A stretch of 64,000 nucleotides of DNA, taken from assembly GCA_016196035.1 (NCBI GenBank), contig JACPYM010000088.1:124001-188000 (forward strand), in the 5' to 3' direction. Below are positions 1 to 64,000 of this stretch, in pieces. Each line of letters starts with the position of its first letter. Positions within the stretch are counted from its first letter, which is position 1. Source of the DNA: Acidobacteriota bacterium (GTDB taxonomy: Bacteria; Acidobacteriota; Blastocatellia; RBC074). The notes under the pieces are model-generated. The model had not been told where the DNA came from. It saw nothing but the letters and a program-made list of their open reading frames with translations, and searched no databases. The translations under genes were made by a program, and so were the position numbers.

Positions 1-215
1 CGACATGCAGCATTGCGGTTGTGCCGGGCTTGACCACGAGTAACATTGCGATCACCCCGGCAGCCAATCCGACCACCTGGCCGAGCACGGTGACCGTGAG
101 CATCACCAGCTACAACTATCAACCGATTTTCAACCTGGGCAATTGGACGGGCGTGAGTTGGACATCAGTCGCGGTCAAACCGAGTACGACGATGCGCTAT
201 TTATTGAATAACTAA
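1..215 (+). CDS. TadE-like pseudopilin, C-terminal fragment
   Basis: This is the last 70 or so codons of a gene that begins left of the window; the frame is open from base 3 and ends at TAA 213-215. The visible part is rich in Thr, Ser, Asn and Pro with a beta-strand-like tail (ending MRYLLNN), as in the extracytoplasmic part of TadE/TadF pseudopilins. The stop overlaps the start of the next gene, a clear TadE protein, by one base (TAATG), so the two are translationally coupled. The product call rests mainly on position in the Tad operon. No membrane segment is visible because the N-terminus is missing. Confidence 0.5.
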   Translation, partial: TCSIAVVPGLTTSNIAITPAANPTTWPSTVTVSITSYNYQPIFNLGNWTGVSWTSVAVKPSTTMRYLLNN

Positions 216-718
216 TGGCTGAGATGCTGAACCAAATCCGACAACGAGCGAACACGGAACGAGGCACAGTCCTAGTGGAATTTGCCATCGCGGCGCTGGT
301 CTTTTTTGTCGCCGTGTTCAGCGTGCTCGAAATGTCGCGCATGCTGTGGACGTACAACGCGCTGGCCGATGGCGTGCGGCGGGGGGCGCGTTACGCCGCC
401 ACGCATAGCCCGGACGCCACCGGTTCGACCACGAACAGTGCCAAGGTAAAAAATGTCGTCGTGTATGGCACGGACAGTCCGGCAGTCGGGGCGCAACCGA
501 TTGTTTATGGTTTGGCCACCAGTCACGTCACGGTCACATATAGTGGCAACTTCGGCGTCAATTTGGGAACCGCGACGGTAAGCACGAGCGGTTTCAGTTT
601 TCAATTTCTGGCTATCCCGTCGGTGCTGGGCGCGTCGCTGACGTTTCCGACTTATCAAGTGATCGTGGCGGGTGAAAGCGCGGGGTGCGTGCCCGGCGTG
701 ACAACAACCGGTTGTTAG
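215..718 (+). CDS. TadE-like minor pseudopilin
   Basis: A protein of 167 residues with the TadE layout: a short basic cytoplasmic head (residues 1-17), a prepilin-like motif GTVLVEFA with the conserved Glu at residue 22, one hydrophobic membrane segment (about 19-42), then a beta-rich extracytoplasmic domain. Two Cys near the C-terminus could form a disulphide. In the family TadE is a minor subunit of Flp/Tad pili and is processed by the TadV prepilin peptidase. It starts on the ATG that overlaps the previous gene's stop and lies 245 bp before cpaE. Its TAG stop (716-718) is also the left edge of a palindromic repeat, so the extreme C-terminus may have been set by that insertion. Confidence 0.85.
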   Translation: MAEMLNQIRQRANTERGTVLVEFAIAALVFFVAVFSVLEMSRMLWTYNALADGVRRGARYAATHSPDATGSTTNSAKVKNVVVYGTDSPAVGAQPIVYGLATSHVTVTYSGNFGVNLGTATVSTSGFSFQFLAIPSVLGASLTFPTYQVIVAGESAGCVPGVTTTGC

Positions 719-899
719 AGTGGTTTGCAATTGCGTGTACGGTAAGGCGCGTAGCGCCGCGAGACGGTACCGCGCGCGTGAGCAAGCGGCGCAGCAAGTA
801 CGGCGCACTCACACAATCGTGCAAGCTCCGCTTGCTCACGCGCGCGGTACCGTTTCGCGGCGCTGCTTTTCCTGTCAACCGAAGTGAAAACCGATCTAG
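716..899. repeat. Palindromic repeat family A, copy 1 (MITE-like)
   Basis: The left edge TTAGAGTGGTTTGCAATTGC and the right edge GAAGTGAAAACCGATCTAG are imperfect inverted repeats. Inside is a second, stronger palindrome: GGTACCGCGCGCGTGAGC (about 766-783) against GCTCACGCGCGCGGTACC (about 834-851). It fills most of the gap between tadE and cpaE. Four more copies lie at 33326, 35968, 39578 and 43696. No reading frame in it is credible. Confidence 0.85.
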
Positions 900-963
900 T
901 TGCCCCGTAGACAAAACGGGCGCGTGCACACGTTCCCCTTTTGTAACAGAGTTTTGATTCGAT

Positions 964-2391
964 ATGACACCGTTACTGACTTGTGTAATTCAGGCCGATG
1001 ACCGGGCGACGGCCACGCATCTCTGCCACGCGCTCGAAGCCGATGCGCGGCTGCGCGTCACGGCCGTCTTTCGCACCAACCAACAGATTTACGAAGAAGT
1101 CATGCGCCAGCGCCCGGCCATCGTGGTGTTAATGCTGAGCGCGCAACCGCAAACCACCTGGGCCTTGGCCCAGGCTATTCAACAGGGTGCGCCCGGCGTC
1201 GCCGTCATCTGTGCCGCGCAACAAGCTTCCACCGATCTGATTCTGGATACGTTGCGCAACGGTGCGCACGAATTTTTGCGCCTGCCTATCCGGCCCGAAG
1301 AGTTGCGCACCGTGCTCGACCGCATTGTCGAAACACATGCGAGCGATCCCTTTGGCATTGGCGGCGCGGCTAAACGCGGGCGCGTCACGGCGGTCTTTTC
1401 GCCCCGGGGCGGCTGCGGCACTTCGTTCATCGCGGCCAATCTGGCGGCGGGCATCCATGCCCCGACGGTGCTCGTTGATTTGAACCTGCAAGCCAGCAGT
1501 CTGGATTTGTATTTGGGTCTCAAGCCGCGCTTTTCCTGGGTGGACCTGATCGAAAACCAGGCGCGCCTGGACGACCAAATGCTGGTGAGTCTCTTGACGC
1601 CTTTCAATGAGCGCCTGTCGTTGCTGGCAGCCCCCGCCAAATCTGAAGACGCCGAGGAAGTGCGGCCCGAACAAATTCACGACGCCATCAACGCCTTGCG
1701 GGCGCGTTTCGATCACGTGCTGCTCGATGTGATGCACTCGTTTGACGCCTTGACGCTCAGCGCGCTTGATGCCGCCGACGACATTCTGCTGGTGCTGGGA
1801 CTCGACATCGTTTCCGTCCGCGCGGCGCAACGCGCGCTCACCATCTTTCAACGCCTGGAATATCCGCGCGCGAAAACCCGGCTGGTGCTGAATCGCTGGA
1901 ATCAACACAGCGAGTTGGAATTGCGCGAGGTCGAGCGGGCGCTGGGCCAACCCGTGCGCAACCTGATTCCGGACGACTATCGCACGGTGGTCGGATCGCT
2001 GAATCTGGGCCAGCCGCTGCTGGCCGCGCCCCCTGCCAGCGCCGTGGCGGCGGAACTGCAAAAACTGCTGGCGGATTGTGAACTGCCACGGGCCGAACAG
2101 CAGCCCGCCACCAAACGCGGCTTGCTGGATATGCTCTTACGGCGCAATACGGCGTCCTTGCCGGCGACCCCGCCCAAGACGACCCAGCCGCTGAACCTGG
2201 CGACGCCCGCCGCCAAACAGAAACGCACGACGCCGCTGCTGATGCCGCCCGCCGCGCCGGTGCCCGTGCCCGCCGACCCGCAACCACAGGAGCCTGCGCG
2301 CTCCGCGCCCTTGCGCGCGCCGCAACATCAGGCACAACAAAAACCAGCCCAGCCAAAACAGGCGCAGCAAAAGAAGGTACCCGGACGTTGA
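964..2391 (+). CDS. cpaE: CpaE/TadZ-family pilus assembly ATPase
   Basis: A protein of 475 residues. Residues 1-125 look like an atypical receiver domain. Residues 138-375 form a MinD/ParA-like P-loop fold with a degenerate Walker A, PRGGCGTS (147-154), in which the usual lysines are replaced, as is common in CpaE/TadZ. A Pro/Gln/Ala-rich tail from about 385 to 475 is probably disordered. TadZ proteins place the Tad machinery at the cell pole. It sits directly before the cpaF motor gene (61 bp gap), as in other Tad operons. The ATG start has only a weak Shine-Dalgarno match, and the repeat copy just upstream separates it from tadE, so it may have its own promoter. Confidence 0.85.
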   Translation: MTPLLTCVIQADDRATATHLCHALEADARLRVTAVFRTNQQIYEEVMRQRPAIVVLMLSAQPQTTWALAQAIQQGAPGVAVICAAQQASTDLILDTLRNGAHEFLRLPIRPEELRTVLDRIVETHASDPFGIGGAAKRGRVTAVFSPRGGCGTSFIAANLAAGIHAPTVLVDLNLQASSLDLYLGLKPRFSWVDLIENQARLDDQMLVSLLTPFNERLSLLAAPAKSEDAEEVRPEQIHDAINALRARFDHVLLDVMHSFDALTLSALDAADDILLVLGLDIVSVRAAQRALTIFQRLEYPRAKTRLVLNRWNQHSELELREVERALGQPVRNLIPDDYRTVVGSLNLGQPLLAAPPASAVAAELQKLLADCELPRAEQQPATKRGLLDMLLRRNTASLPATPPKTTQPLNLATPAAKQKRTTPLLMPPAAPVPVPADPQPQEPARSAPLRAPQHQAQQKPAQPKQAQQKKVPGR

Positions 2392-2452
2392 AACGGATGT
2401 CCCAGATGCAGGTAAAAGTAAACAAGTAAAGCAATGAGGATGAGCCGCAGTT

Positions 2453-3820
2453 ATGGCATTACGCGATAGGTTAAACAAAAGCGGAGCGCACGCCGTCGTG
2501 CCGTTGCGCAATTACGGCGAAGCGGCGCCCGCGCCCAAGCTGAATAGCTATCAGGAAATCAAAGCGCGCTTGCACGGCATGCTGATTGACCGCATGGATT
2601 TGAGCCAGCTCAACGTGCTGACGCCGCAAGAGACCCATGCGCAAGTGGCGCGCATCGCCAACACGTTGTTGACCGAAGAAGACCTGCTGCTCTCGCTGGC
2701 CGACCGCGAGCGGCTGATCGAAGAATTGCGCCACGAACTGTTCGGCCTGGGGCCGCTCGAACCGTTGCTGGCCGACCCGACGATCTCGGACATTCTGGTC
2801 AATTCACCCTACAAGGTATATGTCGAACGCGGCGGCAAGCTCGAACGCACGGGCGTGACCTTTAACGACAACGAGCATGTCATTCGCGTGATCGAACGCA
2901 TCGTGACTTCGGTGGGCCGCCGCATTGACGAATCTTCGCCGATGGTGGACGCGCGGCTGCCCGACGGTTCGCGCGTCAACGCGGTCATTCCGCCGGTGAT
3001 GCTCGACGGCCCTTCGCTCTCGATTCGGCGGTTCGGCGCGCAGCCCTTGCGCATTCACGACCTCATCAAAAAAGGCGCGCTGCCCGGCGAAATCGCTCAC
3101 CTGTTGGAAATGTGCGTCAAGGCACGGCTCAACATCGTGGTGTCGGGCGGCACGGGCGCGGGCAAAACGACGCTGCTCAATGCGCTTTCGGCTTTTATCC
3201 CTGAGAGCGAACGTATCGTGACCATTGAGGATTCCGCCGAGTTGTTGTTGCAACAGGAACACGTGCTGCGCATGGAAACCCGTCCACCCAACGTCGAAGG
3301 GCGCGGCGAAATCACGCAACGCGAACTGGTCAAAAACGCCTTGCGCATGCGGCCCGACCGCATCGTCATCGGCGAAGTGCGCAGCGGCGAGGCGGTGGAC
3401 ATGCTGCAAGCGATGAACACCGGGCACGACGGCAGCCTCACGACCATTCACGCCAACACGCCGCCCGACGCGCTGACGCGGCTCGAAACGATGGTGCAAA
3501 TGGCCGGGATGCGTATGTCAGATGCCGCCATCCGCCAGCAAATCGTGTCGGCGATTGATCTGGTCGTACAGGTCGCGCGCCTCAGCGACGGCACGCGCCG
3601 CGTGACTTCGCTGACCGAAATCCTCGGGCTGAAACGCAAACAATTTCAGACCCAGGAAATCTTCCGCTACGAACGCCAGGGCGTGGACGAAAACGAGCGC
3701 GTCATCGGGCGCTTTCGCTTTTGCGGCGTGCGGCCGCAATTTGCCGAGCGCCTGGCGGCGTGCGGCTTACATCTGCCGCCGGGTTTCTTTGACGAATTAC
3801 GGTTGCCGCCTGCTTCTTGA
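2453..3820 (+). CDS. cpaF: CpaF/TadA pilus assembly ATPase
   Basis: A type II/IV secretion hexameric ATPase of 455 residues that powers Flp pilus assembly at the inner face of the membrane. Walker A is GGTGAGKTT (residues 232-240, Lys 238). The Asp box region (VTIEDSAEL), Walker B region ([11 protein letters not shown]) and His box (TTIHANTP) follow in the usual order. The N-terminal half carries the typical CpaF lead-in ([18 protein letters not shown]). GAGGATGAG lies before the ATG. The next gene, tadB, starts about 150 bp later, after an inserted inverted repeat, which is unusual for a normally tight operon. Confidence 0.95.
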
Positions 3821-3861
3821 GGCGAAAAGTGAAGCGTTGTTCGCCCGGAAGGCGGCGCGCC

Positions 3862-3948
3862 CTGTACAGCGGACTGCCAGTCCGCTGCCAGGCTCGGCCA
3901 GCCGTCCAATCATCAAGCCAGCCAGCGGACTGGCAGCCCGCTGTACAG
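3862..3948. repeat. Inverted REP pair in the Tad operon
   Basis: Two 26-base arms, 3862-3887 and 3923-3948, are reverse complements with one mismatch. Each arm is itself palindromic around GGACTGCCAGTCC. The pair separates cpaF from tadB and ends just before the tadB Shine-Dalgarno sequence, so transcription from cpaF into tadB would make a large hairpin. It could attenuate or protect the mRNA. Confidence 0.85.
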
Positions 3949-3967
3949 TTTGAGGAGCAAGAATCTG

Positions 3968-4930
3968 ATGATTAATTTTTTGGTTTTTCTCTTCTGTTTA
4001 TGCGCCGTTTATACGGTTTATCTGTTTTCCACGCGCCGGGCGACCGCGCGGCGGGAGCGAGTGGGCGAACGTCTGGCAGAGGCGCTGGATGATCAAGTCG
4101 GGTTGCCGCCGCCGCGCGCGCAATTGGCCCGCGCGGTCTCGCTGAGCGAGTTGGCCTGGCTCGACCGCTTGCTCAAAAAGAACGCATTGGCGGCGGAGTT
4201 GAAACGGCTGATCGAGCAAGCCGACTTGCATCTGACCGTGGGCCGCCTGGTGCTCTTTTCGGTCAGCGCCACGGTGTTGGGGATGTTGATGATTTCGATG
4301 CTGATCTCGACCACGGGGCTGATCGTCGTGACGGGCCTGCTGGCAGGCGCGGGGCCGTTTTTACACGTCCTGTACAAACGCAAACAGCGCTTTGACAAAT
4401 TCATCGCCGACCTGCCCGAAGCGCTCGAAATGATCAGCCGCGCGCTGCTCGCCGGCCAAGGCTTTCAATCCACCCTGCAGTTGATCGCCGATGAGATGCC
4501 CGACCCGATTGCCGGGGAGTTTGGCCGCGTTTATGAAGAGCAAACCCTGGGTCTTTCGCTCAAGGCCGCCCTGCAAAATCTGATGCAGCGCGTGCCCATA
4601 CTCGAACTCAAAATGTGCGTCATCGCGGTACTCGTGCAACGCGAGTCGGGCGGCAATTTGGCTGAGATTTTGGATATTTCGGCCCAGACCATTCGAGATC
4701 GTTTTCGCATCAAGGCCGATCTCAGCACGCTCACCACCGCCTCGCGGATGTCGGCGGGCGTCTTGTGCGCGTTGCCCTTTATCGTCGTGCTGATCATTTC
4801 GTGGCTCAATCCGACCTACCTCGAACCATTGTTTTTTGATGCGCGCGGGCATCGCTTGCTGCTTATCGCGGTGCTGTTGCAGGTGTGCGGCTTGCTGCTG
4901 GTGCGCCAGATTTTGCGCATTCGCATTTGA
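3968..4930 (+). CDS. tadB: TadB, type II secretion F-domain membrane protein
   Basis: An inner-membrane platform protein of the Tad pilus, 320 residues. It has an N-terminal membrane segment (2-20), a cytoplasmic basic stretch, a central pair of membrane segments (about 90-130), a T2SSF domain with the typical DLPEALEMISRALLAGQGF core (about residues 146-164), and two C-terminal membrane helices. I chose the ATG at 3968 because GAGGAG lies about 10 bases upstream; a TTG at 3950 would extend it by six residues. It pairs with TadC downstream, as in most Tad systems. Confidence 0.9.
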   Translation: MINFLVFLFCLCAVYTVYLFSTRRATARRERVGERLAEALDDQVGLPPPRAQLARAVSLSELAWLDRLLKKNALAAELKRLIEQADLHLTVGRLVLFSVSATVLGMLMISMLISTTGLIVVTGLLAGAGPFLHVLYKRKQRFDKFIADLPEALEMISRALLAGQGFQSTLQLIADEMPDPIAGEFGRVYEEQTLGLSLKAALQNLMQRVPILELKMCVIAVLVQRESGGNLAEILDISAQTIRDRFRIKADLSTLTTASRMSAGVLCALPFIVVLIISWLNPTYLEPLFFDARGHRLLLIAVLLQVCGLLLVRQILRIRI

Positions 4931-5001
4931 GTGATTGCGGCGCGCCCACGGCGGTGCGCGCCAGTGACAGAATCAGAGATAGAAGATGTTGGAGACAGAA
5001 G

Positions 5002-5916
5002 ATGCTGCTGATTGCGCTCCTGATTTTTGCGTTTGTTTCGCTGGCGGTGTTCAGCGCGTATTGGTTTTTGTTTCAACCCACCACGGCCACCACGCAACGG
5101 TTGCGTGAAATTGGCCAGACGGCCAATCCGTTTGCAGAGAGCTTGGCAAGCCCCGCCGCCACCGTGGCCGAACGCGTCGCCGAGCCGCTCAATCGCCTGC
5201 TGCCGCCCGCGCCCGACAAGTTGCGCGTGATGCAACGCAAGCTGTTGTTCGCGGGTTATCGCGCGCCACAGGCGGCCTTGCTCTATCGCGCCATTCAATT
5301 GGCCTTTTTGGCGGGCTTGCCCGCCGCCACGGTGGGTGCGCTCTGGTTGGCTGAACGCCCGTTGAGCACTTCGTTGGCCTTCATCCTGGGCGCGGCGTTA
5401 TGCGGTTATTTGCTGCCCCGCGTCAGCCTCGACAAGCTGATCGCCAATCGCCAGTTGCGGCTGCAATGGGGCCTGGCCGATGCGCTCGACCTGTTGACGA
5501 TCACCATCGAAGCCGGCATGAATTTCAACGCTGCCCTCGTGCGCGTGAGCGAAGAATTGAAAACCGCGCATCCGGCCCTCTGCGAAGAGTTCGATCTGGT
5601 CAACCTCGAAATCCGCGTCGGACGCGCGCGCGCGCAAGCCTTGCGCAACCTTGCCGAACGCACGGGGGTGGAAGATATGCGCGCGTTCTGCGCCATCCTC
5701 ATTCAAGCCGACCGTTACGGCACTTCGGTCGGACGCGCCATTCGCGTCTATGCCAATACCTTGCGCACCAAACGCCGCCAGCGCGCCGAACAGGCGGCGC
5801 AACGGGCGGCGGTCAAATTGCTCTTGCCGCTGGCGCTCTTTCTGTTTCCGACCTTGTTCATCGTCGTGCTGGGGCCGGCCTTCCTGACGTTGATGGATAT
5901 GTTCTTCAACAATTAA
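5002..5916 (+). CDS. tadC: TadC, type II secretion F-domain membrane protein
   Basis: The second platform protein of the pilus, 304 residues. An N-terminal membrane helix (1-20) is followed by two central hydrophobic segments (about 90-135), the T2SSF domain (LTITIEAGMNFNAALVRVS onward, about 160-285) and a C-terminal helix. The ATG at 5002 has GGAG eight bases upstream. A longer frame to 4885 exists but would overlap tadB and lacks a ribosome site. A hairpin just after the stop probably ends the Tad transcript here. Confidence 0.9.
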   Translation: MLLIALLIFAFVSLAVFSAYWFLFQPTTATTQRLREIGQTANPFAESLASPAATVAERVAEPLNRLLPPAPDKLRVMQRKLLFAGYRAPQAALLYRAIQLAFLAGLPAATVGALWLAERPLSTSLAFILGAALCGYLLPRVSLDKLIANRQLRLQWGLADALDLLTITIEAGMNFNAALVRVSEELKTAHPALCEEFDLVNLEIRVGRARAQALRNLAERTGVEDMRAFCAILIQADRYGTSVGRAIRVYANTLRTKRRQRAEQAAQRAAVKLLLPLALFLFPTLFIVVLGPAFLTLMDMFFNN

Positions 5917-5958
5917 CCGTGCTCTTGCAAGGTCGCTAACAAGAGCGCTTGAACGGTT
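5915..5958 (+). terminator. Possible terminator after tadC
   Basis: GCTCTTG (5921-5927) pairs with CAAGAGC (5940-5946), and the flanking AACCG/CGGTT (5915-5919 and 5954-5958) extends the stem. Only a short T run follows, so intrinsic termination is plausible but not certain. Confidence 0.4.
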
Positions 5959-5970
5959 TGACTGGCTCCC

Positions 5971-6309
5971 GATTCCTGACTCCTGATAGCTTGAAAATCA
6001 GTCGGCATTTTCAAGCTATAGATTTCAAGAAAAAGCTTTTCCGCGTTGAGTCCCGAAGGGACGTTGGAGATTAGGACAAAGTGCCAAATGAACCTCGCGC
6101 CCTGAAAGACAAGGCTTCAATCTGTCGCCCTTTCAGGGCTTGCCGAATTTGGATACGCGCGTTCCGGTGGTTTCACCACCGGCTAATATCCGTAGCGCCT
6201 CCGGCGCAAGAAACATTTTCTTGAATGCTATAGCAGGAATCAGGGGTCAGGAATCGGGAGTCAGGGTAGTGTCTTTGGCAGGCGTTTTGAGGGCTTTGCA
6301 AAGGCCCTG
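5971..6309. repeat. Heptamer hairpin element, copy I (interrupted)
   Basis: The left arm GATTCCTGACTCCTGAT has a 7-base period. It is followed by a perfect hairpin, ATAGCTTGAAAAT against ATTTTCAAGCTAT. The right arm of inverted heptamers (6234-6265, AATCAGG-like) and a conserved tail starting GTCTTTGGCAG (6271) complete it. The same order occurs without interruption at 29596-29727. Here the element is split just after the hairpin by the 6022-6226 insertion. Confidence 0.75.
6015..6233. mobile_element. 205-bp MITE-like insertion with 7-bp target duplication
   Basis: GCTATAG occurs at 6015-6021 and 6227-6233, directly flanking 205 bases. The insert begins ATTTCAAGAAAA and ends TTTTCTTGAAT, which are near-perfect terminal inverted repeats. 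Removing the insert and one GCTATAG restores a continuous heptamer hairpin like the one at 29596-29727. Inside are four small hairpins: GTCCCGAAGGGAC (6050-6062), GCCCTGAAAG/CTTTCAGGGC (6099-6139), CCGGTGG/CCACCGG (6164-6182) and GCGCCTCCGGCGC (6195-6207). It has no coding capacity, so it would need a transposase in trans. Confidence 0.65.
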
Positions 6310-6679
6310 CTGTCACCCGTCCGGCTTGGCTAAAAATTGACAGCCGTCATTGCTTGGCATAGAGTGCGCCCGTTTTAATGTATGCGTTTTTTTGGGTAGG
6401 GCTGATGGGTCGTGTTCACCGTTAGCCGGGTGACGATGCATTGGCAATGAAACCCGCACACCGGCCTTGACCAGCCGGAGCGCAGTGCGGGCAGTTATCA
6501 GCTTTATTACGTGCAAGCAGCAAACCGGCGAGTGCTTGCCCTTCCCTTCTGGCTGTTTCACTGAAACGGCCACCAGCCTGGGCCGTCAAAAGAGCCGTTT
6601 GGCCCAGCGACATAAGCGTTGTAACTCAGTGGTTCGCGGGCGAACCAGTCAGGCGATCCGTCTCAACAAAGGAGTTCTG

Positions 6680-9600
6680 ATGCACACCTCACAGGCGAAA
6701 GAACACGCGCAAGGCAAGGCCAAACAGGCAGGGCGGTTGTCCGTCCTGGCGCTCTGCTTACTCGCGGGGCTGGGTTGCGCCGTGTGGCTGGGCCAGGCGT
6801 TGCGCGGTGCCGCGGCCAATTTCCAGATGATCAGAGTGGCGCCCGACAAATTGCTGGTCGGGACGCTCGGCACACCGTATCAAGATGTATTGCGCGCCAG
6901 TGGCGGCGGCTCGTCCGTTTACACCTTTACGCTGGACAACGAAGTGCGCGATTGTTTACCGGCGGGGTTGAGCCTGGAAAACGGCACGCCCGATGACGCA
7001 GCCGCCGTGCGCGGGACGCCGCAGGAAGCGGGCGTTTTCACCTTCACGGTCAAAGTCAGCAGCCCGCCCGCCGTCCCCACGCGCCAGCATTTCACCATCC
7101 TCATCCGCGCGCGCGCCGCTTGCCCGGTGCTGGGTTTGGTCGAAGACGTTCCTTGCAATCCGCGCCTGACGCTCGGCGTGTTTTACAGCGAAACCTTCAA
7201 CGTGGCCGGCGTGGGCACAGCGCCCTATCAGTTCGACGTAGACGCGCGCGTCGGCGAACGCCTGCCCAGAGGAATGGAACTGGTGCCCGGCCCGCGCGCC
7301 GATCAAGTCACGTTGCGCGGCACGCCCGAAGAAACAGGGTTTTTCACCTTTCACATCCGCGTCGAAGACGCCAACGGCTGTTATGGCGTGATCTGTCACG
7401 ACTATCCGATTCGCAACAACCCGGAATGCCTGCTGAACCTGTTCCCCGACAATCTGGACGAGGTAGACAGCATTCAAAACGAACCGCTCGCGCTCAGCTT
7501 CACGCCGAACAACGGCGCCGCGCCGTATGCGTTCAGCTTCGACAATCGTCCGGGCGAAAGTGTGCCGCCGGGCTTGCTGCTGGCGTCCAACGCCACTGCC
7601 GAACGCGCGCTGCTCAGCGGCGCGCCGCAAGAGGCGGGAACGTTCTCTTTCACCTTGCGCGCCAAAGACAAAAACGGTTGCGAGATCACGCAGAGTTACA
7701 CGCTGGCCGTGCGTTCCAAAATTCCCGCGAACCAGCCGCCGGTATGCCCCGCCGTCACGCTGGCGCCGCAACTGTTAGCCAATGGCACACTCAAACTCAA
7801 CGCGCCGTTCAATCAAACGTTCACGGCCAGCGGCGGAGCTGCGCCTTACACCTTCACCGTTGAAGCCATGCCGCCGGGCCTGCTGGTGAATGCGTCAACC
7901 AATCCCAACGAGCAACTCGCGCTCGGTGGCGCGCCAACACAGACGGGCAGTTGGGAATTTCGCGTCAAAGCGACTGACAAGAATGGCTGCGAGGGCAACC
8001 GCACTTATGTGCTGAACGTGCATGACCCTGATTGCCCGGTCATCCTTTTACCGCGCAGCTTGCCCGGCGGCGTGGCCGGAGAAACATACGCCGCGCAAAC
8101 GATCCAGCCACAACCCGCCAATCGCGCGTACAACCTGACCATCAGCAGCGGCGCGTTGCCGTCCGGTCTGATGCTCGCGGGCAATGTCTTGCAAGGGACG
8201 CCGACACTGGCAGGCACGTTCAAATTCACGCTCACGGCGCAAAGCGGCACGTGCAGCGGTGCGCGGGAATACACCGTGTTGATCGGCGGGCCGTTCGTGT
8301 GCCCGCCGAATCTGACGCAGACGCTGGCGGCGGGCGCGACTGAGGCGGTCGTGAGTTATCCGCTGCCCACGGCCCCGCCCGGCAATACCGTCACTTGCAC
8401 ACCGGCTGCGGGTTCGACGTTCAAACGCGGCGCGACGACGGTGACCTGCGTGAGCGCGGGCGCAGCCGCGACAATGATGTGCAGCTTCACGGTGACGCTC
8501 ACGACTTGCACCATCGGCTGTCCGGCGGCTGTGACGGCGACGTTGCCCGCCGGGCAATGCGCAATGGCGGTGACTTACGCCGCGCCTGTGTTGGAGGGCG
8601 CGTGCGGCCCGGCGACGTGCACGCCCGCGTCAGGTTCGAGTTTTGCGGCGGGCGTAAAGACGGTGACATGCACTGCGCCGGATGGCGCGGGCGGCAACAG
8701 CGCGTGCAGCTTCACGGTGACGGTCAACGCTACCCAAATACCCCCGCCCACATGTCCGGCGAATATCACCCGCGCGGCGGATCAGAATCAGTGTACGGCC
8801 ATCGTGAATTACGCGCCGCCGGTTGTGCCCGCCGACTGTGTTGGCACGACGGTCAGTTGCGTTCCGGCTGCTGGCACGGCCTTTCCGTTGGGCGTCACGA
8901 CGGTGACGTGCACGGCGACGGATGCGGCGCAAAACAAATCCACCTGCGCTTTCACGGTCACAATTAACGACGCGCAAGCGCCCACGCTGGTTTGCCCCGA
9001 CAACCTCGTCAAAGCGGCGGATCAAAACCAATGCGCGACGGCGGTGACATACACCAACGCGACGGCCAGCGATAATTGCGCGGGCGTGGGCACGCCGGTT
9101 TGCACGCCGCCCTCCGGTGCGACCTTCACGGTCGGCCAGACGACGGTGATGTGCAGCGTGCGCGATGCCGCGCAGAATTTGGCGACGTGCAGCTTCACCG
9201 TCACGGTCAACGACACCCAAGCGCCCGTCATCACTGCGTGCACGCCAGAGCAGCGCGTCGTGGCGAACGGCCCGGCCACGGTCAGCTATCCGCTGCCCAG
9301 CGTGACCGACAATTGCGCCAACCCAACCGTGAGTTGCGTTCCGGCGTCCGGCACGAGCTTCCCGCCGGGCGTCAGGACGGTCACCTGCACGGCGACCGAT
9401 GCGGGCAACAACACAGCGGCGTGCAGCTTTACGGTGACGGTGACGGGTTGCGGATTCGTGCCGACCCCGCCCCCGCCCGTGACGGCCAACGCCGCCGCCG
9501 GCAGGTGCGATGCGGTGGTCGCTTACGCCACGCCGGCGACGAATGGCGCGTGCGGCGTGGTGACGTGCGCGCCTGCTGCGGGTGCGAGCTTCCCCGTGGG

Positions 9601-12600
9601 TATCACGACGGTGAATTGCAGCACGACAGATGCGAACGGCGTCACGAGTTCGACCAGCTTCACGGTGACGGTCAATGACACGCAAGCGCCGGTGCTTACC
9701 AACCAATGCCCGGACGACCTGCGCGTAGTTTCCGCTACGCCCACAACGGTTAGTTATCCGCTGCCAGCGGCCACCGACAATTGCGGCACGCCAACGGTAA
9801 GTTGCGTGCCGGCCAGCGGCGCGACGTTCGCGCTGGGGCTGACGACGGTGACTTGCACGGCGACTGACGCGGCGCGGAATGCGTCCAGTTGCACCTTCCG
9901 CGTTGGCGTGACGCCGTGCCCGCAACTCTCAAGCGACCCGGTTACAGTCGAGGCCGCGGCGGGACAGTGCGCGGCAGTGGTCAGCAGCTATCCGCTCCCG
10001 GCTGACAGCGCGGATTGTGGGACAGTGACTTGTGTGCCGCCCGCCGGTGCGACTTTCGCAGTGGGCGTGCGGACGGTGACTTGCAGTTCCACCGACAGCA
10101 GAGGCGTGCCCAACGCGAGCAGCTTCACCGTGACGGTCAAGGACGCACAACCGCCACGGCTGACCTGCCCGCCGAATCTGAGCGTGAAAGCGGCCACGCC
10201 CAGCGCGGTTAGTTATGACTTGCCGCTGGTCACGGATAATTGCCCCGGTGTGGGCCAGCCGGTTTGCGAGCCTGCGTCCGGTTCGATTTTCCCGGTGGGC
10301 GCGACCACGGTGATTTGCCGGGCGCGCGATGCGACGAACAATGAAGGCCAATGCAGCTTCACGGTGACGGTGGCCCCAGAACCCTGCCGTCTCATCTGTC
10401 CCGCGCCGGTAAGCACGGATGCCGCGCCCGACCAATGCACGGCACAGATCAACTATCCTCCGCCCGCCACCGAAGGCACGTGCGGCGCAGTGACGTGCAC
10501 GCCGCCATCCGGCTCGTCGTTCGCGGTGGGCGTAACGACGGTGACTTGCCGCGAAGCCAGCGGGGCCGTTTGCAGCTTTGCGGTAACGGTCAATGACAAA
10601 CAAGCGCCGGTCATCGCTAATTGCGCACTACCCAATCTGACGCGCGCCAATGATCCGAATCAGTGCCAAGCCGTGGTGAATTACGCGCTGCCGCCCGTGA
10701 CCGACAACTGTCCCGGCGCGCTGGCCGTTTGCACACCGGCTCCCGGCACGGCCTTTCCGGTGGGCGTAACGACCGTGACTTGCCGCGCCCGTGATGTGGC
10801 GGGGAATACTTCGCCCTCAACTTGCAGCTTCACGGTGACGGTCAACGACACCCAAGCGCCCCCGCCGCCCGTCTGCTCCGCCAACGTGACGCGCGGCAAC
10901 GATCCGAATCAGTGTCAGGCCGTCGTGAATTACACGCTGCCCGCTGTGACGGACAACTGCCCCGGCGCAGTGGCCGTTTGCACTCCAGCCCCCGGCACGG
11001 CCTTCCCCGTGGGCGTGACGACGGTGAATTGCCTCGCCCGTGATGCAGCCGGCAACAGTTCGCCAGCGTGCAGCTTCACGGTGACGGTCAACGACACCCA
11101 GGTGCCGGTGTTGGCGCAACCGGCTGACCTGCGGCAATCCGCCGAGCTGAATCAATGCCAGGCCGTCGTGAATTACGCGCCGCCGGCCGCGACGGAGAAT
11201 TGTCCGGGCACGGTAACTGTCAGTTGCACGCCCGCGCCGGGCACGGCTTTCCCGGTGGGCGTGACGACGGTGACGTGCACCGCGCGTGATGCCGCCGGGA
11301 ATACTTCAGCACCGCGCAGCTTTACGGTGACGGTCAACGATACGCAAGCGCCGGTCATAGACTGCCGCCAACTAGCCAATCTGACGCGAACCAACGATTC
11401 GAATCAGTGCCAGGCCGTTGTGAATTACGCGCTGCCCACCGTGACGGACAACTGTCCCGGCGCAGTGGCCGTTTGCACACCGGCCCCAGGCACAGCCTTT
11501 CCCGTGGGCGTGACGACCGTGACGTGCAGCGCCCGTGATGCGGCGGGGAATACTTCGCCCGCGCCAGCGTGCAGTTTCACCGTGACGGTCAACGATACCC
11601 AAGCGCCGGTCATCACCAATTGCCCGCTGCCCAACGTGACGCGCGCCAACGATCCGAATCAATGCCAGGCCGTCGTGAATTACGCGCCGCCGGCCGCGAC
11701 GGACAATTGTCCGGGCACGCTAACTGTCAGTTGCACGCCCGCGCCGGGCACGGCTTTTTCAGTGGGCATGACGACGGTGAATTGCACCGCGCGTGATGCC
11801 GCCGGGAATGCCTCGTCTTCAACTTGCAGTTTCACCGTGACGGTCAACGACACCCAAGCGCCGGTGTTGGCGCAGAAGGCGGACTTGAGTCAACCCGCCG
11901 ACTTGAATCAATGCCAGGCGGTCGTGAACTACGCGCCGCCGATCGTGACGGACAATTGTCCGGGCACGCTTGTCGTCAGTTGCACGCCCGCGCCGGGCAC
12001 GGCTTTCCCAGTGGGCGTGCGGACGGTGACTTGCACCGCGCGTGATGCCGCAGGAAATGTTTCAGATCCGCGCAGCTTCAATGTGACAGTCAACGACACG
12101 CAAAAGCCCACGATGATTTGCCCGGACAGCCTTAGCGTGCTGGCCACCGTGCCCACGGCGGTCAGCTTCCCGCTGCCTACGGTCAGCGATAATTGCGCTG
12201 GTGTGCGCGCGCCGGTGTGTGATCCCGCCTCCGGCTCCACATTTGCGGTGGGCACGACGACGGTGACGTGCATGGTGGCCGACGCGGCGGGCAACACAGA
12301 AAGTTGTAGTTTCAAGGTGACGGTCGGCCCATGCCCGCTGGCTGTAACGGGAGCGCCGCTGAATTTCGCCGTACCGATTACGGCGGGGCTGACGCCGAAC
12401 ACGCAAGCCACCAGCCAGGTGCTGACGCTCAACAATGCGAATTGCGGCACAGTCAGCTTTGGCCTCGCGCTACAACGCAACGACAGCAATACACGCTTGA
12501 CGGACAAAAACGATGGCCGCGCCCTGCTCATTGCCGCCAACGGCCAGCGCAGTCTCGATCCCGCCAGCCGGCGGCCTCTCTATGTCAAGCTGGTGGGGGC

Positions 12601-13363
12601 AGAGACGCTGGTGAATCTGTGCGACCCCGCCCAGGCCAGCGGGACATGCGACAGCTTCACGCTGGCGGCGGGCGCGTCGTTGAGCTTGCGCGTATTTTTT
12701 GATCCGCTGATCCCGGCGCGCGCCAGCAGCACGGGCAATCTGACGGCGGCGCAAGTGCTGCCGCTCGATTTGTCTTCCCAACTGCTGCTCAAACCGCCTG
12801 CCGGCAGCCCGTTGCCGAATAACCAACCGCTTTCCACCATCACGGCCCGGCTCGCGCCGCAATTTCGGTTGGTGCATCCGTGCGATCCGACGCGCGACCC
12901 GGCGCAAAACCCGGTGGTAACGCTGACAAGAGAGGGCGGCGGCACCGTGATTGCCGTCACCACCACAATCTACGATCCGGGCCGCGCCTTGCAACGTGTC
13001 CGCTACGAGTTACTGGAAGGCCCCACAGCCACCGTGCCGGTGCTAACGTATGAGGCGAGCACAGCACTGACGGATGTGATCAACGCTACGCCGTTGCACC
13101 TTGGACAGACATTCGCATTTATCCAACGGTTCGGGCCCGTCGATCCCAGAACAGAATTCCACGTGCGGGTCACGTTGAATGGCGACGCGAACCTCTCGAC
13201 CGTTTCAGGCGAGACCGGTTGCCCAGCCAGTTTCCAGTCAGGACAGCCGGGGCAGCCGGAACGGCCCGAAGACCCTGCGCCACTGATATTGCCGGACGTG
13301 GAACTCGCGCCCCTCACCCGCGCGCCGCGCCCGCCCGCAAACAATTTAAGGAGACGCCGATGA
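6680..13363 (+). CDS. Giant exported HYR-repeat protein
   Basis: A protein of 2227 residues, probably exported or surface-displayed. A basic head and hydrophobic helix (about residues 17-40) act as signal or anchor. Residues 50-540 hold about five putative-Ig modules with the pattern LPxGLxL...GTPxxxGxFxF. Residues about 540-1890 hold about 17 HYR modules, each near 80 residues with the pattern DTQAPVI...VSYxLPxxTDNC...PASGTxFxxGxTTVTCTAxDAAGN...SFTVTV and paired Cys. The last 340 residues form a separate beta-rich region. HYR domains are Ig-like and linked to adhesion. The ATG at 6680 has AAAGGAG just upstream; the frame opens at 6467 but that extension has no ribosome site. It overlaps the next gene by four bases and lies downstream of the Tad pilus genes. 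Confidence 0.85.
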   Translation: MHTSQAKEHAQGKAKQAGRLSVLALCLLAGLGCAVWLGQALRGAAANFQMIRVAPDKLLVGTLGTPYQDVLRASGGGSSVYTFTLDNEVRDCLPAGLSLENGTPDDAAAVRGTPQEAGVFTFTVKVSSPPAVPTRQHFTILIRARAACPVLGLVEDVPCNPRLTLGVFYSETFNVAGVGTAPYQFDVDARVGERLPRGMELVPGPRADQVTLRGTPEETGFFTFHIRVEDANGCYGVICHDYPIRNNPECLLNLFPDNLDEVDSIQNEPLALSFTPNNGAAPYAFSFDNRPGESVPPGLLLASNATAERALLSGAPQEAGTFSFTLRAKDKNGCEITQSYTLAVRSKIPANQPPVCPAVTLAPQLLANGTLKLNAPFNQTFTASGGAAPYTFTVEAMPPGLLVNASTNPNEQLALGGAPTQTGSWEFRVKATDKNGCEGNRTYVLNVHDPDCPVILLPRSLPGGVAGETYAAQTIQPQPANRAYNLTISSGALPSGLMLAGNVLQGTPTLAGTFKFTLTAQSGTCSGAREYTVLIGGPFVCPPNLTQTLAAGATEAVVSYPLPTAPPGNTVTCTPAAGSTFKRGATTVTCVSAGAAATMMCSFTVTLTTCTIGCPAAVTATLPAGQCAMAVTYAAPVLEGACGPATCTPASGSSFAAGVKTVTCTAPDGAGGNSACSFTVTVNATQIPPPTCPANITRAADQNQCTAIVNYAPPVVPADCVGTTVSCVPAAGTAFPLGVTTVTCTATDAAQNKSTCAFTVTINDAQAPTLVCPDNLVKAADQNQCATAVTYTNATASDNCAGVGTPVCTPPSGATFTVGQTTVMCSVRDAAQNLATCSFTVTVNDTQAPVITACTPEQRVVANGPATVSYPLPSVTDNCANPTVSCVPASGTSFPPGVRTVTCTATDAGNNTAACSFTVTVTGCGFVPTPPPPVTANAAAGRCDAVVAYATPATNGACGVVTCAPAAGASFPVGITTVNCSTTDANGVTSSTSFTVTVNDTQAPVLTNQCPDDLRVVSATPTTVSYPLPAATDNCGTPTVSCVPASGATFALGLTTVTCTATDAARNASSCTFRVGVTPCPQLSSDPVTVEAAAGQCAAVVSSYPLPADSADCGTVTCVPPAGATFAVGVRTVTCSSTDSRGVPNASSFTVTVKDAQPPRLTCPPNLSVKAATPSAVSYDLPLVTDNCPGVGQPVCEPASGSIFPVGATTVICRARDATNNEGQCSFTVTVAPEPCRLICPAPVSTDAAPDQCTAQINYPPPATEGTCGAVTCTPPSGSSFAVGVTTVTCREASGAVCSFAVTVNDKQAPVIANCALPNLTRANDPNQCQAVVNYALPPVTDNCPGALAVCTPAPGTAFPVGVTTVTCRARDVAGNTSPSTCSFTVTVNDTQAPPPPVCSANVTRGNDPNQCQAVVNYTLPAVTDNCPGAVAVCTPAPGTAFPVGVTTVNCLARDAAGNSSPACSFTVTVNDTQVPVLAQPADLRQSAELNQCQAVVNYAPPAATENCPGTVTVSCTPAPGTAFPVGVTTVTCTARDAAGNTSAPRSFTVTVNDTQAPVIDCRQLANLTRTNDSNQCQAVVNYALPTVTDNCPGAVAVCTPAPGTAFPVGVTTVTCSARDAAGNTSPAPACSFTVTVNDTQAPVITNCPLPNVTRANDPNQCQAVVNYAPPAATDNCPGTLTVSCTPAPGTAFSVGMTTVNCTARDAAGNASSSTCSFTVTVNDTQAPVLAQKADLSQPADLNQCQAVVNYAPPIVTDNCPGTLVVSCTPAPGTAFPVGVRTVTCTARDAAGNVSDPRSFNVTVNDTQKPTMICPDSLSVLATVPTAVSFPLPTVSDNCAGVRAPVCDPASGSTFAVGTTTVTCMVADAAGNTESCSFKVTVGPCPLAVTGAPLNFAVPITAGLTPNTQATSQVLTLNNANCGTVSFGLALQRNDSNTRLTDKNDGRALLIAANGQRSLDPASRRPLYVKLVGAETLVNLCDPAQASGTCDSFTLAAGASLSLRVFFDPLIPARASSTGNLTAAQVLPLDLSSQLLLKPPAGSPLPNNQPLSTITARLAPQFRLVHPCDPTRDPAQNPVVTLTREGGGTVIAVTTTIYDPGRALQRVRYELLEGPTATVPVLTYEASTALTDVINATPLHLGQTFAFIQRFGPVDPRTEFHVRVTLNGDANLSTVSGETGCPASFQSGQPGQPERPEDPAPLILPDVELAPLTRAPRPPANNLRRRR
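10606..12110 (+). repeat. Recently expanded HYR tandem block (coding)
   Basis: Six successive HYR modules (about residues 1310-1810 of the giant protein) are very alike in DNA as well as protein. The phrases AATCAGTGCCAGGCCGT and GGCACGGCCTTTCC recur with about 250-base spacing. The earlier modules are more divergent. This points to recent expansion by unequal recombination. The block is a likely site of assembly collapse and of length variation between strains. Confidence 0.8.
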
Positions 13364-14040
13364 ATCAATCCCCCACCGCCCGCATCAGTCTATTCCTGAT
13401 CGCCGCCCTGGCCGCAGGCTTGCTGCCGCCACCATTGCACGCTGAAGCGCGCCGCGCACAAACGATGCAAGTGGCTTTCGACGGCGACCTGGCGCGCCCG
13501 GTCAAGTGCCAGGCAGCCGCCACGCCCACCACACCCACCAGCGCCAAACCGACCAAAGCCAGCACGAAACCCACGCCGCCCGCGCCGGGCAAGCAATTGG
13601 CCGGAACGACGTGCAGCTATGCGACGCGCCTGACCGTCCCAGGCCCTTCACGCAGCGCCCTGAATGCGCCGTTGCAATTTCTCTATGCCAGTTTTACCAG
13701 CACACCCGCGCCGCAAGAGAGCCGCCGGCCCGCCGTCGGGGTGCCGGTGAAATTCACCTTGTCCAATCCTGCGTTGGGTACGCTTAACACTTCCGAAGTG
13801 GAAACCAATGCCGAGGGTATTGCTGAAGTTCAGTTCACTGCTAATACCGACCACCAGCGCGGTTTCTTGCTTGCGACAGCGGGCAGTGCGGAAAAGAAAA
13901 TTCCGCTCGAAGTGGTACGACCCGCTCCCACCAAGGTGCTGCTCATTGCGGGATTGCTGACGTTGATCGCGGTCGTCGTCACGGTCGTCGTCACCAAAAA
14001 AGGCGACATCAAACCGCTACCACCACCGGTGATTCCGTAA
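13360..14040 (+). CDS. Exported Ig-like protein with C-terminal membrane anchor
   Basis: A protein of 226 residues with a signal peptide (1-28, ending LHAEA), a Thr/Pro/Lys-rich linker (about 55-80), one Ig-like bacterial domain (about 85-185, containing GVPVKFTLSNPALG and a GIAEVQFTA strand as in Big_1/invasin-type folds), a C-terminal membrane helix (about 190-215) and a short proline tail. It starts at an ATGA overlap with the HYR gene and has AAGGAG six bases upstream, so the two are co-translated. It may anchor or assist the giant HYR protein. I do not recognise a named family for the whole chain. Confidence 0.7.
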   Translation: MNQSPTARISLFLIAALAAGLLPPPLHAEARRAQTMQVAFDGDLARPVKCQAAATPTTPTSAKPTKASTKPTPPAPGKQLAGTTCSYATRLTVPGPSRSALNAPLQFLYASFTSTPAPQESRRPAVGVPVKFTLSNPALGTLNTSEVETNAEGIAEVQFTANTDHQRGFLLATAGSAEKKIPLEVVRPAPTKVLLIAGLLTLIAVVVTVVVTKKGDIKPLPPPVIP

Positions 14041-14449
14041 TGGCCGTGACGACAGGCACGGCGACTTGGCAGACTACGGCACAGCTTAGGCACTGTTCAA
14101 AAATAACTTGATCATTTGAGCCAGGCAGCGCGGCGAGGACTGGGACGCATTGTTCATTTGTCATTGTTGATTTGTCATTTGTCATTGCCCGACAGCGCAT
14201 TCCGCAATGACAAATGAACAATGAACGTAACTACTCAGCCCCAAGGGGGCGCAATATAATAGCCCGGTGCAACGCACCGGGTCAGCAGATGGATGGTTTC
14301 CAAGCCCCAACGGGGCGCAATAGTTATTGCGCCCCGTTGGGGCTTACCTGATCTGATGTCCTGCTCCCAGGGCGTTGCCCTGGGCTTCTTTACTTCGCCC
14401 CGTTGGGGCTGAGCAGTTGCCAATGAACAACTTATTTTTGAACAAAGCC
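14041..14449. other. Gene-free stretch of stacked hairpins
   Basis: Between the convergent Ig-like and nSTAND genes. It contains a heptamer inverted pair (14150-14187 with 14205-14226) and then a chain of short palindromes from about 14240 to 14420: AGCCCCAAGGGGGCGCAAT, CCCGGTGCAACGCACCGGG, AGCCCCAACGGGGCGCAAT with its inverted partner, CCCAGGGCGTTGCCCTGGG and GCCCCGTTGGGGCT. No frame here looks coding. The hairpins may end transcription from both sides. Confidence 0.75.
14150..14226. repeat. Heptamer inverted array
   Basis: The left arm runs TTGTTCA, TTTGTCA, TTGTTGA, TTTGTCA, TTTGTCA, a clear 7-base period. The right arm (14205-14226) is the reverse complement of the same series and can fold back on it. 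The sequence is unrelated to the other heptamer loci, but the period is the same. Confidence 0.75.
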
Positions 14450-17188
14450 TTAGTTCTTTCTCTCCGCACTTGTAGGCAACGCGAGCTTGGCTTTGGCGGC
14501 GTCCAGGCCTTGGCGTACCTCGCGGGCGCGCGGATGCTCATTGCCATAGACGGCTTCATAAATGGGAATGGCTTCGGTATACAGCGTCACGGCGTCGGCA
14601 TACTTTCCCAGCGTGAAGTAAAGCGTGGCGAGATTGTTTTTGTCACGCGCCGTTTTGATATTGCCCGGCCCCAGCAGCCGCTGGTGAATGTCGAGCGCCT
14701 GTTTCAACAGCGGCTCGGCCTGTTCGGGCCGTTGTTGCTGAAAATAGAACAGGCCTTGATTCAGATAGATTGTCGCCAGACTGGTATAAAGCGTGTCATA
14801 AGTCCTTAACCGTTCATCACTGAGCGGGCCTGGCCCAATCTTCGCTTCCAATAACTGGCGCGCCTGGGTGAAATTGGCGGCGGCCTGTGTGGGCTTGTCC
14901 CAGAGCAGATACAGCGTCGCCAAATCGCTCAGGTTGATCGCGCATTGCGGATGATCGGCACCCAGGCCACGCTGATTGATGTCGCGGGCTTGCAGCAGCA
15001 GTCGCTCGGCTTCGGGATAATTTTTTTGCTGCTGAAACAGCTTCGCCTGTCCGCTGAGGTTGGCCGCGACCTCGATGTTGTCGGGGCCGAAGTTTTTTTC
15101 GAGCAGCGCGCGCGCCTGCTCGAAGCGCGGCGCGGCGTCTGCAAACTTGCTCTGCGCGCTGTAAACCACACCCAGCTTGTTGAGCACGCGCGCCACATAG
15201 GGGTGTTCGGGCAGCGTCTGTTGCAATTTCTGCAAAGCGTTTTGATACGACGCTTCGGCCTGGAGGTAATCCTGCAACCGGTAATAGCTGTCACCGAGAC
15301 TGGTGAGCGCGACGCCTTCGCCCAGCGCATCGCCGCTTTGCACAAAGAACTGACGCGCGTCTTCAAAACGGCCCGCCGGATCGTCGCCTCCAAACATCAA
15401 CTCGGTCAGGAGCGGTGTGAGCTGGCTGTTGAGCCGGTCAGAAGCCGCGCTTTTTTCGGCCAGCTTGGTTTGCCGCAGCGTTTCCCGGCGTTGCAGATAA
15501 CTATAAATCGCCGCCACCGTGGCGATCACAAACGCCACCGTCAGAATCGCGGCGAACACGCGCGCGCGTTTTAGCTCGCGCTGGCGTTGCGCTTCTTTGT
15601 CGGCGGCGGCGCGGCGCTTTTGCTCCGCCTGTGCCGCGCGCTCAGCCTGACTGTCCGTCAACAGCTTTAACACGCCCGCGAAATCGTGGTGATACCGCAC
15701 GGCCCAGGCGGCGGATGGCTGATTATCCGTTTGCCATTGCAGGGCCGCGTCCAAATCCACCCCGCTCAAAACTTCGGCTTTGCCCGCCGCGCGCCGTTGC
15801 GCGACATCGGCCAAGCGGCGATAGGTCGCGGCAGCTTCGGCCTCTTCGTTGACCCAGTTCCGCAAACGCTGCCAGACGCGCATCAGGCTTTCGTGCGAGA
15901 TGTCAATGCGCGTCTCGGCCTGCAATCCGGGCCGATCCTCGCGCGGCGGCATCAGAAAGGAGCGGCCCGGCGCGCGCAAGGTTTCGATGACGGTGACGAC
16001 GCCCGGCAAGCTGGCCTGCGCCACGGCGCACAGCGTTTGCAATTCGACCGGACGGCGAATCTCGCGGTTGTCCTCGCCTTTTTCGGTCAGGCACTGAAAG
16101 ACCTTTTTGGCGAATTGCTGATGGCGTTCGTCGAGTTCGGCAAAGGCTTCGTCCGCGTGTTTTGAAAGTGCGTTTGCCAACCCACCAACGGCTTCGTAAT
16201 GCGGCAAATCAATGGAATGCGGAATGCGGAGTGCGGAATGCGGAATGGTCTTGGCTTCCGCGTCAGTTTCGGCGGCGACAGTTGGAGTGTTCGAATCGCG
16301 AGATTCCGCATTCCGCATTCCGCACTCCGCATTCCAATAGTCCCAAGTGCGCATCAGCGCATGTTGCAGGATCGGCAATTGATCCTGCCGGTCGCCGATG
16401 TCGTTGAGCAGCAGATTGACCAGCCGCGTAGTGATCTGTCCATTGCAGAGCGCGATGGGGCCTTCGATCACGTCGCGCAATTGGTCGCGGGTCAGGCGCG
16501 GGATCAGGTATTGGCTTTCGTTGATCGCTTCGGGCAAGTCCCAGAACTGGGCGCAATCGCCGAGGAAGTCGGAACGCATTGTCAGCATCACGTATAGATG
16601 CTGTTCAAAATTGCCCTCGGCATTGGGCCGGACGGCTTCGAGCAGCAATTTGACGAAGGCCGCCGCGTCGTCATCGTAGGTTTGATTGTTGGCCCGGCGC
16701 GCTTCGCGGGCGTAGCGGAAGAGTTCCTCGAACTGATCCACCACGACGAGCAGGTTTTTGGTTTGATCGCCGGGCAGCATGTTCTGCTGCCCGGTTTCGA
16801 CTAAGCCACGGCTGCCGCGCCGCAACATGGCCTCGGTCACAGCGGTTTGAATTTGGTTGTGTTCGGGCTGCGCCGGCCCGAAGACTTTGGGATCGTTGAG
16901 CGCGCGCGCCAGATTGCCGAGCGGATCATCGCCGGGCCGCATGACCGCGATGCGCCAATTCGAACCGGCCCCCGGCATCATCCCGCTACGCAAGGCGGGC
17001 AACAGTCCGGCAAACACGAGCGAAGATTTGCCGCTGCCCGACGTGCCGACCACACCCAAAAAGCGTTTGGCCGACAGCTTGGCGATCATCTTTTCGACCT
17101 GGCCGTCGCGTCCGAAAAAGAGCTGGCTCTCTTCGTACTTGAACGGGCGCAGACCGGGGAATGGATGCGCGGGCAGAAACGAGGTCAT
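14450..17188 (-). CDS. nSTAND1-type NTPase with C-terminal TPR repeats
   Basis: A protein of 912 residues. The N-terminus reads PFPGLRPFKYEE..LFFGRD, the usual lead into an nSTAND1 domain, then Walker A GTSGSGKSS (48-56). The NTPase and winged-helix region run to about residue 470. A predicted membrane helix lies near 547-567. The C-terminal 300 residues are TPR repeats (ALGEGVALTSLGDSYYRLQDYLQAEASYQNAL and similar). STAND ATPases typically sense a trigger with their repeat domain and oligomerise. The start overlaps the stop of the TIR gene upstream by four bases, so the proteins are made together. Around residues 285-325 is a low-complexity insert encoded by a heptamer hairpin (16214-16336). 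I infer a TIR/STAND immune or signalling role. Confidence 0.85.
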   Translation of the reverse strand: MTSFLPAHPFPGLRPFKYEESQLFFGRDGQVEKMIAKLSAKRFLGVVGTSGSGKSSLVFAGLLPALRSGMMPGAGSNWRIAVMRPGDDPLGNLARALNDPKVFGPAQPEHNQIQTAVTEAMLRRGSRGLVETGQQNMLPGDQTKNLLVVVDQFEELFRYAREARRANNQTYDDDAAAFVKLLLEAVRPNAEGNFEQHLYVMLTMRSDFLGDCAQFWDLPEAINESQYLIPRLTRDQLRDVIEGPIALCNGQITTRLVNLLLNDIGDRQDQLPILQHALMRTWDYWNAECGMRNAESRDSNTPTVAAETDAEAKTIPHSALRIPHSIDLPHYEAVGGLANALSKHADEAFAELDERHQQFAKKVFQCLTEKGEDNREIRRPVELQTLCAVAQASLPGVVTVIETLRAPGRSFLMPPREDRPGLQAETRIDISHESLMRVWQRLRNWVNEEAEAAATYRRLADVAQRRAAGKAEVLSGVDLDAALQWQTDNQPSAAWAVRYHHDFAGVLKLLTDSQAERAAQAEQKRRAAADKEAQRQRELKRARVFAAILTVAFVIATVAAIYSYLQRRETLRQTKLAEKSAASDRLNSQLTPLLTELMFGGDDPAGRFEDARQFFVQSGDALGEGVALTSLGDSYYRLQDYLQAEASYQNALQKLQQTLPEHPYVARVLNKLGVVYSAQSKFADAAPRFEQARALLEKNFGPDNIEVAANLSGQAKLFQQQKNYPEAERLLLQARDINQRGLGADHPQCAINLSDLATLYLLWDKPTQAAANFTQARQLLEAKIGPGPLSDERLRTYDTLYTSLATIYLNQGLFYFQQQRPEQAEPLLKQALDIHQRLLGPGNIKTARDKNNLATLYFTLGKYADAVTLYTEAIPIYEAVYGNEHPRAREVRQGLDAAKAKLALPTSAERKN
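16214..16336. repeat. Heptamer inverted array inside the nSTAND gene
   Basis: GGAATGC-type heptamers at 16214-16248 are matched by their reverse complement at 16303-16336. The whole insert lies in frame within the gene on the - strand and is translated as a Cys/Asn/Arg-rich and then a His/Ser/Pro-rich peptide (ECGMRNAES ... IPHSALRIPHS). The surrounding STAND sequence continues on both sides. Confidence 0.85.
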
Positions 17189-18777
17189 CGGCCCTCCGTC
17201 GCGGCGCGAATGCGTTGCACAAAAGGCTCAATGATTTCCGGTGTGAAGGGCGCATAATTTTTCAGCACCAGCGGATCGCTGGAATTGAGCAAATCCTTTT
17301 CCATGGTCTCGGCCTCGCCGATGTAAATCGCCTTGGCCGCCAGCGGTTTGGTGCGCCCGGTCGCGCTGAGCTTTTGAATCACGCGCCAGATGTTGCCGAA
17401 CCATTCCTCATCGGCGGCGCCGTAATACAGCAACACCGCATCGCTGGATTGCAGCAGTTGTTTGTACCTTTCCGGCGGCTCCTGGCTTTGCAGCGGTAAT
17501 TTCACTTTGAAGGCTTTCTCAAGTTTGAGGTAGCTGAACAGCGGCCCGACCTGGGCGAAATCCTGCTCGTGGCAGAACAGGCAAACCGTGACGGGGTCGC
17601 CCGCCAGTTCGGCCCAAATGTCTTTGGGCGGCGGTTTGAGCTTTTTGTGAATCTCGGTTTTCAGGTCTTCGAGTTTGACTTGCAGGAACTCAGGCGAGGT
17701 GTTTTTGACCTGGGTGACGAAACGCTCTTGCTGACCGCCAGCTTTGAGCGTCAAGCCTGGCGGCAACCAGACCAGTTGCGTCAGCTTCTTGGCTTGGGCC
17801 AGTGCGGCGGCCAGATCGTATTGCACGTGCGGCATTGACCGTTCCTCCACATCCACATCCAAAATGCCGCCGTATTTCTCGCCCAGTAAATGCACCGCGA
17901 GTTGGGCCTGTTCCAGGTACTGCTGCACGGCGGTGTTGAATTCTTCCACGGCAGAGGGCAACGGCTGATCGGGCAGCACGCGAAACTTGAATTGCTGTAA
18001 CTCGCTCTTGATCAGCTTGTGGGCTTCGACTTGGTCTGGGGCTGGTTCGGCTAGATAAACGGCAGGCATCTCCGTGGTAATCGCCGCGCTGGCGCTGTTG
18101 GGCAATACGCTTGGGGGCGGCGGCGGCGCGGGCGCGGGCATTGGATTGGGCGTGGGCGCAAGAACGGGCACGGGCGCGGGTATCAGCGGAAGCGGCGGCG
18201 CAGGCGCAGGCAATGTGCCCGAACCGCGCAAGCGGCGGAACAGCAGATGCAGGTCTTCGCACAGGGCATTGACCTTGTCCACGAAATCCGGAATGTCCTT
18301 TGTCTTGAGTTCCGGCTGCAAGTCAATATGCCTGCCGCTGCGTTCTTCCTCGTAGTAAAACCGGTGTTCGAGCACATCCTTGATGCTGGCGAGCAAGGCC
18401 TGTCCATCCAGTTGAAAGCTGCCCCCTTCAATCGAAGTCTTGACGGCTTTGAGCAAACGTCCCCCGCCCGTGCGTTTTTGAAATTCGCGCAGTTCCCACA
18501 GGCACCACTCGGCTTTGATATAACGCGGCGAGATGACGGCGAGCATCACGGCGCTCTGTTCCAGCGCCCCGGCCAGTTGCTCAGAAAAGGTCTCGAACCC
18601 ATTGAGTTGCGGATCGCGAAAGATCGTGATCTCCGCGCCCAGTTTGACGCGCAAGGTTTTGCGCAACAGGTCTTCAAAAAAATCCACCCAGCCAGGCACG
18701 CCCTTGATCAGCGGATCGTTGTCAATGTGTGCGTAGCTGACGAAAATGTCGTGCTCATAGCCCGGTATGTAACCCAT
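17185..18777 (-). CDS. TIR-domain protein with two further TIR-like modules
   Basis: A protein of 530 residues. Residues 8-165 form a TIR domain: HDIFVSYAHID at the start and SPRYIKAEWCLWEL, where Glu 95 sits at the position of the catalytic NADase Glu of TIR enzymes. A Pro/Ala-rich linker spans about 198-240. Residues about 248-360 (VYLAEPAPDQ ... VHLLGEKYGG ... LVWLPPGL) resemble the TIR-like/DUF4062 fold. Residues about 395-500 may be a third such module (VCLFCHEQD ... SDAVLLYYG). It is the first gene of the pair with the nSTAND ATPase. ATGGAGG lies before the ATG. TIR proteins next to STAND ATPases are typical of abortive-infection modules, but a signalling role is also possible. Confidence 0.85.
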   Translation of the reverse strand: MGYIPGYEHDIFVSYAHIDNDPLIKGVPGWVDFFEDLLRKTLRVKLGAEITIFRDPQLNGFETFSEQLAGALEQSAVMLAVISPRYIKAEWCLWELREFQKRTGGGRLLKAVKTSIEGGSFQLDGQALLASIKDVLEHRFYYEEERSGRHIDLQPELKTKDIPDFVDKVNALCEDLHLLFRRLRGSGTLPAPAPPLPLIPAPVPVLAPTPNPMPAPAPPPPPSVLPNSASAAITTEMPAVYLAEPAPDQVEAHKLIKSELQQFKFRVLPDQPLPSAVEEFNTAVQQYLEQAQLAVHLLGEKYGGILDVDVEERSMPHVQYDLAAALAQAKKLTQLVWLPPGLTLKAGGQQERFVTQVKNTSPEFLQVKLEDLKTEIHKKLKPPPKDIWAELAGDPVTVCLFCHEQDFAQVGPLFSYLKLEKAFKVKLPLQSQEPPERYKQLLQSSDAVLLYYGAADEEWFGNIWRVIQKLSATGRTKPLAAKAIYIGEAETMEKDLLNSSDPLVLKNYAPFTPEIIEPFVQRIRAATEGR

Positions 18778-18952
18778 CGCAAACCTCCATGCGGATGCGG
18801 GAAAGCAAATTGCCTGCGGAAGAAAAGGAAAGCTGACAGCCCCTGTTTAACAGACGCGTGAACCGCGCGATTGGGACGCACTCTTATAAACCATTGGCTG
18901 GGAAAATTGAATGATGGCGGGCTGAAATTTGATCAATGCCCCTGTGACCTGG

Positions 18953-19813
18953 CTATGACTTGATAGTTGAATCAGGCGGGCCAAGCTCTTCGGTGCGATA
19001 GCCCTGCGGATAGCTGGGATGCGGCAGCGCACTGCGCAACAGCGCTTGCCGCCGTTCGGGCAACCAGCGCACGACACGCGCCCGCATGCGCAATGTACCT
19101 TCGACCAGCGCGCGCATCCCCCGCGCTGGTTGGGGAAAATCGAACGCGGCGCATAACCGCTCATCCATCAACGCATACACAAACGGTTCGCCCAACGGCC
19201 AGAGCGGTTTGGGCAACAGCCACGACAAAAACAAATCGCGCGTCGCGGCGGCAGTGCGACGGCTGGCATCGGAATAACGAAAGCGCGTCTGTTCGTATTC
19301 CACATTGAATTGCTCATACTCGGCCAGACTCGGCGGAATGTCTTGAATGTTCATGCGCCTGCCCACTTCGCGCCAGAAGTAATACAGCGCTTGCCGCTCC
19401 TGCTCGACCATGCGCCGCCAGCCGAAGCGGTCAAGCCAGCGGATCGGTTCGAGAATGAAGGTCGAGAGCACATAGCGGAAATCGTCGTTGGCGATTTTGA
19501 AGCGTCCGTGCAAAGCATTCATTCGCGCCAACGCCGCGCGCCCGCGTTCGCTGTCATAACCGTACTCGTAAATCTGGCTCATGATCAGATCGGTGTCGTC
19601 ATAACGTTTCTGCGCGCGCTCTTTGAACTCGCCCGTGCGGTCGAGCAGCGAACCGATGCTGGGCACGGCGAAGGTGCGGAAGAGGGCGAATTCGAGCGCG
19701 CGCACCATATCAAAGGGGAATTCGTGCGCGGCGCACAGAAACATAATGCGCTGGTGCTCGCGTTCGGGATCAAGTTGCAGAATTTCCGCTAAGGCCTGGT
19801 GTCGCTGTTTCAT
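18953..19813 (-). CDS. MpaB-type oxygenase (DUF2236 family)
   Basis: A protein of 286 residues, rich in Arg, Trp and Tyr. The DUF2236/MpaB pattern is visible: ALEFALFRTFAVPSIGSLLDRTGEF near the N-terminus, RYDDTDLIMSQIYEYG with conserved charged residues, and PEPIRWLDRFGWR-like central sequence. Family members include the haem-dependent latex-clearing and MpaB oxygenases; the substrate here is unknown. GGGAG precedes the ATG. It lies 175 bases upstream of the TIR gene on the same strand, so it could be co-transcribed, but no functional link is evident. Confidence 0.75.
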   Translation of the reverse strand: MKQRHQALAEILQLDPEREHQRIMFLCAAHEFPFDMVRALEFALFRTFAVPSIGSLLDRTGEFKERAQKRYDDTDLIMSQIYEYGYDSERGRAALARMNALHGRFKIANDDFRYVLSTFILEPIRWLDRFGWRRMVEQERQALYYFWREVGRRMNIQDIPPSLAEYEQFNVEYEQTRFRYSDASRRTAAATRDLFLSWLLPKPLWPLGEPFVYALMDERLCAAFDFPQPARGMRALVEGTLRMRARVVRWLPERRQALLRSALPHPSYPQGYRTEELGPPDSTIKS

Positions 19814-19950
19814 CTTTGGAGTCTCCCTTCAGGTTTGGACATTTGAGCCACTCACGAGTACGCGCCGATGCACGTACTCAGATTCATCTATAGCCTTCGG
19901 GTGCCTTGACCGACCTAGACCTCTTTGCTAGTATCCGCCGCGACTCCGGG

Positions 19951-19978
19951 CATTCTCAATTTCCAATTCTCAATTGAA
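19951..19978. repeat. Short heptamer array
   Basis: CATTCTC, AATTTCC, AATTCTC, AATTGAA: four units of 7 bases between the divergent MpaB and RDD genes. The end can fold back weakly (TTCTCAATTGAATT). Confidence 0.5.
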
Positions 19979-20087
19979 TTAACTTCTGCGGATCATTCCA
20001 GACGCGCTTGCAGGTGTGTGGCATGGTGTATGTATATGGGCATAGGTGTCGTGGTCTCTCCGCCCCAACTGAGGATGACCTTCCAGC

Positions 20088-21428
20088 ATGAAGTGTGAAA
20101 AGTGTGCCTGTGAATTGCCCGGCAGTCGTGTGACCTGCCTGCAATGCGGCTTTAACAATGCGGCCCAGCGCGCCGATAGATGGAAAGCGCAACGCCAAGC
20201 TGCCCAACCAAACGAACAACCGCTGGCCGAACAAGTGACGGCAAAGGTGGCGTCAAAAACCTTGGCCGAGACTGCGCCGCCAACTTCGCCCGCGCCCAGG
20301 TCAACGGCGAGCGCCGCCGCCGCCCGCGTGCGCGCGCGCTATGCGTCAGAAGCCAAGCTGTTGCAATTCCCCGTGACGGCCAAGCCCGAAGCGGAAGCGC
20401 CCAAAGCAACGGCGTCCAGCGAACCGGCCTGGCGTGAATTGGCGCGCGCCAAGGTGCGCGAACACCAGCAACGCCGCAACGGCGACGGCGACGACAACAC
20501 CCCGCCAACGCCTGTGTCTGATGACCCGACTTCGCAACTGATCGTCGAATCGGCGCTCAAACGCATTCGCCGTACTCAGGCGCCGCCCGTTGTACGCGCG
20601 CTGCCGCGCATCACGCGCCACAGCGGTGGACAGGCCGTGGCCCGCGCGCTGCAATATGACGAACAGCCGGTTGAAGAAGCGCCGCCGGCTACGCCCGTAA
20701 CCGCGCCTGAAGCGCCCCAGCCGGAACCAGCGCCAGCACCAGCGCTCCGTGCGGTGGCCGCCGGCCCCCGCGTCGCCCCGCAACCCATGAGTCAAGTGGC
20801 GCTGGCGTCCTTGCGCGCGCGTCTGGACACCGTTGTCCCCAACAACACCGCTCTCAGCGGCGTGGCGGAGAACGCCACCGCCCCAATGACTGACGAAGCG
20901 CAGGTGATGCCAGCACCAACGCCGGAACAGCCGGTGACGCCCGCCGAAGCCGCCTTTGAACAACAGGCGGAGTTGCGCGCGCAGACGAGCAAGAAAAGCA
21001 ACGTCTGGATTGGGAAACCGGCGCCCATTTGGTTGCGCGCCTTGGCGGGCGCGGTGGATTTGGAAGCTGCGGCGCTGGCCTATCTGCCCTTTTTCGGCGC
21101 TTACACGTCGCTCGATGGCCCGCCGGGCTGGTCGGATTTCTACCTGATGGCCAGCATCCTGGCCGTCGTGCTTTATCTGTACCAACTCATCACCTACAGC
21201 TTTAATGGCCGCACCTTTGGGATGGCCTTGTGCGGCTTGCGCTGCGTGGACATGACGGACGCCAGCACGCCGGTTCCCTTCAACCGGCGGCTCTGGCAAG
21301 CGCTGGGCGGCACCATTGCGCTACTCTGTCCACCGCTCAATTACATCGTCACCCGGCTCACCGAGCATCAACGCGGCCTGGCTGATGCGCTGGGCCAAAC
21401 GATCACGTTGCGGCGCGCGGAAGATTGA
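20088..21428 (+). CDS. Zinc-ribbon RDD-family membrane protein
   Basis: A protein of 446 residues. The N-terminus is a zinc ribbon with Cys 3, 6, 17 and 20 (CEKC and CLQC). A long Ala/Pro/Glu-rich, probably disordered stretch spans about 25-300. Residues 305-446 form an RDD domain: two to three membrane helices, the RALAGAVDLEA segment, and the GMALCGLRCVD and GLADALG motifs. RDD proteins are multi-pass membrane proteins; a few have been linked to ion transport. It is followed by a strong hairpin and then rqcH on the same strand. Confidence 0.8.
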   Translation: MKCEKCACELPGSRVTCLQCGFNNAAQRADRWKAQRQAAQPNEQPLAEQVTAKVASKTLAETAPPTSPAPRSTASAAAARVRARYASEAKLLQFPVTAKPEAEAPKATASSEPAWRELARAKVREHQQRRNGDGDDNTPPTPVSDDPTSQLIVESALKRIRRTQAPPVVRALPRITRHSGGQAVARALQYDEQPVEEAPPATPVTAPEAPQPEPAPAPALRAVAAGPRVAPQPMSQVALASLRARLDTVVPNNTALSGVAENATAPMTDEAQVMPAPTPEQPVTPAEAAFEQQAELRAQTSKKSNVWIGKPAPIWLRALAGAVDLEAAALAYLPFFGAYTSLDGPPGWSDFYLMASILAVVLYLYQLITYSFNGRTFGMALCGLRCVDMTDASTPVPFNRRLWQALGGTIALLCPPLNYIVTRLTEHQRGLADALGQTITLRRAED

Positions 21429-21453
21429 GACTGCCAAACCAAGACATAACCAA

Positions 21454-21530
21454 GAAGCAACGAAGAGCACGAAGCGATTCTGAAGAGGCTGCTTAGCTCC
21501 TTTAATTTCCTTCGTGCTCTTCGTTGCTTC
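21454..21530. terminator. Perfect 21-bp inverted repeat after the RDD gene
   Basis: The arms 21454-21474 and 21510-21530 are perfect reverse complements (GAAGCAACGAAGAGCACGAAG). They consist of heptamer-like units, and a T-rich run (GGTTTCGGTTTTTCGTTTT) follows. It sits between two same-strand genes and should act as a terminator for the RDD gene. Confidence 0.75.
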
Positions 21531-21578
21531 GTGGTTTCGGTTTTTCGTTTTGACCGATTGCGATTAGATTGATGCGCG

Positions 21579-23330
21579 ATGGACAATTTCCTCTTGCACG
21601 CGCTCACCAACGAATTGAACACGACGCTCAACGGGCTGCGGTTGGCTCGGCTTTATCAACTTGGCGCGACCGATCTGGCGTTTGATTTCAAGCTGCGCGA
21701 CGGGCGCTTGTTGTATCTCTCGACCGATCCGCAGCGGCTGGCGTTGTATTTGACCGCGCGTTCAGCCCGCCAGTTTGATCTCGCAGCGCGCAATGACACG
21801 GCCTTCCCCGCCCTGGTCAAAAAGTATCTCGGCGGCGCGCAATTGCTTGGCGTGGAAAAACTTGGCTATGACCGCGTGGTGACCTTTCATTTCGCGGCGG
21901 AGGACGAGGCGGGACAGCCCGTGTCGCGCGCGTTGGTCTGTGCGTTGATCGGGCGCGCCGCCAATGTTTTCCTGCTGGAAGGCACGCGCCTCATCGCCAC
22001 CTTGCGCGAAGTCACCGCGCTGCCTGACAGCTATCGCGACCCCGCGCCGCCGCCCGACAAACTCGATCCGTTTTCGGTCACGCCGGAAGCCTTGACCAAG
22101 CTCATCAGCGAATCCCCAGGCGGATTGGCCGCCGCCGCGCAACAACACCTGCTCGGTTTCACCACGCTTTATGCTGCTGAATTGGCACAACGCGCGGCGC
22201 AGACGGACGCGCACACGGCGCTGACCGAATTACTAACCGCGTTGTTTGAACAGCCACCGCAGCCTGTACTTTACGCCTCGGCTCCGCTCGCAGAATTGCA
22301 GCGCGATTTGGGGCGACCCGGTGTCTCATTGACGTTGTCGCCTATTGCACTCACGCATCTGACCGCACTCGCGCCCCCCTTCCCCACCGTCAACCAAGCG
22401 GCGGATGCCTGCTTCACCTTGCTGGATGAGCGGCGCGGCTTTCAATCGTTGCGGCAACAATTGCATTCGCAACTCACCACGAAGCTGAAAAAACAACGCG
22501 CCTTGCTCGTCAATCTGACGCGCGAACGCGACGGCTTCAGCCGTGGCGAAACGCATCAACGCTACGGCGAATTGCTGCTCGCCAATTTGCAACATGCGCA
22601 AAAAACCGCGACTGGCTTCGTCGTGACAGACTTTTACGATGCTGATATGCCGCAGATCACGATCCCGACCGCCGCCAAACCAACCGCGCAGGAAGCCGCC
22701 GAGCATTACTTCAAACTCGCCCGCAAAGCGCGTCACGGAATGCAGAGCCTCACCCAGCGCTTGCCCCAAGTCGAGGCCGACATCGCCAAACTCGAACAGC
22801 AACTCGCGCAACTCGACAGCCTGACGCAACGCGCCGAACTGGCCGCCTTCGCCCAAGCCTGCGGATTGCGTCCGTTGCCCAACCTGGAACCGCGCGCCAA
22901 ACCCAAGCCGCAAGCCAAACTAGCCAAGTCGGGCCAAGCCCAGCCGGAAAAGATCGCGGGAATGCGGCAATATCGTTCGAGCGACGGCTATGAAATCCTG
23001 GTGGGCCGCACCGACCGCGACAACGACACGCTGACCTTTCGCGTGGCGAAATCGTTTGACCTCTGGTTTCACGTCGCCGATTACCCCGGCTCGCACGTGC
23101 TGTTGCGCAATCCGCGACGCCAACCCGTGCCGCCGCGCACCATCACCGAAGCCGCCCAACTCGCCGCGCAATTCAGCCACGCGCGCTTGGACTCGCGTGT
23201 CGCGGTCAATTATTGCGAACGCAAATTCGTCACGAAACAGAAAGGCTTTGCGCCAGGCCAAGTGCGGCTCTCGGCGTTCAAGACCGTGCTGGTTAAACCG
23301 CGTGAGGCGGGCGAACGCATACTCAGTTGA
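21579..23330 (+). CDS. rqcH: RqcH/NFACT-family ribosome quality control protein
   Basis: A protein of 583 residues. The NFACT-N domain opens with MDNFLLHALTNELN, followed by helix-hairpin-helix and coiled-coil regions (about 280-440), and the NFACT-R domain with the diagnostic DLWFHVADYPGSHVLLRN (about 490-510). RqcH binds stalled 50S subunits and recruits tRNA-Ala to add C-terminal Ala tails. Older annotation names it fibronectin-binding protein. The ATG has only a weak ribosome site. It is a single-gene unit, followed by a convergent ADOP gene. Confidence 0.9.
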   Translation: MDNFLLHALTNELNTTLNGLRLARLYQLGATDLAFDFKLRDGRLLYLSTDPQRLALYLTARSARQFDLAARNDTAFPALVKKYLGGAQLLGVEKLGYDRVVTFHFAAEDEAGQPVSRALVCALIGRAANVFLLEGTRLIATLREVTALPDSYRDPAPPPDKLDPFSVTPEALTKLISESPGGLAAAAQQHLLGFTTLYAAELAQRAAQTDAHTALTELLTALFEQPPQPVLYASAPLAELQRDLGRPGVSLTLSPIALTHLTALAPPFPTVNQAADACFTLLDERRGFQSLRQQLHSQLTTKLKKQRALLVNLTRERDGFSRGETHQRYGELLLANLQHAQKTATGFVVTDFYDADMPQITIPTAAKPTAQEAAEHYFKLARKARHGMQSLTQRLPQVEADIAKLEQQLAQLDSLTQRAELAAFAQACGLRPLPNLEPRAKPKPQAKLAKSGQAQPEKIAGMRQYRSSDGYEILVGRTDRDNDTLTFRVAKSFDLWFHVADYPGSHVLLRNPRRQPVPPRTITEAAQLAAQFSHARLDSRVAVNYCERKFVTKQKGFAPGQVRLSAFKTVLVKPREAGERILS

Positions 23331-23388
23331 GTGCCCCAGCCATTCCAGACTGCGGCCAGGCTGCGGGAATGCACGGCATGAAATGAGC

Positions 23389-26118
23389 TTACTCACAACG
23401 CAGGGCAATCAGTGGGTCTACTTTGGCCGCGCGGCGGGCGGGCAGGTAACACGCCAGCAAGGCTATTGCCAGTAACAGAACAGCAATCACGGCAAACGTC
23501 GCCGGATCGGTGGCGGGCACGCCGAAAAGGAACGCCGCCATCAGCCGCGCCATTGCCAGCGCCGCGCCGATGCCAATGACAATGCCCAGTAACGCCAGCC
23601 GGAAACCCTGTTTCAGCAGCAGTGTCAGCACCTGTGCTTGACTGGCTCCCAACGCCATGCGAAGGCCGATTTCATTGGTGCGTTGCGTGACCGTATACGC
23701 CATCACACCGTAAATGCCGAGTGCGACCAGCAGCAGGGTGAAGCCAGCAAAACACCCCAGCAGCAGCAAGTAAAAGCGCGGTTCGGCCAGCGCATCACTC
23801 ACCAGGTCTTCAACCAAATTGAGCCTGTAAATCGGCTGATCTTTGTCGAGCGCCCAGATGGCGCTTTTTACCGAGGCAAGCAAAGCGCTGGCCTCCGTCG
23901 TCGTGCGCATGATCAGCGTGCGTTGCGAAGACGGGCGCGTTCGCTGACTCCAGGGATAGTAGACCTCCATCTCGCTGAACCCATCGCCAGGTTTGCCTAG
24001 ATTGACGTCGCCAGCGACACCGACAATGGTCAGCCAAGGCCGCGCTTTGCCAAACCGTATGCGTTGGCCAACCGGATTCGCAATCCCCCAATAACGTCGC
24101 GCCATTTTTTCGTTGATGATCATTGCGGGCGGCGCCTTGACGCCGTCTTCGGCGCCAAACGCCCGGCCTTGTAAGAGCGGGATGCGCAGCGTCTGGAAGT
24201 AGGCAGGATCAATAAAGCTGAACGGCAAGACCATTTTTGCATCGGCGGGTTCGGGCGGATGGCCTTCGATTTCGATTTCGAGATTAAAGCTGATCCCGCC
24301 CCCTTGTGGCGGCACGCCCATCGCGGCGGTCGCCGATTCGACGCCTGGGACAGCAGCTAAATTGGATTTGAGGCGGCTGAAGAAATCTTCCTCTTGTTCC
24401 AAGGTCGAGTAACGTTGCGACGGCACCGAGAGCGTGGCGGCGATCAGGTTTTTCGGCTCATATCCCGGCGGCACGCCGCTCAAATGCAAGAAGCTGCGCA
24501 TCATCAAACCCGCGCCAATCAGCAGCACGAGCGACAAGGCGACCTCCAGCACGACCAAGGCGTGGCGCAAGCGGTTTTGCGCACGATCCGCCGTGGCCCT
24601 GCCCGTCACGCCTTTGAGCGCATTATGCAGATCAGGACGCGACGCCTTGAACGCCGGTAACAAGCCGCAGACAAAACCAGTCAGCACTGTGAGGGCCAGC
24701 GTAAAAAGCAACACACGTCGTTCGAGACTGATTTCATTGACGCTGAGAAAGGTCAGTTCATCCGGTACCAGTTTCGCCAGCGCAGCCACACCCCACCGCG
24801 CCAGCGCTACGCCCAACGTTCCAGCCAGCAACGCCAGCAACAAACTTTCGGTCAGTAATTGCCGCATCAAACGTCCGCGCCCCGCGCCCAGTGCCAGGCG
24901 AATCGCAATTTCGCCCTGCCGCTGCGCCGCGCGCGCCAGCAACAAATTCGCCGCATTCGCGCACGCCAGCAACAAGACAAAACCGACTGCGCCCAGTAAA
25001 ACCAGCAGCGCCCGGCGCGGCCCCGGATTGACGCGGATCGAACCCAACTGCGACAGCCTCGTCTGCCAACCGCTGGGGTCGGGCCGCTCTGTGTCGAGGC
25101 GTGTGCCCAGTGCCGTAAGCGCCGCTTGTACTGTGGGCAGCGCTGTGTCGCCGCGCAACCGGGCGACCGTATTGAAGCGGCGCGGGCGTTTCTGTTCATC
25201 CGCCGCGGTTAGCGGCAACGGCACCCAGAGTTCGAATTTGCCATAGGGGAATTTGAACTTCGGCGGCATTACCCCGACCACAGTGTAGCGTTGATCATTC
25301 AGTGTCAGCGTTTTGCCGAGCGCATCCGGGGTGCCGCCCAAATGGCTTTTCCAGAATCCGTCGCCAACCAGCACAACGCGGTCATTGCCCGGTTCGGCAT
25401 CCTGCGCATTAAACGGTCGCCCCAATTTGGGCTGGACGCCTAGCATCGCAAACAATCCCGACGTGACGGCAGGCGCATTCACCGACTCAGGCTCTTTGCC
25501 GCCCGTGAGCGTGTAAGTGCGCGGTTCGTGCGCCTCGACTTGGACGAAGAGATTCGTCTGACTACGCCATTCCTGAAACGCCTCCCAGCGCAACCCCGGA
25601 TAGGAAAATCCGCTCTTCGCTTCCAGTTGCTGGATTTCCACCAACCGGTCAGGTTCCGCGAATGGCAACGGACGAAACAGCACCGCATCTACCACGCTAT
25701 ACACTGCCGTGTTCAGGCCGATGCCCAACGCCAGCGTCACCACGACCACCAGCGTGAAGCCCGGATTTTTGCCCAAGGTACGCGCCGCATAGCGCAGGTC
25801 TTGCCACAGGTCTGCGATCATATTTCTCCTCCGATTGGTTCCCAGCACGATAGGTTCAGGGTTTACTTGCCGCGCGGCGCGCCGCAATTCGCGCGCCAAC
25901 GTGGCGCTGCCACGCAACTGCACGCGGGTCAGCCGTGCGGCTTCGGCTGGCGTTGCGCCACTGGCGAGTAACTCCGCGTAAATTTCGTCGAGGTGTTGCG
26001 CGAGTTCTTCAACAATGGAGGACTCGCGCGTCGGTTCCAGCGTCAAACGCGCCAGCCGCCGTCTGATCTCAGGCTTCCATTCCGGCAATTCTTGTTCAGG
26101 CGTTTTTTGGTCAGGCAT
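23389..26118 (-). CDS. ADOP-type MacB/FtsX permease
   Basis: A membrane protein of 909 residues with a duplicated MacB/FtsX layout: a soluble N-terminal region (about 1-95), TM1 ([20 protein letters not shown]), a periplasmic MacB_PCD domain, FtsX core 1 (about 370-490, with [32 protein letters not shown]), a second periplasmic domain, and FtsX core 2 ending [13 protein letters not shown]. This is the acidobacterial duplicated orphan permease class; no ATPase gene is nearby. The ATG at 26118 overlaps the end of padR by eight bases, so regulator and permease are coupled. A longer frame to 26154 is unlikely. The substrate is unknown. Confidence 0.9.
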
Positions 26119-26464
26119 TTTCCGGCCTTGTGATTTGGTTGATCGCCGCGACAAAGGATTCCCAGATGCTGCGTTGCGCCTTGAGCACCTGCTTGCCTTC
26201 TTTGGTCAGCTTGTAACAGCGCCGCCGTTTCTGGCCGGCCTTTTCGACCCACTGGCCGACGATCCAGCCGCGTTTTTCCAAGCGGTATAGCAAGGGGTAG
26301 AGCGAGGCGACGTTGAATTTCAGCATCCCGTCCGAACGCGCTTCGATCAGCTTGCTGATTTCGTAACCGTGGCGCGCGCGCGCTTCCAAGAGCGAGAGGA
26401 TGAGCAATTCGGCGCTGCCCTTCTTCAACTCGCGGTCGAGCATAGGTGAATTTTTATATGTCAT
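26111..26464 (-). CDS. PadR-family regulator paired with ADOP
   Basis: A winged-helix protein of 117 residues with the PadR core: [24 protein letters not shown], the recognition region [15 protein letters not shown] and a C-terminal helix for dimerisation. It matches the acidobacterial PadR group that sits before ADOP genes. It is probably a repressor of its own operon; a palindrome covers its start codon (26456-26474). Confidence 0.9.
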
Positions 26465-26474
26465 AGCTACATAT
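26456..26474. promoter_or_regulatory. Candidate PadR operator over the padR start codon
   Basis: ATATGT (26456-26461), a 7-base spacer and ACATAT (26469-26474) form a perfect inverted repeat. PadR-type regulators such as LmrR bind ATGT-N8-ACAT-like sites; here the spacing between ATGT and ACAT is seven. The padR start codon lies inside the spacer, so binding would block initiation and support autoregulation. Confidence 0.5.
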
Positions 26475-27022
26475 TATTTAGCCGAATAATCGAGGTCAAA
26501 CCAGATCGTGACCAAACACTGCGAGCGGGGTGAAGAATTTTGGCTTTACTGGTTTGGCTGCAAAAAAGTTTGAAACGAACCGGCTTTCTGGAGGATTGAA
26601 GGTGAAATCGGCTGGTCTGGCAGAGGGTGAACACGATTTTGACCAAGCGGCACTTGGCGCTCGATCAAGTTGAGCAGCAGCGGTAACGCAGCCGGCTGTG
26701 GCGCGCAGGGTCTATTCATTCTTGCGACAAGCAGTCCACCCGGCCGTCCGACAAGCTGCCAGCTTGTCGCGGGCGTGGCAGTCAGCCCACTGGTTCGCCC
26801 GCCGAGACTTCGACAAGCTGGCAGCTTGTCGAACACTTTCCGAGCATGAAGAAACCCGGCTGTTGTGCGCCACCATTGTGAGGCCGCCGCAGGGTGCGTT
26901 AAGCTGCGCGTTGTCTAGGCTACACAACTTGCGCACCGCTGCGGCGATTGCCGGTTAGTGTTGTCGCATCGGCTCCGTCGCTAATCCAAATAGTGCCGGA
27001 GCCTTTGTTTCAAGCCGAGTCA
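26475..27022. other. Gene-free stretch with a REP pair
   Basis: About 550 bases between padR and the convergent end of the M56 gene region. It should hold the padR promoter (AT-rich AATAATATGTAGC on the - strand). The only structured part is the palindrome pair at 26749-26831. No credible frame is present. Confidence 0.6.
26749..26831. repeat. REP pair with CAAGCTGCCAGCTTG cores
   Basis: CGACAAGCTGCCAGCTTGTCG (26749-26769) and its GG-centred variant (26811-26831) are 21-base near-perfect palindromes separated by 41 bases. The centre CTGCCAG is shared with the unrelated-stem pair at 3862-3948. Confidence 0.8.
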
Positions 27023-28990
27023 TTAACGCTCCTCCTTATGCACGCTGATGATATTCCCGTCCAGCGCGCTCATCAGCACGCGCGTCGTCGTGGCCAGCGT
27101 CCCATCGTCCGAAAGAATCGCGAGCACATAAGAAGCCTGATGCAGCGGGCCTTCGCGCACCAGCCTGGATTCCAACACCGTGCCGGGATATTGGCTGGTC
27201 GCGATCTGAATCGCTTGCTGCATCGTGAGCCGGGCTTCTTTCGCCAGTTCAGCTTGCCGCTTGGCCATCGCCTCGCGCTCGGCGCGCCGGTGCGCTATCA
27301 ACTCAGGGTCTTGTGCCTCCAACTCGGCGCGCCGCCGTAGCACGACTTCCGGATGAAGTGGTCCCAACTCTGCGCGTACCTGCTCCTCCTTCATTCTGGC
27401 TTCATGCAACGCCCGCTCGTCATTCTCTCTAGCCTGTCGTTGGGGGTCTTGCGTAAACGTAATAGCTTTCGGCCCATCTACGGTGTTGAATAGAAACAAT
27501 CTAGGTTCTTGCTGCGAGTCTGGTGAGTGGGTGACGGCCCAGCCTCGCTCTATCCGGCGATGCTCTTCAAGTTCGGCCTCGGCCTTCAGTTTCGCTTCGC
27601 GGACTTCGTCGCGCTCCTGCGCTTGTGGTTGCAGGAGCACAACCTCTCTGCCGCCCGACTGTCCTGGCGGTCGAATCACCGCGAGCACTGTACCCGCCGT
27701 TACTTTTTCGCCGGGCTGCACCAGCAGTCTTTCGATGACGCCACTGGTGCGGGCTTCGGCCCTGATCAAGCCGTTGCCGGTTTTCACCTCAGCGATAACT
27801 TCGCCGCGTTCGACTGTCTCGCCCGGACTCTTCAGCCAGGTGACTAACGTGCCAGTTTCGGCGGCGCCGCTTTGTGGTGGCGTAGCGCTGGCGCTCTGTG
27901 AATTGATGTTGATGCGCAGTGCGAAGGGCGCCGCGAGCGCGCACGGGACAACAAAAATGAGCGTGGTTGCGATTAACAACCACTGCCTGCGACGAACATC
28001 GAGCTGCGGTCTTTTTAGAATAGTCATAACACGTTCCTCCAAAATGTCGGCATCGGCGATGCCAACGGTCATGGTTGCAGTGGGGGTTGCAGTTGGGGTT
28101 GCAGTGGGGCGGCCCACCGTGACTGCCGCACCGGCCAGGCGGACAAGCGAACGGGCATAGACGGCGGCGTCCAACAAACGTTCGGTAACCAATTCGTCAC
28201 AGCCCAGTTCCCGCGTCTCTCTGATCCGGCGTCGCACCAGCGCCGTGGCTGGATGAAACGCCAGCGGCCAAGCGATGAATTCGTAAAGCAGGTTGCACAG
28301 ATAATCGCGCCGCCACACGTGCACCAGTTCGTGCCCGATGGCTGAAGTCAGCAGGTCGCGATCCGCTTCGTGCAACAACTGCTCCGGCAAAATGACCAGC
28401 GGGTTGCGGCTGCCCACGGTGACCGGCACTGTGAGCGCAGCCGAGCACAAAAACTGCACCCGTTGCACGCCCAACGCCGTTTGACACATGCGCACGGCAG
28501 TTCGAATGTGTTCAGGCAGGTCAACCGCATAAGCGCTGCGTATCAGCCCGCGTGTCTTGCTCCAGGCCAGCCATAACTTGCGGCCTCGATAGCAGAGCAA
28601 CAGCAAATAGAGACCGGCGATGACTGCGGCGGCGTTCTCACTGAGCGAAAGAAGATGATTTGCGGCCTGCTTTGGCGTGGGCGGCAAGACCGGCAGCGGC
28701 GCGGACGCGGCCTTTATGCCGAATTGCGGCAAGGCTGCGGCATCAATACTGACGGGTAGCGTTATGAGCAGTGACGGCTCAGAAAAGAAAGCGCGGCTCA
28801 AAAGGAATGCGCCTGACACTGCCGGCAAGCCAAACGAAATGACCAGCGCCGCCACCCAAACCACGTGGCGATAACGCGCCGAGGTCGCCCGCAACAGGCG
28901 ATCACACAACGCGGCGAGCGCCGCAATCAGCACAAGCTGCCAGCCCGCATTCAGCAAAAAGGTCAACAACAGTTGGCTACTTGTTCTCAT
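27023..28990 (-). CDS. BlaR1-like M56 peptidase with lipoyl-like and PepSY-like domains
   Basis: A protein of 655 residues. Membrane helices lie near residues 12-30, 38-58 and 110-130. An M56 metalloprotease domain carries HELVH (about 220) and the downstream Glu in RELGCDELV (about 263). A helix lies near 335-350. Residues about 377-437 have a biotinyl/lipoyl-like fold (LVTWLKSPGETVERGEVIAEV ... VQPGEKVTAGTVLAVI) in which the usual modified-Lys motif reads KTGNG. A coiled-coil-rich stretch follows, and the last 60 residues resemble PepSY. M56 proteins sense a signal and cleave BlaI-type repressors. The blaI gene overlaps its start by 14 bases. The added domains replace the penicillin-sensing domain of BlaR1, so the signal is probably not a beta-lactam. 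Confidence 0.8.
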   Translation of the reverse strand: MRTSSQLLLTFLLNAGWQLVLIAALAALCDRLLRATSARYRHVVWVAALVISFGLPAVSGAFLLSRAFFSEPSLLITLPVSIDAAALPQFGIKAASAPLPVLPPTPKQAANHLLSLSENAAAVIAGLYLLLLCYRGRKLWLAWSKTRGLIRSAYAVDLPEHIRTAVRMCQTALGVQRVQFLCSAALTVPVTVGSRNPLVILPEQLLHEADRDLLTSAIGHELVHVWRRDYLCNLLYEFIAWPLAFHPATALVRRRIRETRELGCDELVTERLLDAAVYARSLVRLAGAAVTVGRPTATPTATPTATMTVGIADADILEERVMTILKRPQLDVRRRQWLLIATTLIFVVPCALAAPFALRININSQSASATPPQSGAAETGTLVTWLKSPGETVERGEVIAEVKTGNGLIRAEARTSGVIERLLVQPGEKVTAGTVLAVIRPPGQSGGREVVLLQPQAQERDEVREAKLKAEAELEEHRRIERGWAVTHSPDSQQEPRLFLFNTVDGPKAITFTQDPQRQARENDERALHEARMKEEQVRAELGPLHPEVVLRRRAELEAQDPELIAHRRAEREAMAKRQAELAKEARLTMQQAIQIATSQYPGTVLESRLVREGPLHQASYVLAILSDDGTLATTTRVLMSALDGNIISVHKEER

Positions 28991-29369
28991 CGCCTGCCTC
29001 CTCGGCCTCTTGCAAAAGCTGATTTAACTTAGCCATTTTGGCGGCATCGAGATGTTTGGTTTCCACCAGGCTCATCACCAGACTTTCCACCGAACCGCCG
29101 AACAAATGCTCGACCAAATCGCTGACCGCGTGCCGCACGACCTGGCTGCGACTGACGGCGGGCCGGTAAAAATAGGCCCGTTCTTTCAGCGTGCGTTTGA
29201 CCTTCCCCTTGCGGTGCAGAATGTTGAGCATCGTCTGCACCGTGGTGTAGGCCAACTCGCGCGCGAGTTGCTGCTGTACGGTCTGGACGTTGGCGGGGCC
29301 GGTGTCCCACAGAACATGCATGATTTCGAGTTCGAGCGGGGTTAAGCGCTCAGGCTTACTGCGATTCAT
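28977..29369 (-). CDS. blaI: BlaI/MecI/CopY-family repressor
   Basis: A winged-helix protein of 130 residues: LTPLELEIMHVLWDTGPANVQTVQQQL at the start, the recognition segment TTVQTMLNILHRKGKVKR, and a dimerising tail with RSQVVRHAVSDLVEHLFGG. It should repress its own operon until cleaved by the downstream M56 protease. AGGAGG lies just before the ATG and is part of a palindrome (29377-29394). A possible BlaR1 cleavage site is not identifiable by eye. Confidence 0.9.
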   Translation of the reverse strand: MNRSKPERLTPLELEIMHVLWDTGPANVQTVQQQLARELAYTTVQTMLNILHRKGKVKRTLKERAYFYRPAVSRSQVVRHAVSDLVEHLFGGSVESLVMSLVETKHLDAAKMAKLNQLLQEAEEAGDENK

Positions 29370-29376
29370 TCGCCAC

Positions 29377-29394
29377 CTCCTAAGTTTTTAGGAG
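29377..29394. promoter_or_regulatory. BlaI operator overlapping the ribosome site
   Basis: CTCCTAA and TTAGGAG form a perfect 7-bp inverted repeat around GTTT. On the - strand one arm is the blaI Shine-Dalgarno sequence. A second, shorter palindrome with the same half-site (CTAAA-AC-TTTAG followed by GAG) lies at 29424-29435. The two are centred about 44 bases apart, roughly four helical turns. Confidence 0.65.
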
Positions 29395-29423
29395 TATATA
29401 ACCCCAAGCGTGACCGATGTCAA

Positions 29424-29435
29424 CTAAAACTTTAG
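29424..29435. promoter_or_regulatory. Second BlaI half-site palindrome
   Basis: CTAAA-AC-TTTAG, continued by GAG on the right, repeats the half-site of the 29377-29394 operator. Its placement upstream suggests it lies over the promoter of blaI. Confidence 0.45.
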
Positions 29436-29910
29436 GAGCCGCGCGTAACGTCCCAGTGTGACTGGTCTCCAAGTCAGATCGGCCAGTGGCTCGGCTCGTT
29501 CTCATGCTGAGGCTCCATGTGCAGGCTGCTCTGAATCACCTCAACACGCTCACAACTGCCCCGTCTTGGTTGAACACTTACCTGTACTGACTGCCGATTC
29601 CTGATTCCCGATTCCTGACAGATTGAAAATCAGCCGGTCTTTTCAGTTTAGTAGGAATCAGGAATCAGGAATCAGCGGTCAGTCAAAGGTCTTTGGCAGA
29701 TGTTTTAAGGACTTTGCAAAAGCCCTGTTGCTCCGCTCGCCCAGGCAAGATCGAGCTTGACCGTAGCTGCACGTGGCTCTACCATCCGTCAACTGCTACG
29801 TATACGTAACAGCGAAAATGCGGTCACGGCAAACCGGGAATTTCCGGTGTAGTGGTAGGGCGTGGCTGTTGACGGTGGCACTCAAATAGCGAAGCAAAGG
29901 AGGAATTGCG
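29436..29910. other. Gene-free stretch between divergent blaI and marR
   Basis: About 475 bases with no credible gene. The middle is the heptamer hairpin element copy II (29596-29727). The right part must hold the marR promoter; CTACGTATACGTAAC near 29798-29812 contains a small palindrome (TACGTATACGTA) that could be an operator, with weak support. Confidence 0.5.
29596..29727. repeat. Heptamer hairpin element, copy II (intact)
   Basis: GATTCCT-type heptamers (29596-29618), then TTGAAAATCAGCCGGTCTTTTCA, inverted AATCAGG heptamers (29653-29681) and the tail GTCTTTGGCAG...GCAAAAGCCCTG (29689-29727). The same order and the same tail occur at 5971-6309, where the element is interrupted. Confidence 0.75.
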
Positions 29911-30444
29911 ATGGGGTTTCGCACTGGTCTGGGAATGGGGCTGCGTGGGGCTTATTTCTCGATGCACCGTTCCTTTCAGGCATTTTACGCGCGACACGGC
30001 GCGACGGCGGATCAGTTCGTGGTGCTTTCGATGCTGGCGGAAGAGGACGGCATCACCCAACAAGAGTTGGCCCGCCGCGTTTTCTCCGATCCGAATACGA
30101 TCACCGCGATGCTGACGCTGCTGGAAAAGCGCGGGCTGGCAAAACGGGAAGATCACGAGGCAGATGGGCGGGCGTGGCTTGTATACCTGACGCCGAAAGG
30201 CCGCCAGTTTCAGCGCACGCTGCATGAGAGCGCCGAACACTTGCACACGCGCTTGCGTGAGGCAGTGCCGCCGGAGCAATTGGAAATGGTTTTGAATGTC
30301 TTGCGAAAAATTGCCGAAGCAATGCCCTCGCCGGAGCGCAAGAGCCGGAAGGCGCAACCGCAAAAAGCGCGCAAGCTCAGCAAACGTATTGCTGGCGCCA
30401 AAGCGGCGCAGAAAAACAAAAAAGCCACACGCAATCATTCGTGA
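29911..30444 (+). CDS. MarR-family regulator with basic tail
   Basis: A protein of 177 residues. The winged helix-turn-helix is visible: [27 protein letters not shown], then [21 protein letters not shown] and the wing [13 protein letters not shown]. The last 40 residues are unusually basic (many Lys/Arg) and may add DNA affinity. AAAGGAGG precedes the ATG. The secreted protein gene follows after 22 bases, so MarR probably controls it. Confidence 0.85.
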
Positions 30445-30466
30445 TGCTTTGATTGGAGGAGTAAAG

Positions 30467-33316
30467 ATGAAACCGCTTGGTTTCCTTTTCAGCCTGCTTA
30501 TGGCGGGCACGCTGGCCTGCTTGCTCTGTGACAGAGTCGCCCACGGCGTCGCGGCTGCGCCGTTCACGTTGGACGATCCGGCCAGCCCCATCAGCGTCGC
30601 CTTCGACGGCAGCAGCGGGCGCATGCGCGTGACGGTCAAGGCGACGGGAACGATTTGGAGCAATCCTGACTCCGGCGGCGGCGATACGGTGACGGTCTCC
30701 AACGTCACACAGCCGGATGCGCGGCATCTGACGGCCAGCGTCCGCACGAACCGCGGCTATGACCTGAGCCTGCGCCTGGAACTGGTGCCGGCCACGGGCG
30801 ATTTGGTGACCACGCTCAGCGGCAATCCGAACACGAACATTGCCGGACGGGTTCAATACCCTTGGGCCTTCTTCCCTGCCGACGGTTCCGGGTTTGCGGT
30901 GCTACCGATCTTCAGCGGTTATGTCGTGCCGACCACTGACACGAGTTGGCGCGTACCGTCTGCGCATAGTCGGCTGGAATGGTTTGGCGGCACTGATGGC
31001 AACGACACAGAAAGCTGGCTCTGCATTCTCGACCCGGCGCAAGATGTTTTTCTGAACGCACAAACGGGCAGCATCGGCGGCAATACGCGGTTGGGCGGCG
31101 TGCCGCAATGGGCAGGCTCTAACGCCAACGCTGCAAAAACTTCCGACCTGCTCTCCTATGACCGTAGCGCGACGTTCCGTTTCTACACGACCGGCGGGTA
31201 TGTGGCCTTGGCCAAACGCTTCCGCCAATACGCGCAGGGCAAGGGCTGGCTGAAAACGCTGGCACAGAAGAAAGCCGAAAACAGTCAGGTCGAACAACTC
31301 ATCGGCGCGCCCGTCATTTATCTGTGGGGCGATGGCCGCAGCACGGCGATGCTCGATGCCTTGCGCACGGCAGGGGTGCGCAAAGCCCTAATCCAGACCT
31401 CAATCAATCACGTAGATCAAAACAACGGTTTCCCGAACCAGCAATTCGCCGATGGCACGGGCTGGTCGAACGAAGTGCGCAATCACGGCTACGTGCCGGG
31501 CATTTACGATATTTACGCCAGCTATAACAGCCTGCAACGCACACCGCCTTACAACGGGTTCAGTTATCTCTGGCCGACGACGGCGAATCCGCAATGGTAT
31601 TACGTGCGCGCGGACGGCACGGCAAATGGCACGCGCGTCGCAGCGGCGCGGGCGAAAGATTTTGCGCGCGACACGCGACTGCCGGCGCACGTCAGCCGTT
31701 TCGGGCTGGATGCGTTCTTCTTTGATGTAGTCTGTGCCGAAGAGCCGGGCGAGGATTACGACACGGCGAACGGTCATTTCGCGACGCGCGAGCAGGACAT
31801 CTCCAATCGCGCCGCGTTGCTCAACGCTGCCTACAACAATCCCAACATCGCCAAGCGCTTGCTCGTGGGCACCGAACAAGTCAAATCGTGGGCGATTCCC
31901 TACCTGCATTGGGCCGAGGGCGCGTTCTGGCTGGGCAGCGTCACCGCGAGTCCGGCGCAGGGGAGCTTCAACAACAACGCCTATCCTTCTATCGCCTCAG
32001 ACGTAATTGACCCGAAGAATTCTTCCGCGACCAATCAACTGCCGCTGCTGCTGACGGATGGCTATCAGGTTCCGCTGTGGGACTTGGTCTATCACGAATG
32101 TATGCTGGCCACATCGCACTGGCATCGCGCGCAAAACAAATATCTTTACGTCTGGGATCACGCCGATCTGTCGGCGCTGATTCGCGGACAAGCCCCCTTG
32201 CTGCATCTGGTTTACGACGGTGCGGCGGGCAGCATTGGCCGCGCGATTCAAGGCGCGACTGATGCGCGCACGGGGAAGTTCTGGGACACGCGCTGGACGA
32301 ACGCCAATGTTCAGGCGCGCGTGCAGCAAACGTACAACACGGTTTGCGCCTGGCACGAGCAGGTCGCCATGCTCGAAATGATCGCCCACAAACGGCTGAC
32401 CGCTGATCGTTCGGTACAGATGTCCGAATTCAGCGCCGATGGCGGACAGTCGGGCAAAGGCATCGTGGTCAACTTCGGCACCTATGACGGAGCCTACGGA
32501 ATGATCGGCGCGACCTGGAACGGCACGCTACGCGGGCAGGCGCTCGCGGTTCCGGTCAACAGCTTTCGGACATACAGTTGGGCCGCCACCATGCCGCGCT
32601 CGCAAGTCAGCGTTTCAGCGGCTAGCTACAGTAGCGCGGCGCTCGCGCCCGAATCCATCGCGGTGGCTTTCGGCTCTGATTTGGCGACGGCCACGCAAAC
32701 GGCAACGCTCCCCTTGCCTACCAAATTGGCAGAAACGACTGTGACGGTGCGCGATAGTGCGGGCGTCGAAAGACTCGCGCCGCTTTTCTTTGTTTCTCCC
32801 ACGCAGGTCAATTATCTGATTCCCGCGGCGACGGCGGCGGGCACGGCGACGATCACGACGACCAGCGGCAACGGCGTAGTCTCTGCCAACCATACGCAAA
32901 TCGCCGCCGTCGCGCCGGGCCTGTTTACCGCCAATGCCAGCGGACAAGGCGTGCCCGCCGCCAGTGTGTTGCGCGTCAAGGCCGACGGCTCGCAGCAATA
33001 CGAACCGGTCGCCCAATTCGACCCGGCGCAAAACAAATTCGTGGCCGCGCCAATCGAACTGGGGCCGGAAAACGAGCAGGTCTTCTTGCTGCTGTTCGGC
33101 ACAGGACTGCGCTACCGCAGCACTCTCAGCAACGTGCAGGTGCAAGTTGGCGGCCAGGATATGCAAGTGACGTTTGCGGGCGCGCAAGGCAGCTTCGGTG
33201 GACTCGATCAAGTCAACGTGCGGCTGTCGCGTAATTTGCTCGGACGTGGTGAAGTCGAAGTGAGGCTCACGGCAGACGGGCAGACAACGAATACTGTCAA
33301 ACTCAACATACGCTGA
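30467..33316 (+). CDS. Secreted TIM-barrel-like glycosidase candidate with Soli_cterm-type domain
   Basis: A protein of 949 residues with a signal peptide (about 1-30). Residues 31-250 are beta-rich, and about 250-650 look like a glycoside hydrolase-type barrel: [33 protein letters not shown] with an acidic cluster that could be catalytic, and [11 protein letters not shown]. The arrangement recalls DUF5696/GH101-related proteins, but I cannot assign a GH family. Residues about 705-949 form the acidobacterial C-terminal domain ([21 protein letters not shown] ... [11 protein letters not shown] ... [10 protein letters not shown]). GGAGG lies before the ATG at 30467. The frame is open upstream to 30296 but that part overlaps marR. 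Substrate unknown. Confidence 0.7.
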
Positions 33317-33325
33317 ACTCAGGCG

Positions 33326-33424
33326 CTAGATCGGTTTTCACTTCGGTGTATGGCAAAAAAGCCGCGCAGCGGGACAGTACCGCGCGGCGCGCCTACCGTA
33401 CACGCAAATGAAAACCGATCTAAG
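33326..33424. repeat. Palindromic repeat family A, copy 2 (short form)
   Basis: CTAGATCGGTTTTCACTTCGG at the left is mirrored by AAATGAAAACCGATCTAAG at the right. The inner palindrome is shortened to GGGACAGTACCGCGCGGCG. It lies ten bases after the stop of the secreted protein gene. Confidence 0.75.
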
Positions 33425-33457
33425 ACTTGGCCGTCATTGCGAGGGAACGCTGCACAG

Positions 33458-35920
<2,463 letters not shown>

Positions 35921-35967
35921 TGTGTGACTCCGGTTGGTTGCAGAGTTCAGTGCGGAGCGACGCTGGC

Positions 35968-36057
35968 ACAGTACCGCGCGCGTGAGCAAGCGGCGCGTCA
36001 AGCTGACGCCATTGGCCGAATCGCACAGCCTCCGCTTGCTCACGCGCGCGGTACCGT
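35968..36057. repeat. Palindromic repeat family A, copy 3 (core only)
   Basis: CAGTACCGCGCGCGTGAGCA (about 35969) and its inverted partner CTTGCTCACGCGCGCGGTAC (about 36035-36054) are present, but the outer CTAG-type edges are missing. It lies between the divergently read promoter side of the ADOP gene and the stop of the FG-GAP gene. Confidence 0.75.
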
Positions 36058-36064
36058 CCCAAAC

Positions 36065-37231
36065 TCAGCGGCCCAGCAAAAGCGTCACGGCTTTGCCTTC
36101 AAAGCTCGACGCCGCAATATCGCGCTTGCCGTCTTGATTCACATCGCCCAACGTCAGGTGATAACTCCCGGGGCCGGCGCGAAACGGCGAACCGGGCGCG
36201 GGCGCAAAGCCTGTCGCGCGGCCCAGCAACACGGTGACATCCGCAACCGTGGCGACGATCAAATCCATCCGCTGATCGCCATTCACATCGGCCACGGCCA
36301 AGCCGTAAGGCGTCGCGTTGACCGCATACGGCGAACCCGGCGCGGGTGCGAACGCCGCGCCCTGATTCAACAAAACGTTAAGCTGACCTGCCGGGTGACT
36401 GGTGATGATGTCTAGGCGCTGATCGCCATTCACATCCGCCAGCTTGACATAAAACGGCGCAGCCGGAATCGTCAACCCCGTTGCCGCGCTTTCTTTGAAA
36501 CCGCCTTTGCCGTCGCCACGGAAAATTTTGACCTGGCCCGGCACGGGCGCAAATTCGCCGCGGTCGCCGCTGGCGATTACCAGGTCGAGATGCCTGTCGC
36601 CATCCAGATCGGCAAACAAATCGCCATCCGTGCGCGGCGGGCTGCCCGCGCTGACCGGCAGTTTGATGGCTGGCCCAGGCGTGAATTGGCCGCGCCCATT
36701 GCCCAGCAGGCTCGCCATGCTGTACTGGCGCAGATTCGCCGTCACGACATCGAGTTTGCCGTCTTCGTTGAGATCAACGAGATGCAGGCGGCGCGTGAAG
36801 TATTCGGTGCTGCCGCTCAATTTGAAGGGCGCGCCCGGCGCCAGCGTGAAGCGGCCTTTGCCGTCGCCGAAAAAAACATCCACGCTGTCTTGCTCGCTGT
36901 GCGTGATGAGCAGGTCGGCAAAACCGTCGCCGTTCAAATCCGTTGTTTGCAAATCGCCCGGCTGATAGGAAAGTTTGAGCGGGCTGCCCGCCGCCGCTAC
37001 GAAACGACCCGTGCCATCACCGAGGTGTACGGCCACGAATTGTTGCAGCAGGTGGCAGGTCAGCAAATCCTGCCGGCCATCGCCATTGACATCCGCCAAG
37101 ACCAAACGGCCCGAACCCTCCCCTACTTCAACCGGCGAACCGGGCGCGGGGCTAAAGAGCGGCGCTTGCATGCGCACCGGCGCCAGCCCCAGCCAGCCCA
37201 GCCAAAACATTGTCGCGATGATTTTGAACAT
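36065..37231 (-). CDS. Secreted FG-GAP/VCBS repeat protein
   Basis: A protein of 388 residues with a signal peptide (1-22) and about seven repeats carrying DVNGDGRQDLL, DLNGDGFADLL, DLNEDGKLDVV, DLDGDRHLDLV, DVNGDQRLDII, DVNGDQRMDLI and DVNQDGKRDIA. These Asp-rich loops bind Ca2+ in FG-GAP/VCBS beta-propellers. Such proteins are usually extracellular and bind surfaces or carbohydrates. The ATG at 37231 follows GAGGGGAG; a longer frame to 37381 has no ribosome site. It is not obviously linked to the ADOP gene downstream. Confidence 0.85.
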   Translation of the reverse strand: MFKIIATMFWLGWLGLAPVRMQAPLFSPAPGSPVEVGEGSGRLVLADVNGDGRQDLLTCHLLQQFVAVHLGDGTGRFVAAAGSPLKLSYQPGDLQTTDLNGDGFADLLITHSEQDSVDVFFGDGKGRFTLAPGAPFKLSGSTEYFTRRLHLVDLNEDGKLDVVTANLRQYSMASLLGNGRGQFTPGPAIKLPVSAGSPPRTDGDLFADLDGDRHLDLVIASGDRGEFAPVPGQVKIFRGDGKGGFKESAATGLTIPAAPFYVKLADVNGDQRLDIITSHPAGQLNVLLNQGAAFAPAPGSPYAVNATPYGLAVADVNGDQRMDLIVATVADVTVLLGRATGFAPAPGSPFRAGPGSYHLTLGDVNQDGKRDIAASSFEGKAVTLLLGR

Positions 37232-37892
37232 ACACGCTCCCCTCATAGATGACCTTGCGACGCGCAGCCTTGACGCACCGATTGGCCGCCCCAAAGCTGC
37301 TTGCTGGCAGCCGCACAAGACCGCCTGAAGCTGGCAAAAAGTTTCGGCGGCCTCACACCGCCCCACGCCGTGGCAACGCACAATTTTCTGCCTGTCACAC
37401 CAGCTTCGTTTAATTTCCGCCGCTGTCCAGCTTTTTTATTGTCGCTGTTTGTTATTTAGACGTGCGGCGCTCGTCCTTTCTTCCACAAAATTTTACTTTG
37501 TGGCGAACGACCAAGAAAAAGGCGGCAAGGCAATGGGAACCCACTGCGCGCCGGCTTCGGCGGCGGCTTCGTCTGCCGTTGCGCGCTCAATTCCCAAAAC
37601 TGTTTAGATGCAGTTGAAGTTTATGGCAAGTTAGAAGTGAACTTGGTCTGCGACTTAATTGAAGCCTATGCTTATTTCGACACGCGAAGCCTTTGGAGTG
37701 CGGCGGCTCGACGCCGCTTTGGTATGCCCTCGGCAGCAAGTGCGCGGCGGGCAGCCAAAACAAATGGCACGTGTTCCCAGAATTTCGTGCTGTGCCAAAG
37801 CGATACCAAAGCGGCGTCGAGCCGCCGCACTCCAAAGGCTTCGCCGATCCAAAGTGCTAATGGGTCTCTGGATAAATAAGCACTGACTTCAC
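37232..37892. other. Gene-free stretch containing a 41-bp perfect inverted repeat
   Basis: About 660 bases. The left part should hold the FG-GAP gene promoter. The right part contains the inverted repeat at 37685-37843. The short frames here all read through that repeat on both strands and are not genes. Confidence 0.65.
37685..37843. repeat. 41-bp perfect inverted repeat with 77-bp loop
   Basis: The arms 37685-37725 and 37803-37843 are exact reverse complements. They begin and end with CGAAGCCTTTGGAGTGCGG and contain the inner palindrome GGCGGCTCGACGCCGC. A partial arm (GCGAAGCCTTTGGAGTGCG) recurs near 57426-57445. Confidence 0.9.
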
Positions 37893-39524
37893 TCAATTAG
37901 GAATTTTGCGAAAGACCAGTACCGCCGAATTGTCTGGCCCCGGTGCTTGAAAAATTATTTGGTATGACAGCTTTCCGTCAGCCACGTCCTTTTCTAGCGC
38001 GGGATAAGATTCAAAGAAATAGCTACCCGGATAAAATTGTCTGAAATTCCGAAAGTGAAGAATGTACTCCGGCGCGCCGAGACCGCTCGTTGCCGTATCT
38101 GCCCACCATAAATAATTTACCGGATAGCCATGGACTGTCGCCAAAAAGGAAAAGTAATCGTGGTTGATCAAAAGACTCCGCACCGTCAGCCGCGCTGTCG
38201 GTCGTGCCTGTGGGCCAAAGCGCGCGGCAGCATCAGCGGCGATGAATGCGGCGGCGCTGCTGAAACTGCTGTAGTCCCGGCGATCCACCGGGTGATTGTC
38301 CTCATACCAATCGGGTACATTCAATGGGTAGCGGCTATCTAAAAATTTGAGGTCTCCCAAGCGCCAGGGCCGGAGCGGAAGAATTTCAAAGGCATTGTGC
38401 AGAAATAAAAGAAACGACAAACCGGCGAGCGCCAGCGAGACCCTGTGCGCCCAGCGTAACGAGGCGGCGTATTTCGCCGGCACGAGCACCGCCAAGGCCG
38501 CGATGAGCGGCAACCACGGCTCTGATAAGCGGACAGCCTTATTGATCGAAACAGTCGTCAGAACAAGCGACACCAGGGCCACTAGCCACATTACTACCCA
38601 GGTATGCCGCACACGATCTGCAGTTTCGCGGGCCGTGAGAATCCGCCACACTGGCACAAGCCCCAAGACAGCCAGGCAGAAGACGAAGAAATAGGGGCCG
38701 GATGAGATATTCGCCAGGAATGACTGGAAGTTCGGATAAAGACAAGCCTCACAGTTGAACGCCACCTTGGAATGCCGCAACACGGCCTCCCAGTTGCGGC
38801 AGTACCAAGTCCACGCGAGGGCAAAGGCCAGGACGAGCATCATGACAATGCGCAGGGCCAGTTTAGCGATCTTGCTGCTGTATGCTGGCGCCGCAAAATC
38901 TCGCCGCACCGCAAGCGCCAACAGATAAATCGAGGGCAGCAAGAGCAGCAGCGCAAAAGTGAGCTTGGCAAGCACTCCCAGACCCAGGACCAAACCTAAC
39001 AGGGCAGACCATTTGAAATCGCGCCAGCCCCGGCGAATCAACAGGTCGAGGTAAATGACCATGAGCAGTAAGCAGAGATTCTCGCTATAAAACCGGTGCG
39101 TCAGACCGGTCACCATTGGCATCGTGGTGAGCAGGGCCGCGCCCACAGCCGCCTGGGTGGCCGGCAGACAATTGCAGAAAAGCGAGTAGGCGGCCACGCC
39201 CAGCGCAAATAAAATGGGAATCTCTGAAAGCAGGCAAGGGAAACTATCGCCCGGCAGGAAAAGCATGAAGAAGGCCGCGGGCAAACAGATCAACGGCGCC
39301 TTAAAACTCAGCGCGGAGACGTATCCTTCCCAAGCTCCGCTGAGTGTGCCAGTCCGGATGCCCTGAGCTATCGCGTAGGCTCCGCCCATATAATGAGCCT
39401 CATCCGCGCTGGGCAACATGTTCGAGTTGGTTAGATAGACAAAATGGGCGAGACAAACTACGCCGAGGAAGCCAAGCAGATAATAGAATGGGCGCCGATT
39501 CACGATAGCTTCGCCTTTTAACAT
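37893..39524 (-). CDS. GT39/ArnT-like membrane glycosyltransferase
   Basis: A protein of 543 residues with about ten membrane helices. It has the GT39-type first loop with an acidic pair, MLPSADEAHYMGGAYAIAQG, soon after TM1 (about 16-35). The last 160 residues are soluble and probably extracytoplasmic. Such GT-C enzymes move a sugar from a lipid-phosphate donor to a protein, lipid or glycan. The next genes downstream in the run (upstream on the map) are a GT2 of the polyprenyl-phosphate type and a methyltransferase, so donor synthesis and transfer may be encoded together. The ATG at 39524 was chosen over a TTG at 39551. Confidence 0.75.
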   Translation of the reverse strand: MLKGEAIVNRRPFYYLLGFLGVVCLAHFVYLTNSNMLPSADEAHYMGGAYAIAQGIRTGTLSGAWEGYVSALSFKAPLICLPAAFFMLFLPGDSFPCLLSEIPILFALGVAAYSLFCNCLPATQAAVGAALLTTMPMVTGLTHRFYSENLCLLLMVIYLDLLIRRGWRDFKWSALLGLVLGLGVLAKLTFALLLLLPSIYLLALAVRRDFAAPAYSSKIAKLALRIVMMLVLAFALAWTWYCRNWEAVLRHSKVAFNCEACLYPNFQSFLANISSGPYFFVFCLAVLGLVPVWRILTARETADRVRHTWVVMWLVALVSLVLTTVSINKAVRLSEPWLPLIAALAVLVPAKYAASLRWAHRVSLALAGLSFLLFLHNAFEILPLRPWRLGDLKFLDSRYPLNVPDWYEDNHPVDRRDYSSFSSAAAFIAADAAARFGPQARPTARLTVRSLLINHDYFSFLATVHGYPVNYLWWADTATSGLGAPEYILHFRNFRQFYPGSYFFESYPALEKDVADGKLSYQIIFQAPGPDNSAVLVFRKIPN

Positions 39525-39577
39525 GTCCGGGATTGTCAGTTGAGCCGCCAATCAACCCTTTTCTTTCAGCCAAGCGC

Positions 39578-39759
39578 CTAGAGCGGTTTGCAGTTGCGTT
39601 TACGGGAGTCAGTTGATGCTGGGACAGTACCGCGCGCGTGAGCAAGCGGCGCGTCAAGCTTGCCCCCTTGGCTGGATTGCCAAAACCCCGCTTGCTCACG
39701 CGCGCGGTACCGTCCCGCTGCGCTGCTTTTCCCGTACACCGTAATGAAAACCAGCCTAG
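39578..39759. repeat. Palindromic repeat family A, copy 4
   Basis: CTAGAGCGGTTTGCAGTTGC at the left and GTAATGAAAACCAGCCTAG at the right form the outer inverted repeat. GGACAGTACCGCGCGCGTGA and its partner form the inner one. The right CTAG contains the stop codon of the methyltransferase gene on the - strand. Confidence 0.85.
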
Positions 39760-40532
39760 TCTGTCTCACAGCGTTTAAGCGTAATGTAGGCAAACATGGC
39801 TAGAGAGCGCATCCAAGGCCGCAATGCCTGCTCCATGCCGCGCCAAAATGTAAAACTCCAACCGGGCATCAAGCCGCGCATGGAAACCCCGCCGGAAACC
39901 AAATAGCGGAAGGGCATGGCAAGCTCGATCTTCTGGATTTTCCAAGTCGGGAATTCCCGCTCAAACTGTGCGCGGTCTCGTTCAAAAAGTATCCAAGGCA
40001 AAGCGCCATTCGCGCCGGACAAGGGGCCGCTAGCCGGAAACTCCCACGCGCGCGCGCGCGGCTGGAACGGCTCGTGGTGCAATTTGGTATAGATCAATTC
40101 GGACCAGGCAGTTACCCAGGGTTCGATCATCACCACTGCCCCGCCCGTTCGCACGCAGCGCGCGGCTTCAATGAAAAATTGCCGGGGCCTGGGCAGATGG
40201 TGCAACACATCTACCAGGACGATACCGCGTAAAACACGGTCAGCAAAAGGTAAGGCCAGCCCATCCAAAACGATATTCACGCCGGGGCAAGGGAAAATTT
40301 CTGACGTAATTACTCCGGGAAGATAGTCGCGCAGGAAACCCGCCCCCGCGCCAAGTTCCAGCACCGGTTCATGACCAGCCGGCAGCGCCGCAACGATCTC
40401 CCCGTACCATTCTTGGTAAATACGCCGCAGAAACGGCTTCTCTCGAATGATTCGCCGGCGCAAATCCGTCGTTTGCGGGTCGTCTATCTCAAGTCCGCGA
40501 GTGAGCGGGTGTGCTAGCCAGCGCTTTAGCAT
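39756..40532 (-). CDS. SAM-dependent methyltransferase
   Basis: A protein of 258 residues with a class I fold: motif I is VLELGAGAGFLRDY (about residue 57), then DGLALPFAD and the VLVDVLHHLPRPRQFF segment typical of small-molecule or glycan methyltransferases. It follows the methyltransferase-GT2 fusion by three bases, so the two are one operon. The substrate is probably a sugar or lipid in the glycan cluster. The stop codon TAG (39756-39758) is the CTAG edge of repeat copy 4. Confidence 0.8.
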   Translation of the reverse strand: MLKRWLAHPLTRGLEIDDPQTTDLRRRIIREKPFLRRIYQEWYGEIVAALPAGHEPVLELGAGAGFLRDYLPGVITSEIFPCPGVNIVLDGLALPFADRVLRGIVLVDVLHHLPRPRQFFIEAARCVRTGGAVVMIEPWVTAWSELIYTKLHHEPFQPRARAWEFPASGPLSGANGALPWILFERDRAQFEREFPTWKIQKIELAMPFRYLVSGGVSMRGLMPGWSFTFWRGMEQALRPWMRSLAMFAYITLKRCETD

Positions 40533-40535
40533 AGG

Positions 40536-42023
40536 TCACACAAATTTGATGCGCCCGGCGGCGAACAGCACCATCTTCAACAGCAACCAGCCGTGCCGCC
40601 AGCGCTGTATGTTGGTTGTCCCATAGGTGCGCTCGCGATAACGCACCGGGATTTCCGTAATTTTCAAATTGAGTTTAGCCGCCCCGAACAGCAGGTCGAA
40701 GTCGCCGAACGGGTCGAAATCGCCGAAGTATGCACGGTTGGCCGTGAGCCGTTCGTAATCGCGCCGCCAGAGCACCTTGGTGCCGCAAAGCGTGTCTTTG
40801 ACCGGCTGACCGAGCAACGCCGAGAAAGCCAGGCTGAAGAACTTGTTGCCCAGCAGATTGGCGAAGCGCATCGCCCCGTCCTCCATCGGGTAAACCAGGC
40901 GCACGCCGTTGATGAACTCGCCTTTGCCCGTGCTGAGAGCCTCATAAAAGCGCGGCAAATCTTCGGGTGGCACCGTGAGGTCGGCATCCAGAATCATCAG
41001 GATGTCACCGCTCGCTTCCGCGAACCCCAGCCGCACGGCATCGCCTTTACCCGCTCCTGTTTGCCGCCACAACTTACAAATCCGTTCGGGGTGAGCCGCC
41101 AGCGCGCGCTCAATCGCGGCATAGGTGTCATCCTGCGAGTGACCTTCGACAAAGATCAACTCCGTCCCTCCACCCATCTCCGGCACGCGCGAAAAGATTT
41201 GCTCGATGTTGCCGGCTTCGTTGCGTGCCGGCACGACCACGCTCACTTTGGGGGCACCCAAGCGCGTATCAGCAGCGCGGTGTTGCGGCAGTCGGGACGG
41301 GCGCGCCAGGATGAAATTGGTCAAGGCAAAAGTCCGGAAGAAAGGCAGCTTGACCAACACCCGATTGGCCAGCGGAGCGATCAATGGCACCGACAAGGGA
41401 AACAAAAGCTCCGGCTTTGTATTGATCGTTTGCCACCCGGCCAATTCCAACAAACCGGCTATATCTTCCACCGTAAGCCAATTTTGGTTGAGCACCGGTT
41501 GCGCTAAATCGAGTTTCTGTGCCCAGGCTAAAGGCAATTCCCAAAGCCGGCTGTAGGAGTTGATGATAATTCTGGTATGCGAATCCGCCCAATGCGTCAC
41601 CTGCTCGAGCACGGTTTGCACATCCCACACATCATTGAGCAAGTCAGAGAGGATGATTACATCGAACGGCGTGTTGGCATACGACTCCAGCGCGGAGAGG
41701 TCGTGGGCATCGGCTTGTACGAATTGTAAGGAAGGGTGACGGCGCGCGGCTTGCGCGATCATTTCAGTTGAAAAGTCCACGCCCACCCCTACGGCGGGGC
41801 TGAGTGCCGCGAGCAAGTCGCCTTTGCCGCATCCCACTTCGAGCACACGTTGCTGGGGCATCACCATGAAGCGATAAATCTCAGCCAACCGCTGGTGATA
41901 GTATCCGCCCAGCCCCTGCCATTTGTTCGACTGTTGAGCAAAATCATCCCAGTGGGCCTGGCGTGACTCAGTGTAACGGGCCAACGCCGCGTCTTCGAAA
42001 GTTTCATTCGTTAAGTCAAGCAT
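40536..42023 (-). CDS. Methyltransferase-GT2 fusion
   Basis: A protein of 495 residues with two parts. Residues about 15-235 are a class I methyltransferase (RVLEVGCGKGDLLAAL, VQADAHDLSA). Residues about 258-495 are a GT2 fold like dolichyl-phosphate mannosyltransferase: VSVVVPARNEAGNIEQIF, ILDADLTVPPEDLP with the DxD-type metal site, and PVKDTLCGTKV. GT2 enzymes of this kind charge polyprenyl phosphate with a sugar, which the GT39-like enzyme next door could use. The ATG at 42023 was chosen; a TTG at 42032 also opens the frame. Fusions of these two activities are seen in some genomes. Confidence 0.8.
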   Translation of the reverse strand: MLDLTNETFEDAALARYTESRQAHWDDFAQQSNKWQGLGGYYHQRLAEIYRFMVMPQQRVLEVGCGKGDLLAALSPAVGVGVDFSTEMIAQAARRHPSLQFVQADAHDLSALESYANTPFDVIILSDLLNDVWDVQTVLEQVTHWADSHTRIIINSYSRLWELPLAWAQKLDLAQPVLNQNWLTVEDIAGLLELAGWQTINTKPELLFPLSVPLIAPLANRVLVKLPFFRTFALTNFILARPSRLPQHRAADTRLGAPKVSVVVPARNEAGNIEQIFSRVPEMGGGTELIFVEGHSQDDTYAAIERALAAHPERICKLWRQTGAGKGDAVRLGFAEASGDILMILDADLTVPPEDLPRFYEALSTGKGEFINGVRLVYPMEDGAMRFANLLGNKFFSLAFSALLGQPVKDTLCGTKVLWRRDYERLTANRAYFGDFDPFGDFDLLFGAAKLNLKITEIPVRYRERTYGTTNIQRWRHGWLLLKMVLFAAGRIKFV

Positions 42024-42399
42024 TGGGGTCAAAAATATATGAGTGCAGTTCCTTCATAGCGCTGGCATAGCGCTGGCCATCCGCTAAGGCCAGCGGATTC
42101 TAGCGAATTGACCGAGTTCCGAGCAAGGCACCGCGATCTATCAGCCGGTCTATTTATTCTCCAGCTTCAAACTCTGAGCGCAGTGAAGGCCAATGCGGTT
42201 TGCTTTCAGTCGCCCATTGCCCGCGCCACAATGTATTCCCACCATGTATTCAATGAAGAACGCTTTTCAATTGCACCGCCGGGATAGCCAAAACTAGCGC
42301 AGTGATGCCAACTGATCGAAAGTGGGCGGAACTATCTTTTCTATAGCTTCGTATGCCGCTCCGTACTCAATCCCAAAACTGTTTATCAAGGAGAACCCA
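42024..42399. other. Gene-free stretch between divergent genes
   Basis: About 375 bases that should hold promoters for the glycan operon (- strand) and the small secreted protein (+ strand). It contains a direct repeat ATAGCGCTGGC (twice, 42056-42077) followed by the hairpin ATCCGCT-AAGGCC-AGCGGAT (42079-42098). Otherwise nothing stands out. Confidence 0.55.
42079..42098. repeat. Short hairpin ATCCGCT/AGCGGAT
   Basis: A perfect 7-bp stem with a 6-base loop, directly after two tandem ATAGCGCTGGC units. It may be a remnant of a REP-like element. Confidence 0.5.
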
Positions 42400-42783
42400 A
42401 TGAAAAATGTTATGCGCGCAATTGGATTAACACTGGTGTTGGCGACTGCACTCTTGGCCGCCGCCGATGGCGTAACGGGCAAATGGACTGGCAGCTTCGT
42501 CATTACGTTGGATGGCGAAACGAAAGATGAAATGGCGCTCCTGAATTTGAAGCAGAACGGTACCGAACTCACCGGCACGGGCGGGCCAAGCGCCGATGAA
42601 CAATGGCCGATTCAAAACGGCAAAGTCGAAGGCGACAAACTCATCTTTGACGTGCAATCGGGCGGGCCGCTGATCAAATTCAACCTGACCCTGGCCGACG
42701 GCCATTTGAAAGGCGAAGCCAAAGCCGAACACGATGGCCATTCGATGAAAGCCGCCGTGGATTTGCAGCGCAAAACCGAATAA
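42400..42783 (+). CDS. Small secreted beta-barrel-like protein
   Basis: A protein of 127 residues with a signal peptide (1-21, ending LLAAADG). The mature part alternates short strands (VTGKWTGSFVI, EMALLNLKQNGTELTGTGG, KVEGDKLIFDV, IKFNLTLADGHLKGEAKAE), as in small lipocalin-like or extracellular binding domains common in Acidobacteriota. AAGGAG precedes the ATG. The haem-motif protein follows after 65 bases on the same strand. No specific function can be given. Confidence 0.7.
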   Translation: MKNVMRAIGLTLVLATALLAAADGVTGKWTGSFVITLDGETKDEMALLNLKQNGTELTGTGGPSADEQWPIQNGKVEGDKLIFDVQSGGPLIKFNLTLADGHLKGEAKAEHDGHSMKAAVDLQRKTE

Positions 42784-42848
42784 GCTGGCAGCCGTGTAAC
42801 AACGGCTACGAGCATCAACGGCTTAACCACTTCAAGAGGATCAAGGCT

Positions 42849-43601
42849 ATGCACCGCATCGGCAAAGTTGTTTTGATACTGGCCTGCGTGACCGCCGCGC
42901 TGGCCCAGTCGCCCGAACCGCCGCTCACTGACACGCGGCTCACCATTCACACCCTCGTCCGCGAAGACATCTTCGCGGGCTTCCTGTCCGACAACATGGA
43001 GCGTCTGGCGCGCGGCGAGAAAAACGTTCAAACGCTGCTCGAAAAACGCCCCGACGCCAAATACGAATTGCTGGCGTGGCAGGCGGGCGCAACGCTTTAC
43101 CGGGCCGTGCGCGCTTATGAAGCGAAGCGCACGGACGAGTTCCAGCAAACCTACCGCCAGGCGCTCGACCTGTTTGCCCAGGCCCAAAAATATCCCGCCA
43201 ACAATGGTATCGCCGCTGGCGGTGTCGCGGCGGTCACCGGCGGCAGTTACGCGCTGTTTGCCGACCGCTTGCCGCCAGAGAATCGTGCGGCGGCCTGGGC
43301 GCAAGCTTATGACGCCTATCAGTTGCTGTGGAAAGTGCAGGCCCCGTCGGTGGACAAACTGCCGGTTCACATACGCGGCGAATTGCTCGCGGGTCTGACG
43401 CAATCGGCCCAGCGCACTGGGCACGCCGACGAAGCCAACCAGCATCTCGACCGGATGCTCACGCTCTTGCGCGACACGCCTTACGAACCGGTCGCCAAAC
43501 AGTGGAAAGCCAACCCCAAGTCGGCGGCCAGCAGCACGCTGGCTTGCATGACTTGCCACGAATCAGGCCGCTTGGCGGCGCGCCTGGCGACGTTCAAATA
43601 G
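42849..43601 (+). CDS. Secreted protein with one C-terminal CxxCH haem motif
   Basis: A protein of 250 residues with a signal peptide (1-20). Most of the chain is alpha-helical, with TPR-like character (AYEAKRTDEFQQTYRQALDLFAQAQ). The only haem c site, CMTCH (233-237), sits 13 residues from the C-terminus, which is unlike a normal class I cytochrome. AAGAGGATC lies before the ATG. The export signal and CxxCH fit a periplasmic electron-transfer or haem-binding role, but I do not recognise the family. Confidence 0.65.
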   Translation: MHRIGKVVLILACVTAALAQSPEPPLTDTRLTIHTLVREDIFAGFLSDNMERLARGEKNVQTLLEKRPDAKYELLAWQAGATLYRAVRAYEAKRTDEFQQTYRQALDLFAQAQKYPANNGIAAGGVAAVTGGSYALFADRLPPENRAAAWAQAYDAYQLLWKVQAPSVDKLPVHIRGELLAGLTQSAQRTGHADEANQHLDRMLTLLRDTPYEPVAKQWKANPKSAASSTLACMTCHESGRLAARLATFK

Positions 43602-43628
43602 ACTCTCTTCCAACGCCTTCAAGCAAAC

Positions 43629-43658
43629 GAACCCCGCGAGGATGGCCTCGCGGGGTTC
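43629..43658. terminator. Strong 13-bp hairpin after the haem-motif gene
   Basis: GAACCCCGCGAGG and CCTCGCGGGGTTC pair perfectly around ATGG, 28 bases after the stop. There is no T run on the + strand, so it may pause or protect RNA rather than terminate fully. Confidence 0.6.
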
Positions 43659-43695
43659 GTCAATACCACTCAGCTTGCCCGCTTCTAACTGTGCC

Positions 43696-43858
43696 TTAAA
43701 GCGGTTTGCAATCGCGTTTGCGGGAGCAGTTTGTGCCGGGACGGTACCGCGCGCGTGAGCAAGCGGAGCCTGTGCGATGATGCACCGCTTGCGCACGCGC
43801 GCGGTACCGTCTCGCTGCGCAGCTCTTTTCCCGTAAACTGAAGTGAAAACCGATCTAG
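43696..43858. repeat. Palindromic repeat family A, copy 5
   Basis: TTAAAGCGGTTTGCAATCGC at the left and GAAGTGAAAACCGATCTAG at the right, with GGTACCGCGCGCGTGAGC and its partner inside. The right CTAG contains the stop codon of the VOC gene on the - strand. Confidence 0.85.
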
Positions 43859-44274
43859 CTGCTGACCTCCGGTTTCCCGCAATTCACCATCCACGGAATG
43901 CCGAATTGATCAATGAGCATGCCAAAGCGATTGGCCCAAAAGGTTTCCTGCAATGGCATATTTACCTGGCCGTTCTCGGCCAGCGCGTGAAAGAGGCGTT
44001 CGGCTTCGGCGGGATCGTCAACGCTGAGCGAAACACAAAAGCCGTTGGGTTGTTGATAAAACCCCGGCGGGCTATCAGACCCCATCACGATCACATCGCC
44101 AATTTCCAGCGTGGCGTGCATGATCTTGTCCTGCCATTCCGCCGGAAATTGCGCCGCCATCGGCGACGCGCCATAGGTGATTGAGAAAAGGGGCTTCGCG
44201 CCTAGTTGCTGCTCATAAAACTGAAAGGCCGCCGCGCAGGCGCCGTTAAAATTCAAATGCGGATTCAATTTCAT
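43855..44274 (-). CDS. VOC-family (PhnB-like) protein
   Basis: A protein of 139 residues with the PhnB/glyoxalase-like pattern: LNPHLNFNGACAAAFQFYEQQLGA at the start, IMHATLEIGDVIVMGSD in the middle and FGMLIDQFGIPWMVNC near the end. These are paired beta-alpha-beta units of the vicinal oxygen chelate fold; many PhnB-like members lack known activity. GAGGAG precedes the ATG. The length is normal, so the TAG stop, which is part of repeat copy 5, costs at most a few residues. Confidence 0.85.
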   Translation of the reverse strand: MKLNPHLNFNGACAAAFQFYEQQLGAKPLFSITYGASPMAAQFPAEWQDKIMHATLEIGDVIVMGSDSPPGFYQQPNGFCVSLSVDDPAEAERLFHALAENGQVNMPLQETFWANRFGMLIDQFGIPWMVNCGKPEVSS

Positions 44275-44328
44275 CTTGTGCTCCTCTGGTTGTGTCGTTT
44301 AATTGCTTCCCTTTGTCTGCGACAGGCT

Positions 44329-47046
44329 TTATTCATGCCGTAAAGCGACTAGAGGGTCAACCTTTGCCGCGCGCTGTGCCGGAATCAAACACGCCAGCAA
44401 GGCGACCAGCGTCAGCAACAACGCGGCCATAAACAAGCTCAGCGGATCGGTCGCGCGCACGCCGAACAACAGCTTTTCTAACAACCGCATCAAGGCCACC
44501 GACACAACCAATCCCAACGACAACCCAACCAGCACCAGGCGCATTCCCTGCCCGACCACCAAGCGCAACAGATCAACACCGCGCGCGCCCAGCGCCAGAC
44601 GGATGCCGAACTCTCCGGTGCGCCGTGCAACCGTATAGGCCAGCACGCCATAAATCCCGATGGCCGCCAACAGCAGCGCCAAGCCCGACAGCCAATTCAA
44701 CAACACGGCGCTGAAACGCGGCTGCGCCAGATGCGTCGCGACCAGTTCCTCCATCGTAGCGACGCGCGTGATGGCTTGCGTGGGATCAAGCGCCGCGACT
44801 TCAGCGCGCACCGTTAGCAACACCGCCTGCGGATCAAGCTTCGTGCGCACCGCGAAGTGATTGACGAAGGCCATCGGCCATTGCGCGAACGGGATGTACA
44901 AATCAAAGCGCGCGTCCTGCAAAGCGCGGTAGCGCGTATCACCGACCACACCGACAATCGTGCGCCACGGCGAATCGCGCAAATCCAGCTTGAGTTGTTT
45001 GCCCAGCGGATCAACGCCCGCGCCGAATACTGTTCGCGCCATCGTCTCGCTGATGATGGCAATGGGTTGCGATTGCTCGGTGTCGAAGTCGGTAAACTCG
45101 CGCCCGGCTTTGAGCGGCAGCTTGATCGTGCGGAAGTAATGCGGCGTGATGGCTTCAAAATTCGGCACACGGTTTTTCATTGCGTCGGCTCCCGACTGCC
45201 CTTCCAATGTGAATGATATATCCCAACCAACCGGGCCTTCCATCGGACGAATCAACACGGCGCTCGCGGCTTCAACGCCGGGCTTCGCTTCGAGGCGTTC
45301 GATCAAGTGCCGGAAGAAATCGCGCCGCGCTTCCGGCGTGCCGTATTTCGCGCCCTGCAAACGCAACTGCATCGTCAACGTATGCGCGGTGTCAAAGCCG
45401 AGATCAAGGCGGCTGAGATTGACGAAGCTGCGCAGGATGAGCGTCGCGCCGACCAATAAAACTACAGTGATGGCGACTTCGGCGATGACCAGCGCGCTGC
45501 GTGTGCGCGTGCCGGAACGCTCGCCCGCCATCTTCGTGCCGCCTTCGTTGAGCGTTTGATTCAGGTTGAGGCGTGAGGCAGTCAACGCAGGAACCACTCC
45601 ACATAAGATCGCCGTCAACAACGCGACAACCAGACTGAAGAGCAATACGGTGAGATTGAGCGAGACTTCTTCGATGCGCGGAATGTCGGCGGGAGCGACG
45701 CGCACCAGCAGTTTGATGAGCCAGTACGACAACGCTACGCCGCCAATGCCGCCCGCCAACGCAAGCAGAAAACTTTCGGTCAACAACTGCCGCACCAATC
45801 GTAATCGCCCTGCACCCAACGCCGCGCGCACGGCGAATTCGCGCCGTCGGGCCGTCGCGCGTGCCAACGACAAATTGGCAATGTTCGCCGCCGCAATCAG
45901 CAACAGCATTCCCGTCGCCGCCAGCAACAACCACAACGCCGGACGCGCATCGCCGAACAGATGCGCGGCAAGCGGCGTGATGACGATGCGCTGCCCAGCG
46001 GCTTCCAGTTCGGGATGTGCTGCCGCAATGCGTGCGACGATGGCATTCAATTCCGCTTCGGCCTGCGCGAGTGTTACGCCCGGCTTGAGCCTGCCGACAG
46101 CGGTCAGAAACGCCATGCCATAACTTTCGGTTTGCCGCGCTGGCACCACCGTTTTGAAGGGCAGCCACAAATCCACGCCTTTCGGATATTCAAACTTCGC
46201 GGGCATCACCCCGACGACCGTGTAATTCGCTTCGGTCAGCGTGATGCTTTGTCCGATGATGTTCGCATCCGCATTGAAGCGTTCGCGCCAAAGCCTCTCG
46301 CTGAGGACAACGACCTTTGGCCCATTCAATACATCATCGCTTTCGCTCAAGACGCGCCCCAGCGCCGCCTGCGCGCCCAGCACGGCAAAGAAACCGCCCG
46401 ACACTTTCGCGCTTTCCAGTTGCACCGCTTCGCCACGCCCCGTCAGCACATACCCGTAGCCGTACACCGTCGCAGGCATCGCTGCCACGTCAGAGAGACT
46501 CTGCGCCTGTAGCCGCCAGTCGCGCACCTCGGCCATCGCCAGTTCGACAAACGCCTGATTGGTAGTCGTGTCGCGCTTCCACAACGCGACCAATTGTTTC
46601 TGCTCCGCAAACGGCAACGGACGCAGCAGCACGGTGTACACGACGCTGAAAATTGCAGTACACGCGCCGATGCCGAGCGCGAGTGTGAACACGGCAATCA
46701 ACGTGAAGCCGGGTTGCTTGAATAGCATTCGCGCACCAAAACGCAGGTCTTGTAATAACGATTCCATTCGTATTCCTCCTCGTCGTTCGATGAATTCCAA
46801 CGATGGTTGAAAAGTCCGCGTAGTCAACGACTGTTCAGCGCGACTCAATTCGCATTCCAGCGAGTGCCAGTCATAACTTTGCACCGCGCGCGCTTCGGCT
46901 TCTGGCGCGGGTAACCCGTCGGCCAGTGCGTCTTCGTACACGGCTTCCAAATGCAGCGCCAATTCTTCAACGATTTCGCTCTCGCGTGTGGGCGGCAGGC
47001 GCAACGGCGCAAGATGGTGGCGCACGAGGTGATTCCAATTCGGCAT
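44329..47046 (-). CDS. ADOP-type permease, third of the tandem set
   Basis: A protein of 905 residues with the full ADOP layout: an N-terminal soluble region beginning [24 protein letters not shown]1 ([21 protein letters not shown]), FtsX core 1 ([40 protein letters not shown]), a second periplasmic domain and core 2 ending [11 protein letters not shown]. It starts three bases after the stop of the preceding ADOP, so the set is one operon under the PadR at 52852. The ATP-binding partner, if any, is elsewhere. Confidence 0.9.
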
Positions 47047-47049
47047 AAT

Positions 47050-49809
47050 TCATTCGTGGCGTAATGCTGTTAGCGGATCAACTGTGGTCGCGCGTCGGGC
47101 TGGAATCCAGCAGGCGACGAGCGCTACGGCAGTTAGCAACAGGGCAATCGCGATGAATGTCAGCGGGTCGTAGGGGCGGATGCCATAGAGATTCGCTTCG
47201 ATCAAACGCGCGACGCCGTAAGCAGCAGCCAGGCCGATGAACAGGCCCGTAACAATCAGCCACGCGCCTTCGCGCAAAACCAGCCGCAACACATCACGGG
47301 CTTGCGCGCCCAGCGCCATGCGGATACCGATTTCGCGGGTGCGTTGATTGACGGCATACGCAACGACGCCATACAGCCCAATCGCAGTCAGTAGCAAGGC
47401 GACTAAACCAAAGACACTGGTCAGCGTTGCCGCCATGCGTTGACTGCTGAGTTGCGCGCGCAAGTCACCTTCGAGTGTGGTGGCCTTGAATAGCGCCAGC
47501 CCGGCATCAAGCGCATGCACTGCGCGGCGCACCTGTGGCAACAAGGCGGCGGGATCGGCGTTGGTGCGCAGCAAGACACGCTGCGAGGTCATTGCCCCCT
47601 CCAATTGCGCGATGGGGGATTCGATTTGCGGGCGCGCTTCGCCGTCGAGCGACATGGTTTTGATGTCGCGGGTGACGCCGATGATTGTCAGCCACGGCTT
47701 GCCGACGCCATAACTGATACGGCGTCCGATGGGGTTTTGGTTGGGGAAGAACTTGTTTGCGAAGGCAGCGTTGATGGTGACGATGTCGGGCTGTCCTTTA
47801 CGATCCGTGTCGGTGAAGCTGCGTCCTTGTTCAAGCTGAATGCCCAGCAGTTCGTGATAGCCTGCGCTGACGATATTCAAATCCACCATCGGCATATTGT
47901 TGGGGTCAGCGGGCTGGCCTTCGACAACCACCGCTGTCAGGCCAACCATTCCACCCAAGGGTGTGTAGTTGGCGGCAGCGACACGTTGCACGCCGGGCAA
48001 GGCGCGCAGGCGTTCAGACAATTGCTGAAAGAATTGTTTGGCGCGCGCATCATCGTATTTGCCTTCGGGCAAGGCGATGTCGGCGGCCAAGACGTTCTGC
48101 ACGTGAAAGCCAGGATCAATTGCCAGATAGCCGCGCAACGTGCGCACAAACAATCCGGCGGAGATCAGCACAATGACGGAAAGCGCGATTTGCGTGACTA
48201 ATAAGACACGACGTGACCAGACGAAATTGCGCCCATCGGCACGCATCGAACCTTCGTCTTTGAGCGCGGGGATCAAATCAGGGTACGATGCTTGCCAAGC
48301 GGGCCACAGCCCAAACAGCACGCCCGTCAATAACGACAGGCCGAAGGTGTAAAGAGCAACGCGTGTGTTGAGCGTGAGATCAAGTTGCACTTCCGCGCGC
48401 GGTTGAAAGCTCATCAACAATTTCAGCAACCAGGGGGCAATGAAAAGCCCCAGCAATCCGCCGACTCCGGCCAGCAATAAGCTTTCGGTCAACAACTGCC
48501 GCACTAATCTGAAACGCCCTGCGCCCAAGGCGAGCCGAACGGCGATTTCTTTCCGTCGCGTGGCCGCCCGCGCCATCAACAGTCCTGCGAGATTGGCGCA
48601 GGCAATCAGCAGAATCACACCGACGATGCCGAACAGAAACAGCAATGACATGCCCTGTTCGCCGCGCAAACTGGAAATGCCTTCGGTGATGTCTTCGAGT
48701 TGGATGCGCTTTTCACTGAAAGGCTGATGCCGGTCGCTTTCCGGCATCCACGCATCGCGTACCTGTCGCGCCAGGGTATCCATCGCCTGTTGCGCTGCCC
48801 CTTGCGCAACGTCGGGCTTCAGGCGTCCCAACAACTGCCACATCGTCCAATCATGATTGGTCAGCCACTCATTCGTAGCCTTTTTCTGTTCGACCTGCGC
48901 CACCATCATCGCCGGAACCCAAATATCAGTCGGCGCATCAATCATTACGCCACGAAAGCGCGCGGGCATCACGCCGATGATCGTATACGGCTGTTCATTC
49001 AGCGGGACAGTTTGCCCGATGACATTCGTTGCGCCACCAAACCGGCTTTGCCACAGACCATAACTCAACAGCGCCAGCGGATGTGCGCCGGGCGCGCGGT
49101 TGTCTTCGGGCGTGAACGTGCGCCCTAGCACTGGCTGAACCCCCAGCAGCGCGAAGTAGTTTTCGGCAACCAGTTCCGCGCGCACGCGTTCCATCTGATC
49201 GCCCGCCCCAAGGTTAAGCTTGGCGGGCCGGAACGCTGTCAGATCCGTGAAGACCGCATTGCGCGCGCGATAATCGAGAAAGTCGGCCCACGCGAATTCC
49301 TGAAACGTAAGTTGGGGATTAACGCTTTCGGCCTTGAATTGCACCAGCGCATCCGGGTCGTGGACAGGCAAAGATTGCAGCAGCAATTTGTCAAGCAGGC
49401 TGAACAACGCCGTATTCGCGCCAATGCCCAGCGCCAGCGTCAACACGGCAATCAAGGTGAAACCCGGTCGTGCTCGTAACATCCGCACGCCAAACCGCAG
49501 GTCTTGCAAGAGCGTTTCCATACGAATTCCCCCTCTTCGTTCGATCTTTTCCAGCGACGGCCGCAACGACCGTACCGCCACTGGTTGTTCCGCACGGCTC
49601 AGCTCACATTCGAGCAACTGACCAGCGCCGATCATGCGCAACGCTTGCGCCTGCGCCTCTGATTCTGTCGCGCCCGCCAGCAAGGCCGCTTCGTAAACAG
49701 CTTCGAGGTGCTGCGCCAACTCTTCCGCAATTTCCCACTCACGTACTGGCGGCAAACGCAGTGGGGCGAGGTGTGACCGCACGATGTGTTTCCAATCCGG
49801 CAGCGCCAT
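47050..49809 (-). CDS. ADOP-type permease, second of the tandem set
   Basis: A protein of 919 residues. The soluble region ([24 protein letters not shown]) is close to that of the neighbour, followed by TM1 ([21 protein letters not shown]), core 1 ([41 protein letters not shown]) and core 2 ending TTVDPLTALRHE. The ATG at 49809 has GGAG upstream and lies two bases after the previous stop; a GTG at 49815 would overlap it by four. The periplasmic domains differ most from those of the neighbours, suggesting different partners. Confidence 0.9.
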   Translation of the reverse strand: MALPDWKHIVRSHLAPLRLPPVREWEIAEELAQHLEAVYEAALLAGATESEAQAQALRMIGAGQLLECELSRAEQPVAVRSLRPSLEKIERRGGIRMETLLQDLRFGVRMLRARPGFTLIAVLTLALGIGANTALFSLLDKLLLQSLPVHDPDALVQFKAESVNPQLTFQEFAWADFLDYRARNAVFTDLTAFRPAKLNLGAGDQMERVRAELVAENYFALLGVQPVLGRTFTPEDNRAPGAHPLALLSYGLWQSRFGGATNVIGQTVPLNEQPYTIIGVMPARFRGVMIDAPTDIWVPAMMVAQVEQKKATNEWLTNHDWTMWQLLGRLKPDVAQGAAQQAMDTLARQVRDAWMPESDRHQPFSEKRIQLEDITEGISSLRGEQGMSLLFLFGIVGVILLIACANLAGLLMARAATRRKEIAVRLALGAGRFRLVRQLLTESLLLAGVGGLLGLFIAPWLLKLLMSFQPRAEVQLDLTLNTRVALYTFGLSLLTGVLFGLWPAWQASYPDLIPALKDEGSMRADGRNFVWSRRVLLVTQIALSVIVLISAGLFVRTLRGYLAIDPGFHVQNVLAADIALPEGKYDDARAKQFFQQLSERLRALPGVQRVAAANYTPLGGMVGLTAVVVEGQPADPNNMPMVDLNIVSAGYHELLGIQLEQGRSFTDTDRKGQPDIVTINAAFANKFFPNQNPIGRRISYGVGKPWLTIIGVTRDIKTMSLDGEARPQIESPIAQLEGAMTSQRVLLRTNADPAALLPQVRRAVHALDAGLALFKATTLEGDLRAQLSSQRMAATLTSVFGLVALLLTAIGLYGVVAYAVNQRTREIGIRMALGAQARDVLRLVLREGAWLIVTGLFIGLAAAYGVARLIEANLYGIRPYDPLTFIAIALLLTAVALVACWIPARRATTVDPLTALRHE

Positions 49810-49811
49810 CT

Positions 49812-52499
49812 TCACTCCGCCCGCAACGCAATCAACGGATCAACCTGTGTGGCGCGGCGCGCGGGAATCCAGCAAGCGACGAACGCGACCAACAGCAGTA
49901 AAACCGCGATGGCCGCAAAGGTCAGCGGATCGGTCGCACTGACGCTAAACAACAAAGCGGCCATCAGGCGCGTGAGCGCGAACGCCGCCACTAGACCCGT
50001 CGCTACGCCCAGCAGCGTCAGGCGCATGCCCTGCCCGACGACCAGCCGCAACACCTCGCGTTGCCCTGCGCCCAACGCCATGCGGATGCCGATTTCATGC
50101 GTCCGCTGTGTGACCGCATAACTCAGCACGCCGTAAATGCCGACCGCCGCCAACAGCATCGCCACGGCGGCAAACACGCCGAGCAAGAGCATCGAAAACT
50201 GCTGTTGTTCAATAGAAGTCGAGACCAATTGATCCAGCGTCCTGAGGCTGGAAACCGGTTGCTCTTTATCCAGACTCAAAACGGCATTGCGAATGGCCGC
50301 ACTCAACGCCAACGGATCGCCTGTCGTGCGTGCCACCAGCGTCATAGTGGAAAAGGTTTGTTGCGTGTAAGGTTCGTAAGTTTGCAGGGTCGTTTGCTGG
50401 GCCAACCCGTAATGCTTCACATCGCCGACGATGCCGACAATTTCATACCAGTCGGGTTTATCCCCGCCTTTGAAATTGATGCGTTTCCCCAGCGGGTCTT
50501 CATTCGGAAAGATGCGCTGTGCCATCGTTTCGTTGATCAGCGCGACGTGCGGCGCGTCTTTGGTATCGCGTTCAGTGAACAGGCGGCCCCGCCGCAATGG
50601 AATGCCCATCGTTTTGAAATAGTCGGCGCTCACTGAATAATAGTTCGTGCTTTGGCCAGCGCCCGGCGGCAGCGGAGGCCGCCCCCCTATATCAAACCCC
50701 AACACGAAATCATCGTCGCTGAGCGGCATTACCGTGATCGCACCCGCCGATTGCACACCTGGCAACGTGCTGACTTTTTCGAGCAGTTGTTGGAAGAAGG
50801 CGACCTGCTGCGGTTCTTCCGGATATTTACGCTTCGGCAGCGACACCGTCGCGATCATTGCCTTGTCAGGATTAAAGCCGGGATCAACTTGTTGCAAGCG
50901 CCAGAAGCTTTTGATCATCAATCCCGCGCCCACCAACAACACCAGCGCCGCCGCGACTTCCAGCACAACTAGCCCGTTGCGCACAAACTGCCGTCCGCCT
51001 TCGGTTGAACCGCGTCCGGCATCTTTGAGCGTTTCGTTCAAATTCGGTCGAGTGGCTTGCCAGGCAGGAATCAGCCCGAAAATCACGCCCGTCAACAGCG
51101 TCACGAGAGCCGTGAAAGCCAGCACGCGCCCGTCGAGCGAAACATCGCTCAGGCGTGGCAGATTTGGCGGCGCCAGCGCCAACAACAAACGCGTGCCCCA
51201 CGTGGCCAGCAACAACCCGGCTACCCCGCCGGCCAGCGACAGCAACATGCTTTCGGTCAACAATTGACGCACGACACGCCCACGCCCTGCGCCCATTGCC
51301 GTGCGGATGGCCAACTCTTTTTGTCGTCCGGCTGCCCGCGCGAGCAATAGGTTTGCAACATTGGCACAGGCAATCAGCAAGACAAAAGCGACTGCGGCGA
51401 GCAAGACGAGCAAGGCGGGCTTGATGCGCCGGACAGTGAAATCCAGCAGCGGCATCAGCATCACATTCGAGCCCGTGCTGACCTCCGGATATTGCGCGGC
51501 CAAGCGCCCGGCAATCGTGACCATCTCGGTGCGCGCTTGCTCGAACGTAACGCCGGGTTTGAGTTGGCCAACGACGCGGCTCAGATTATGTCCGCCCCGG
51601 TTTTGGGCTTGTTGCGTGGTGAAAGAAATCGGCGTCCAAAGCTCCGTGTCGCGCTCCCAAAAGTGAAAGGTCGCAGGCATCACGCCCGTTACGGTGTAAC
51701 TCTGGCCGTCGAGCGAGATAGTTTGGTTGACGATTTTGGGATCACCGCCAAAGCGCCGTTGCCACAACGCGTGACTTAGGAGCACCACGTTGCTTTTGCC
51801 CGGCTGATGCTCTTCGGGCAGAAAACCCCGGCCAAGCTGCGGTTGAATACCCAGCAGCGCCACCATCCCCTCAGTGACGCTCAGCCCACGCAAGCGCTCC
51901 GGGTCGCCCGTACCAGTAAGATTCAGGTTCACGGGGCGCATCCCAACGAGCCGCTCGAAGGAGGTGTTCTGTTTCTGCCAGTCCAGAAAGTTAGCTGGTG
52001 AAACCGCAAATTCCGGGAATTGCGGCAGCTTGGTTTCGCGCAGCAGCACCAGCCGCTCCGGTTCCTTGAACGGCAGCGGGCGCAGCAGCACCGTATTGAC
52101 CACGCTGAAAATTGCCGCATTGGCCCCAATGCCCAGCGCCAACGTGACAATGGCAATCAGCGTGAAGCCGGGCTGTTTCAGCAACATTCGCGCGCCAAAG
52201 CGCAAGTCTTGCCACAAACTTTCCATTCGCATTCCTCCTCTTCGTTCGAGCCATTCAACTGTCTGGGCGGGTGGATGCCAGGGCCGTTCGAGGCGGCTCA
52301 ATTCGCATTCCAGCAACCGCCAGTCATAGCCATGCACGGCACGCGCTTCGGCAGCGGCGGCTGACCAACCTGCGGCCAGTGCATCCTCATAAGCGGCTTC
52401 CAGGTGCAGCACTAACTCTTCGACGATTTCGATTTCGCGTTCGGGCGACAAGCGTAAGAGCGCCAGTCGCTGCCGCACGAGAGGCTTCCAATCAGGCAT
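49812..52499 (-). CDS. ADOP-type permease, first of the tandem set
   Basis: A protein of 895 residues. The soluble region starts MPDWKPLVRQRLALLRLSPERE, followed by TM1 ([21 protein letters not shown]), core 1 ([43 protein letters not shown]), a second periplasmic domain and core 2 ending [19 protein letters not shown] lies before the ATG at 52499, 11 bases after the padR stop. All three tandem ADOPs share the same design but are clearly diverged, so the duplication is not recent. Confidence 0.9.
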   Translation of the reverse strand: MPDWKPLVRQRLALLRLSPEREIEIVEELVLHLEAAYEDALAAGWSAAAAEARAVHGYDWRLLECELSRLERPWHPPAQTVEWLERRGGMRMESLWQDLRFGARMLLKQPGFTLIAIVTLALGIGANAAIFSVVNTVLLRPLPFKEPERLVLLRETKLPQFPEFAVSPANFLDWQKQNTSFERLVGMRPVNLNLTGTGDPERLRGLSVTEGMVALLGIQPQLGRGFLPEEHQPGKSNVVLLSHALWQRRFGGDPKIVNQTISLDGQSYTVTGVMPATFHFWERDTELWTPISFTTQQAQNRGGHNLSRVVGQLKPGVTFEQARTEMVTIAGRLAAQYPEVSTGSNVMLMPLLDFTVRRIKPALLVLLAAVAFVLLIACANVANLLLARAAGRQKELAIRTAMGAGRGRVVRQLLTESMLLSLAGGVAGLLLATWGTRLLLALAPPNLPRLSDVSLDGRVLAFTALVTLLTGVIFGLIPAWQATRPNLNETLKDAGRGSTEGGRQFVRNGLVVLEVAAALVLLVGAGLMIKSFWRLQQVDPGFNPDKAMIATVSLPKRKYPEEPQQVAFFQQLLEKVSTLPGVQSAGAITVMPLSDDDFVLGFDIGGRPPLPPGAGQSTNYYSVSADYFKTMGIPLRRGRLFTERDTKDAPHVALINETMAQRIFPNEDPLGKRINFKGGDKPDWYEIVGIVGDVKHYGLAQQTTLQTYEPYTQQTFSTMTLVARTTGDPLALSAAIRNAVLSLDKEQPVSSLRTLDQLVSTSIEQQQFSMLLLGVFAAVAMLLAAVGIYGVLSYAVTQRTHEIGIRMALGAGQREVLRLVVGQGMRLTLLGVATGLVAAFALTRLMAALLFSVSATDPLTFAAIAVLLLLVAFVACWIPARRATQVDPLIALRAE

Positions 52500-52510
52500 C
52501 ACGACTCCAA

Positions 52511-52852
52511 TCAGGCAGGTTTGATCTTCGCCACGCGCTCCAATGCGCCGAAGAAATCGGCCCAGGTCTGGCGCTGCTCGGCCAAGACCTTCTTGCCCGC
52601 AGGCGTCAGTTTGTAAAAACGGCGGCGGCGTTCGCCCGCCTTTTCGACCCAGCGCCCCTGGATCAGGCCGCGCTTTTCCAGGCGATAGAGCAAGGGGTAA
52701 AGCGAGGCGACGTGGAATTGCAGCACGCCGTCCGAACGCTCTTCGATGAGTTTGGCGATTTCGTAACCGTGGCGCGGGCGGTCTTCGACCAGCGCCAGAA
52801 TCAGCATTTCCGTGCTGCCACGTTTGATTTCTTTATCTAATAGATTAGTCAT
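52511..52852 (-). CDS. PadR-family regulator of the triple ADOP operon
   Basis: A protein of 113 residues, closely similar to the PadR at 26464: [44 protein letters not shown] and a C-terminal basic and helical tail. The ATG at 52852 has GGAGG upstream; the frame to 52897 is open but not needed. AT-rich GTATATATGCGA lies upstream on the - strand and could be the -10 region. Unlike the first PadR gene, no clear palindrome covers the start codon. Confidence 0.9.
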   Translation of the reverse strand: MTNLLDKEIKRGSTEMLILALVEDRPRHGYEIAKLIEERSDGVLQFHVASLYPLLYRLEKRGLIQGRWVEKAGERRRRFYKLTPAGKKVLAEQRQTWADFFGALERVAKIKPA

Positions 52853-53068
52853 AGCGGGTGCCTCCATAGGTTGTGTTCGCATATATACTGCCACCATCGG
52901 TGGAAGGCAAACCGTTGACGACGGACGCGAGAAAAAATCGGGTAGTTGGATTTAGAGGCAGCGAGCGAAAGGTCAACAACAAAGGCTGCGGCGAATAGCG
53001 CAGATAGGTCTGGTTCTGAACAGGCAGGCGCGCAAGGCGGCAGTGGCGCGGCGAAAGGAACCCGCGTC

Positions 53069-53737
53069 TTAACGCTTATCAGCCGCGCGCCACACATAAA
53101 TGTCGCGCGCGATCTCTTCTTCCAACGCGATTTGGGTTTCGTCGCATTGCACGACGTAACTCGGATACCGCTGCAACAATTTGACCGTCGCACCGGGGGC
53201 CAAACCGAGCGCGGAAAGTTTTTGCAAGCGGGCAAATTGCGGGGCGCTGAGATAGGCGACGCGCGCCTGTTCGCCGATGTCCAAACGGTCAACGGAACTC
53301 ACCACGGCAGGGACTTGTTGTTGCGCTTGGCGGCAACACGCGCCGGGCGGGATTTGATGTTGATGCGGGCAAAAACGCGGATGACCGAGCAGCGTGCAGA
53401 TGGCATCGGTCACGCCGCGCGCCAGCAGATGCTCGAATTCGCAGGCGTCGGCTTCGCTCTCTTCCAACGTCATGCCGAGTACATCCACGACCAGGCGTTC
53501 GGCCAACCGATGCCGCCGGATAATCTCTTCAGCGGTCTGACGGCCCAACGTGGTCAGACGAATTTCGTCGTTGCGGCGCACGAGATAACCGCCGCGTTCA
53601 CATTCGTCCAACAGCGTTTCGGTCACAATGGTCTTTGCTTCAGCCGCAATGCGTTCCTGCGTAACCGTGCCTTGCTCGGCACACGTCCAGGCGGCTTCGA
53701 GCACTTCAGTGATTTCTTGTGAAAGCCAATGATGCAT
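53069..53737 (-). CDS. DtxR/MntR-type regulator with FeoA-like C-terminus
   Basis: A protein of 222 residues. Residues 5-70 form a winged helix (VTETLLDECERGGYLVRRN, DEIRLTTLGRQTAEEIIRRHRLAERLVVDVLGM), followed by the metal-binding dimerisation domain with Glu, Cys and His in ADACEFEHLLARGVTDAIC. Next is a Cys/His-rich segment (RFCPHQHQIPPGACC, about 121-135). Residues about 150-215 are FeoA-like (SAPQFARLQKLSALGLAPGATVKLLQRYP). It follows feoB by nine bases. I infer it senses Fe2+ and controls feoB; the FeoA part may also act on FeoB directly. Confidence 0.85.
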   Translation of the reverse strand: MHHWLSQEITEVLEAAWTCAEQGTVTQERIAAEAKTIVTETLLDECERGGYLVRRNDEIRLTTLGRQTAEEIIRRHRLAERLVVDVLGMTLEESEADACEFEHLLARGVTDAICTLLGHPRFCPHQHQIPPGACCRQAQQQVPAVVSSVDRLDIGEQARVAYLSAPQFARLQKLSALGLAPGATVKLLQRYPSYVVQCDETQIALEEEIARDIYVWRAADKR

Positions 53738-53746
53738 AGTGAGGTG

Positions 53747-56077
53747 TTAGAAATGAATATGTAAGGCGCGCAGCAGCCAGCCCACAATGCCGCCGACCGC
53801 AATCGCAAAGGGCGTGATGAAGGCCAGCATCAGCAACGCCTTCCGCATGCCCTGCTCGCGAATGATCATAAAGAAATTGGCCACACAGGGGATGAACAGC
53901 GTCAGCACAATCAGCGAAGTCACGATCTGCACGCTATTGAGCGCCCCTTCGCGCACCATCTGGAACAACCCCGCCGCGCCGTAATCGCGGCGCAAGAAAC
54001 CCAGGATCAACACCTGCGCGGTCTGTCGCGGCAAATGCAAAATGCCCGTCACCAATGGGGCCAGCGCGTTTTCGATCATATCCAGACCGCTCAATCGCCC
54101 CCAGGGCGTGGGCACGCGCAACCAATCCAGCCCGAACAACAGCACCGTGCCCAACAGGAACAGCGGCAAGGCTTCGCGCAAATACCACCAGATGCGCTGG
54201 TGCGTTTTCGCCCAGATGTTTTTGAGTTGCGGCGTGCGAATCGGCGGCAGTTCAAAGATGAAATCGCCGCGCTGCCCTTTGATGATGAGCGATGACAGGA
54301 ACCCGATCAGCAGCATTTGGGAAAACACGACGCCGAAGACGGTCACGACCGCGCCCAGACTGAGCGAGCCGCTGATGGCCAGAATTACACCCAATTGCGC
54401 CGAACACGGCACGCCCAATGCCAACAACAACGTGGCGATCAAACGTTCTTTTGGCGTGGACAAAATACGCGTCGTCATCGTCGCCATTGTGTCGCAACCC
54501 AAGCCCAGCACCATCGGCAACACGGCCTTGCCATTCAACCCCATCACGCGGAAAAGGCGATCCGCCAGAATCGCCAGCCGGGGCAGATAGCCGCTGTCTT
54601 CCAGCAAACCAAAGGCGATGAAAAAGGTCGTGACAATCGGTAACACCAGCGCCAACGCATACGTCAGCCCCACCGAAATCAAGCCGTATTTCCCCAGCAG
54701 AAAATCGTAAACCAGCCCGTGCGGAACCCAGGCTTGCAACCACGGTGTCAGCAGCCCATTGAAAAGATTGTTTTCCAGCGCATCCACCAACGTGCCCGCG
54801 CCGATCACACCGACGAATTCATACATCAGCAACAACACCGCCAACAACACCGGCAAACCCGTGCGCCAATCGCGCGACCAATGCCCCAAGCGTTCGGCGA
54901 AGCTGCGCGAGCGGCGCAAACATAACGCCAGCGGCACCAACACGGGCGCAATCAGCAATAGCAACTGCGTGAGCAGCGGATATAAAAACCCATTCTCATA
55001 CGCGTGGTTTTCCGGGTTGAGTTGCCCGAAAAGCAATGTACCCAGCGTGCCCAGATGATGCCCGGACAGCCAGCTTTGCGCGGCGGGCAAAACGCCGCTT
55101 TCCAGGTGCGCGTTGAGCCAGCCATAGGGCGTCTGCCAGCCAAACAAACGGCCCAGTTCGGTGTAAAGAAAGAGCGCCAAACCCAGCCCCAATGCTGTGA
55201 ACGCCAGCGGAAAGGTTTTACTTTCGGCACTGGCCAGTACACTTGGTGCAGTCTTTTTGAACCGGGCGACGGATTGTTCCAGCCAAAGATTGCGGGCTTC
55301 TTCCAGCCGTGCCGCCAGCGTGCGCAAGCGCGCATCGCTGCGCGGTACCGGCCAGTCAGGCGCTTGCGCTTCCAACCAATGCTCAACGCCGCTCCGCAAA
55401 CTTGCTTCGCGCGTTTGTAGCCATTCCAGCGTGAGTTGTTGCGGCAGCACTTGACCTGAAGTTTGTGCGGGTACGCGGGCGAATTCGGCGGAACTCAATA
55501 ACCGCGCGCGTATCACCGCCAGTGGATCGCGCGGCACCTTGGCGTGGTGAATCGTTTTGAACAGCGTATACAAACCTTCCCCATCAATCGCCACCGTGGG
55601 CACAACGGGGATGCCAAAGAGTTCTTGCAGACCCGCGACATCAATTTCGATCCCGCGCCCGCGCGCTTCGTCCATCAGGTTCAGCACTAGCACCATTGGC
55701 ACGCCCAGTTCGGCCAGTTGCGTCGTGACCAATAAAGTCCGGCGCAAATTCTTGGCATCGGCGACCTGCACAATCACATCTGGCCGCACGGCCAATAACA
55801 AATCGCGCGTCACGCGTTCGTCGTCGGATTGCGGCACCAGCGCATTGACGCCGGGCGTATCAATCACTTCCCAGTCGCGTCCGCCATACCGCAATTTGCC
55901 GCGCGAGACTTCGACCGTTGTGCCCGGATAATTCGAGACGGTCACGTACTTGCCGGTCAGATAACCGAAGATCACCGATTTGCCGACGTTGGGATTGCCG
56001 ACCAACAACAGCCGGGGTTGTTTCTCAGTGATCTCTGTGACGGGCACGCGCGCGGGTTCAGCGGTCAAAGTTGGCAT
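53747..56077 (-). CDS. feoB: Ferrous iron transporter FeoB
   Basis: A protein of 776 residues. G1 is GNPNVGKS (27-34), G2 is within SNYPGTTVE, G3 is DTPG and G4 is NLMD. The soluble G domain and helical region run to about 290, followed by the membrane part with two Gate motifs and the core GLGCDTMATMTTRIL. FeoB imports Fe2+ through the inner membrane. The ATG at 56077 was chosen; a TTG at 56089 also opens the frame. No separate feoA gene is seen; the FeoA-like domain is on the following DtxR gene. A Fur-box-like site lies upstream at 56109-56127. Confidence 0.95.
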   Translation of the reverse strand: MPTLTAEPARVPVTEITEKQPRLLLVGNPNVGKSVIFGYLTGKYVTVSNYPGTTVEVSRGKLRYGGRDWEVIDTPGVNALVPQSDDERVTRDLLLAVRPDVIVQVADAKNLRRTLLVTTQLAELGVPMVLVLNLMDEARGRGIEIDVAGLQELFGIPVVPTVAIDGEGLYTLFKTIHHAKVPRDPLAVIRARLLSSAEFARVPAQTSGQVLPQQLTLEWLQTREASLRSGVEHWLEAQAPDWPVPRSDARLRTLAARLEEARNLWLEQSVARFKKTAPSVLASAESKTFPLAFTALGLGLALFLYTELGRLFGWQTPYGWLNAHLESGVLPAAQSWLSGHHLGTLGTLLFGQLNPENHAYENGFLYPLLTQLLLLIAPVLVPLALCLRRSRSFAERLGHWSRDWRTGLPVLLAVLLLMYEFVGVIGAGTLVDALENNLFNGLLTPWLQAWVPHGLVYDFLLGKYGLISVGLTYALALVLPIVTTFFIAFGLLEDSGYLPRLAILADRLFRVMGLNGKAVLPMVLGLGCDTMATMTTRILSTPKERLIATLLLALGVPCSAQLGVILAISGSLSLGAVVTVFGVVFSQMLLIGFLSSLIIKGQRGDFIFELPPIRTPQLKNIWAKTHQRIWWYLREALPLFLLGTVLLFGLDWLRVPTPWGRLSGLDMIENALAPLVTGILHLPRQTAQVLILGFLRRDYGAAGLFQMVREGALNSVQIVTSLIVLTLFIPCVANFFMIIREQGMRKALLMLAFITPFAIAVGGIVGWLLRALHIHF

Positions 56078-56909
56078 TGTCGGGTTCAAACCTCATCAAA
56101 AGCTAAATGGATATGATTTTCATTTTGAACTATAACCGAAAGCCGAGAGGGACGCCAACATAATTTGCGCCGCAGGTTGAATAGGACAAACTCTGAAGAA
56201 AAAGGCGGACTTTTCCGATAGGAAATGGAGCGTTGCGCTGATTTTCCGAACATCGAGCTTTGGCTATTCTCTGCCTGCCTGCGGGAACAACAGTTCATTA
56301 CTGAGTTACCGGCAGGCTCAGACGTTGGCTGGCAGTTCAAACTGCCGCCGAGAAATCGCAGCAGCGGCACAAGCATTGAAATGGATATGGGAATGCCTGT
56401 TTCAATGCTTGCGCTTCAATACGGTTTTGCGGTGAAGATCAAAGCGGCGCGTTCCGACGGTGGTCCTGAGATGGGATGGGAGGCTTAGCGCCGGGAGGTG
56501 GGAACGCCAACTGAAACGATCACGCGGGCAGTAAGACGGCACTCGAAGAGACAAGGGACTGATCTTCTGGTTGCCCATGCGGCTCGCGAACATCAACGTT
56601 GAAACTCGTTTCGGCCGGGGCCGGCCGCACAGTAACAAACTGGCAGAGGACGCGCTTGGGGACGGGTGCGGGGTTCAGATTACCCGCCGATATCGGCAAG
56701 CTGCTTCGTCTTAACGGTGCGTAGGCGATGGGCTTAATGCCAGCTTCGCGCAAAGCGGGTAGCCAACAACTCTTTTTGCGAGATGTTGTCAGCATGCCAA
56801 TTTGCTTCTTTGAGGTCGGCATCGGCCGATTATATTTGGTAGGGCCTGCGCCTTACCCACTGAGTTATTCATCCAGGCAAAGCGGCGTTCTACTTTCCTA
56901 CGTTGCCGA
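56078..56909. other. Gene-free stretch upstream of feoB
   Basis: About 830 bases, the longest in the window. The left end holds the feoB promoter with a Fur-box-like site. The rest has no credible frame; the longest (56520-56822, - strand) lacks a ribosome site and family features. Near 56840-56875 a segment resembles an antisense tRNA D-arm but does not fold as a tRNA. The region may hold decayed sequence. Confidence 0.55.
56109..56127 (-). promoter_or_regulatory. Fur-box-like site upstream of feoB
   Basis: On the - strand the site reads CAAAATGAAAATCATATCC, which matches 13 of 19 positions of the classical Fur box GATAATGATAATCATTATC and keeps its centre TGANAATCAT. It lies about 30-50 bases before the feoB start. 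A DtxR-type site is also possible, since the operon encodes a DtxR protein. Confidence 0.45.
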
Positions 56910-57398
56910 CTAGAACGTCCACCGAGTCGCACTTCCCGTATACTCGCCCGGCACGTTGCTGAACCCGAAAATTACACGTGGTTGCAGCACATAGATCGGC
57001 CCCATTTTCGGATCGAGTTCCCAGTCGTATTTGATTTTGTATGCAGTGAACGCTTCTTGCGGCACGCTCTCTGTTGCCGTGATTTCAGCCGTTCCTTCCA
57101 CCATCACCGAACCCTCGCTGTGTTCGACGCTGATCACGCAAAGCGGATTGGCAGCCAGGTTGCGCGCTTTGCGCGAGCGCGCGCCGGTGCTGAAATAGAA
57201 AGCATTGTTGACCCACACGCACCAGATCGGCATTACATGGGGCCGCCCGTCGGGCCGTGTGGTCGAGAGCCAATAGTTGCGCGGTGTTTGCAAGCGCTCG
57301 ACGGCCCACGACCACGGCAGCATTCCGGCGGGATCTGCGGAAATGCCGTACTCGGGCATGTGCGGGCGGCCGGCTTGCGGTTCTGCTGGTTGGGACAT
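56910..57398 (-). CDS. PPOX-fold (pyridoxamine phosphate oxidase-like) protein
   Basis: A protein of 162 residues with the split-barrel flavin/F420-binding pattern: LQTPRNYWLSTTRPDGRPHVMPIWCVWVNNAFYFSTGARSRKARNL, then a strand that reads VMVEGTAEI. This matches the family of F420-dependent or flavin-dependent oxidoreductases rather than true PdxH. It is the last gene of the - strand run, 60 bases after the TIM-barrel gene, with a fragment of the 37685 repeat in the gap. Substrate unknown. Confidence 0.8.
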   Translation of the reverse strand: MSQPAEPQAGRPHMPEYGISADPAGMLPWSWAVERLQTPRNYWLSTTRPDGRPHVMPIWCVWVNNAFYFSTGARSRKARNLAANPLCVISVEHSEGSVMVEGTAEITATESVPQEAFTAYKIKYDWELDPKMGPIYVLQPRVIFGFSNVPGEYTGSATRWTF

Positions 57399-57425
57399 CG
57401 GCTTATCTCAGTTGTTTGGATTGGG

Positions 57426-57445
57426 CGAAGCCTTTGGAGTGCGTC
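57426..57445. repeat. Partial arm of the 37685 inverted repeat
   Basis: GCGAAGCCTTTGGAGTGCG matches the outer part of both arms of the 37685-37843 repeat. The inner palindrome is absent. This shows the repeat is a dispersed family, not a single local structure. Confidence 0.6.
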
Positions 57446-57458
57446 AACAGCACCATCT

Positions 57459-58397
57459 TTAGCCGTTGAACGACTCGCGCAAGACTTGCAAGCTTTTCGC
57501 CACGGCAATCTGGGCGTCTTCCTTACCTTCCATCTCCAGCGAAATCCAGCCTTTGAAACCGGCGCCGCGCAGGATTTTGGCAATGCGTTTGAAATCAGGA
57601 TCGAGCGTGTAATAGACACCGCCGCCGTAATAGGTTTTGGCCTGAACGATGCTGGCGTGCGGGGCCAGCCGTTCGAGTTGCGAGTATGGTTCGCCAAAGA
57701 AATTGCCCGTGTCCACGTTCAGCACCAGCCAAGGCGAATTGACGGCTTTGTAAATGCGCAGCAGCCCTTCCACCGAAGTCGTCAAACCCCAGTGATTTTC
57801 CAGCGCCATTGCGACACCGGCGGCTTCGGCATGCGGCAGGCATTGGTTGATGGATTCGATGCACCAGTTGAAAGCGTCATCGTCGGTGTAACCGGGCAAC
57901 GGCTGTTCTTTGCCACCGGCATCAAGCATCTTCTGAAAGTCGGGAATCGTGCCCCAGCGGCCCGAGTTCAAGCGAATTGCCGGACAACCCAGATAATGCG
58001 CGAGGTCAAGGCAGCGCTTAGTGTGGTCAATGTGCTCCTGCCGTTTGGCTTTGTCGGCTTGCACAAAGTTTTGATGAATCGAGAGGAAGAAAAGCGACAG
58101 CCCGTTGTCCCACGCCATCCGTTTCAGCTTGTTCAGATAGGGCTTCGTTTCGTTCTCCATCTGGCGGTGCAGAATTTCGACGCCCTCGAACCCCAGTTGC
58201 GCGGCGTTTTCAATCACTTTTTCTACCGGATACTTCACCTTGTCAAAATGCCAGTACGAATACGTCGAAACGCCAAAACGGATGCGCGCAGTGGAAGGCC
58301 CGGCTGCCACTGCCACTGGCAAAGCGTTGTCAGTTAAGGCGTGGCAAAGCGCCGCGCCTGCGCTGCTTTTAAGCAAAGTGCGTCTTGAGATAGTCAT
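57459..58397 (-). CDS. Tat-exported sugar phosphate isomerase/epimerase-like TIM barrel
   Basis: A protein of 312 residues. The N-terminus [18 protein letters not shown] is a twin-arginine signal. The rest is an AP-endonuclease-2-type TIM barrel with metal-site residues in [27 protein letters not shown] and ISLEMEG. Family members act on sugars or similar small molecules. The Tat signal means it folds with its metal before export. It lies 22 bases after rfbG on the same strand. Substrate unknown. Confidence 0.85.
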
Positions 58398-58419
58398 AGA
58401 AGCTCCTGGAAATAAGTGG

Positions 58420-59403
58420 TTAGTTCAGTTCAGCCAAATGCTGGCGATACCAGTCAAGCGTGCGCAACAATCCTTCATCCAACGCAATCTCGGCACGCCA
58501 GCCCAGCCGTGTTTCGGCTTTTTCCGCCGACAGATATTGCGCGTCAATCTCGCGTTCGATCTTTTGTTTGAGCAGCACGTTGGGTGTGAGGCGCCCTTCC
58601 TGCCCCGCCAAGGCGATGATGCGATTGACCAGCGCCAGCATCTGCACCGGTTCGCCCGCGCCGAAATTGAACGCCTCGCCGCGCGCCGTTTCGATCTGTT
58701 CGGCCAGCGCCAAATAACCACGCGCGACATCGTCCACATAAACGAACTCGCGCAAGGGCGTGCCGTCGCTGCGAATGAGCGGCGCTTCGCCACGCAGCAC
58801 CGACAGAATCGTGCCGGGAATAATGCGCGACAGATTCATATCGCCCGGCCCGTAAATGTTGGCGAAGCGCGTCACCGCCACCGGCAGGCCATAGCTGTGC
58901 GCATACGAACGCGCCAGCACATCGGTGCAAACTTTCGAGGCGTCGTAAGGGAATAGGCCTAGCAATGGGTAGTCTTCGTGATAAGGCAATTCGTCGTGTG
59001 AGCCATAGGCTTTATCGCTGGACGCGACGACGACGCGCTTGACGGTCTGGCTGACGCGGCAGGCTTCGAGCAAAAAGTAACTGCCGCGAATGTTCGTCTC
59101 AAAGGTCGAAAGCGGCGAACGATTGGCCGCGCCGACAATGGCCTGGGCGGCGAGATGGAAGACGGCTTCGATCGCGTATTCGTTCAGCGCGCGTTCGAGC
59201 AGAGCATAGTCTTCGAGACTGCCTTGAATGACGGTGACGCGACGGCGCAGATCAAACAGATCAAGCGCATTGGCGCGCACCGCATCGCGTTGCAAACAGA
59301 CGACGCGCGCCCCCTGTTCGACCAACAACCGCGTGACGTGCGCGCCGATAAAGCCGGTCGCGCCAGTGACAAAGGCCGATCGATTTTTCCAGTAAGAACT
59401 CAT
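58420..59403 (-). CDS. rfbG: CDP-glucose 4,6-dehydratase-like SDR enzyme
   Basis: A protein of 327 residues. The Rossmann motif is GATGFIGAH (15-23), the catalytic pair is in YDASK, and the substrate region is [19 protein letters not shown]. It matches RfbG-type dehydratases, which turn CDP-glucose into CDP-4-keto-6-deoxyglucose. The adjacent rfbF supports CDP-glucose as substrate. The gap between the two genes is filled by the heptamer array at 59409-59462, and the start lies six bases from its edge. No ddhC-like next step is present in the window. Confidence 0.85.
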
Positions 59404-59408
59404 CGCAA

Positions 59409-59462
59409 AATCTCAAATCTCGAATCTCAAATCTCAAATCTCGAATCTCGAATCTCAAATCT
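59409..59462. repeat. Heptamer array between rfbF and rfbG
   Basis: About eight AATCTCA/AATCTCG units (+ strand) in a single arm, with no inverted partner. It fills the 63-base gap between the rfbF stop and the rfbG start and would place GAGATTT repeats directly in the ribosome-binding region of rfbG. Confidence 0.85.
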
Positions 59463-59466
59463 GTAG

Positions 59467-60243
59467 TTACCAAACTTTCCATTCGGCCTGTCCGGCATCC
59501 CACAATTGATTAAATTCGACGTTATCCTTGTACGTATCCAAGCACTTCCAAAAGCCCGTGTGCTGGTAGGCAATCAATTCGCCCGCGCGTGCCAGTCGTT
59601 CCAGCGGTTCGCGCTCAAGCACGCAATCAGCGTCGAGATAATCAAAGATGCCACGATTGAAAACGAAGAAGCCGCCGTTGATCCACTCCTGCATCATCGG
59701 CTTCTCTTCAAAATTGGTCACGGCGCTCTGTGCGTCGAGTTTCAAAATGCCAAAGCTGGAACGCGGATGCACTGCCGTCAGCGTCGCCAGTTTGCCATGC
59801 GCGCGGTGAAAAGCGAGCAGGGCAGGCAAATCCACATTGGCCAAGCCGTCGCCATACGTCACGCAAAACGTTTCATCCTCACCAAGGTAATGTTGAATGC
59901 GTTTGAGGCGTCCGCCGGTGTCGGTGTCCTGTCCCGTGTCGGCAAAGGTGATGCGCCAGTCATCACGTCCGCGTTCGTGTTTGAGCAATTGCATCTCGCC
60001 ACCCGCGCTGAGTTCCAGCGTGAAGTCGTGATCGAGCCAGTGCCGTTCGACGAAATAGCGTTTGATCGTGTCGCCCAAATAACCCAGACAAAGCACGAAA
60101 TCATTCAGCCCGTAGTGCGCATAAATTTTCAGCAGATGCCACAGCAGCGGACGCGCGCCGATTTCGATCAGCGCCTTGGGCAGATTGACGCCGTGTTCGC
60201 CCAAACGGGTGCCGCGCCCGCCGCAAAGGATGACGGTTTTCAT
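59467..60243 (-). CDS. rfbF: Glucose-1-phosphate cytidylyltransferase
   Basis: A protein of 258 residues. It opens with the nucleotidyltransferase motif [13 protein letters not shown] and [24 protein letters not shown], diagnostic of RfbF. Later segments [14 protein letters not shown] and [21 protein letters not shown] complete the active site. It makes CDP-glucose from CTP and glucose-1-phosphate for the rfbG enzyme downstream. Its ATG overlaps the stop of the alpha/beta hydrolase gene by four bases. Confidence 0.95.
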
Positions 60244-61127
60244 CGGATGATTTTGTTCTTCTTCAGAAAGGTGGTCAGCGTACCGTTGAATTTCTCCGGC
60301 TCATCCATCATCAGGAAGTGGCTGACGCCCGGCCAGACCTGGTATTCGATGCCCGGCACCAGGTCGCGCACATACTTTTCATAATCGGCGCTCCACTGCG
60401 GATTGACCGCCATCAGCGCCAGCGTGGGCACGTTGATTTTATCCGCCTCTTTCCAGATTTCAGGATCGAGCATTCCGTCGAAGGCCGAGATCATCACGTG
60501 TTGCGGCGCGCTCAGCATCGCGGCTTTCACTTCATTGCGCGTTTGCTCGTTTTTCATCGCCTGCGTCAGATACGTCACCATCTGTTCAGCGTGTTGTTTG
60601 TACCCAGGCCCGCGAAACGGGTCGAGAAACTGCTTCATGGATTCTTTCGTGCCCATTGACTTGAGACTACCGTCCACGATGACCAGCGCGCGCACTTTGG
60701 CAGGATACCTGCGATAAAACTGGCGGATGACCGGCGTGCCCATGCTGTGGCCAACCAGCACGGCGCGTTCGACCTTGGCGTCTTGCAAGACGGCATCAAT
60801 CGCGCGTGCAAACAAATCCATCGAATAAGCGATGTTGTCAGGCTTGTCACTCTCACCGTGGCCGGGCAGGTCAATCGCAATCACGCGCGTCTGGCCGATG
60901 AAGGCTGGCACATTGGCTTTCCAGAACGTGGCGTTGCACGTCCAGCCGTGAACGAAAACGAGGGCCTCGTTCCCTTTTCCATAATTGTCATAATGCACGC
61001 GCAGGCCGTCGAGATTGGCAAAGCGGGTTTGCGGTTTGGGCGTTTGGGCAAAGGCTGTCTGTACACTTAGCCAAGCAAGACAAAGAGTCGCAGCCGTGAA
61101 TGCGGGGTGGCGCATTAATCGAAGCAT
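60240..61127 (-). CDS. Exported alpha/beta hydrolase
   Basis: A protein of 295 residues with a signal peptide (about 1-28, ending TAFAQ). The fold is clear: [14 protein letters not shown] (oxyanion loop), the nucleophile elbow GHSMGT and a late His in [13 protein letters not shown]. The start at 61127 was chosen over 61154. It overlaps rfbF by four bases, so a periplasmic hydrolase is co-translated with a cytoplasmic sugar-nucleotide enzyme. It may remove or trim an acyl group on the glycan, but this is only inference. Confidence 0.85.
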
Positions 61128-61140
61128 AGTTCTGGACCTT

Positions 61141-62748
61141 TCATTGAAGAGCATTCGTGATGGCCGTCCGAAACCAGTTGGTTTGTACGAGCCGTTTGGG
61201 GGGTAGCTTTAATTTACTCAGGAGTTGCCGGTTGAAGCGTGTTTTCATATCGAAATATGGGTAAAAGCTTTCCAGGTCGTCGCTGCGTAGCGCCTGCACA
61301 ATAGCCTGGGTAGCATTTTCGTCCCGCTTGATGTTTTCGTCATTCAACACGGAGTAGCCGCGGCGCGCGCCTTCCAAGCCGGTCAAGATGTAATCGCGCT
61401 GTTCGTTCTTTTGCCGCCCGATCTCAGCGCGGTAGGTTTCGGCATCAAAATCCGGGACGGCTTCCTGTAAGTTGTCAGGATGATAAAGATAGTTCTCAAA
61501 AGCGTAATAACCAAGTACGCGCAAATTGGGGAAATGCTGACGTAGCCTGGCAATCTCTCCGTCAGTCAAATAATCGCGATCCATCAACCCGTAGTATGCA
61601 GGGTTCTGTTTCACGTTCAAATAGACTTGCCGTTTGTCTTGCACGCCAATGAACAATTTGTCGGGCAGGTTAAGCAGGTTGTAGTACTCATCATTCTTGT
61701 TTTCACAGAGGATCAGTTGCTTGCCCTGAAAGACGCGCAGCAACGTTTCTTTAGGGACGGCAATCTCGTAAACCTCGAGTGACTCTTTTGGTTGCGGAAT
61801 GATGGTTTGCGGTAGATCGAAGTCGAATTGATCGAAGTCGAGGAGCGCGGCGTGCGCGGCTTCGCGGGCATACTGAATGAAGCCGAGCGAATGGCTGGCC
61901 GTCCAAAGCTGACAGTTATCGGGAATCCAATGTTCAGTGATCTCTTTCAGAAGCGCATATTGCAGGGAAGTATTGAGATGGGCATCAAGCTCGTCTATAA
62001 AGTAAATTGTATCGCGGTATAGGTTATTACGATTGAATAGATTGAAAAGAATGTTGACGATCTCTTTTTCACCACTGCTAAGCAAGTTGTAGTGAACGTC
62101 GGCTTCGCCTTTGCGGAAACGAATGTCGGCGGGCTTTCCTTCCAGGGGTGGAACCAGCCGGTGAAGCACCAGGGAAGTTGGCGGCTTTGCCCCAAAGACC
62201 CTTTCGAGGGCCTGGTTGATGGGATTGATGTAGCGAGTCTTTAATTCGTCAGAGTCGAAGCGCCCACCGTTGAACACTTCTTTGAGAATCTTGCCAGTCA
62301 CGACGTCCAGGTCATTTTCAAATCGCTGATCAAGCTCAATGTAAAGACGAGGACGATCCCGGTCATGCTCGATCTCGATAGAAGTTTGAGGGCCAGTTCG
62401 GGTCAGACGAGGAACCTGTCTTAATGCGCTACGTCCATAAAAAGCAGTCTTATCAACTGCTGATCCCTGGTTGTTGGCACTCCTCTTAGCGACATATCCA
62501 TCGTTAAACTCTACGGAAACTTCAGACGCATCTTGAGCAACTTTGCTGTAATAGGCCGGGTCGCCAGAGGAATTCCTATCCTTGCTATAACTAGAGACCC
62601 ACTCAAAGGCATCAAAAACACAACTCTTTCCACTACCGTTCGCCCCAATCATCAACACCAACTTCGGTGCCGGTTGTGCAATTGACAGGTCAATTGTCAG
62701 ATCAGTAAAGCGTTTGAAGTTTTGCAGTCGCAGCTTGTTGATAAACAT
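61141..62748 (-). CDS. AAA ATPase-DUF4435 fusion, PARIS-like
   Basis: A protein of 535 residues with two parts. Residues 1-320 are an SMC/ABC-type AAA ATPase: Walker A GANGSGKS (35-42), signature LSSGEKEI (about 221), Walker B IYFIDELDAH (about 250) and the H-loop ASHS (about 285). Residues about 344-535 match the TOPRIM-like DUF4435 fold: LILCENKNDEYY (acidic start), VQDKRQV, GLMDRDYL (DxD) and YYAFENYLYHP. In the PARIS anti-phage system the ATPase AriA holds the DUF4435 nuclease AriB until triggered; fused forms are known. The ATG at 62748 is 11 bases after the GT2 stop. It could alternatively be another OLD-like AAA-TOPRIM nuclease. Confidence 0.75.
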   Translation of the reverse strand: MFINKLRLQNFKRFTDLTIDLSIAQPAPKLVLMIGANGSGKSCVFDAFEWVSSYSKDRNSSGDPAYYSKVAQDASEVSVEFNDGYVAKRSANNQGSAVDKTAFYGRSALRQVPRLTRTGPQTSIEIEHDRDRPRLYIELDQRFENDLDVVTGKILKEVFNGGRFDSDELKTRYINPINQALERVFGAKPPTSLVLHRLVPPLEGKPADIRFRKGEADVHYNLLSSGEKEIVNILFNLFNRNNLYRDTIYFIDELDAHLNTSLQYALLKEITEHWIPDNCQLWTASHSLGFIQYAREAAHAALLDFDQFDFDLPQTIIPQPKESLEVYEIAVPKETLLRVFQGKQLILCENKNDEYYNLLNLPDKLFIGVQDKRQVYLNVKQNPAYYGLMDRDYLTDGEIARLRQHFPNLRVLGYYAFENYLYHPDNLQEAVPDFDAETYRAEIGRQKNEQRDYILTGLEGARRGYSVLNDENIKRDENATQAIVQALRSDDLESFYPYFDMKTRFNRQLLSKLKLPPKRLVQTNWFRTAITNALQ

Positions 62749-62759
62749 AGCGCAGTCTT

Positions 62760-63521
62760 TCAATTCTTGTTTGAATTGTGCTCCAACTCCCAGATTTTGG
62801 CGTATTTCAGGAACACACTGTAGGCCGTGAACATTGCAATAATCAATCCCTGCACGCCATCGCGAAAGCCTTGTTTGAGCAGGTACGTGCGCACAAAGGC
62901 CGCCACCGGCAACACAAACAACTCCGCCATCCGCGCGCGCTTGCCGCTCTTGTGCAAGTGTTCCGCCGCGAGCGTGGTGTAGGTGTCGAGCACACGATGA
63001 TGGTCGCTCAGGTCGCGTTTGGTGTAATGCAGCAACTCGCCCGGCAAAATTTCAACGCGCCCGCGCACGTGGGCGACTTCGTGTGGCGCAACACCGTCCC
63101 AATAACTGGCGGCCTTGCGATAAAGCCGCATCTGGTAATCGGGATACCAGCCCGAATGCTTGATCCACCGACCCAAATAAAACGTGCGCCGCGCGATCTT
63201 GAAGCCATCCGGCAACGCCGTCGGGTCTTGTTGGCGCAAGGCTTCGGTAGCGGCGCACAACTCCGGCGTCACTCGTTCATCGGCGTCGAGCCAAAGTATC
63301 CAATCGCCCGTTGTCAGCGAATCGGAATACAGGTGCTTGTCTTTGTAACCGCGAAATTCGCGCTGAAAAATCTTGTCGGTATACCGGCGCGCAATTTCAA
63401 CTGTATTGTCGGTCGAAGCCGAGTCGCAGACGACAAGTTCGTCCGCCCAGGCGACCGATTCGCAGGCGGCGGCGATGTTATCGGCTTCGTTATAGACGTT
63501 GATTTTGACGGAGATTTTCAA
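62760..63521 (-). CDS. WaaE/KdtX-like family 2 glycosyltransferase
   Basis: A protein of 253 residues. The GT2 pattern is [19 protein letters not shown] at the start, [18 protein letters not shown] and [11 protein letters not shown] (DxD). The central [18 protein letters not shown] and [21 protein letters not shown] segments are typical of the lipopolysaccharide core transferase group WaaE/KdtX. The only sensible start is a TTG at 63521, giving MKISVKINV, nine bases after the Uma2 stop; the longer frame has no ribosome site. It probably adds a sugar to LPS or another surface glycan. Confidence 0.8.
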
Positions 63522-63529
63522 GCGGGCTT

Positions 63530-64000
63530 TTAGACTTTCGGAGGGGAAGGGGTTGGCATAAACAAGGACGCGACTGGGCAAGCGAAGCCGGGTAAGAGCG
63601 GCGAAGTCAATGCGTCTTCGTTGAGCAAGGTGGCAATTTGTGTGAGCCGGGTGCGCTGGCGGCGGAAGACTTCGACGCGCTTTTTCTGCCAATCCACAAT
63701 CCAGTATTCGCGCACACCGCGCCGCGAATAGAGCTTCAATTTGGTGTCACGGTCACGCGTTTCGTTTTGCCAGCCAGGTGAAATCACTTCGACCACCAAA
63801 TCGGGTGCATCGTTCAGCTTGCCATTTTCGCCGAGAATCTGTGGCAACCGTTCGGCGCTAACCCACACCACATCAGGCGCGACGGCATCGTAAATGCTGA
63901 AGATGACGCCGGGCGCTAGTACTCCATCAAGCTGTAAGTGATGGATGCTGAGAGCGCATCCGGGATGTAGGGCGGGATTAAATCCCGCCCTACATCCCTC
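63530..64000 (-). CDS. Uma2-family (DUF820) protein, 5' end cut by the window
   Basis: The visible C-terminal part has the Uma2 core: [55 protein letters not shown]. This is a restriction endonuclease-like fold with unknown role, often in many copies in Acidobacteriota and Cyanobacteria. The frame stays open to the window edge, but bases 63962-63998 are a perfect palindrome translated in frame, so the N-terminus is either beyond the edge or disrupted by the repeat. No start can be assigned. Confidence 0.7.
63962..63998. repeat. Perfect 18-bp palindrome at the window edge
   Basis: GGGATGTAGGGCGGGATT and its reverse complement AATCCCGCCCTACATCCC are separated by one A. It lies in the open frame of the Uma2 gene. 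Confidence 0.85.

What the first reader, a model, noticed from the sequence alone, without database searches (positions are those of the whole stretch)
14450..18777. TIR + nSTAND-TPR gene pair as a candidate immune module
The first protein has a TIR domain with a Glu at the NADase position (Glu 95) and two more TIR-like modules; the second is a membrane-anchored nSTAND ATPase with a TPR sensor. They overlap by four bases. Usually TIR and STAND are fused or TIR is paired with a small-molecule synthase; a three-module TIR protein coupled to a membrane STAND-TPR protein is unusual.
Basis: partly seen in the sequence, partly recalled or inferred. Interest (0 to 1): 0.8.

Follow-up and report, generated by a model that had tools for sequence, protein, structure and literature searches.

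The report
TIR enzyme paired with membrane STAND receptor
Two overlapping genes encode a TIR enzyme and a membrane-spanning STAND ATPase with an exchangeable, probably outward-facing sensor; the pair recurs side by side in at least nine bacterial phyla and looks like an undescribed receptor-to-NAD+-enzyme signalling module, probably immune, though no function has been tested.

Summary
Module 1 models as a TIR closest to NAD-bound plant RUN1 (Z 15.2). Glu95 is present in all 100 homologues with that column. Module 2 is DUF4062-like with the catalytic-position Glu replaced by Gln in 97 of 101; module 3 is TIR/Rossmann-like without the Glu. So: one probable enzyme plus two probable pseudo-modules. 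The pairing is the rule: 79 of 80 homologues from nine phyla, and 29 of 31 from Acidobacteriota genomes, have nSTAND1 directly downstream. The STAND partner has a conserved TM (79 of 84) with strong positive-inside bias (73 vs 2) and a swapped C-terminus (TPR, WD40, GH19, M74, CAP, CHASE2, FGE or none), suggesting an extracytoplasmic sensor. In 17 Bacteroidota loci a 2TM-TrkA_N-RyR-like protein sits directly upstream; others carry SLATT genes. Both families are tied to ADP-ribose signals. No named family found. Immunity is inferred only: the window's neighbours are housekeeping genes, and there are no phage, plasmid or viral-contig hits. New variant of a known kind (STAND-TIR systems).

The parts
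17185..18777 (-). Gene 1: three-module TIR protein, 530 aa
   Evidence: ORF; Pfam TIR_2/DUF4062; homologues in nine named phyla
18226..18765 (-). Module 1 (aa 5-184): TIR domain, probably catalytic
   Evidence: AlphaFold model; best match RUN1 TIR bound to NAD, Z 15.2, 146 aligned
18493..18495 (-). Codon of Glu95, NADase-position glutamate
   Evidence: E in 100 of 100 sequences with the column
17632..18072 (-). Module 2 (aa 236-382): DUF4062-like pseudo-TIR
   Evidence: Pfam DUF4062 3.2e-4; DNPH1 Z 12.7 and CMP N-glycosidase Z 12.4; family profile hits genuine DUF4062 domains at 6e-12
17821..17823 (-). Codon of Gln319, at the catalytic-Glu position of DUF4062
   Evidence: Q in 97 of 101, E in 2
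17188..17607 (-). Module 3 (aa 391-530): TIR/Rossmann-like module with invariant Asp406
   Evidence: model pLDDT 92.9; RPS4/RRS1 TIR Z 12.7, close to DNPH1 11.5 and other Rossmann-like folds; D406 in 101 of 101
17185..17188 (-). 4-bp start/stop overlap of the two genes
   Evidence: sequence; same spacing in many relatives
14450..17188 (-). Gene 2: nSTAND1-TM-TPR protein, 912 aa
   Evidence: ORF, Pfam
15794..17164 (-). nSTAND1 NTPase domain (aa 9-465), probably cytoplasmic
   Evidence: PF20703 5.5e-95
17021..17047 (-). Walker A GTSGSGKSS (aa 48-56); Walker B-like VVVDQFEE at aa 148-155
   Evidence: invariant columns in 27 partners
15503..15559 (-). Transmembrane segment (aa 544-562)
   Evidence: hydropathy 2.52; TM at this place in 79 of 84 unique partners, K+R N-side > C-side in 73 vs 2
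14531..15310 (-). TPR region (aa 627-886), putative sensor
   Evidence: TPR_12 3.7e-46, TPR_NPHP3-like 6e-30
16213..16336 (-). Dispersed palindromic repeat inserted in frame in gene 2 (about aa 285-326); not part of the mechanism
   Evidence: 34-nt inverted arms; 21 near-copies genome-wide, control 0

Best explanation
A two-gene receptor-enzyme module. The STAND protein is anchored by one TM helix: its nSTAND1 ATPase is in the cytoplasm and its variable C-terminus (TPR here) is outside the inner membrane. A ligand or envelope disturbance sensed there causes ATP-dependent oligomerisation of nSTAND1. The clustered STAND proteins gather the soluble three-module TIR protein, whose modules 2 and 3 serve as docking, assembly or ligand-binding parts, and this switches on the module-1 TIR NADase. 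NAD+ is then cleaved (depletion) or turned into an ADP-ribose signal; in some lineages neighbouring 2TM-TrkA_N-RyR-like or SLATT membrane proteins would respond. The likeliest purpose is defence (abortive infection or invader response). Shown by sequence: gene pairing, invariant Glu95, degenerate modules 2 and 3, intact nSTAND1 motifs, conserved TM with positive-inside bias, exchangeable C-termini. Inferred: topology, oligomerisation, NADase activity, ligand and immune role.
For: Pairing: 79 of 80 independently fetched homologues from nine phyla, 29 of 31 Acidobacteriota-phylum loci, one of the two exceptions cut by a contig end, and both intact copies in this genome, whose two strongest nSTAND1 domains are both TIR-linked. 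The two proteins diverge in parallel (Mantel r 0.84, 0 of 999 permutations as high). Catalysis: Glu95 100/100; RUN1 TIR:NAD Z 15.2. The motif used to fetch the 80 loci (FISYAHxD[ND]) does not include Glu95, so its invariance is not a selection effect. Topology; extracytoplasmic-type domains at the C-terminus: GH19 (L004, L060), M74 murein endopeptidase (L062), CAP (L139), CHASE2 (L091). Receptor-like modularity: TPR vs WD40 vs others on one conserved core. Signal context: TrkA_N-RyR-like gene directly upstream in 17 Bacteroidota loci and nowhere else in the fetched DNA, SLATT/DUF4231 gene beside 4 loci by profile search and several by Pfam. Phage RyR-domain proteins cleave or bind cADPR immune signals (PMC13232231), and SLATT is predicted to be an ADPr-derivative-regulated effector (PMC9503650).
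Against: No biochemical data. The window lies among housekeeping genes with no defence gene nearby except an AAA ATPase about 42 kb away. No hit in plasmids, phages or IMG/VR; PADLOC matches among 93 neighbours are few and mostly generic. In the window protein itself the TM flank charges are equal (+3/+3), so the topology rests on the family. TPR and WD40 repeats are more often cytosolic. Acidobacteriota loci show no third gene for a signal receiver. The lineages are partly phylum-clustered (17 label changes, least possible 8, shuffled mean 42), which is less mobile than typical defence genes.
Confidence: 0.5

Rival explanations
1. Conventional intracellular abortive-infection system: the TM only tethers the STAND protein, the TPR/WD40 part stays in the cytosol and senses a phage protein, and the TIR depletes NAD+, as in TIR-STAND-TPR fusions.
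For: Single-gene TIR-STAND-TPR proteins defend against phage (PMC9122126); TPR/WD40 are typical cytosolic sensors; three members (L097, L106, L108) have little or nothing after the TM.
Against: Strong positive-inside bias (73 vs 2) and C-terminal GH19, M74, CAP and CHASE2 domains argue for an outside location; no mobile-element carriage.
Confidence: 0.22
2. Envelope-stress, contact or kin-recognition receptor rather than phage immunity: the pair senses cell-wall damage or neighbours and uses an NAD+-derived signal to regulate behaviour.
For: Wall-hydrolase and CAP domains, TonB-receptor genes directly downstream in several Bacteroidota loci, chromosomal and partly vertical distribution, housekeeping surroundings.
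Against: Patchy presence (21 of 162 genomes) and the TIR-STAND combination are typical of conflict systems; the TIR enzyme could be lethal.
Confidence: 0.2
3. The TIR protein is a non-enzymatic scaffold: three TIR-like modules form an assembly that recruits other factors to the STAND protein.
For: Two of the three modules lack the Glu; many TIRs act by assembly (general knowledge).
Against: Glu95, Asp55, Ser14 and Trp30 invariant across nine phyla is better explained by catalysis.
Confidence: 0.07

Closest known systems
Single-gene TIR-STAND-TPR anti-phage proteins of P4 hotspots (PMC9122126) and plant TIR-NLRs (RUN1, RPP1)
   Same: TIR enzyme, STAND ATPase, superhelical or repeat sensor; same logic of sensor-driven TIR activation; module 1 is structurally closest to plant TIR-NLR TIRs
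   Different: Here TIR and STAND are separate genes, the TIR protein has two extra degenerate modules, the STAND is nSTAND1 and crosses the membrane
nSTAND1 conflict systems with separate effector genes sharing an adaptor domain (PMC8195603, PMC10907252)
   Same: nSTAND1 with FGE-type C-termini and effectors encoded in trans
   Different: No shared EAD/bDLD adaptor recognised here by Pfam; one TIR partner family, conserved TM, sensor apparently outside
Swarozyc / DUF4062 TIR-like NADases; eukaryotic TEP1, NWD1, NPHP3 (PMC13174449)
   Same: Module 2 is DUF4062-like; DUF4062-NTPase-WD40/TPR architecture parallels this pair, whose TPR region also matches TPR_NPHP3
   Different: Catalytic Glu of DUF4062 is Gln in 97 of 101; catalysis lies in a canonical TIR; two genes; membrane STAND
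FxSxx-COOH system FxsC (TIR-like) and its TPR/NTPase protein
   Same: TIR-like protein with a separate NTPase-TPR protein; FxsC_Nterm matches weakly (35 bits)
   Different: Far below cut-offs (130 and 300 bits)
Thoeris
   Same: TIR encoded beside a partner; NAD-derived signal possible
   Different: No ThsA-type SIR2-SLOG or macro effector adjacent

Membership tests
TIR domain NADases (PF13676) | TIR fold and sequence | tested here: met
   TIR_2 4.7e-10 above cut-off; RUN1 Z 15.2
TIR domain NADases (PF13676) | Catalytic Glu conserved | tested here: met
   E95 100/100
TIR domain NADases (PF13676) | NAD+ cleavage or cyclisation | not testable with these tools
   needs an assay
STAND NTPases, nSTAND1 clade (PF20703) | nSTAND1 domain with Walker A/B | tested here: met
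   5.5e-95; invariant GxSGSGKSSL and DQFE
STAND NTPases, nSTAND1 clade (PF20703) | C-terminal superstructure-forming sensor | tested here: met
   TPR here; WD40/TPR/other in relatives
TIR-STAND(-TPR) fused anti-phage proteins / TIR-NLRs | TIR fused N-terminally to the STAND | tested here: not met
   separate overlapping genes in the window and nearly all relatives; an extra TIR_2 sits inside the STAND protein, C-terminal to nSTAND1, in L073 and L091 only
TIR-STAND(-TPR) fused anti-phage proteins / TIR-NLRs | Phage protection | not testable with these tools
   needs phage challenge
Swarozyc (DUF4062) | DUF4062 domain above curated cut-off | tested here: inconclusive
   21.3 bits vs 24.7, but the family profile recovers genuine DUF4062 domains (6e-12)
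Swarozyc (DUF4062) | Catalytic Glu in DUF4062 | tested here: not met
   Gln319 in 97/101
Thoeris | ThsA effector (SIR2-SLOG or macro-TM) adjacent | tested here: not met
   Adjacent genes are nSTAND1 and an MpaB-like oxygenase; no PADLOC Thoeris hit for the pair
FxSxx-COOH system | FxsC_Nterm and FxSxx_TPR models above cut-off | tested here: not met
   35.4 of 130 and 55.3 of 300 bits
Defence-island gene | Neighbouring known defence genes or mobile carriage | tested here: inconclusive
   Window neighbours housekeeping; no phage/plasmid/viral hit; SLATT, TrkA_N-RyR-like, TPR-S neighbours in relatives

The most novel reading that the evidence does not exclude
An undescribed multi-phylum class of bacterial transmembrane innate receptors: an outside sensor drives an inner STAND ATPase that activates a soluble TIR synthase (a Toll-like layout with an NLR engine). 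In Bacteroidota the resulting cyclic ADP-ribose signal gates a 2TM-TrkA_N-RyR-like channel encoded directly beside it, a possible bacterial precedent for cADPR control of RyR domains.
Probability: 0.25. Interest if true: 0.92.

Novelty: new variant of a known kind. Interest (0 to 1): 0.7.

Why it matters
Known bacterial STAND/NLR-like sensors are thought to detect invaders inside the cell. This family suggests STAND receptors that look outward through the membrane and hand the signal to a separate TIR enzyme, with exchangeable sensors. It gives a concrete, assayable pair in at least nine phyla, and in Bacteroidota it puts a TIR gene directly beside an RyR-like membrane protein gene, which makes the old question of whether ADP-ribose signals act directly on RyR domains testable in bacteria.

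Tried and rejected
Fused TIR-STAND: rejected, the genes are separate in nearly all loci. Swarozyc membership: rejected, module 2 lacks the Glu. FxSxx-COOH system: below cut-offs. Thoeris: no ThsA. Three active TIRs: rejected for modules 2 and 3. Single-protein genome-contig scan found nothing; the alignment query worked. Plasmids, phages and viral contigs: no hit. PADLOC tally of neighbours: matches are few and mostly generic (DNA polymerase A, helicases, HerA), no defence-island signal. 870-aa genes downstream in Bacteroidota first looked like a fourth component but are TonB-dependent receptors; co-transcription not tested. A neighbour in L141 is a transposase, in L126 a NUDIX protein. Module 3 fold: RPS4/RRS1 TIR best, but DNPH1, receiver domains and small GTPases lie within about 2 Z units, so 'TIR-like' is a fold statement only. 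RyR matches in the TrkA_N proteins fall below Pfam's cut-off in each genome (E 6e-5 to 0.33) though at the same model positions in all 15. Two key papers (Burroughs 2015 NAR; Burroughs & Aravind 2020) are not held, so an earlier listing of this arrangement cannot be excluded.

Full report
WHAT IS THERE. The two ORFs exist at the stated place on the minus strand, TIR gene first (17185-18777, 530 aa), then nSTAND (14450-17188, 912 aa), overlapping by 4 bp. Pfam gives TIR_2 and a sub-threshold DUF4062 in the first; nSTAND1 and TPRs in the second. PADLOC has no model for the TIR protein and only weak, low-scoring hits for the STAND protein. NCBIfam gives only weak FxsC-type similarity.

STRUCTURE OF THE TIR PROTEIN. 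An AlphaFold model from 30 relatives has mean pLDDT 86.6. Residues 5-184 match TIR domains, best RUN1 TIR bound to NAD, Z 15.2. Residues 236-382 match DNPH1 (Z 12.7) and a CMP N-glycosidase (Z 12.4), fold relatives of TIR that cleave N-glycosidic bonds. Module 3 modelled alone (pLDDT 92.9) matches the RPS4/RRS1 TIRs (Z 12.7), with DNPH1 and other Rossmann-like folds close behind.

CATALYTIC RESIDUES. In 101 proteins Glu95 is present in all 100 that have the column; Ser14, Trp30 and Asp55 likewise. In module 2, a profile of the family aligns to genuine DUF4062 domains of related genomes (6e-12) with Gln319 exactly at the conserved Glu of their S-x-T-x-x-E motif; it is Gln in 97 of 101 and Glu in two, L094 and L120. 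DUF4062 was reported in May 2026 (preprint) as a TIR-like NADase whose Glu is essential for phage defence (PMC13174449). Module 2 is therefore best read as a pseudo-NADase that may still bind a nucleotide. Module 3 has invariant Asp406 but no conserved Glu at the TIR position.

THE PAIR IS A FIXED UNIT. A search by the TIR alignment alone fetched 80 loci from nine named phyla: Bacteroidota, Pseudomonadota, Cyanobacteriota, Verrucomicrobiota, Acidobacteriota, Nitrospirota, Thermodesulfobacteriota, Fibrobacterota and Actinomycetota. In 79 the next gene encodes nSTAND1, usually within -23 to +30 bp; the exception is L133. In the Acidobacteriota-phylum genomes 29 of 31 loci are paired; one of the other two ends at a contig edge. 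This genome has a second pair, TIR + nSTAND1-WD40-GH19, also with a 4-bp overlap, and its two strongest nSTAND1 domains are exactly these two; a third copy at C59 is broken by three stops. Distances of the two proteins correlate (r 0.84; this includes shared phylogeny). The 80 are the best of 321 candidates, so the pairing rate among more distant relatives is not measured. Some of the 80 records are the same contigs as in the Acidobacteriota set.

THE STAND PARTNER SPANS THE MEMBRANE. After the nSTAND1 domain, 79 of 84 unique partners have one strong hydrophobic segment, with more Lys/Arg on the N-side in 73 and on the C-side in 2; in the window protein itself the flanks tie. C-termini differ freely: TPR, WD40, GH19, M74 murein endopeptidase, CAP, CHASE2, FGE-sulfatase, RDD, extra TIR_2, or almost nothing. 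GH19, M74, CAP and CHASE2 usually work outside the cytoplasm (general knowledge of the families). I infer a cytoplasmic ATPase and an outside sensor.

CONTEXT. In 17 Bacteroidota loci a protein with a TrkA_N domain and an RyR-like C-terminus lies immediately upstream (-17 to +32 bp), and no other copy occurs in the fetched DNA; most full-length copies have two N-terminal hydrophobic segments. The RyR match is below Pfam's cut-off per genome but at the same position in all 15 searched. A SLATT/DUF4231 gene lies next to four loci. Phage RyR-domain proteins cleave or bind cADPR signals (PMC13232231, 2026 preprint), and SLATT is predicted to be an ADPr-regulated membrane effector (PMC9503650). This points to a nucleotide product in those lineages. 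In the window there is no such neighbour: it is flanked by an MpaB-like oxygenase, RDD, NFACT and MacB-type genes.

MECHANISM AND LIMITS. Proposed order: outside sensing, nSTAND1 oligomerisation, TIR clustering through modules 2/3, NAD+ cleavage. Only the anatomy is shown. Immunity rests on family analogy (PMC9122126, PMC8195603) and patchy distribution (21 of 162 genomes), against which stand the absence from plasmids, phages and viral contigs, a partly phylum-clustered tree and no PADLOC enrichment.

NOVELTY. No paper found in the held library describes this pair, but two key comparative papers are not held. Filed as a new variant of STAND-TIR systems.

Noticed in passing
window 16213-16336: A palindromic repeat (34-nt arms, GGAATGCGG units) is inserted in frame in the nSTAND gene, adding about 40 aa (NAECGMRNAE...IPHSALRIPHS); 21 near-matches genome-wide, control 0.
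   Followed up: partly
window 14237-14281 (-) and 14366-14410 (+): Two Acido-Lenti-1 'RNAs' (RF01687) as an inverted pair behind the operon. The genome has 118 matches, many as -/+ inverted pairs about 130 bp apart: a REPIN-like mobile repeat arrangement rather than an obvious sRNA gene.
   Followed up: partly
L004:7863-12071: Paralogous nSTAND1-WD40 protein of the same genome ends in a GH19 (chitinase/lysozyme-type) domain; L060 has GH19 and L062 an M74 murein endopeptidase at the same place.
   Followed up: partly
G000:C59:9323-9892: Third nSTAND1 copy with three internal stops: a decayed copy.
   Followed up: no
L128:6044-7978 and 16 other Bacteroidota loci: 2TM + TrkA_N + RyR-like protein directly upstream of the TIR gene, followed in several by a TonB-dependent receptor behind the nSTAND gene.
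   Followed up: partly
L094 and L120, module 2: The only two members with Glu instead of Gln at the DUF4062 catalytic position; possibly doubly active enzymes.
   Followed up: no
window 61141-62763 (-): AAA ATPase that probably accounts for the AriA/PtuA/AbiLi-like PADLOC matches; possible separate defence gene about 42 kb from the pair.
   Followed up: no
window 6467-13363 (+): Very long 2298-aa repeat protein with 13 HYR stretches and Ig-like domains.
   Followed up: no

Follow-up and report, generated by a model that had tools for sequence, protein, structure and literature searches.

A BlaI-M56 Gene Pair of Blastocatellia with E2-Type Lipoyl and PepSY Domains in Place of a Penicillin-Binding Sensor

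A Repressor-Protease Pair and Its Described Counterparts

In the closest described systems, BlaI-BlaR1 and MecI-MecR1 of Staphylococcus and Bacillus, a Penicillinase_R repressor is encoded beside an M56 membrane protease with an HExxH motif and an extracytoplasmic C-terminal part, and dyad operators lie at the pair's own promoter. BlaR1 is N-out/C-out with its protease facing the cytosol, and cleaves BlaI directly (PMC9834060). Here we describe a pair from an Acidobacteriota bacterium of the class Blastocatellia, located in a stretch of 64,000 nucleotides (hereafter the window), which resembles these systems in its repressor, its protease, its operator dyads and its C-terminal part, the dyads and the extracytoplasmic position being predicted. 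Unlike them, it carries a lipoyl and a PepSY domain and lacks a penicillin-binding sensor; its operator sequence is different, and no beta-lactamase or PBP2a target was found for it. Our literature search, which mostly covered work outside subscription journals, returned no paper on a combination of BlaR1, M56 and lipoyl domain.

The two genes are adjacent and co-oriented, the 3' end of blaI overlapping the start of the M56 gene by 14 bp (table 1). With overlapping frames and both Pfam matches above their cut-offs, the pair proposed in an earlier note on this DNA, made from the letters alone, is borne out. So are the HELVH motif and the membrane helices that it described: the protein has four hydrophobic segments, the last strong one at residues 338-356, and the top Foldseek match of its full-length AF2 model, confident over the membrane-protease core and the PepSY domain, is BlaR1 of S. 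aureus (8exs, E 1.1e-6). After the last membrane helix follow, in order, an E2-type lipoyl domain, a charged helical linker and the PepSY domain, while Pfam and NCBIfam profile searches detect no penicillin-binding (class D-like) domain. The replacement of that sensor by lipoyl-like and PepSY-like domains, also claimed earlier, thus holds, given a Biotin_lipoyl match above cut-off and a PepSY domain recognized by its fold and, in relatives, by its profile. Homology with BlaR1 makes a sensor role the best reading of the M56 protein, and the state of the protease or of the envelope may be what is sensed.

A 12-bp tandem repeat (3.1 copies, window 28073-28109) encodes the TPTATPTATPTA stretch of the M56 protein. 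This stretch is about 8 residues longer than in the relatives L006 and L007, and by position may fall in the loop that matches the autocleavage loop of BlaR1.

Table 1. Features of the locus, with positions in the window
Feature	Position	Strand	Basis
M56 sensor-protease gene, 655 aa	27023..28990	-	One uninterrupted ORF; Peptidase_M56 E 4.9e-18, above curated cut-off
Predicted PepSY domain, residues 588-650	27041..27229	-	PepSY E 0.0017, below curated cut-off; AF2 pLDDT 82-92 over most
Charged, helix-rich linker, residues 445-586	27233..27658	-	AF2 secondary structure; least conserved segment
E2-type lipoyl domain, residues 375-439, predicted periplasmic	27674..27868	-	Biotin_lipoyl E 8.6e-10, above cut-off; E2 profiles; AF2; Foldseek
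Asn406, codon AAC, at the lipoyl-lysine position	27773..27775	-	Alignment with E2 lipoyl domains
HELVH zinc-binding motif, residues 220-224	28319..28333	-	Translation
blaI, 130-aa Penicillinase_R/BlaI-type repressor	28977..29369	-	Pfam Penicillinase_R E 5.2e-32
Predicted operator 2, CTCCTAAGTTTTTAGGAG, perfect arms, over the blaI Shine-Dalgarno	29377..29394	.	Sequence pattern
Putative -10 element TATATA, 17-bp spacer to -35	29395..29400	-	Sequence inspection
Putative -35 element TTGACA	29418..29423	-	Sequence inspection; conserved in relatives
Predicted operator 1, CTCCTAAAGTTTTAG, directly upstream of -35	29424..29438	-	Sequence pattern; relatives

An E2-Type Lipoyl Domain and a PepSY Domain after the Last Helix

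The lipoyl domain shares sequence and fold with those of the E2 subunits of 2-oxoacid dehydrogenases. In NCBIfam, E2 subunits match it best, acetoin dehydrogenase E2 first; its sequence matches in the PDB are mostly E2 lipoyl domains, and an E2-like protein encoded in a genome of the same family has a lipoyl domain that matches it at 59% identity over 70 aa. The resemblance to HlyD and other membrane fusion proteins put forward earlier does not carry over to origin: the HlyD_3 and HlyD_D23 profiles give weak matches that stay under the cut-off, those of E2 fit better, and the domain is of E2 type rather than specifically HlyD-like. Structure prediction, which the earlier note had suggested as a check, gives a lipoyl core fold. 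Modelled as a separate segment, the core reaches an AF2 pLDDT of about 90 or more, the first strand is not predicted, and Foldseek retrieves lipoyl domains such as 3crk and 1y8n (1.8 A); the input alignment included E2 sequences, so that the fold is supported and not independently proven. In the full-length model, built with a mixed alignment, the same part stays below pLDDT 50.

At the modification turn, most E2 rows of the alignment read V-D/E-T-D-K and the window protein V-K-T-G-N-G. The lysine of KTGNG, which had been singled out as the possible modification site, is excluded by this alignment: K403 corresponds to the acidic residue three positions before the E2 lipoyl-lysine, and the lipoyl-lysine position itself is held by Asn406. 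The AAC codon is one substitution away from a lysine codon, and a sequencing error at that base is possible, but the adjacent Asp-to-Gly change is common to this protein and both relatives. Both relatives keep the lysine (E-T-G-K-G in L006, D-A-G-K-G in L007), the canonical TDK becoming TGK and AGK, respectively, and TGN in the window protein, the only one of the three to show the loss. The first strand, hydrophobic in L006 (EFVMP), reads SASATP in the window protein.

Since it follows the last strong hydrophobic stretch, the lipoyl domain is predicted to be extracytoplasmic, by analogy with BlaR1 topology. Unlike E2 lipoyl domains, it is not part of an enzyme, has Asn for the lipoyl-lysine and is predicted to be periplasmic. 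Lipoylation enzymes are cytoplasmic, so that the window protein is unlikely to be lipoylated and modification of L006 and L007 is doubtful too. That the domain serves as a lipoylated redox or lipoate sensor is accordingly very improbable: the lysine of the two relatives speaks for it, whereas the Asn of the window protein, the Gly before the lysine position in all three proteins and a predicted location away from the modifying enzymes all speak against it. Given the lost lysine and the degraded first strand, the lipoyl fold of the window protein is most likely a cofactor-free binding or spacer module.

The PepSY domain is modelled confidently as one helix and four strands, the alpha/beta fold of PepSY proteins. 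Against a Pfam cut-off of 24, it scores 19.1 in the window protein, 24.4 in L007, 25.6 in L036 and 31.6 in L031, the latter two being sister M56 proteins. Foldseek matches it weakly to the lipoprotein CD1622 (4exr) at E 0.16, with 1.9 A over 69 columns, and to the C-terminal domain of YpeB (5boi) at E 0.29. A periplasmic PepSY protein that acts on a membrane sensor is known from DbfQ-DbfS of Vibrio cholerae (PMC12714742), and a similar association of PepSY with a membrane sensor is predicted here; DbfQ, however, is a small protein of its own whose target is a histidine kinase, unlike the fusion to a protease seen in the window.

Relatives and the Exchange of the C-Terminal End

A search for the same architecture elsewhere, also suggested in the earlier note, recovered two full-length lipoyl-type relatives (L006, 639 aa; L007, 629 aa) from two other Blastocatellia genomes of another family, each with M56, lipoyl, charged linker and PepSY as in the window. 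The objection that the gene could be a misassembled join of two genes fails on this result. Such a join, or a frameshift, had only the odd domain combination in its favor, and with the architecture present in two independent assemblies and the frame uninterrupted, its probability is negligible. The full-length profile was matched only by the window, G038 and G042 among 162 Blastocatellia genomes, and an even draw of 396 genomes across the phylum yielded no further full-length match. By eye, the genes flanking the window pair, L006 and L007 are all mutually unrelated; no conserved neighbor or downstream target gene was seen, the flanks of L058 and L059 differing from each other and from the window. 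Within the window, one side (23389-26464, minus strand) holds a PadR-like regulator and, after it, a long MacB/FtsX-like permease, a pairing that resembles the duplicated permeases common in Acidobacteriota; on the other side (29911-33316, plus strand), a MarR-like regulator overlaps a secreted-looking frame of about 1000 aa, whose C-terminal region is like those frequent on secreted proteins of Acidobacteriota (all by eye).

The wider M56 clade, defined by a class-wide search at E 1e-40, occurs in 21 of the 162 Blastocatellia genomes. The Acidobacteriota proteins L031, L033, L034, L036 and L041 share with the window protein the M56 clade, a BlaI partner and the promoter-operator layout, but TonB_C, PepSY-only or HEAT C-termini replace the lipoyl domain. 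According to Pfam, the last helix is followed by TonB_C and PepSY in L031, L033 and L036, by PepSY with no other domain in L034 (and weakly in L037), by HEAT repeats in L041 and by no recognized domain in L039 and L044; the C-termini of L035, L038, L040 and several HEAT-like proteins were judged by eye. In a tree built from the M56 core, proteins with PepSY fall into one group (100/99), and the three lipoyl proteins come together with moderate support (86/91); sister pairs carry TonB_C with PepSY or PepSY alone, and more distant pairs HEAT repeats or unassigned sequence. The simplest reading is that a PepSY-type M56 protein gained an E2 lipoyl domain by a single insertion, and the family is best read as a cassette with a swappable periplasmic end, in which protease, repressor and promoter are constant.

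The window's own genome holds further M56 paralogues, described here by eye. L003 (61-2694, minus strand) and L004 (minus strand) have glycine-rich C-terminal repeats of GIGQGIG or GGVADG type, L003 also with repeats of about 25-40 residues (GVTPEYIAALKQAGFENL...) and L004 with a TonB_C-like stretch at its end; L002 (G000:C31, 826-3534, plus strand) has HEAT-like repeats.

Segment by segment, the window protein is 52-53% identical to L006 and L007 over M56, 40-47% over the lipoyl domain, 28-37% over the linker and 58-65% over PepSY; within the C-terminal part, conservation is thus highest in PepSY and lowest in the linker. The lipoyl domain could on these figures be a decaying, functionless passenger of a protein that works through PepSY alone, as its PepSY-only sisters would: the lysine is lost, the first strand is degraded, and identity falls below that of both M56 and PepSY. 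We consider this unlikely, as frame and core fold are maintained in three divergent proteins.

Promoter, Operators and Probable Output

Upstream of blaI, two predicted BlaI-type operator dyads (CTMCTAANNNNTTAG) are found at one promoter; operator 2 (CTCCTAAAAACTTAGGAG) directly follows the putative -10 and overlaps the Shine-Dalgarno. Class and phylum searches recovered this operator-promoter layout upstream of blaI in 25 related loci (a list of 52 rows, several sites being repeated under different locus ids); the blaI loci L049-L051, of the HEAT group, fall outside it. A variant dyad, CTACTAATTTTTTAATTG, near the blaI start of L002 (C31:5041-5058) suggests a related but distinct operator. Genome G157 carries operator plus -35 a second time, 344 bp upstream of the module promoter (L127 from 1501; G157:C451:9552-9916), with no clear gene between the two copies.

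The operator seems private to the module. In the 9.6-Mb genome, the strict form CTCCTAANNNNTTAG has three hits, which lie no more than 62 bp apart at the locus and include both strands of operator 2 (reversed control, 7). A longer pattern with two mismatches gave 44 sites genome-wide versus 174 in the control, and no further regulon stands out; these searches used consensus patterns, which would miss weaker operators. Of 11 further genomes with the module, one has no operator site; in the others, most sites fall at the module or at a second BlaI-M56 pair, and the small remainder are single. Six single sites were inspected, including one from the window's own genome, and each adjoins unrelated genes. 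Across the 162 Blastocatellia genomes, operator plus -35 (CTMCTAANNNNTTAGTTGACA) occurs 18 times, each upstream of a module, in 17 of the 21 genomes with the M56 clade and in none of the other 141 (reversed control, zero). Since the operator turned up at no other place, the protease itself appears to be the regulated output, and its level is probably what the system sets.

We favor, with some confidence, a sensor-protease cassette of two genes that regulates itself in the manner of BlaI/BlaR1 and whose lipoyl fold would serve for binding or spacing without a cofactor. Judging from the placement and conservation of the sites and from BlaR1, BlaI would bind the two operators at its own promoter and shut off blaI-M56. 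If BlaR1 topology applies, the zinc-protease domain would be cytoplasmic, and the lipoyl domain, helical linker and PepSY periplasmic; again as in BlaR1, a periplasmic event perceived by the PepSY/lipoyl region would change the protease so that it cleaves BlaI and thereby induces its own operon. A PepSY-type M56 protein would have acquired its lipoyl domain from an E2 enzyme. More tentatively, PepSY may be the constant sensing or restraining element, for which DbfQ offers a precedent, and the lipoyl fold a binding or spacer element free of cofactor; that PepSY is the best-conserved C-terminal segment and is present in the nearest sisters argues for the cassette.

Two other accounts deserve mention. 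In one, which we regard as possible but less likely than not, BlaI would regulate only its own M56 protease, which would be effector as well as sensor, a closed proteolytic homeostat into which lipoyl, TonB_C and HEAT parts are plugged. In the other, the periplasmic part would be no sensor at all: M56 would itself act as effector, processing proteins or serving quality control in the membrane, with BlaI keeping its level constant and the C-terminal domains bringing in substrates or partners. In line with it, neither the genome nor its relatives showed a second operator target, conserved neighbor genes are absent, and the C-terminal part is freely exchanged, including for interaction modules such as TonB_C and HEAT; yet the closest characterized relatives sense through their C-terminal domain (PMC9834060), and we think it improbable.

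If the autoregulated sensor-protease cassette is the right reading, a sensor protease has taken over the cofactor-carrying domain of an enzyme and uses it outside the cytoplasm without the cofactor, in a family whose sensor end is swapped against a fixed set of protease, repressor and promoter. A testable prediction follows from the private operator: where no beta-lactamase is present, a BlaI-M56 system may control nothing but its own protease.

Follow-up and report, generated by a model that had tools for sequence, protein, structure and literature searches.

The 535-residue protein encoded at positions 61141–62748 of the window (the 64,000-nucleotide stretch of Acidobacteriota DNA analyzed here) joins an ABC-type ATPase to an AriB-like TOPRIM nuclease domain on a single chain and has homologues in several phyla. 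The family probably represents a self-contained, horizontally acquired abortive-infection effector of PARIS/OLD-like type (probability about 0.6), with its defense function, trigger, RNA substrate, and coupling all presumptive. As far as the searches go, and within the literature searched, the clade, its signature, its operon-embedded insertions, and a phage copy that has only the ATPase are new here.

Gene and Genomic Surroundings

The ORF lies on the minus strand, which the sequence-only reading of this DNA had left unstated while giving position and length correctly. It starts with ATG at 62748–62746, a start codon common to the homologues in the alignment, and ends with a stop codon at 61143–61141. 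A chance reading frame is excluded by full-length homologues in other phyla that share 38–53% identity. Upstream on the same strand, 11 nt (62749–62759, the gap already counted in that reading) separate the ORF from the stop of a GT2 glycosyltransferase gene at 62760 (PF00535, Pfam). Downstream, an alpha/beta hydrolase gene (PF00561, Pfam) has two candidate starts, i.e., ATG 61154, which gives a 14-nt overlap, and ATG 61127, which leaves a 13-nt gap and is preceded by AAGGT. The latter is more likely, such that the minus-strand junction probably spans 61128–61140 with the hydrolase ATG at 61127–61125. The hydrolase gene is followed by genes for a glucose-1-phosphate cytidylyltransferase (TIGR02623, above cut-off) and a sugar dehydratase/epimerase (PF01370), the best NCBIfam match of which, CDP-glucose 4,6-dehydratase, is under its cut-off. 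The neighbors are thus those first proposed, and they are household genes with no obvious defense island, again as proposed; this setting is a counterpoint to a defense function. The gene looks foreign in composition because its G+C content is 48.9% vs 55–59% in the neighboring genes measured, and its GC3 is 0.56 vs 0.66–0.72.

A gene for a Uma2-family putative endonuclease (63530–63871, minus strand) adjoins the GT2 gene and is likewise found beside GT2 in the related genome G398. The listed TTG start of the window GT2 overlaps this gene, and the GT2 start is therefore probably further in. Elsewhere in the window, 53069–56089 (minus strand) holds a FeoB gene next to a gene for an iron-dependent repressor that includes a FeoA domain (53069–53737).

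The ATPase Domain

The ATPase domain spans residues 1–320 (61789–62748) and harbors a Walker A motif (GANGSGKS, residues 35–42, 62623–62646), an ABC signature (LSSGEK, residues 223–228, 62065–62082), and a Walker B motif (YFIDE, residues 249–253, 61990–62004), all on the minus strand. G35, G40, K41, and S42 of the first, L223, S224, G226, and E227 of the second, and D252 and E253 of the third are invariant in 17/17 aligned homologues, as is H286. The window protein matches Pfam AAA_15 (3e-17, 63.8 bits) and AAA_21 (7.5e-11, 43.1 bits), both above cut-off, and these two families along with SMC_N match 12/12 aligned family members.

The closest fold is that of PtuA of retron Ec78/Ec83 and Septu (Z about 22 across roughly 300 residues). 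A profile search of the PDB scores retron/PtuA-type ATPases at 8e-17 and 3e-14, vs 7e-4 for AriA. When the whole model is compared, the ATPase fills the 50 matches listed, and the absence of AriA among them is uninformative. In PADLOC, the top profiles for the whole window protein are AriA and AriAB, with the best AriAB stretch located within the ATPase part.

The Nuclease Domain

Residues 325–535 (61144–61776, minus strand) form an AriB-like TOPRIM/DUF4435-like domain with a helical tail, assigned by profile–profile comparison, fold, and PADLOC. E349 (61702–61704, minus strand), the counterpart of AriB E26, aligns with the EG motif of DUF4435 and is invariant in 17/17 homologues. The same holds for D390 and D392 of the DxD motif (DRD, residues 390–392, 61573–61581, minus strand) and for E418 of the FENYL motif (residues 417–421, 61486–61500, minus strand), in which F417 and N419 are variable. 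D353, where the canonical TOPRIM EGxxD has its second acidic position, is not conserved (5/12 core members), a point against the effector reading. TOPRIM proteins usually have E-G at the catalytic glutamate. In the core clade (defined below), E-N replaces it, with N in 11/12 members and G in 5/5 outgroup rows. Both the ATPase and the nuclease domain are expected to be catalytically active because their catalytic residues are invariant across the 17 homologues.

The C-terminal 211 residues, modeled alone, have a mean pLDDT of 90.5. Foldseek with this model gives no confident match (best E 0.083). On a ranking of Foldseek's 1000 best PDB chains by VIA-align, which compares a predicted model and yields moderate Z values, AriB of PARIS comes first (8ux9_A, Z 9.2, 172 residues aligned, rmsd 4.4) and second (8v46_D, Z 8.4), with OLD C-terminal domains (Z 5.3 and 4.8) and GajA (3.4) below. 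A profile–profile comparison of the 12 core C-terminal domains with 8 DUF4435-type domains scores 84 and places the E, DxD, and ENYL motifs in register, vs at most 17.9 for 40 column shuffles and at most 13.6 for 40 reversed or rotated versions; the DUF4435-type profile used also recovers AriB in the PDB. The PADLOC AriB profile matches 7/12 C-terminal domains (best E 1.9e-8), although the window protein does so weakly (E 0.01). Pfam DUF4435 (PF14491) matches 1/12 (E 0.0027), a Pfam search of the TOPRIM half of the window protein with E up to 10 returns no match, DUF4435 included, and searching the PDB with a profile of the C-terminal alignment gives a chance-level match only.

The view that both parts are well formed is thereby borne out, the ATPase by Pfam matches above cut-off and the TOPRIM domain by profile–profile comparison and fold. 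The sequence-only reading had tied its assignment to a DUF4435 or AriB match and to conserved DxD and FENYL motifs. The outcome is divided: profile searches bring up AriA/AriAB for the whole protein but AriB only weakly and DUF4435 not at all in the window protein, and FENYL is kept only at its E, while the DxD is invariant and the fold comparison of the C-terminal model returns AriB chains as its best two. The missing direct DUF4435 match is overruled because profile–profile and fold comparisons match AriB/DUF4435. The suggestion of a new AAA-TOPRIM effector gains support from this AriB/DUF4435-like C-terminal domain and its invariant E, DxD, and E418. Other single-chain ATPase-DUF4435 proteins occur in the same class (L044, 548 aa; L045, 541 aa), and these match Pfam DUF4435, L045 just under the cut-off.

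Family, Phylogeny, and Distribution

One scan of GTDB contigs recovered 8 full-length relatives with 38–53% identity (best segment) in Acidobacteriota, Bacteroidota, and Planctomycetota, and 3 further close homologues came from a Bacteroidota class. Remote homologues comprise 3 from Acidobacteriota (27–30% identity), 1 from a Zymomonas plasmid, and 1 from a viral contig. In a tree of 17 rows (12 core members and 5 outgroup rows), the 12 close members form a core clade on one side of a branch with 100/100 support, within which the window protein groups with two other Acidobacteriota copies (98/98). The family is rare and patchy in its phyla, being found in 4/395 genomes of one Bacteroidota class, 1/246 of Planctomycetota, and 2/161 of an acidobacterial class (E ≤ 1e-80; the counts include the query genomes). 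Searches of phage records found no close homologues, and those of plasmids found two remote ones only.

The sister-clade AAA-family ATPases, not assigned to any system (L003, L004, L005, L083, and the Zymomonas plasmid pZMOB01 in L090), which are 526–536 aa long and about 27–30% identical to the window protein, have the same domain order and catalytic residues. Unlike the core clade, they carry the canonical E-G at the TOPRIM glutamate and a shorter C-terminal tail, and they form a separate clade (100/100). The viral contig encodes a full-length 532-aa sister-clade member (L083:8001-9599).

Operon Settings and Empty Sites

The surroundings of the core copies examined differ from copy to copy and include pyrimidine, heme, tRNA-amidation, repair, and transport settings. 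Profile-named neighbors are an acyl-CoA ligase and DUF488 (L034), dihydroorotase and protoporphyrinogen oxidase (L036), Mfd and an AMP-binding enzyme (L085), and, in Bacteroidota, a MauE-like protein and a transport permease (L086) or a DegT aminotransferase and a UDP-glucose-type dehydrogenase (L087). A further Bacteroidota copy (L037) is flanked by an antitoxin-type gene pair, in which Pfam recognizes the antitoxin alone, and by GatB. GT2 and hydrolase genes together were not seen in other family genomes, some of which are fragmented assemblies.

Among the 10 copies with two visible neighbors, 7 have both on the same strand and within 45 nt, vs 8 of 77 further ORFs from these loci (Fisher p 1e-4); for this count, the GT2 neighbor in the window was set by hand (automated ORF picking alone gives 6/10 vs 8/77). 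The control is rough, being drawn from the same loci by the same picker with a minimum ORF length of 150 aa, and a further two copies at contig edges were set aside. L033, L035, and L068 depart from the tight two-sided spacing. The very tight spacing suggests co-transcription and probably co-translation with household genes. A literature search (titles and abstract openings, subscription journals lying mostly outside its coverage) found no description of operon-embedded behavior, which is weak evidence of absence.

Empty sites are found in relatives. At the L086 and L087 sites, the flanking genes are directly adjacent in 11/11 and 11/11 relatives examined (the best 11 of 20 and the best 11 of 26 other matching relatives, respectively). 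In the closest relative of G615, whose flanks are 98% and 94% identical, 3 nt separate the flanking genes; the same site in G615 holds 18 nt and the ORF, the stop of which overlaps the next start as ATGA. At the L037 site, the family gene follows the toxin-antitoxin-like pair between alaS and gatB. Of 24 other matching relatives, the best 11 were examined: alaS directly precedes gatB in 5/11, and the others have a homologous antitoxin-toxin pair (one relative, which thus has a similar pair alone there), small toxin-like pairs named by eye (two relatives), an opposite-strand ORF (one), or different genes (two). In the relatives of G500 (L103-L114), the alaS-gatB junction, flanked by two translation genes, is an accessory hotspot that contains antitoxin-toxin-like pairs, the family ATPase-nuclease, or nothing.

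The window site is empty in one genome, G398, where the Uma2, GT2, hydrolase, cytidylyltransferase, and dehydratase genes follow one another and 3 nt separate GT2 from the hydrolase gene. The ACT before the hydrolase ATG at this empty site is also present in the window. In the same-genus genome G416, the family gene lies 5 nt behind GT2 (L068:1230-3673, compared with window 61141-63692); the family proteins are 52.5% identical and the GT2 proteins 77%. The low identity of the two copies reflects either rapid evolution or replacement of the gene at the same site. The family gene is inserted cleanly between genes of household operons and, as part of the best explanation, was probably acquired horizontally.

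A Phage-Encoded ATPase-Only Homologue

A 95-kb IMG/VR contig (IMGVR_UViG_3300036781_000838) encodes a 320-aa homologue (L082:7986-8948, plus strand) that matches window residues 1–321 at 39.6% identity and terminates where the two domains meet. The 17 kb around it yielded no TOPRIM half, and among its neighbors are matches to phage DNA polymerase, DNA ligase, exonuclease VIII, and homing endonuclease families. The phage copy pairs with the bacterial L039 (44% identity; support 99/98) on a long branch. It keeps 25/28 checked positions, Walker A and the signature included. The three substitutions are E253D, at the catalytic Walker B glutamate, H257N, and L258I. Every one of the 17 full-length proteins retains E253 and H257, and 16 retain L258. 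A scan for more viral ATPase-only copies returned the same contig only.

Because a sensor that lacks its nuclease and has a modified hydrolysis site resembles a dominant-negative inhibitor, this single copy is a candidate decoy against defense by the family. The sober alternative is a decayed cargo gene.

Relationship to Known Systems and Alternative Functions

PARIS consists of AriA and AriB, which also occur as AriAB fusions. AriB is retained in the AriA hexamer until its release by an Ocr-like protein, after which it cuts tRNA (PMC12409363; PMC11455837). The window family resembles PARIS in coupling an ABC ATPase to an AriB-like TOPRIM domain and in sharing the E, D-R-[DE], and ENY motifs. 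It differs in being one short chain, with a nuclease domain of 211 aa vs about 310 in AriB, in falling below the DUF4435 profile, and in having E-N for E-G in 11/12 core members. As the sequence-only reading had pointed out, 535 residues are fewer than AriA plus AriB (464 and 308–316 residues, respectively, in PDB chains). AriB lysines K60 and K64, reported to hold tRNA (PMC12409363), have no proven counterpart in the window protein, which also counts against the effector reading. The published detection rule for PARIS asks for AAA_15 above 32 bits or AAA_21 above 27 bits, plus DUF4435 (PF14491) above 27 bits (PMC9122126). The window protein surpasses both ATPase thresholds; it falls short on DUF4435 with the Pfam model, the rule also having fusion profiles of its own. 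An AriB-like TOPRIM fold and a catalytic glutamate with DxD/DxE are present, as judged from the predicted fold and the 17/17 invariance.

A true fused PARIS, diverged below the profiles and retaining an Ocr-like anti-restriction trigger and a tRNA target, is a reading to be weighed, and the sequence-only reading had proposed such a compact variant, for which support is partial. The AriB-like nuclease half, the leading PADLOC AriA and AriAB profiles, and the inclusion of fused AAA-DUF4435 proteins in the founding paper (PMC9122126) speak for it. However, DUF4435 is missed in all but one of the 12 C-terminal domains, the best AriAB stretch lies in the ATPase part, the ATPase is at least as near the retron/Septu PtuA type as AriA, and 535 aa leave little space for the extra parts of AriA. 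This reading is considered unlikely. The family is not classed as PARIS because it misses the DUF4435 cut-off, and it is filed under the OLD/PARIS kind.

OLD proteins (class 1 and the class 2 GajA of Gabija) likewise carry an ABC ATPase followed by a TOPRIM nuclease on one chain encoded by a stand-alone gene, and this superfamily order is that of the window protein. In contrast to OLD and GajA, its TOPRIM fold is nearer AriB, it has no helicase neighbor, and it is inserted inside household operons. The UvrD-like helicase gene of class 2 is absent, GT2 and hydrolase genes being adjacent instead; judged from the adjacent genes, so are the reverse transcriptase and ncRNA of class 3 (retrons). The separate ATPase and TOPRIM genes of class 4 do not apply to a single ORF. 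PtuA (Septu, retron Ec78/Ec83) resembles the ATPase domain but works with an HNH partner, PtuB, in place of a fused TOPRIM domain. A recent OLD tree contains 11 unnamed clades (PMC12796447), of which the window family may be one. An OLD-type nuclease, Gabija- or class 1-like, that nicks or cuts phage DNA at low nucleotides would fit the domain order and the second-best fold rank of OLD C-terminal domains; it is improbable, given that AriB scores clearly higher than OLD and GajA in the same fold list and that the window copy is without an adjacent helicase partner.

A chromosomal repair or cell-cycle ATPase-nuclease is quite unlikely. The SMC/RecF-like ATPase matches and the chromosomal operon setting are in keeping with such a role, for which Cran1, an OLD-type protein serving the cell cycle instead of defense, is a precedent (PMC12796447), but very few genomes carry the gene, it is cleanly absent from close relatives, and a nuclease-less phage copy exists. 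A functional link to glycan synthesis is highly improbable and is rejected, since, for all its place between GT2 and the hydrolase-cytidylyltransferase-dehydratase genes, the GT2 neighbor shared with the same-genus genome, and the Bacteroidota copy between aminotransferase and UDP-sugar dehydrogenase genes, the other copies occupy unrelated operons and empty sites exist, one of them in the same operon of a related genome; the glycan operon seen by the sequence-only reading is a landing site in the window genome, and the gene is not part of a glycan pathway.

Proposed Mechanism

As a PARIS/OLD-like abortive-infection effector, the protein would use its OLD-superfamily ABC ATPase to sense infection and to restrain the AriB-type TOPRIM nuclease on the same chain. 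With nuclease and ATPase in one chain, there is no free effector to release, unlike in PARIS; activation must therefore be allosteric. In GajA, the TOPRIM domain is held closed while ATP is bound and opens once ATP is lost (PMC12796447). By analogy, an ATPase-tethered nuclease would be expected to combine GajA-type control with an AriB-type active site: ATP-bound ATPase domains may oligomerize and keep the nuclease closed, with opening brought about by a phage trigger or by declining ATP. The two-metal TOPRIM site (E349, D390, D392, and probably E418) would then cleave cellular nucleic acid, and growth would be halted before phage release. RNA is the first-guess substrate because the nuclease half is nearest AriB, with structured RNA such as tRNA the likeliest target. 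The gene probably lacks a promoter of its own and would ride household operons.

It is possible, though doubtful, that the family exemplifies mobile, promoterless "operon-rider" defense genes, which would insert without scars at gene borders in several phyla, borrow host transcription and translational coupling, and be opposed by phage decoys that lack the nuclease and are altered in Walker B.

Implications

With this family, the range of the AriB-type nuclease comes to include a compact one-chain format, missed by Pfam DUF4435, in phyla with few studied defense genes. The one-chain design allows allosteric control of an AriB-like nuclease to be tested directly. The phage copy, if a decoy, would be strong evidence for defense and a ready inhibitor to study. 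The setting suggests that defense-like genes can hide in household operons, beyond the reach of defense-island searches.
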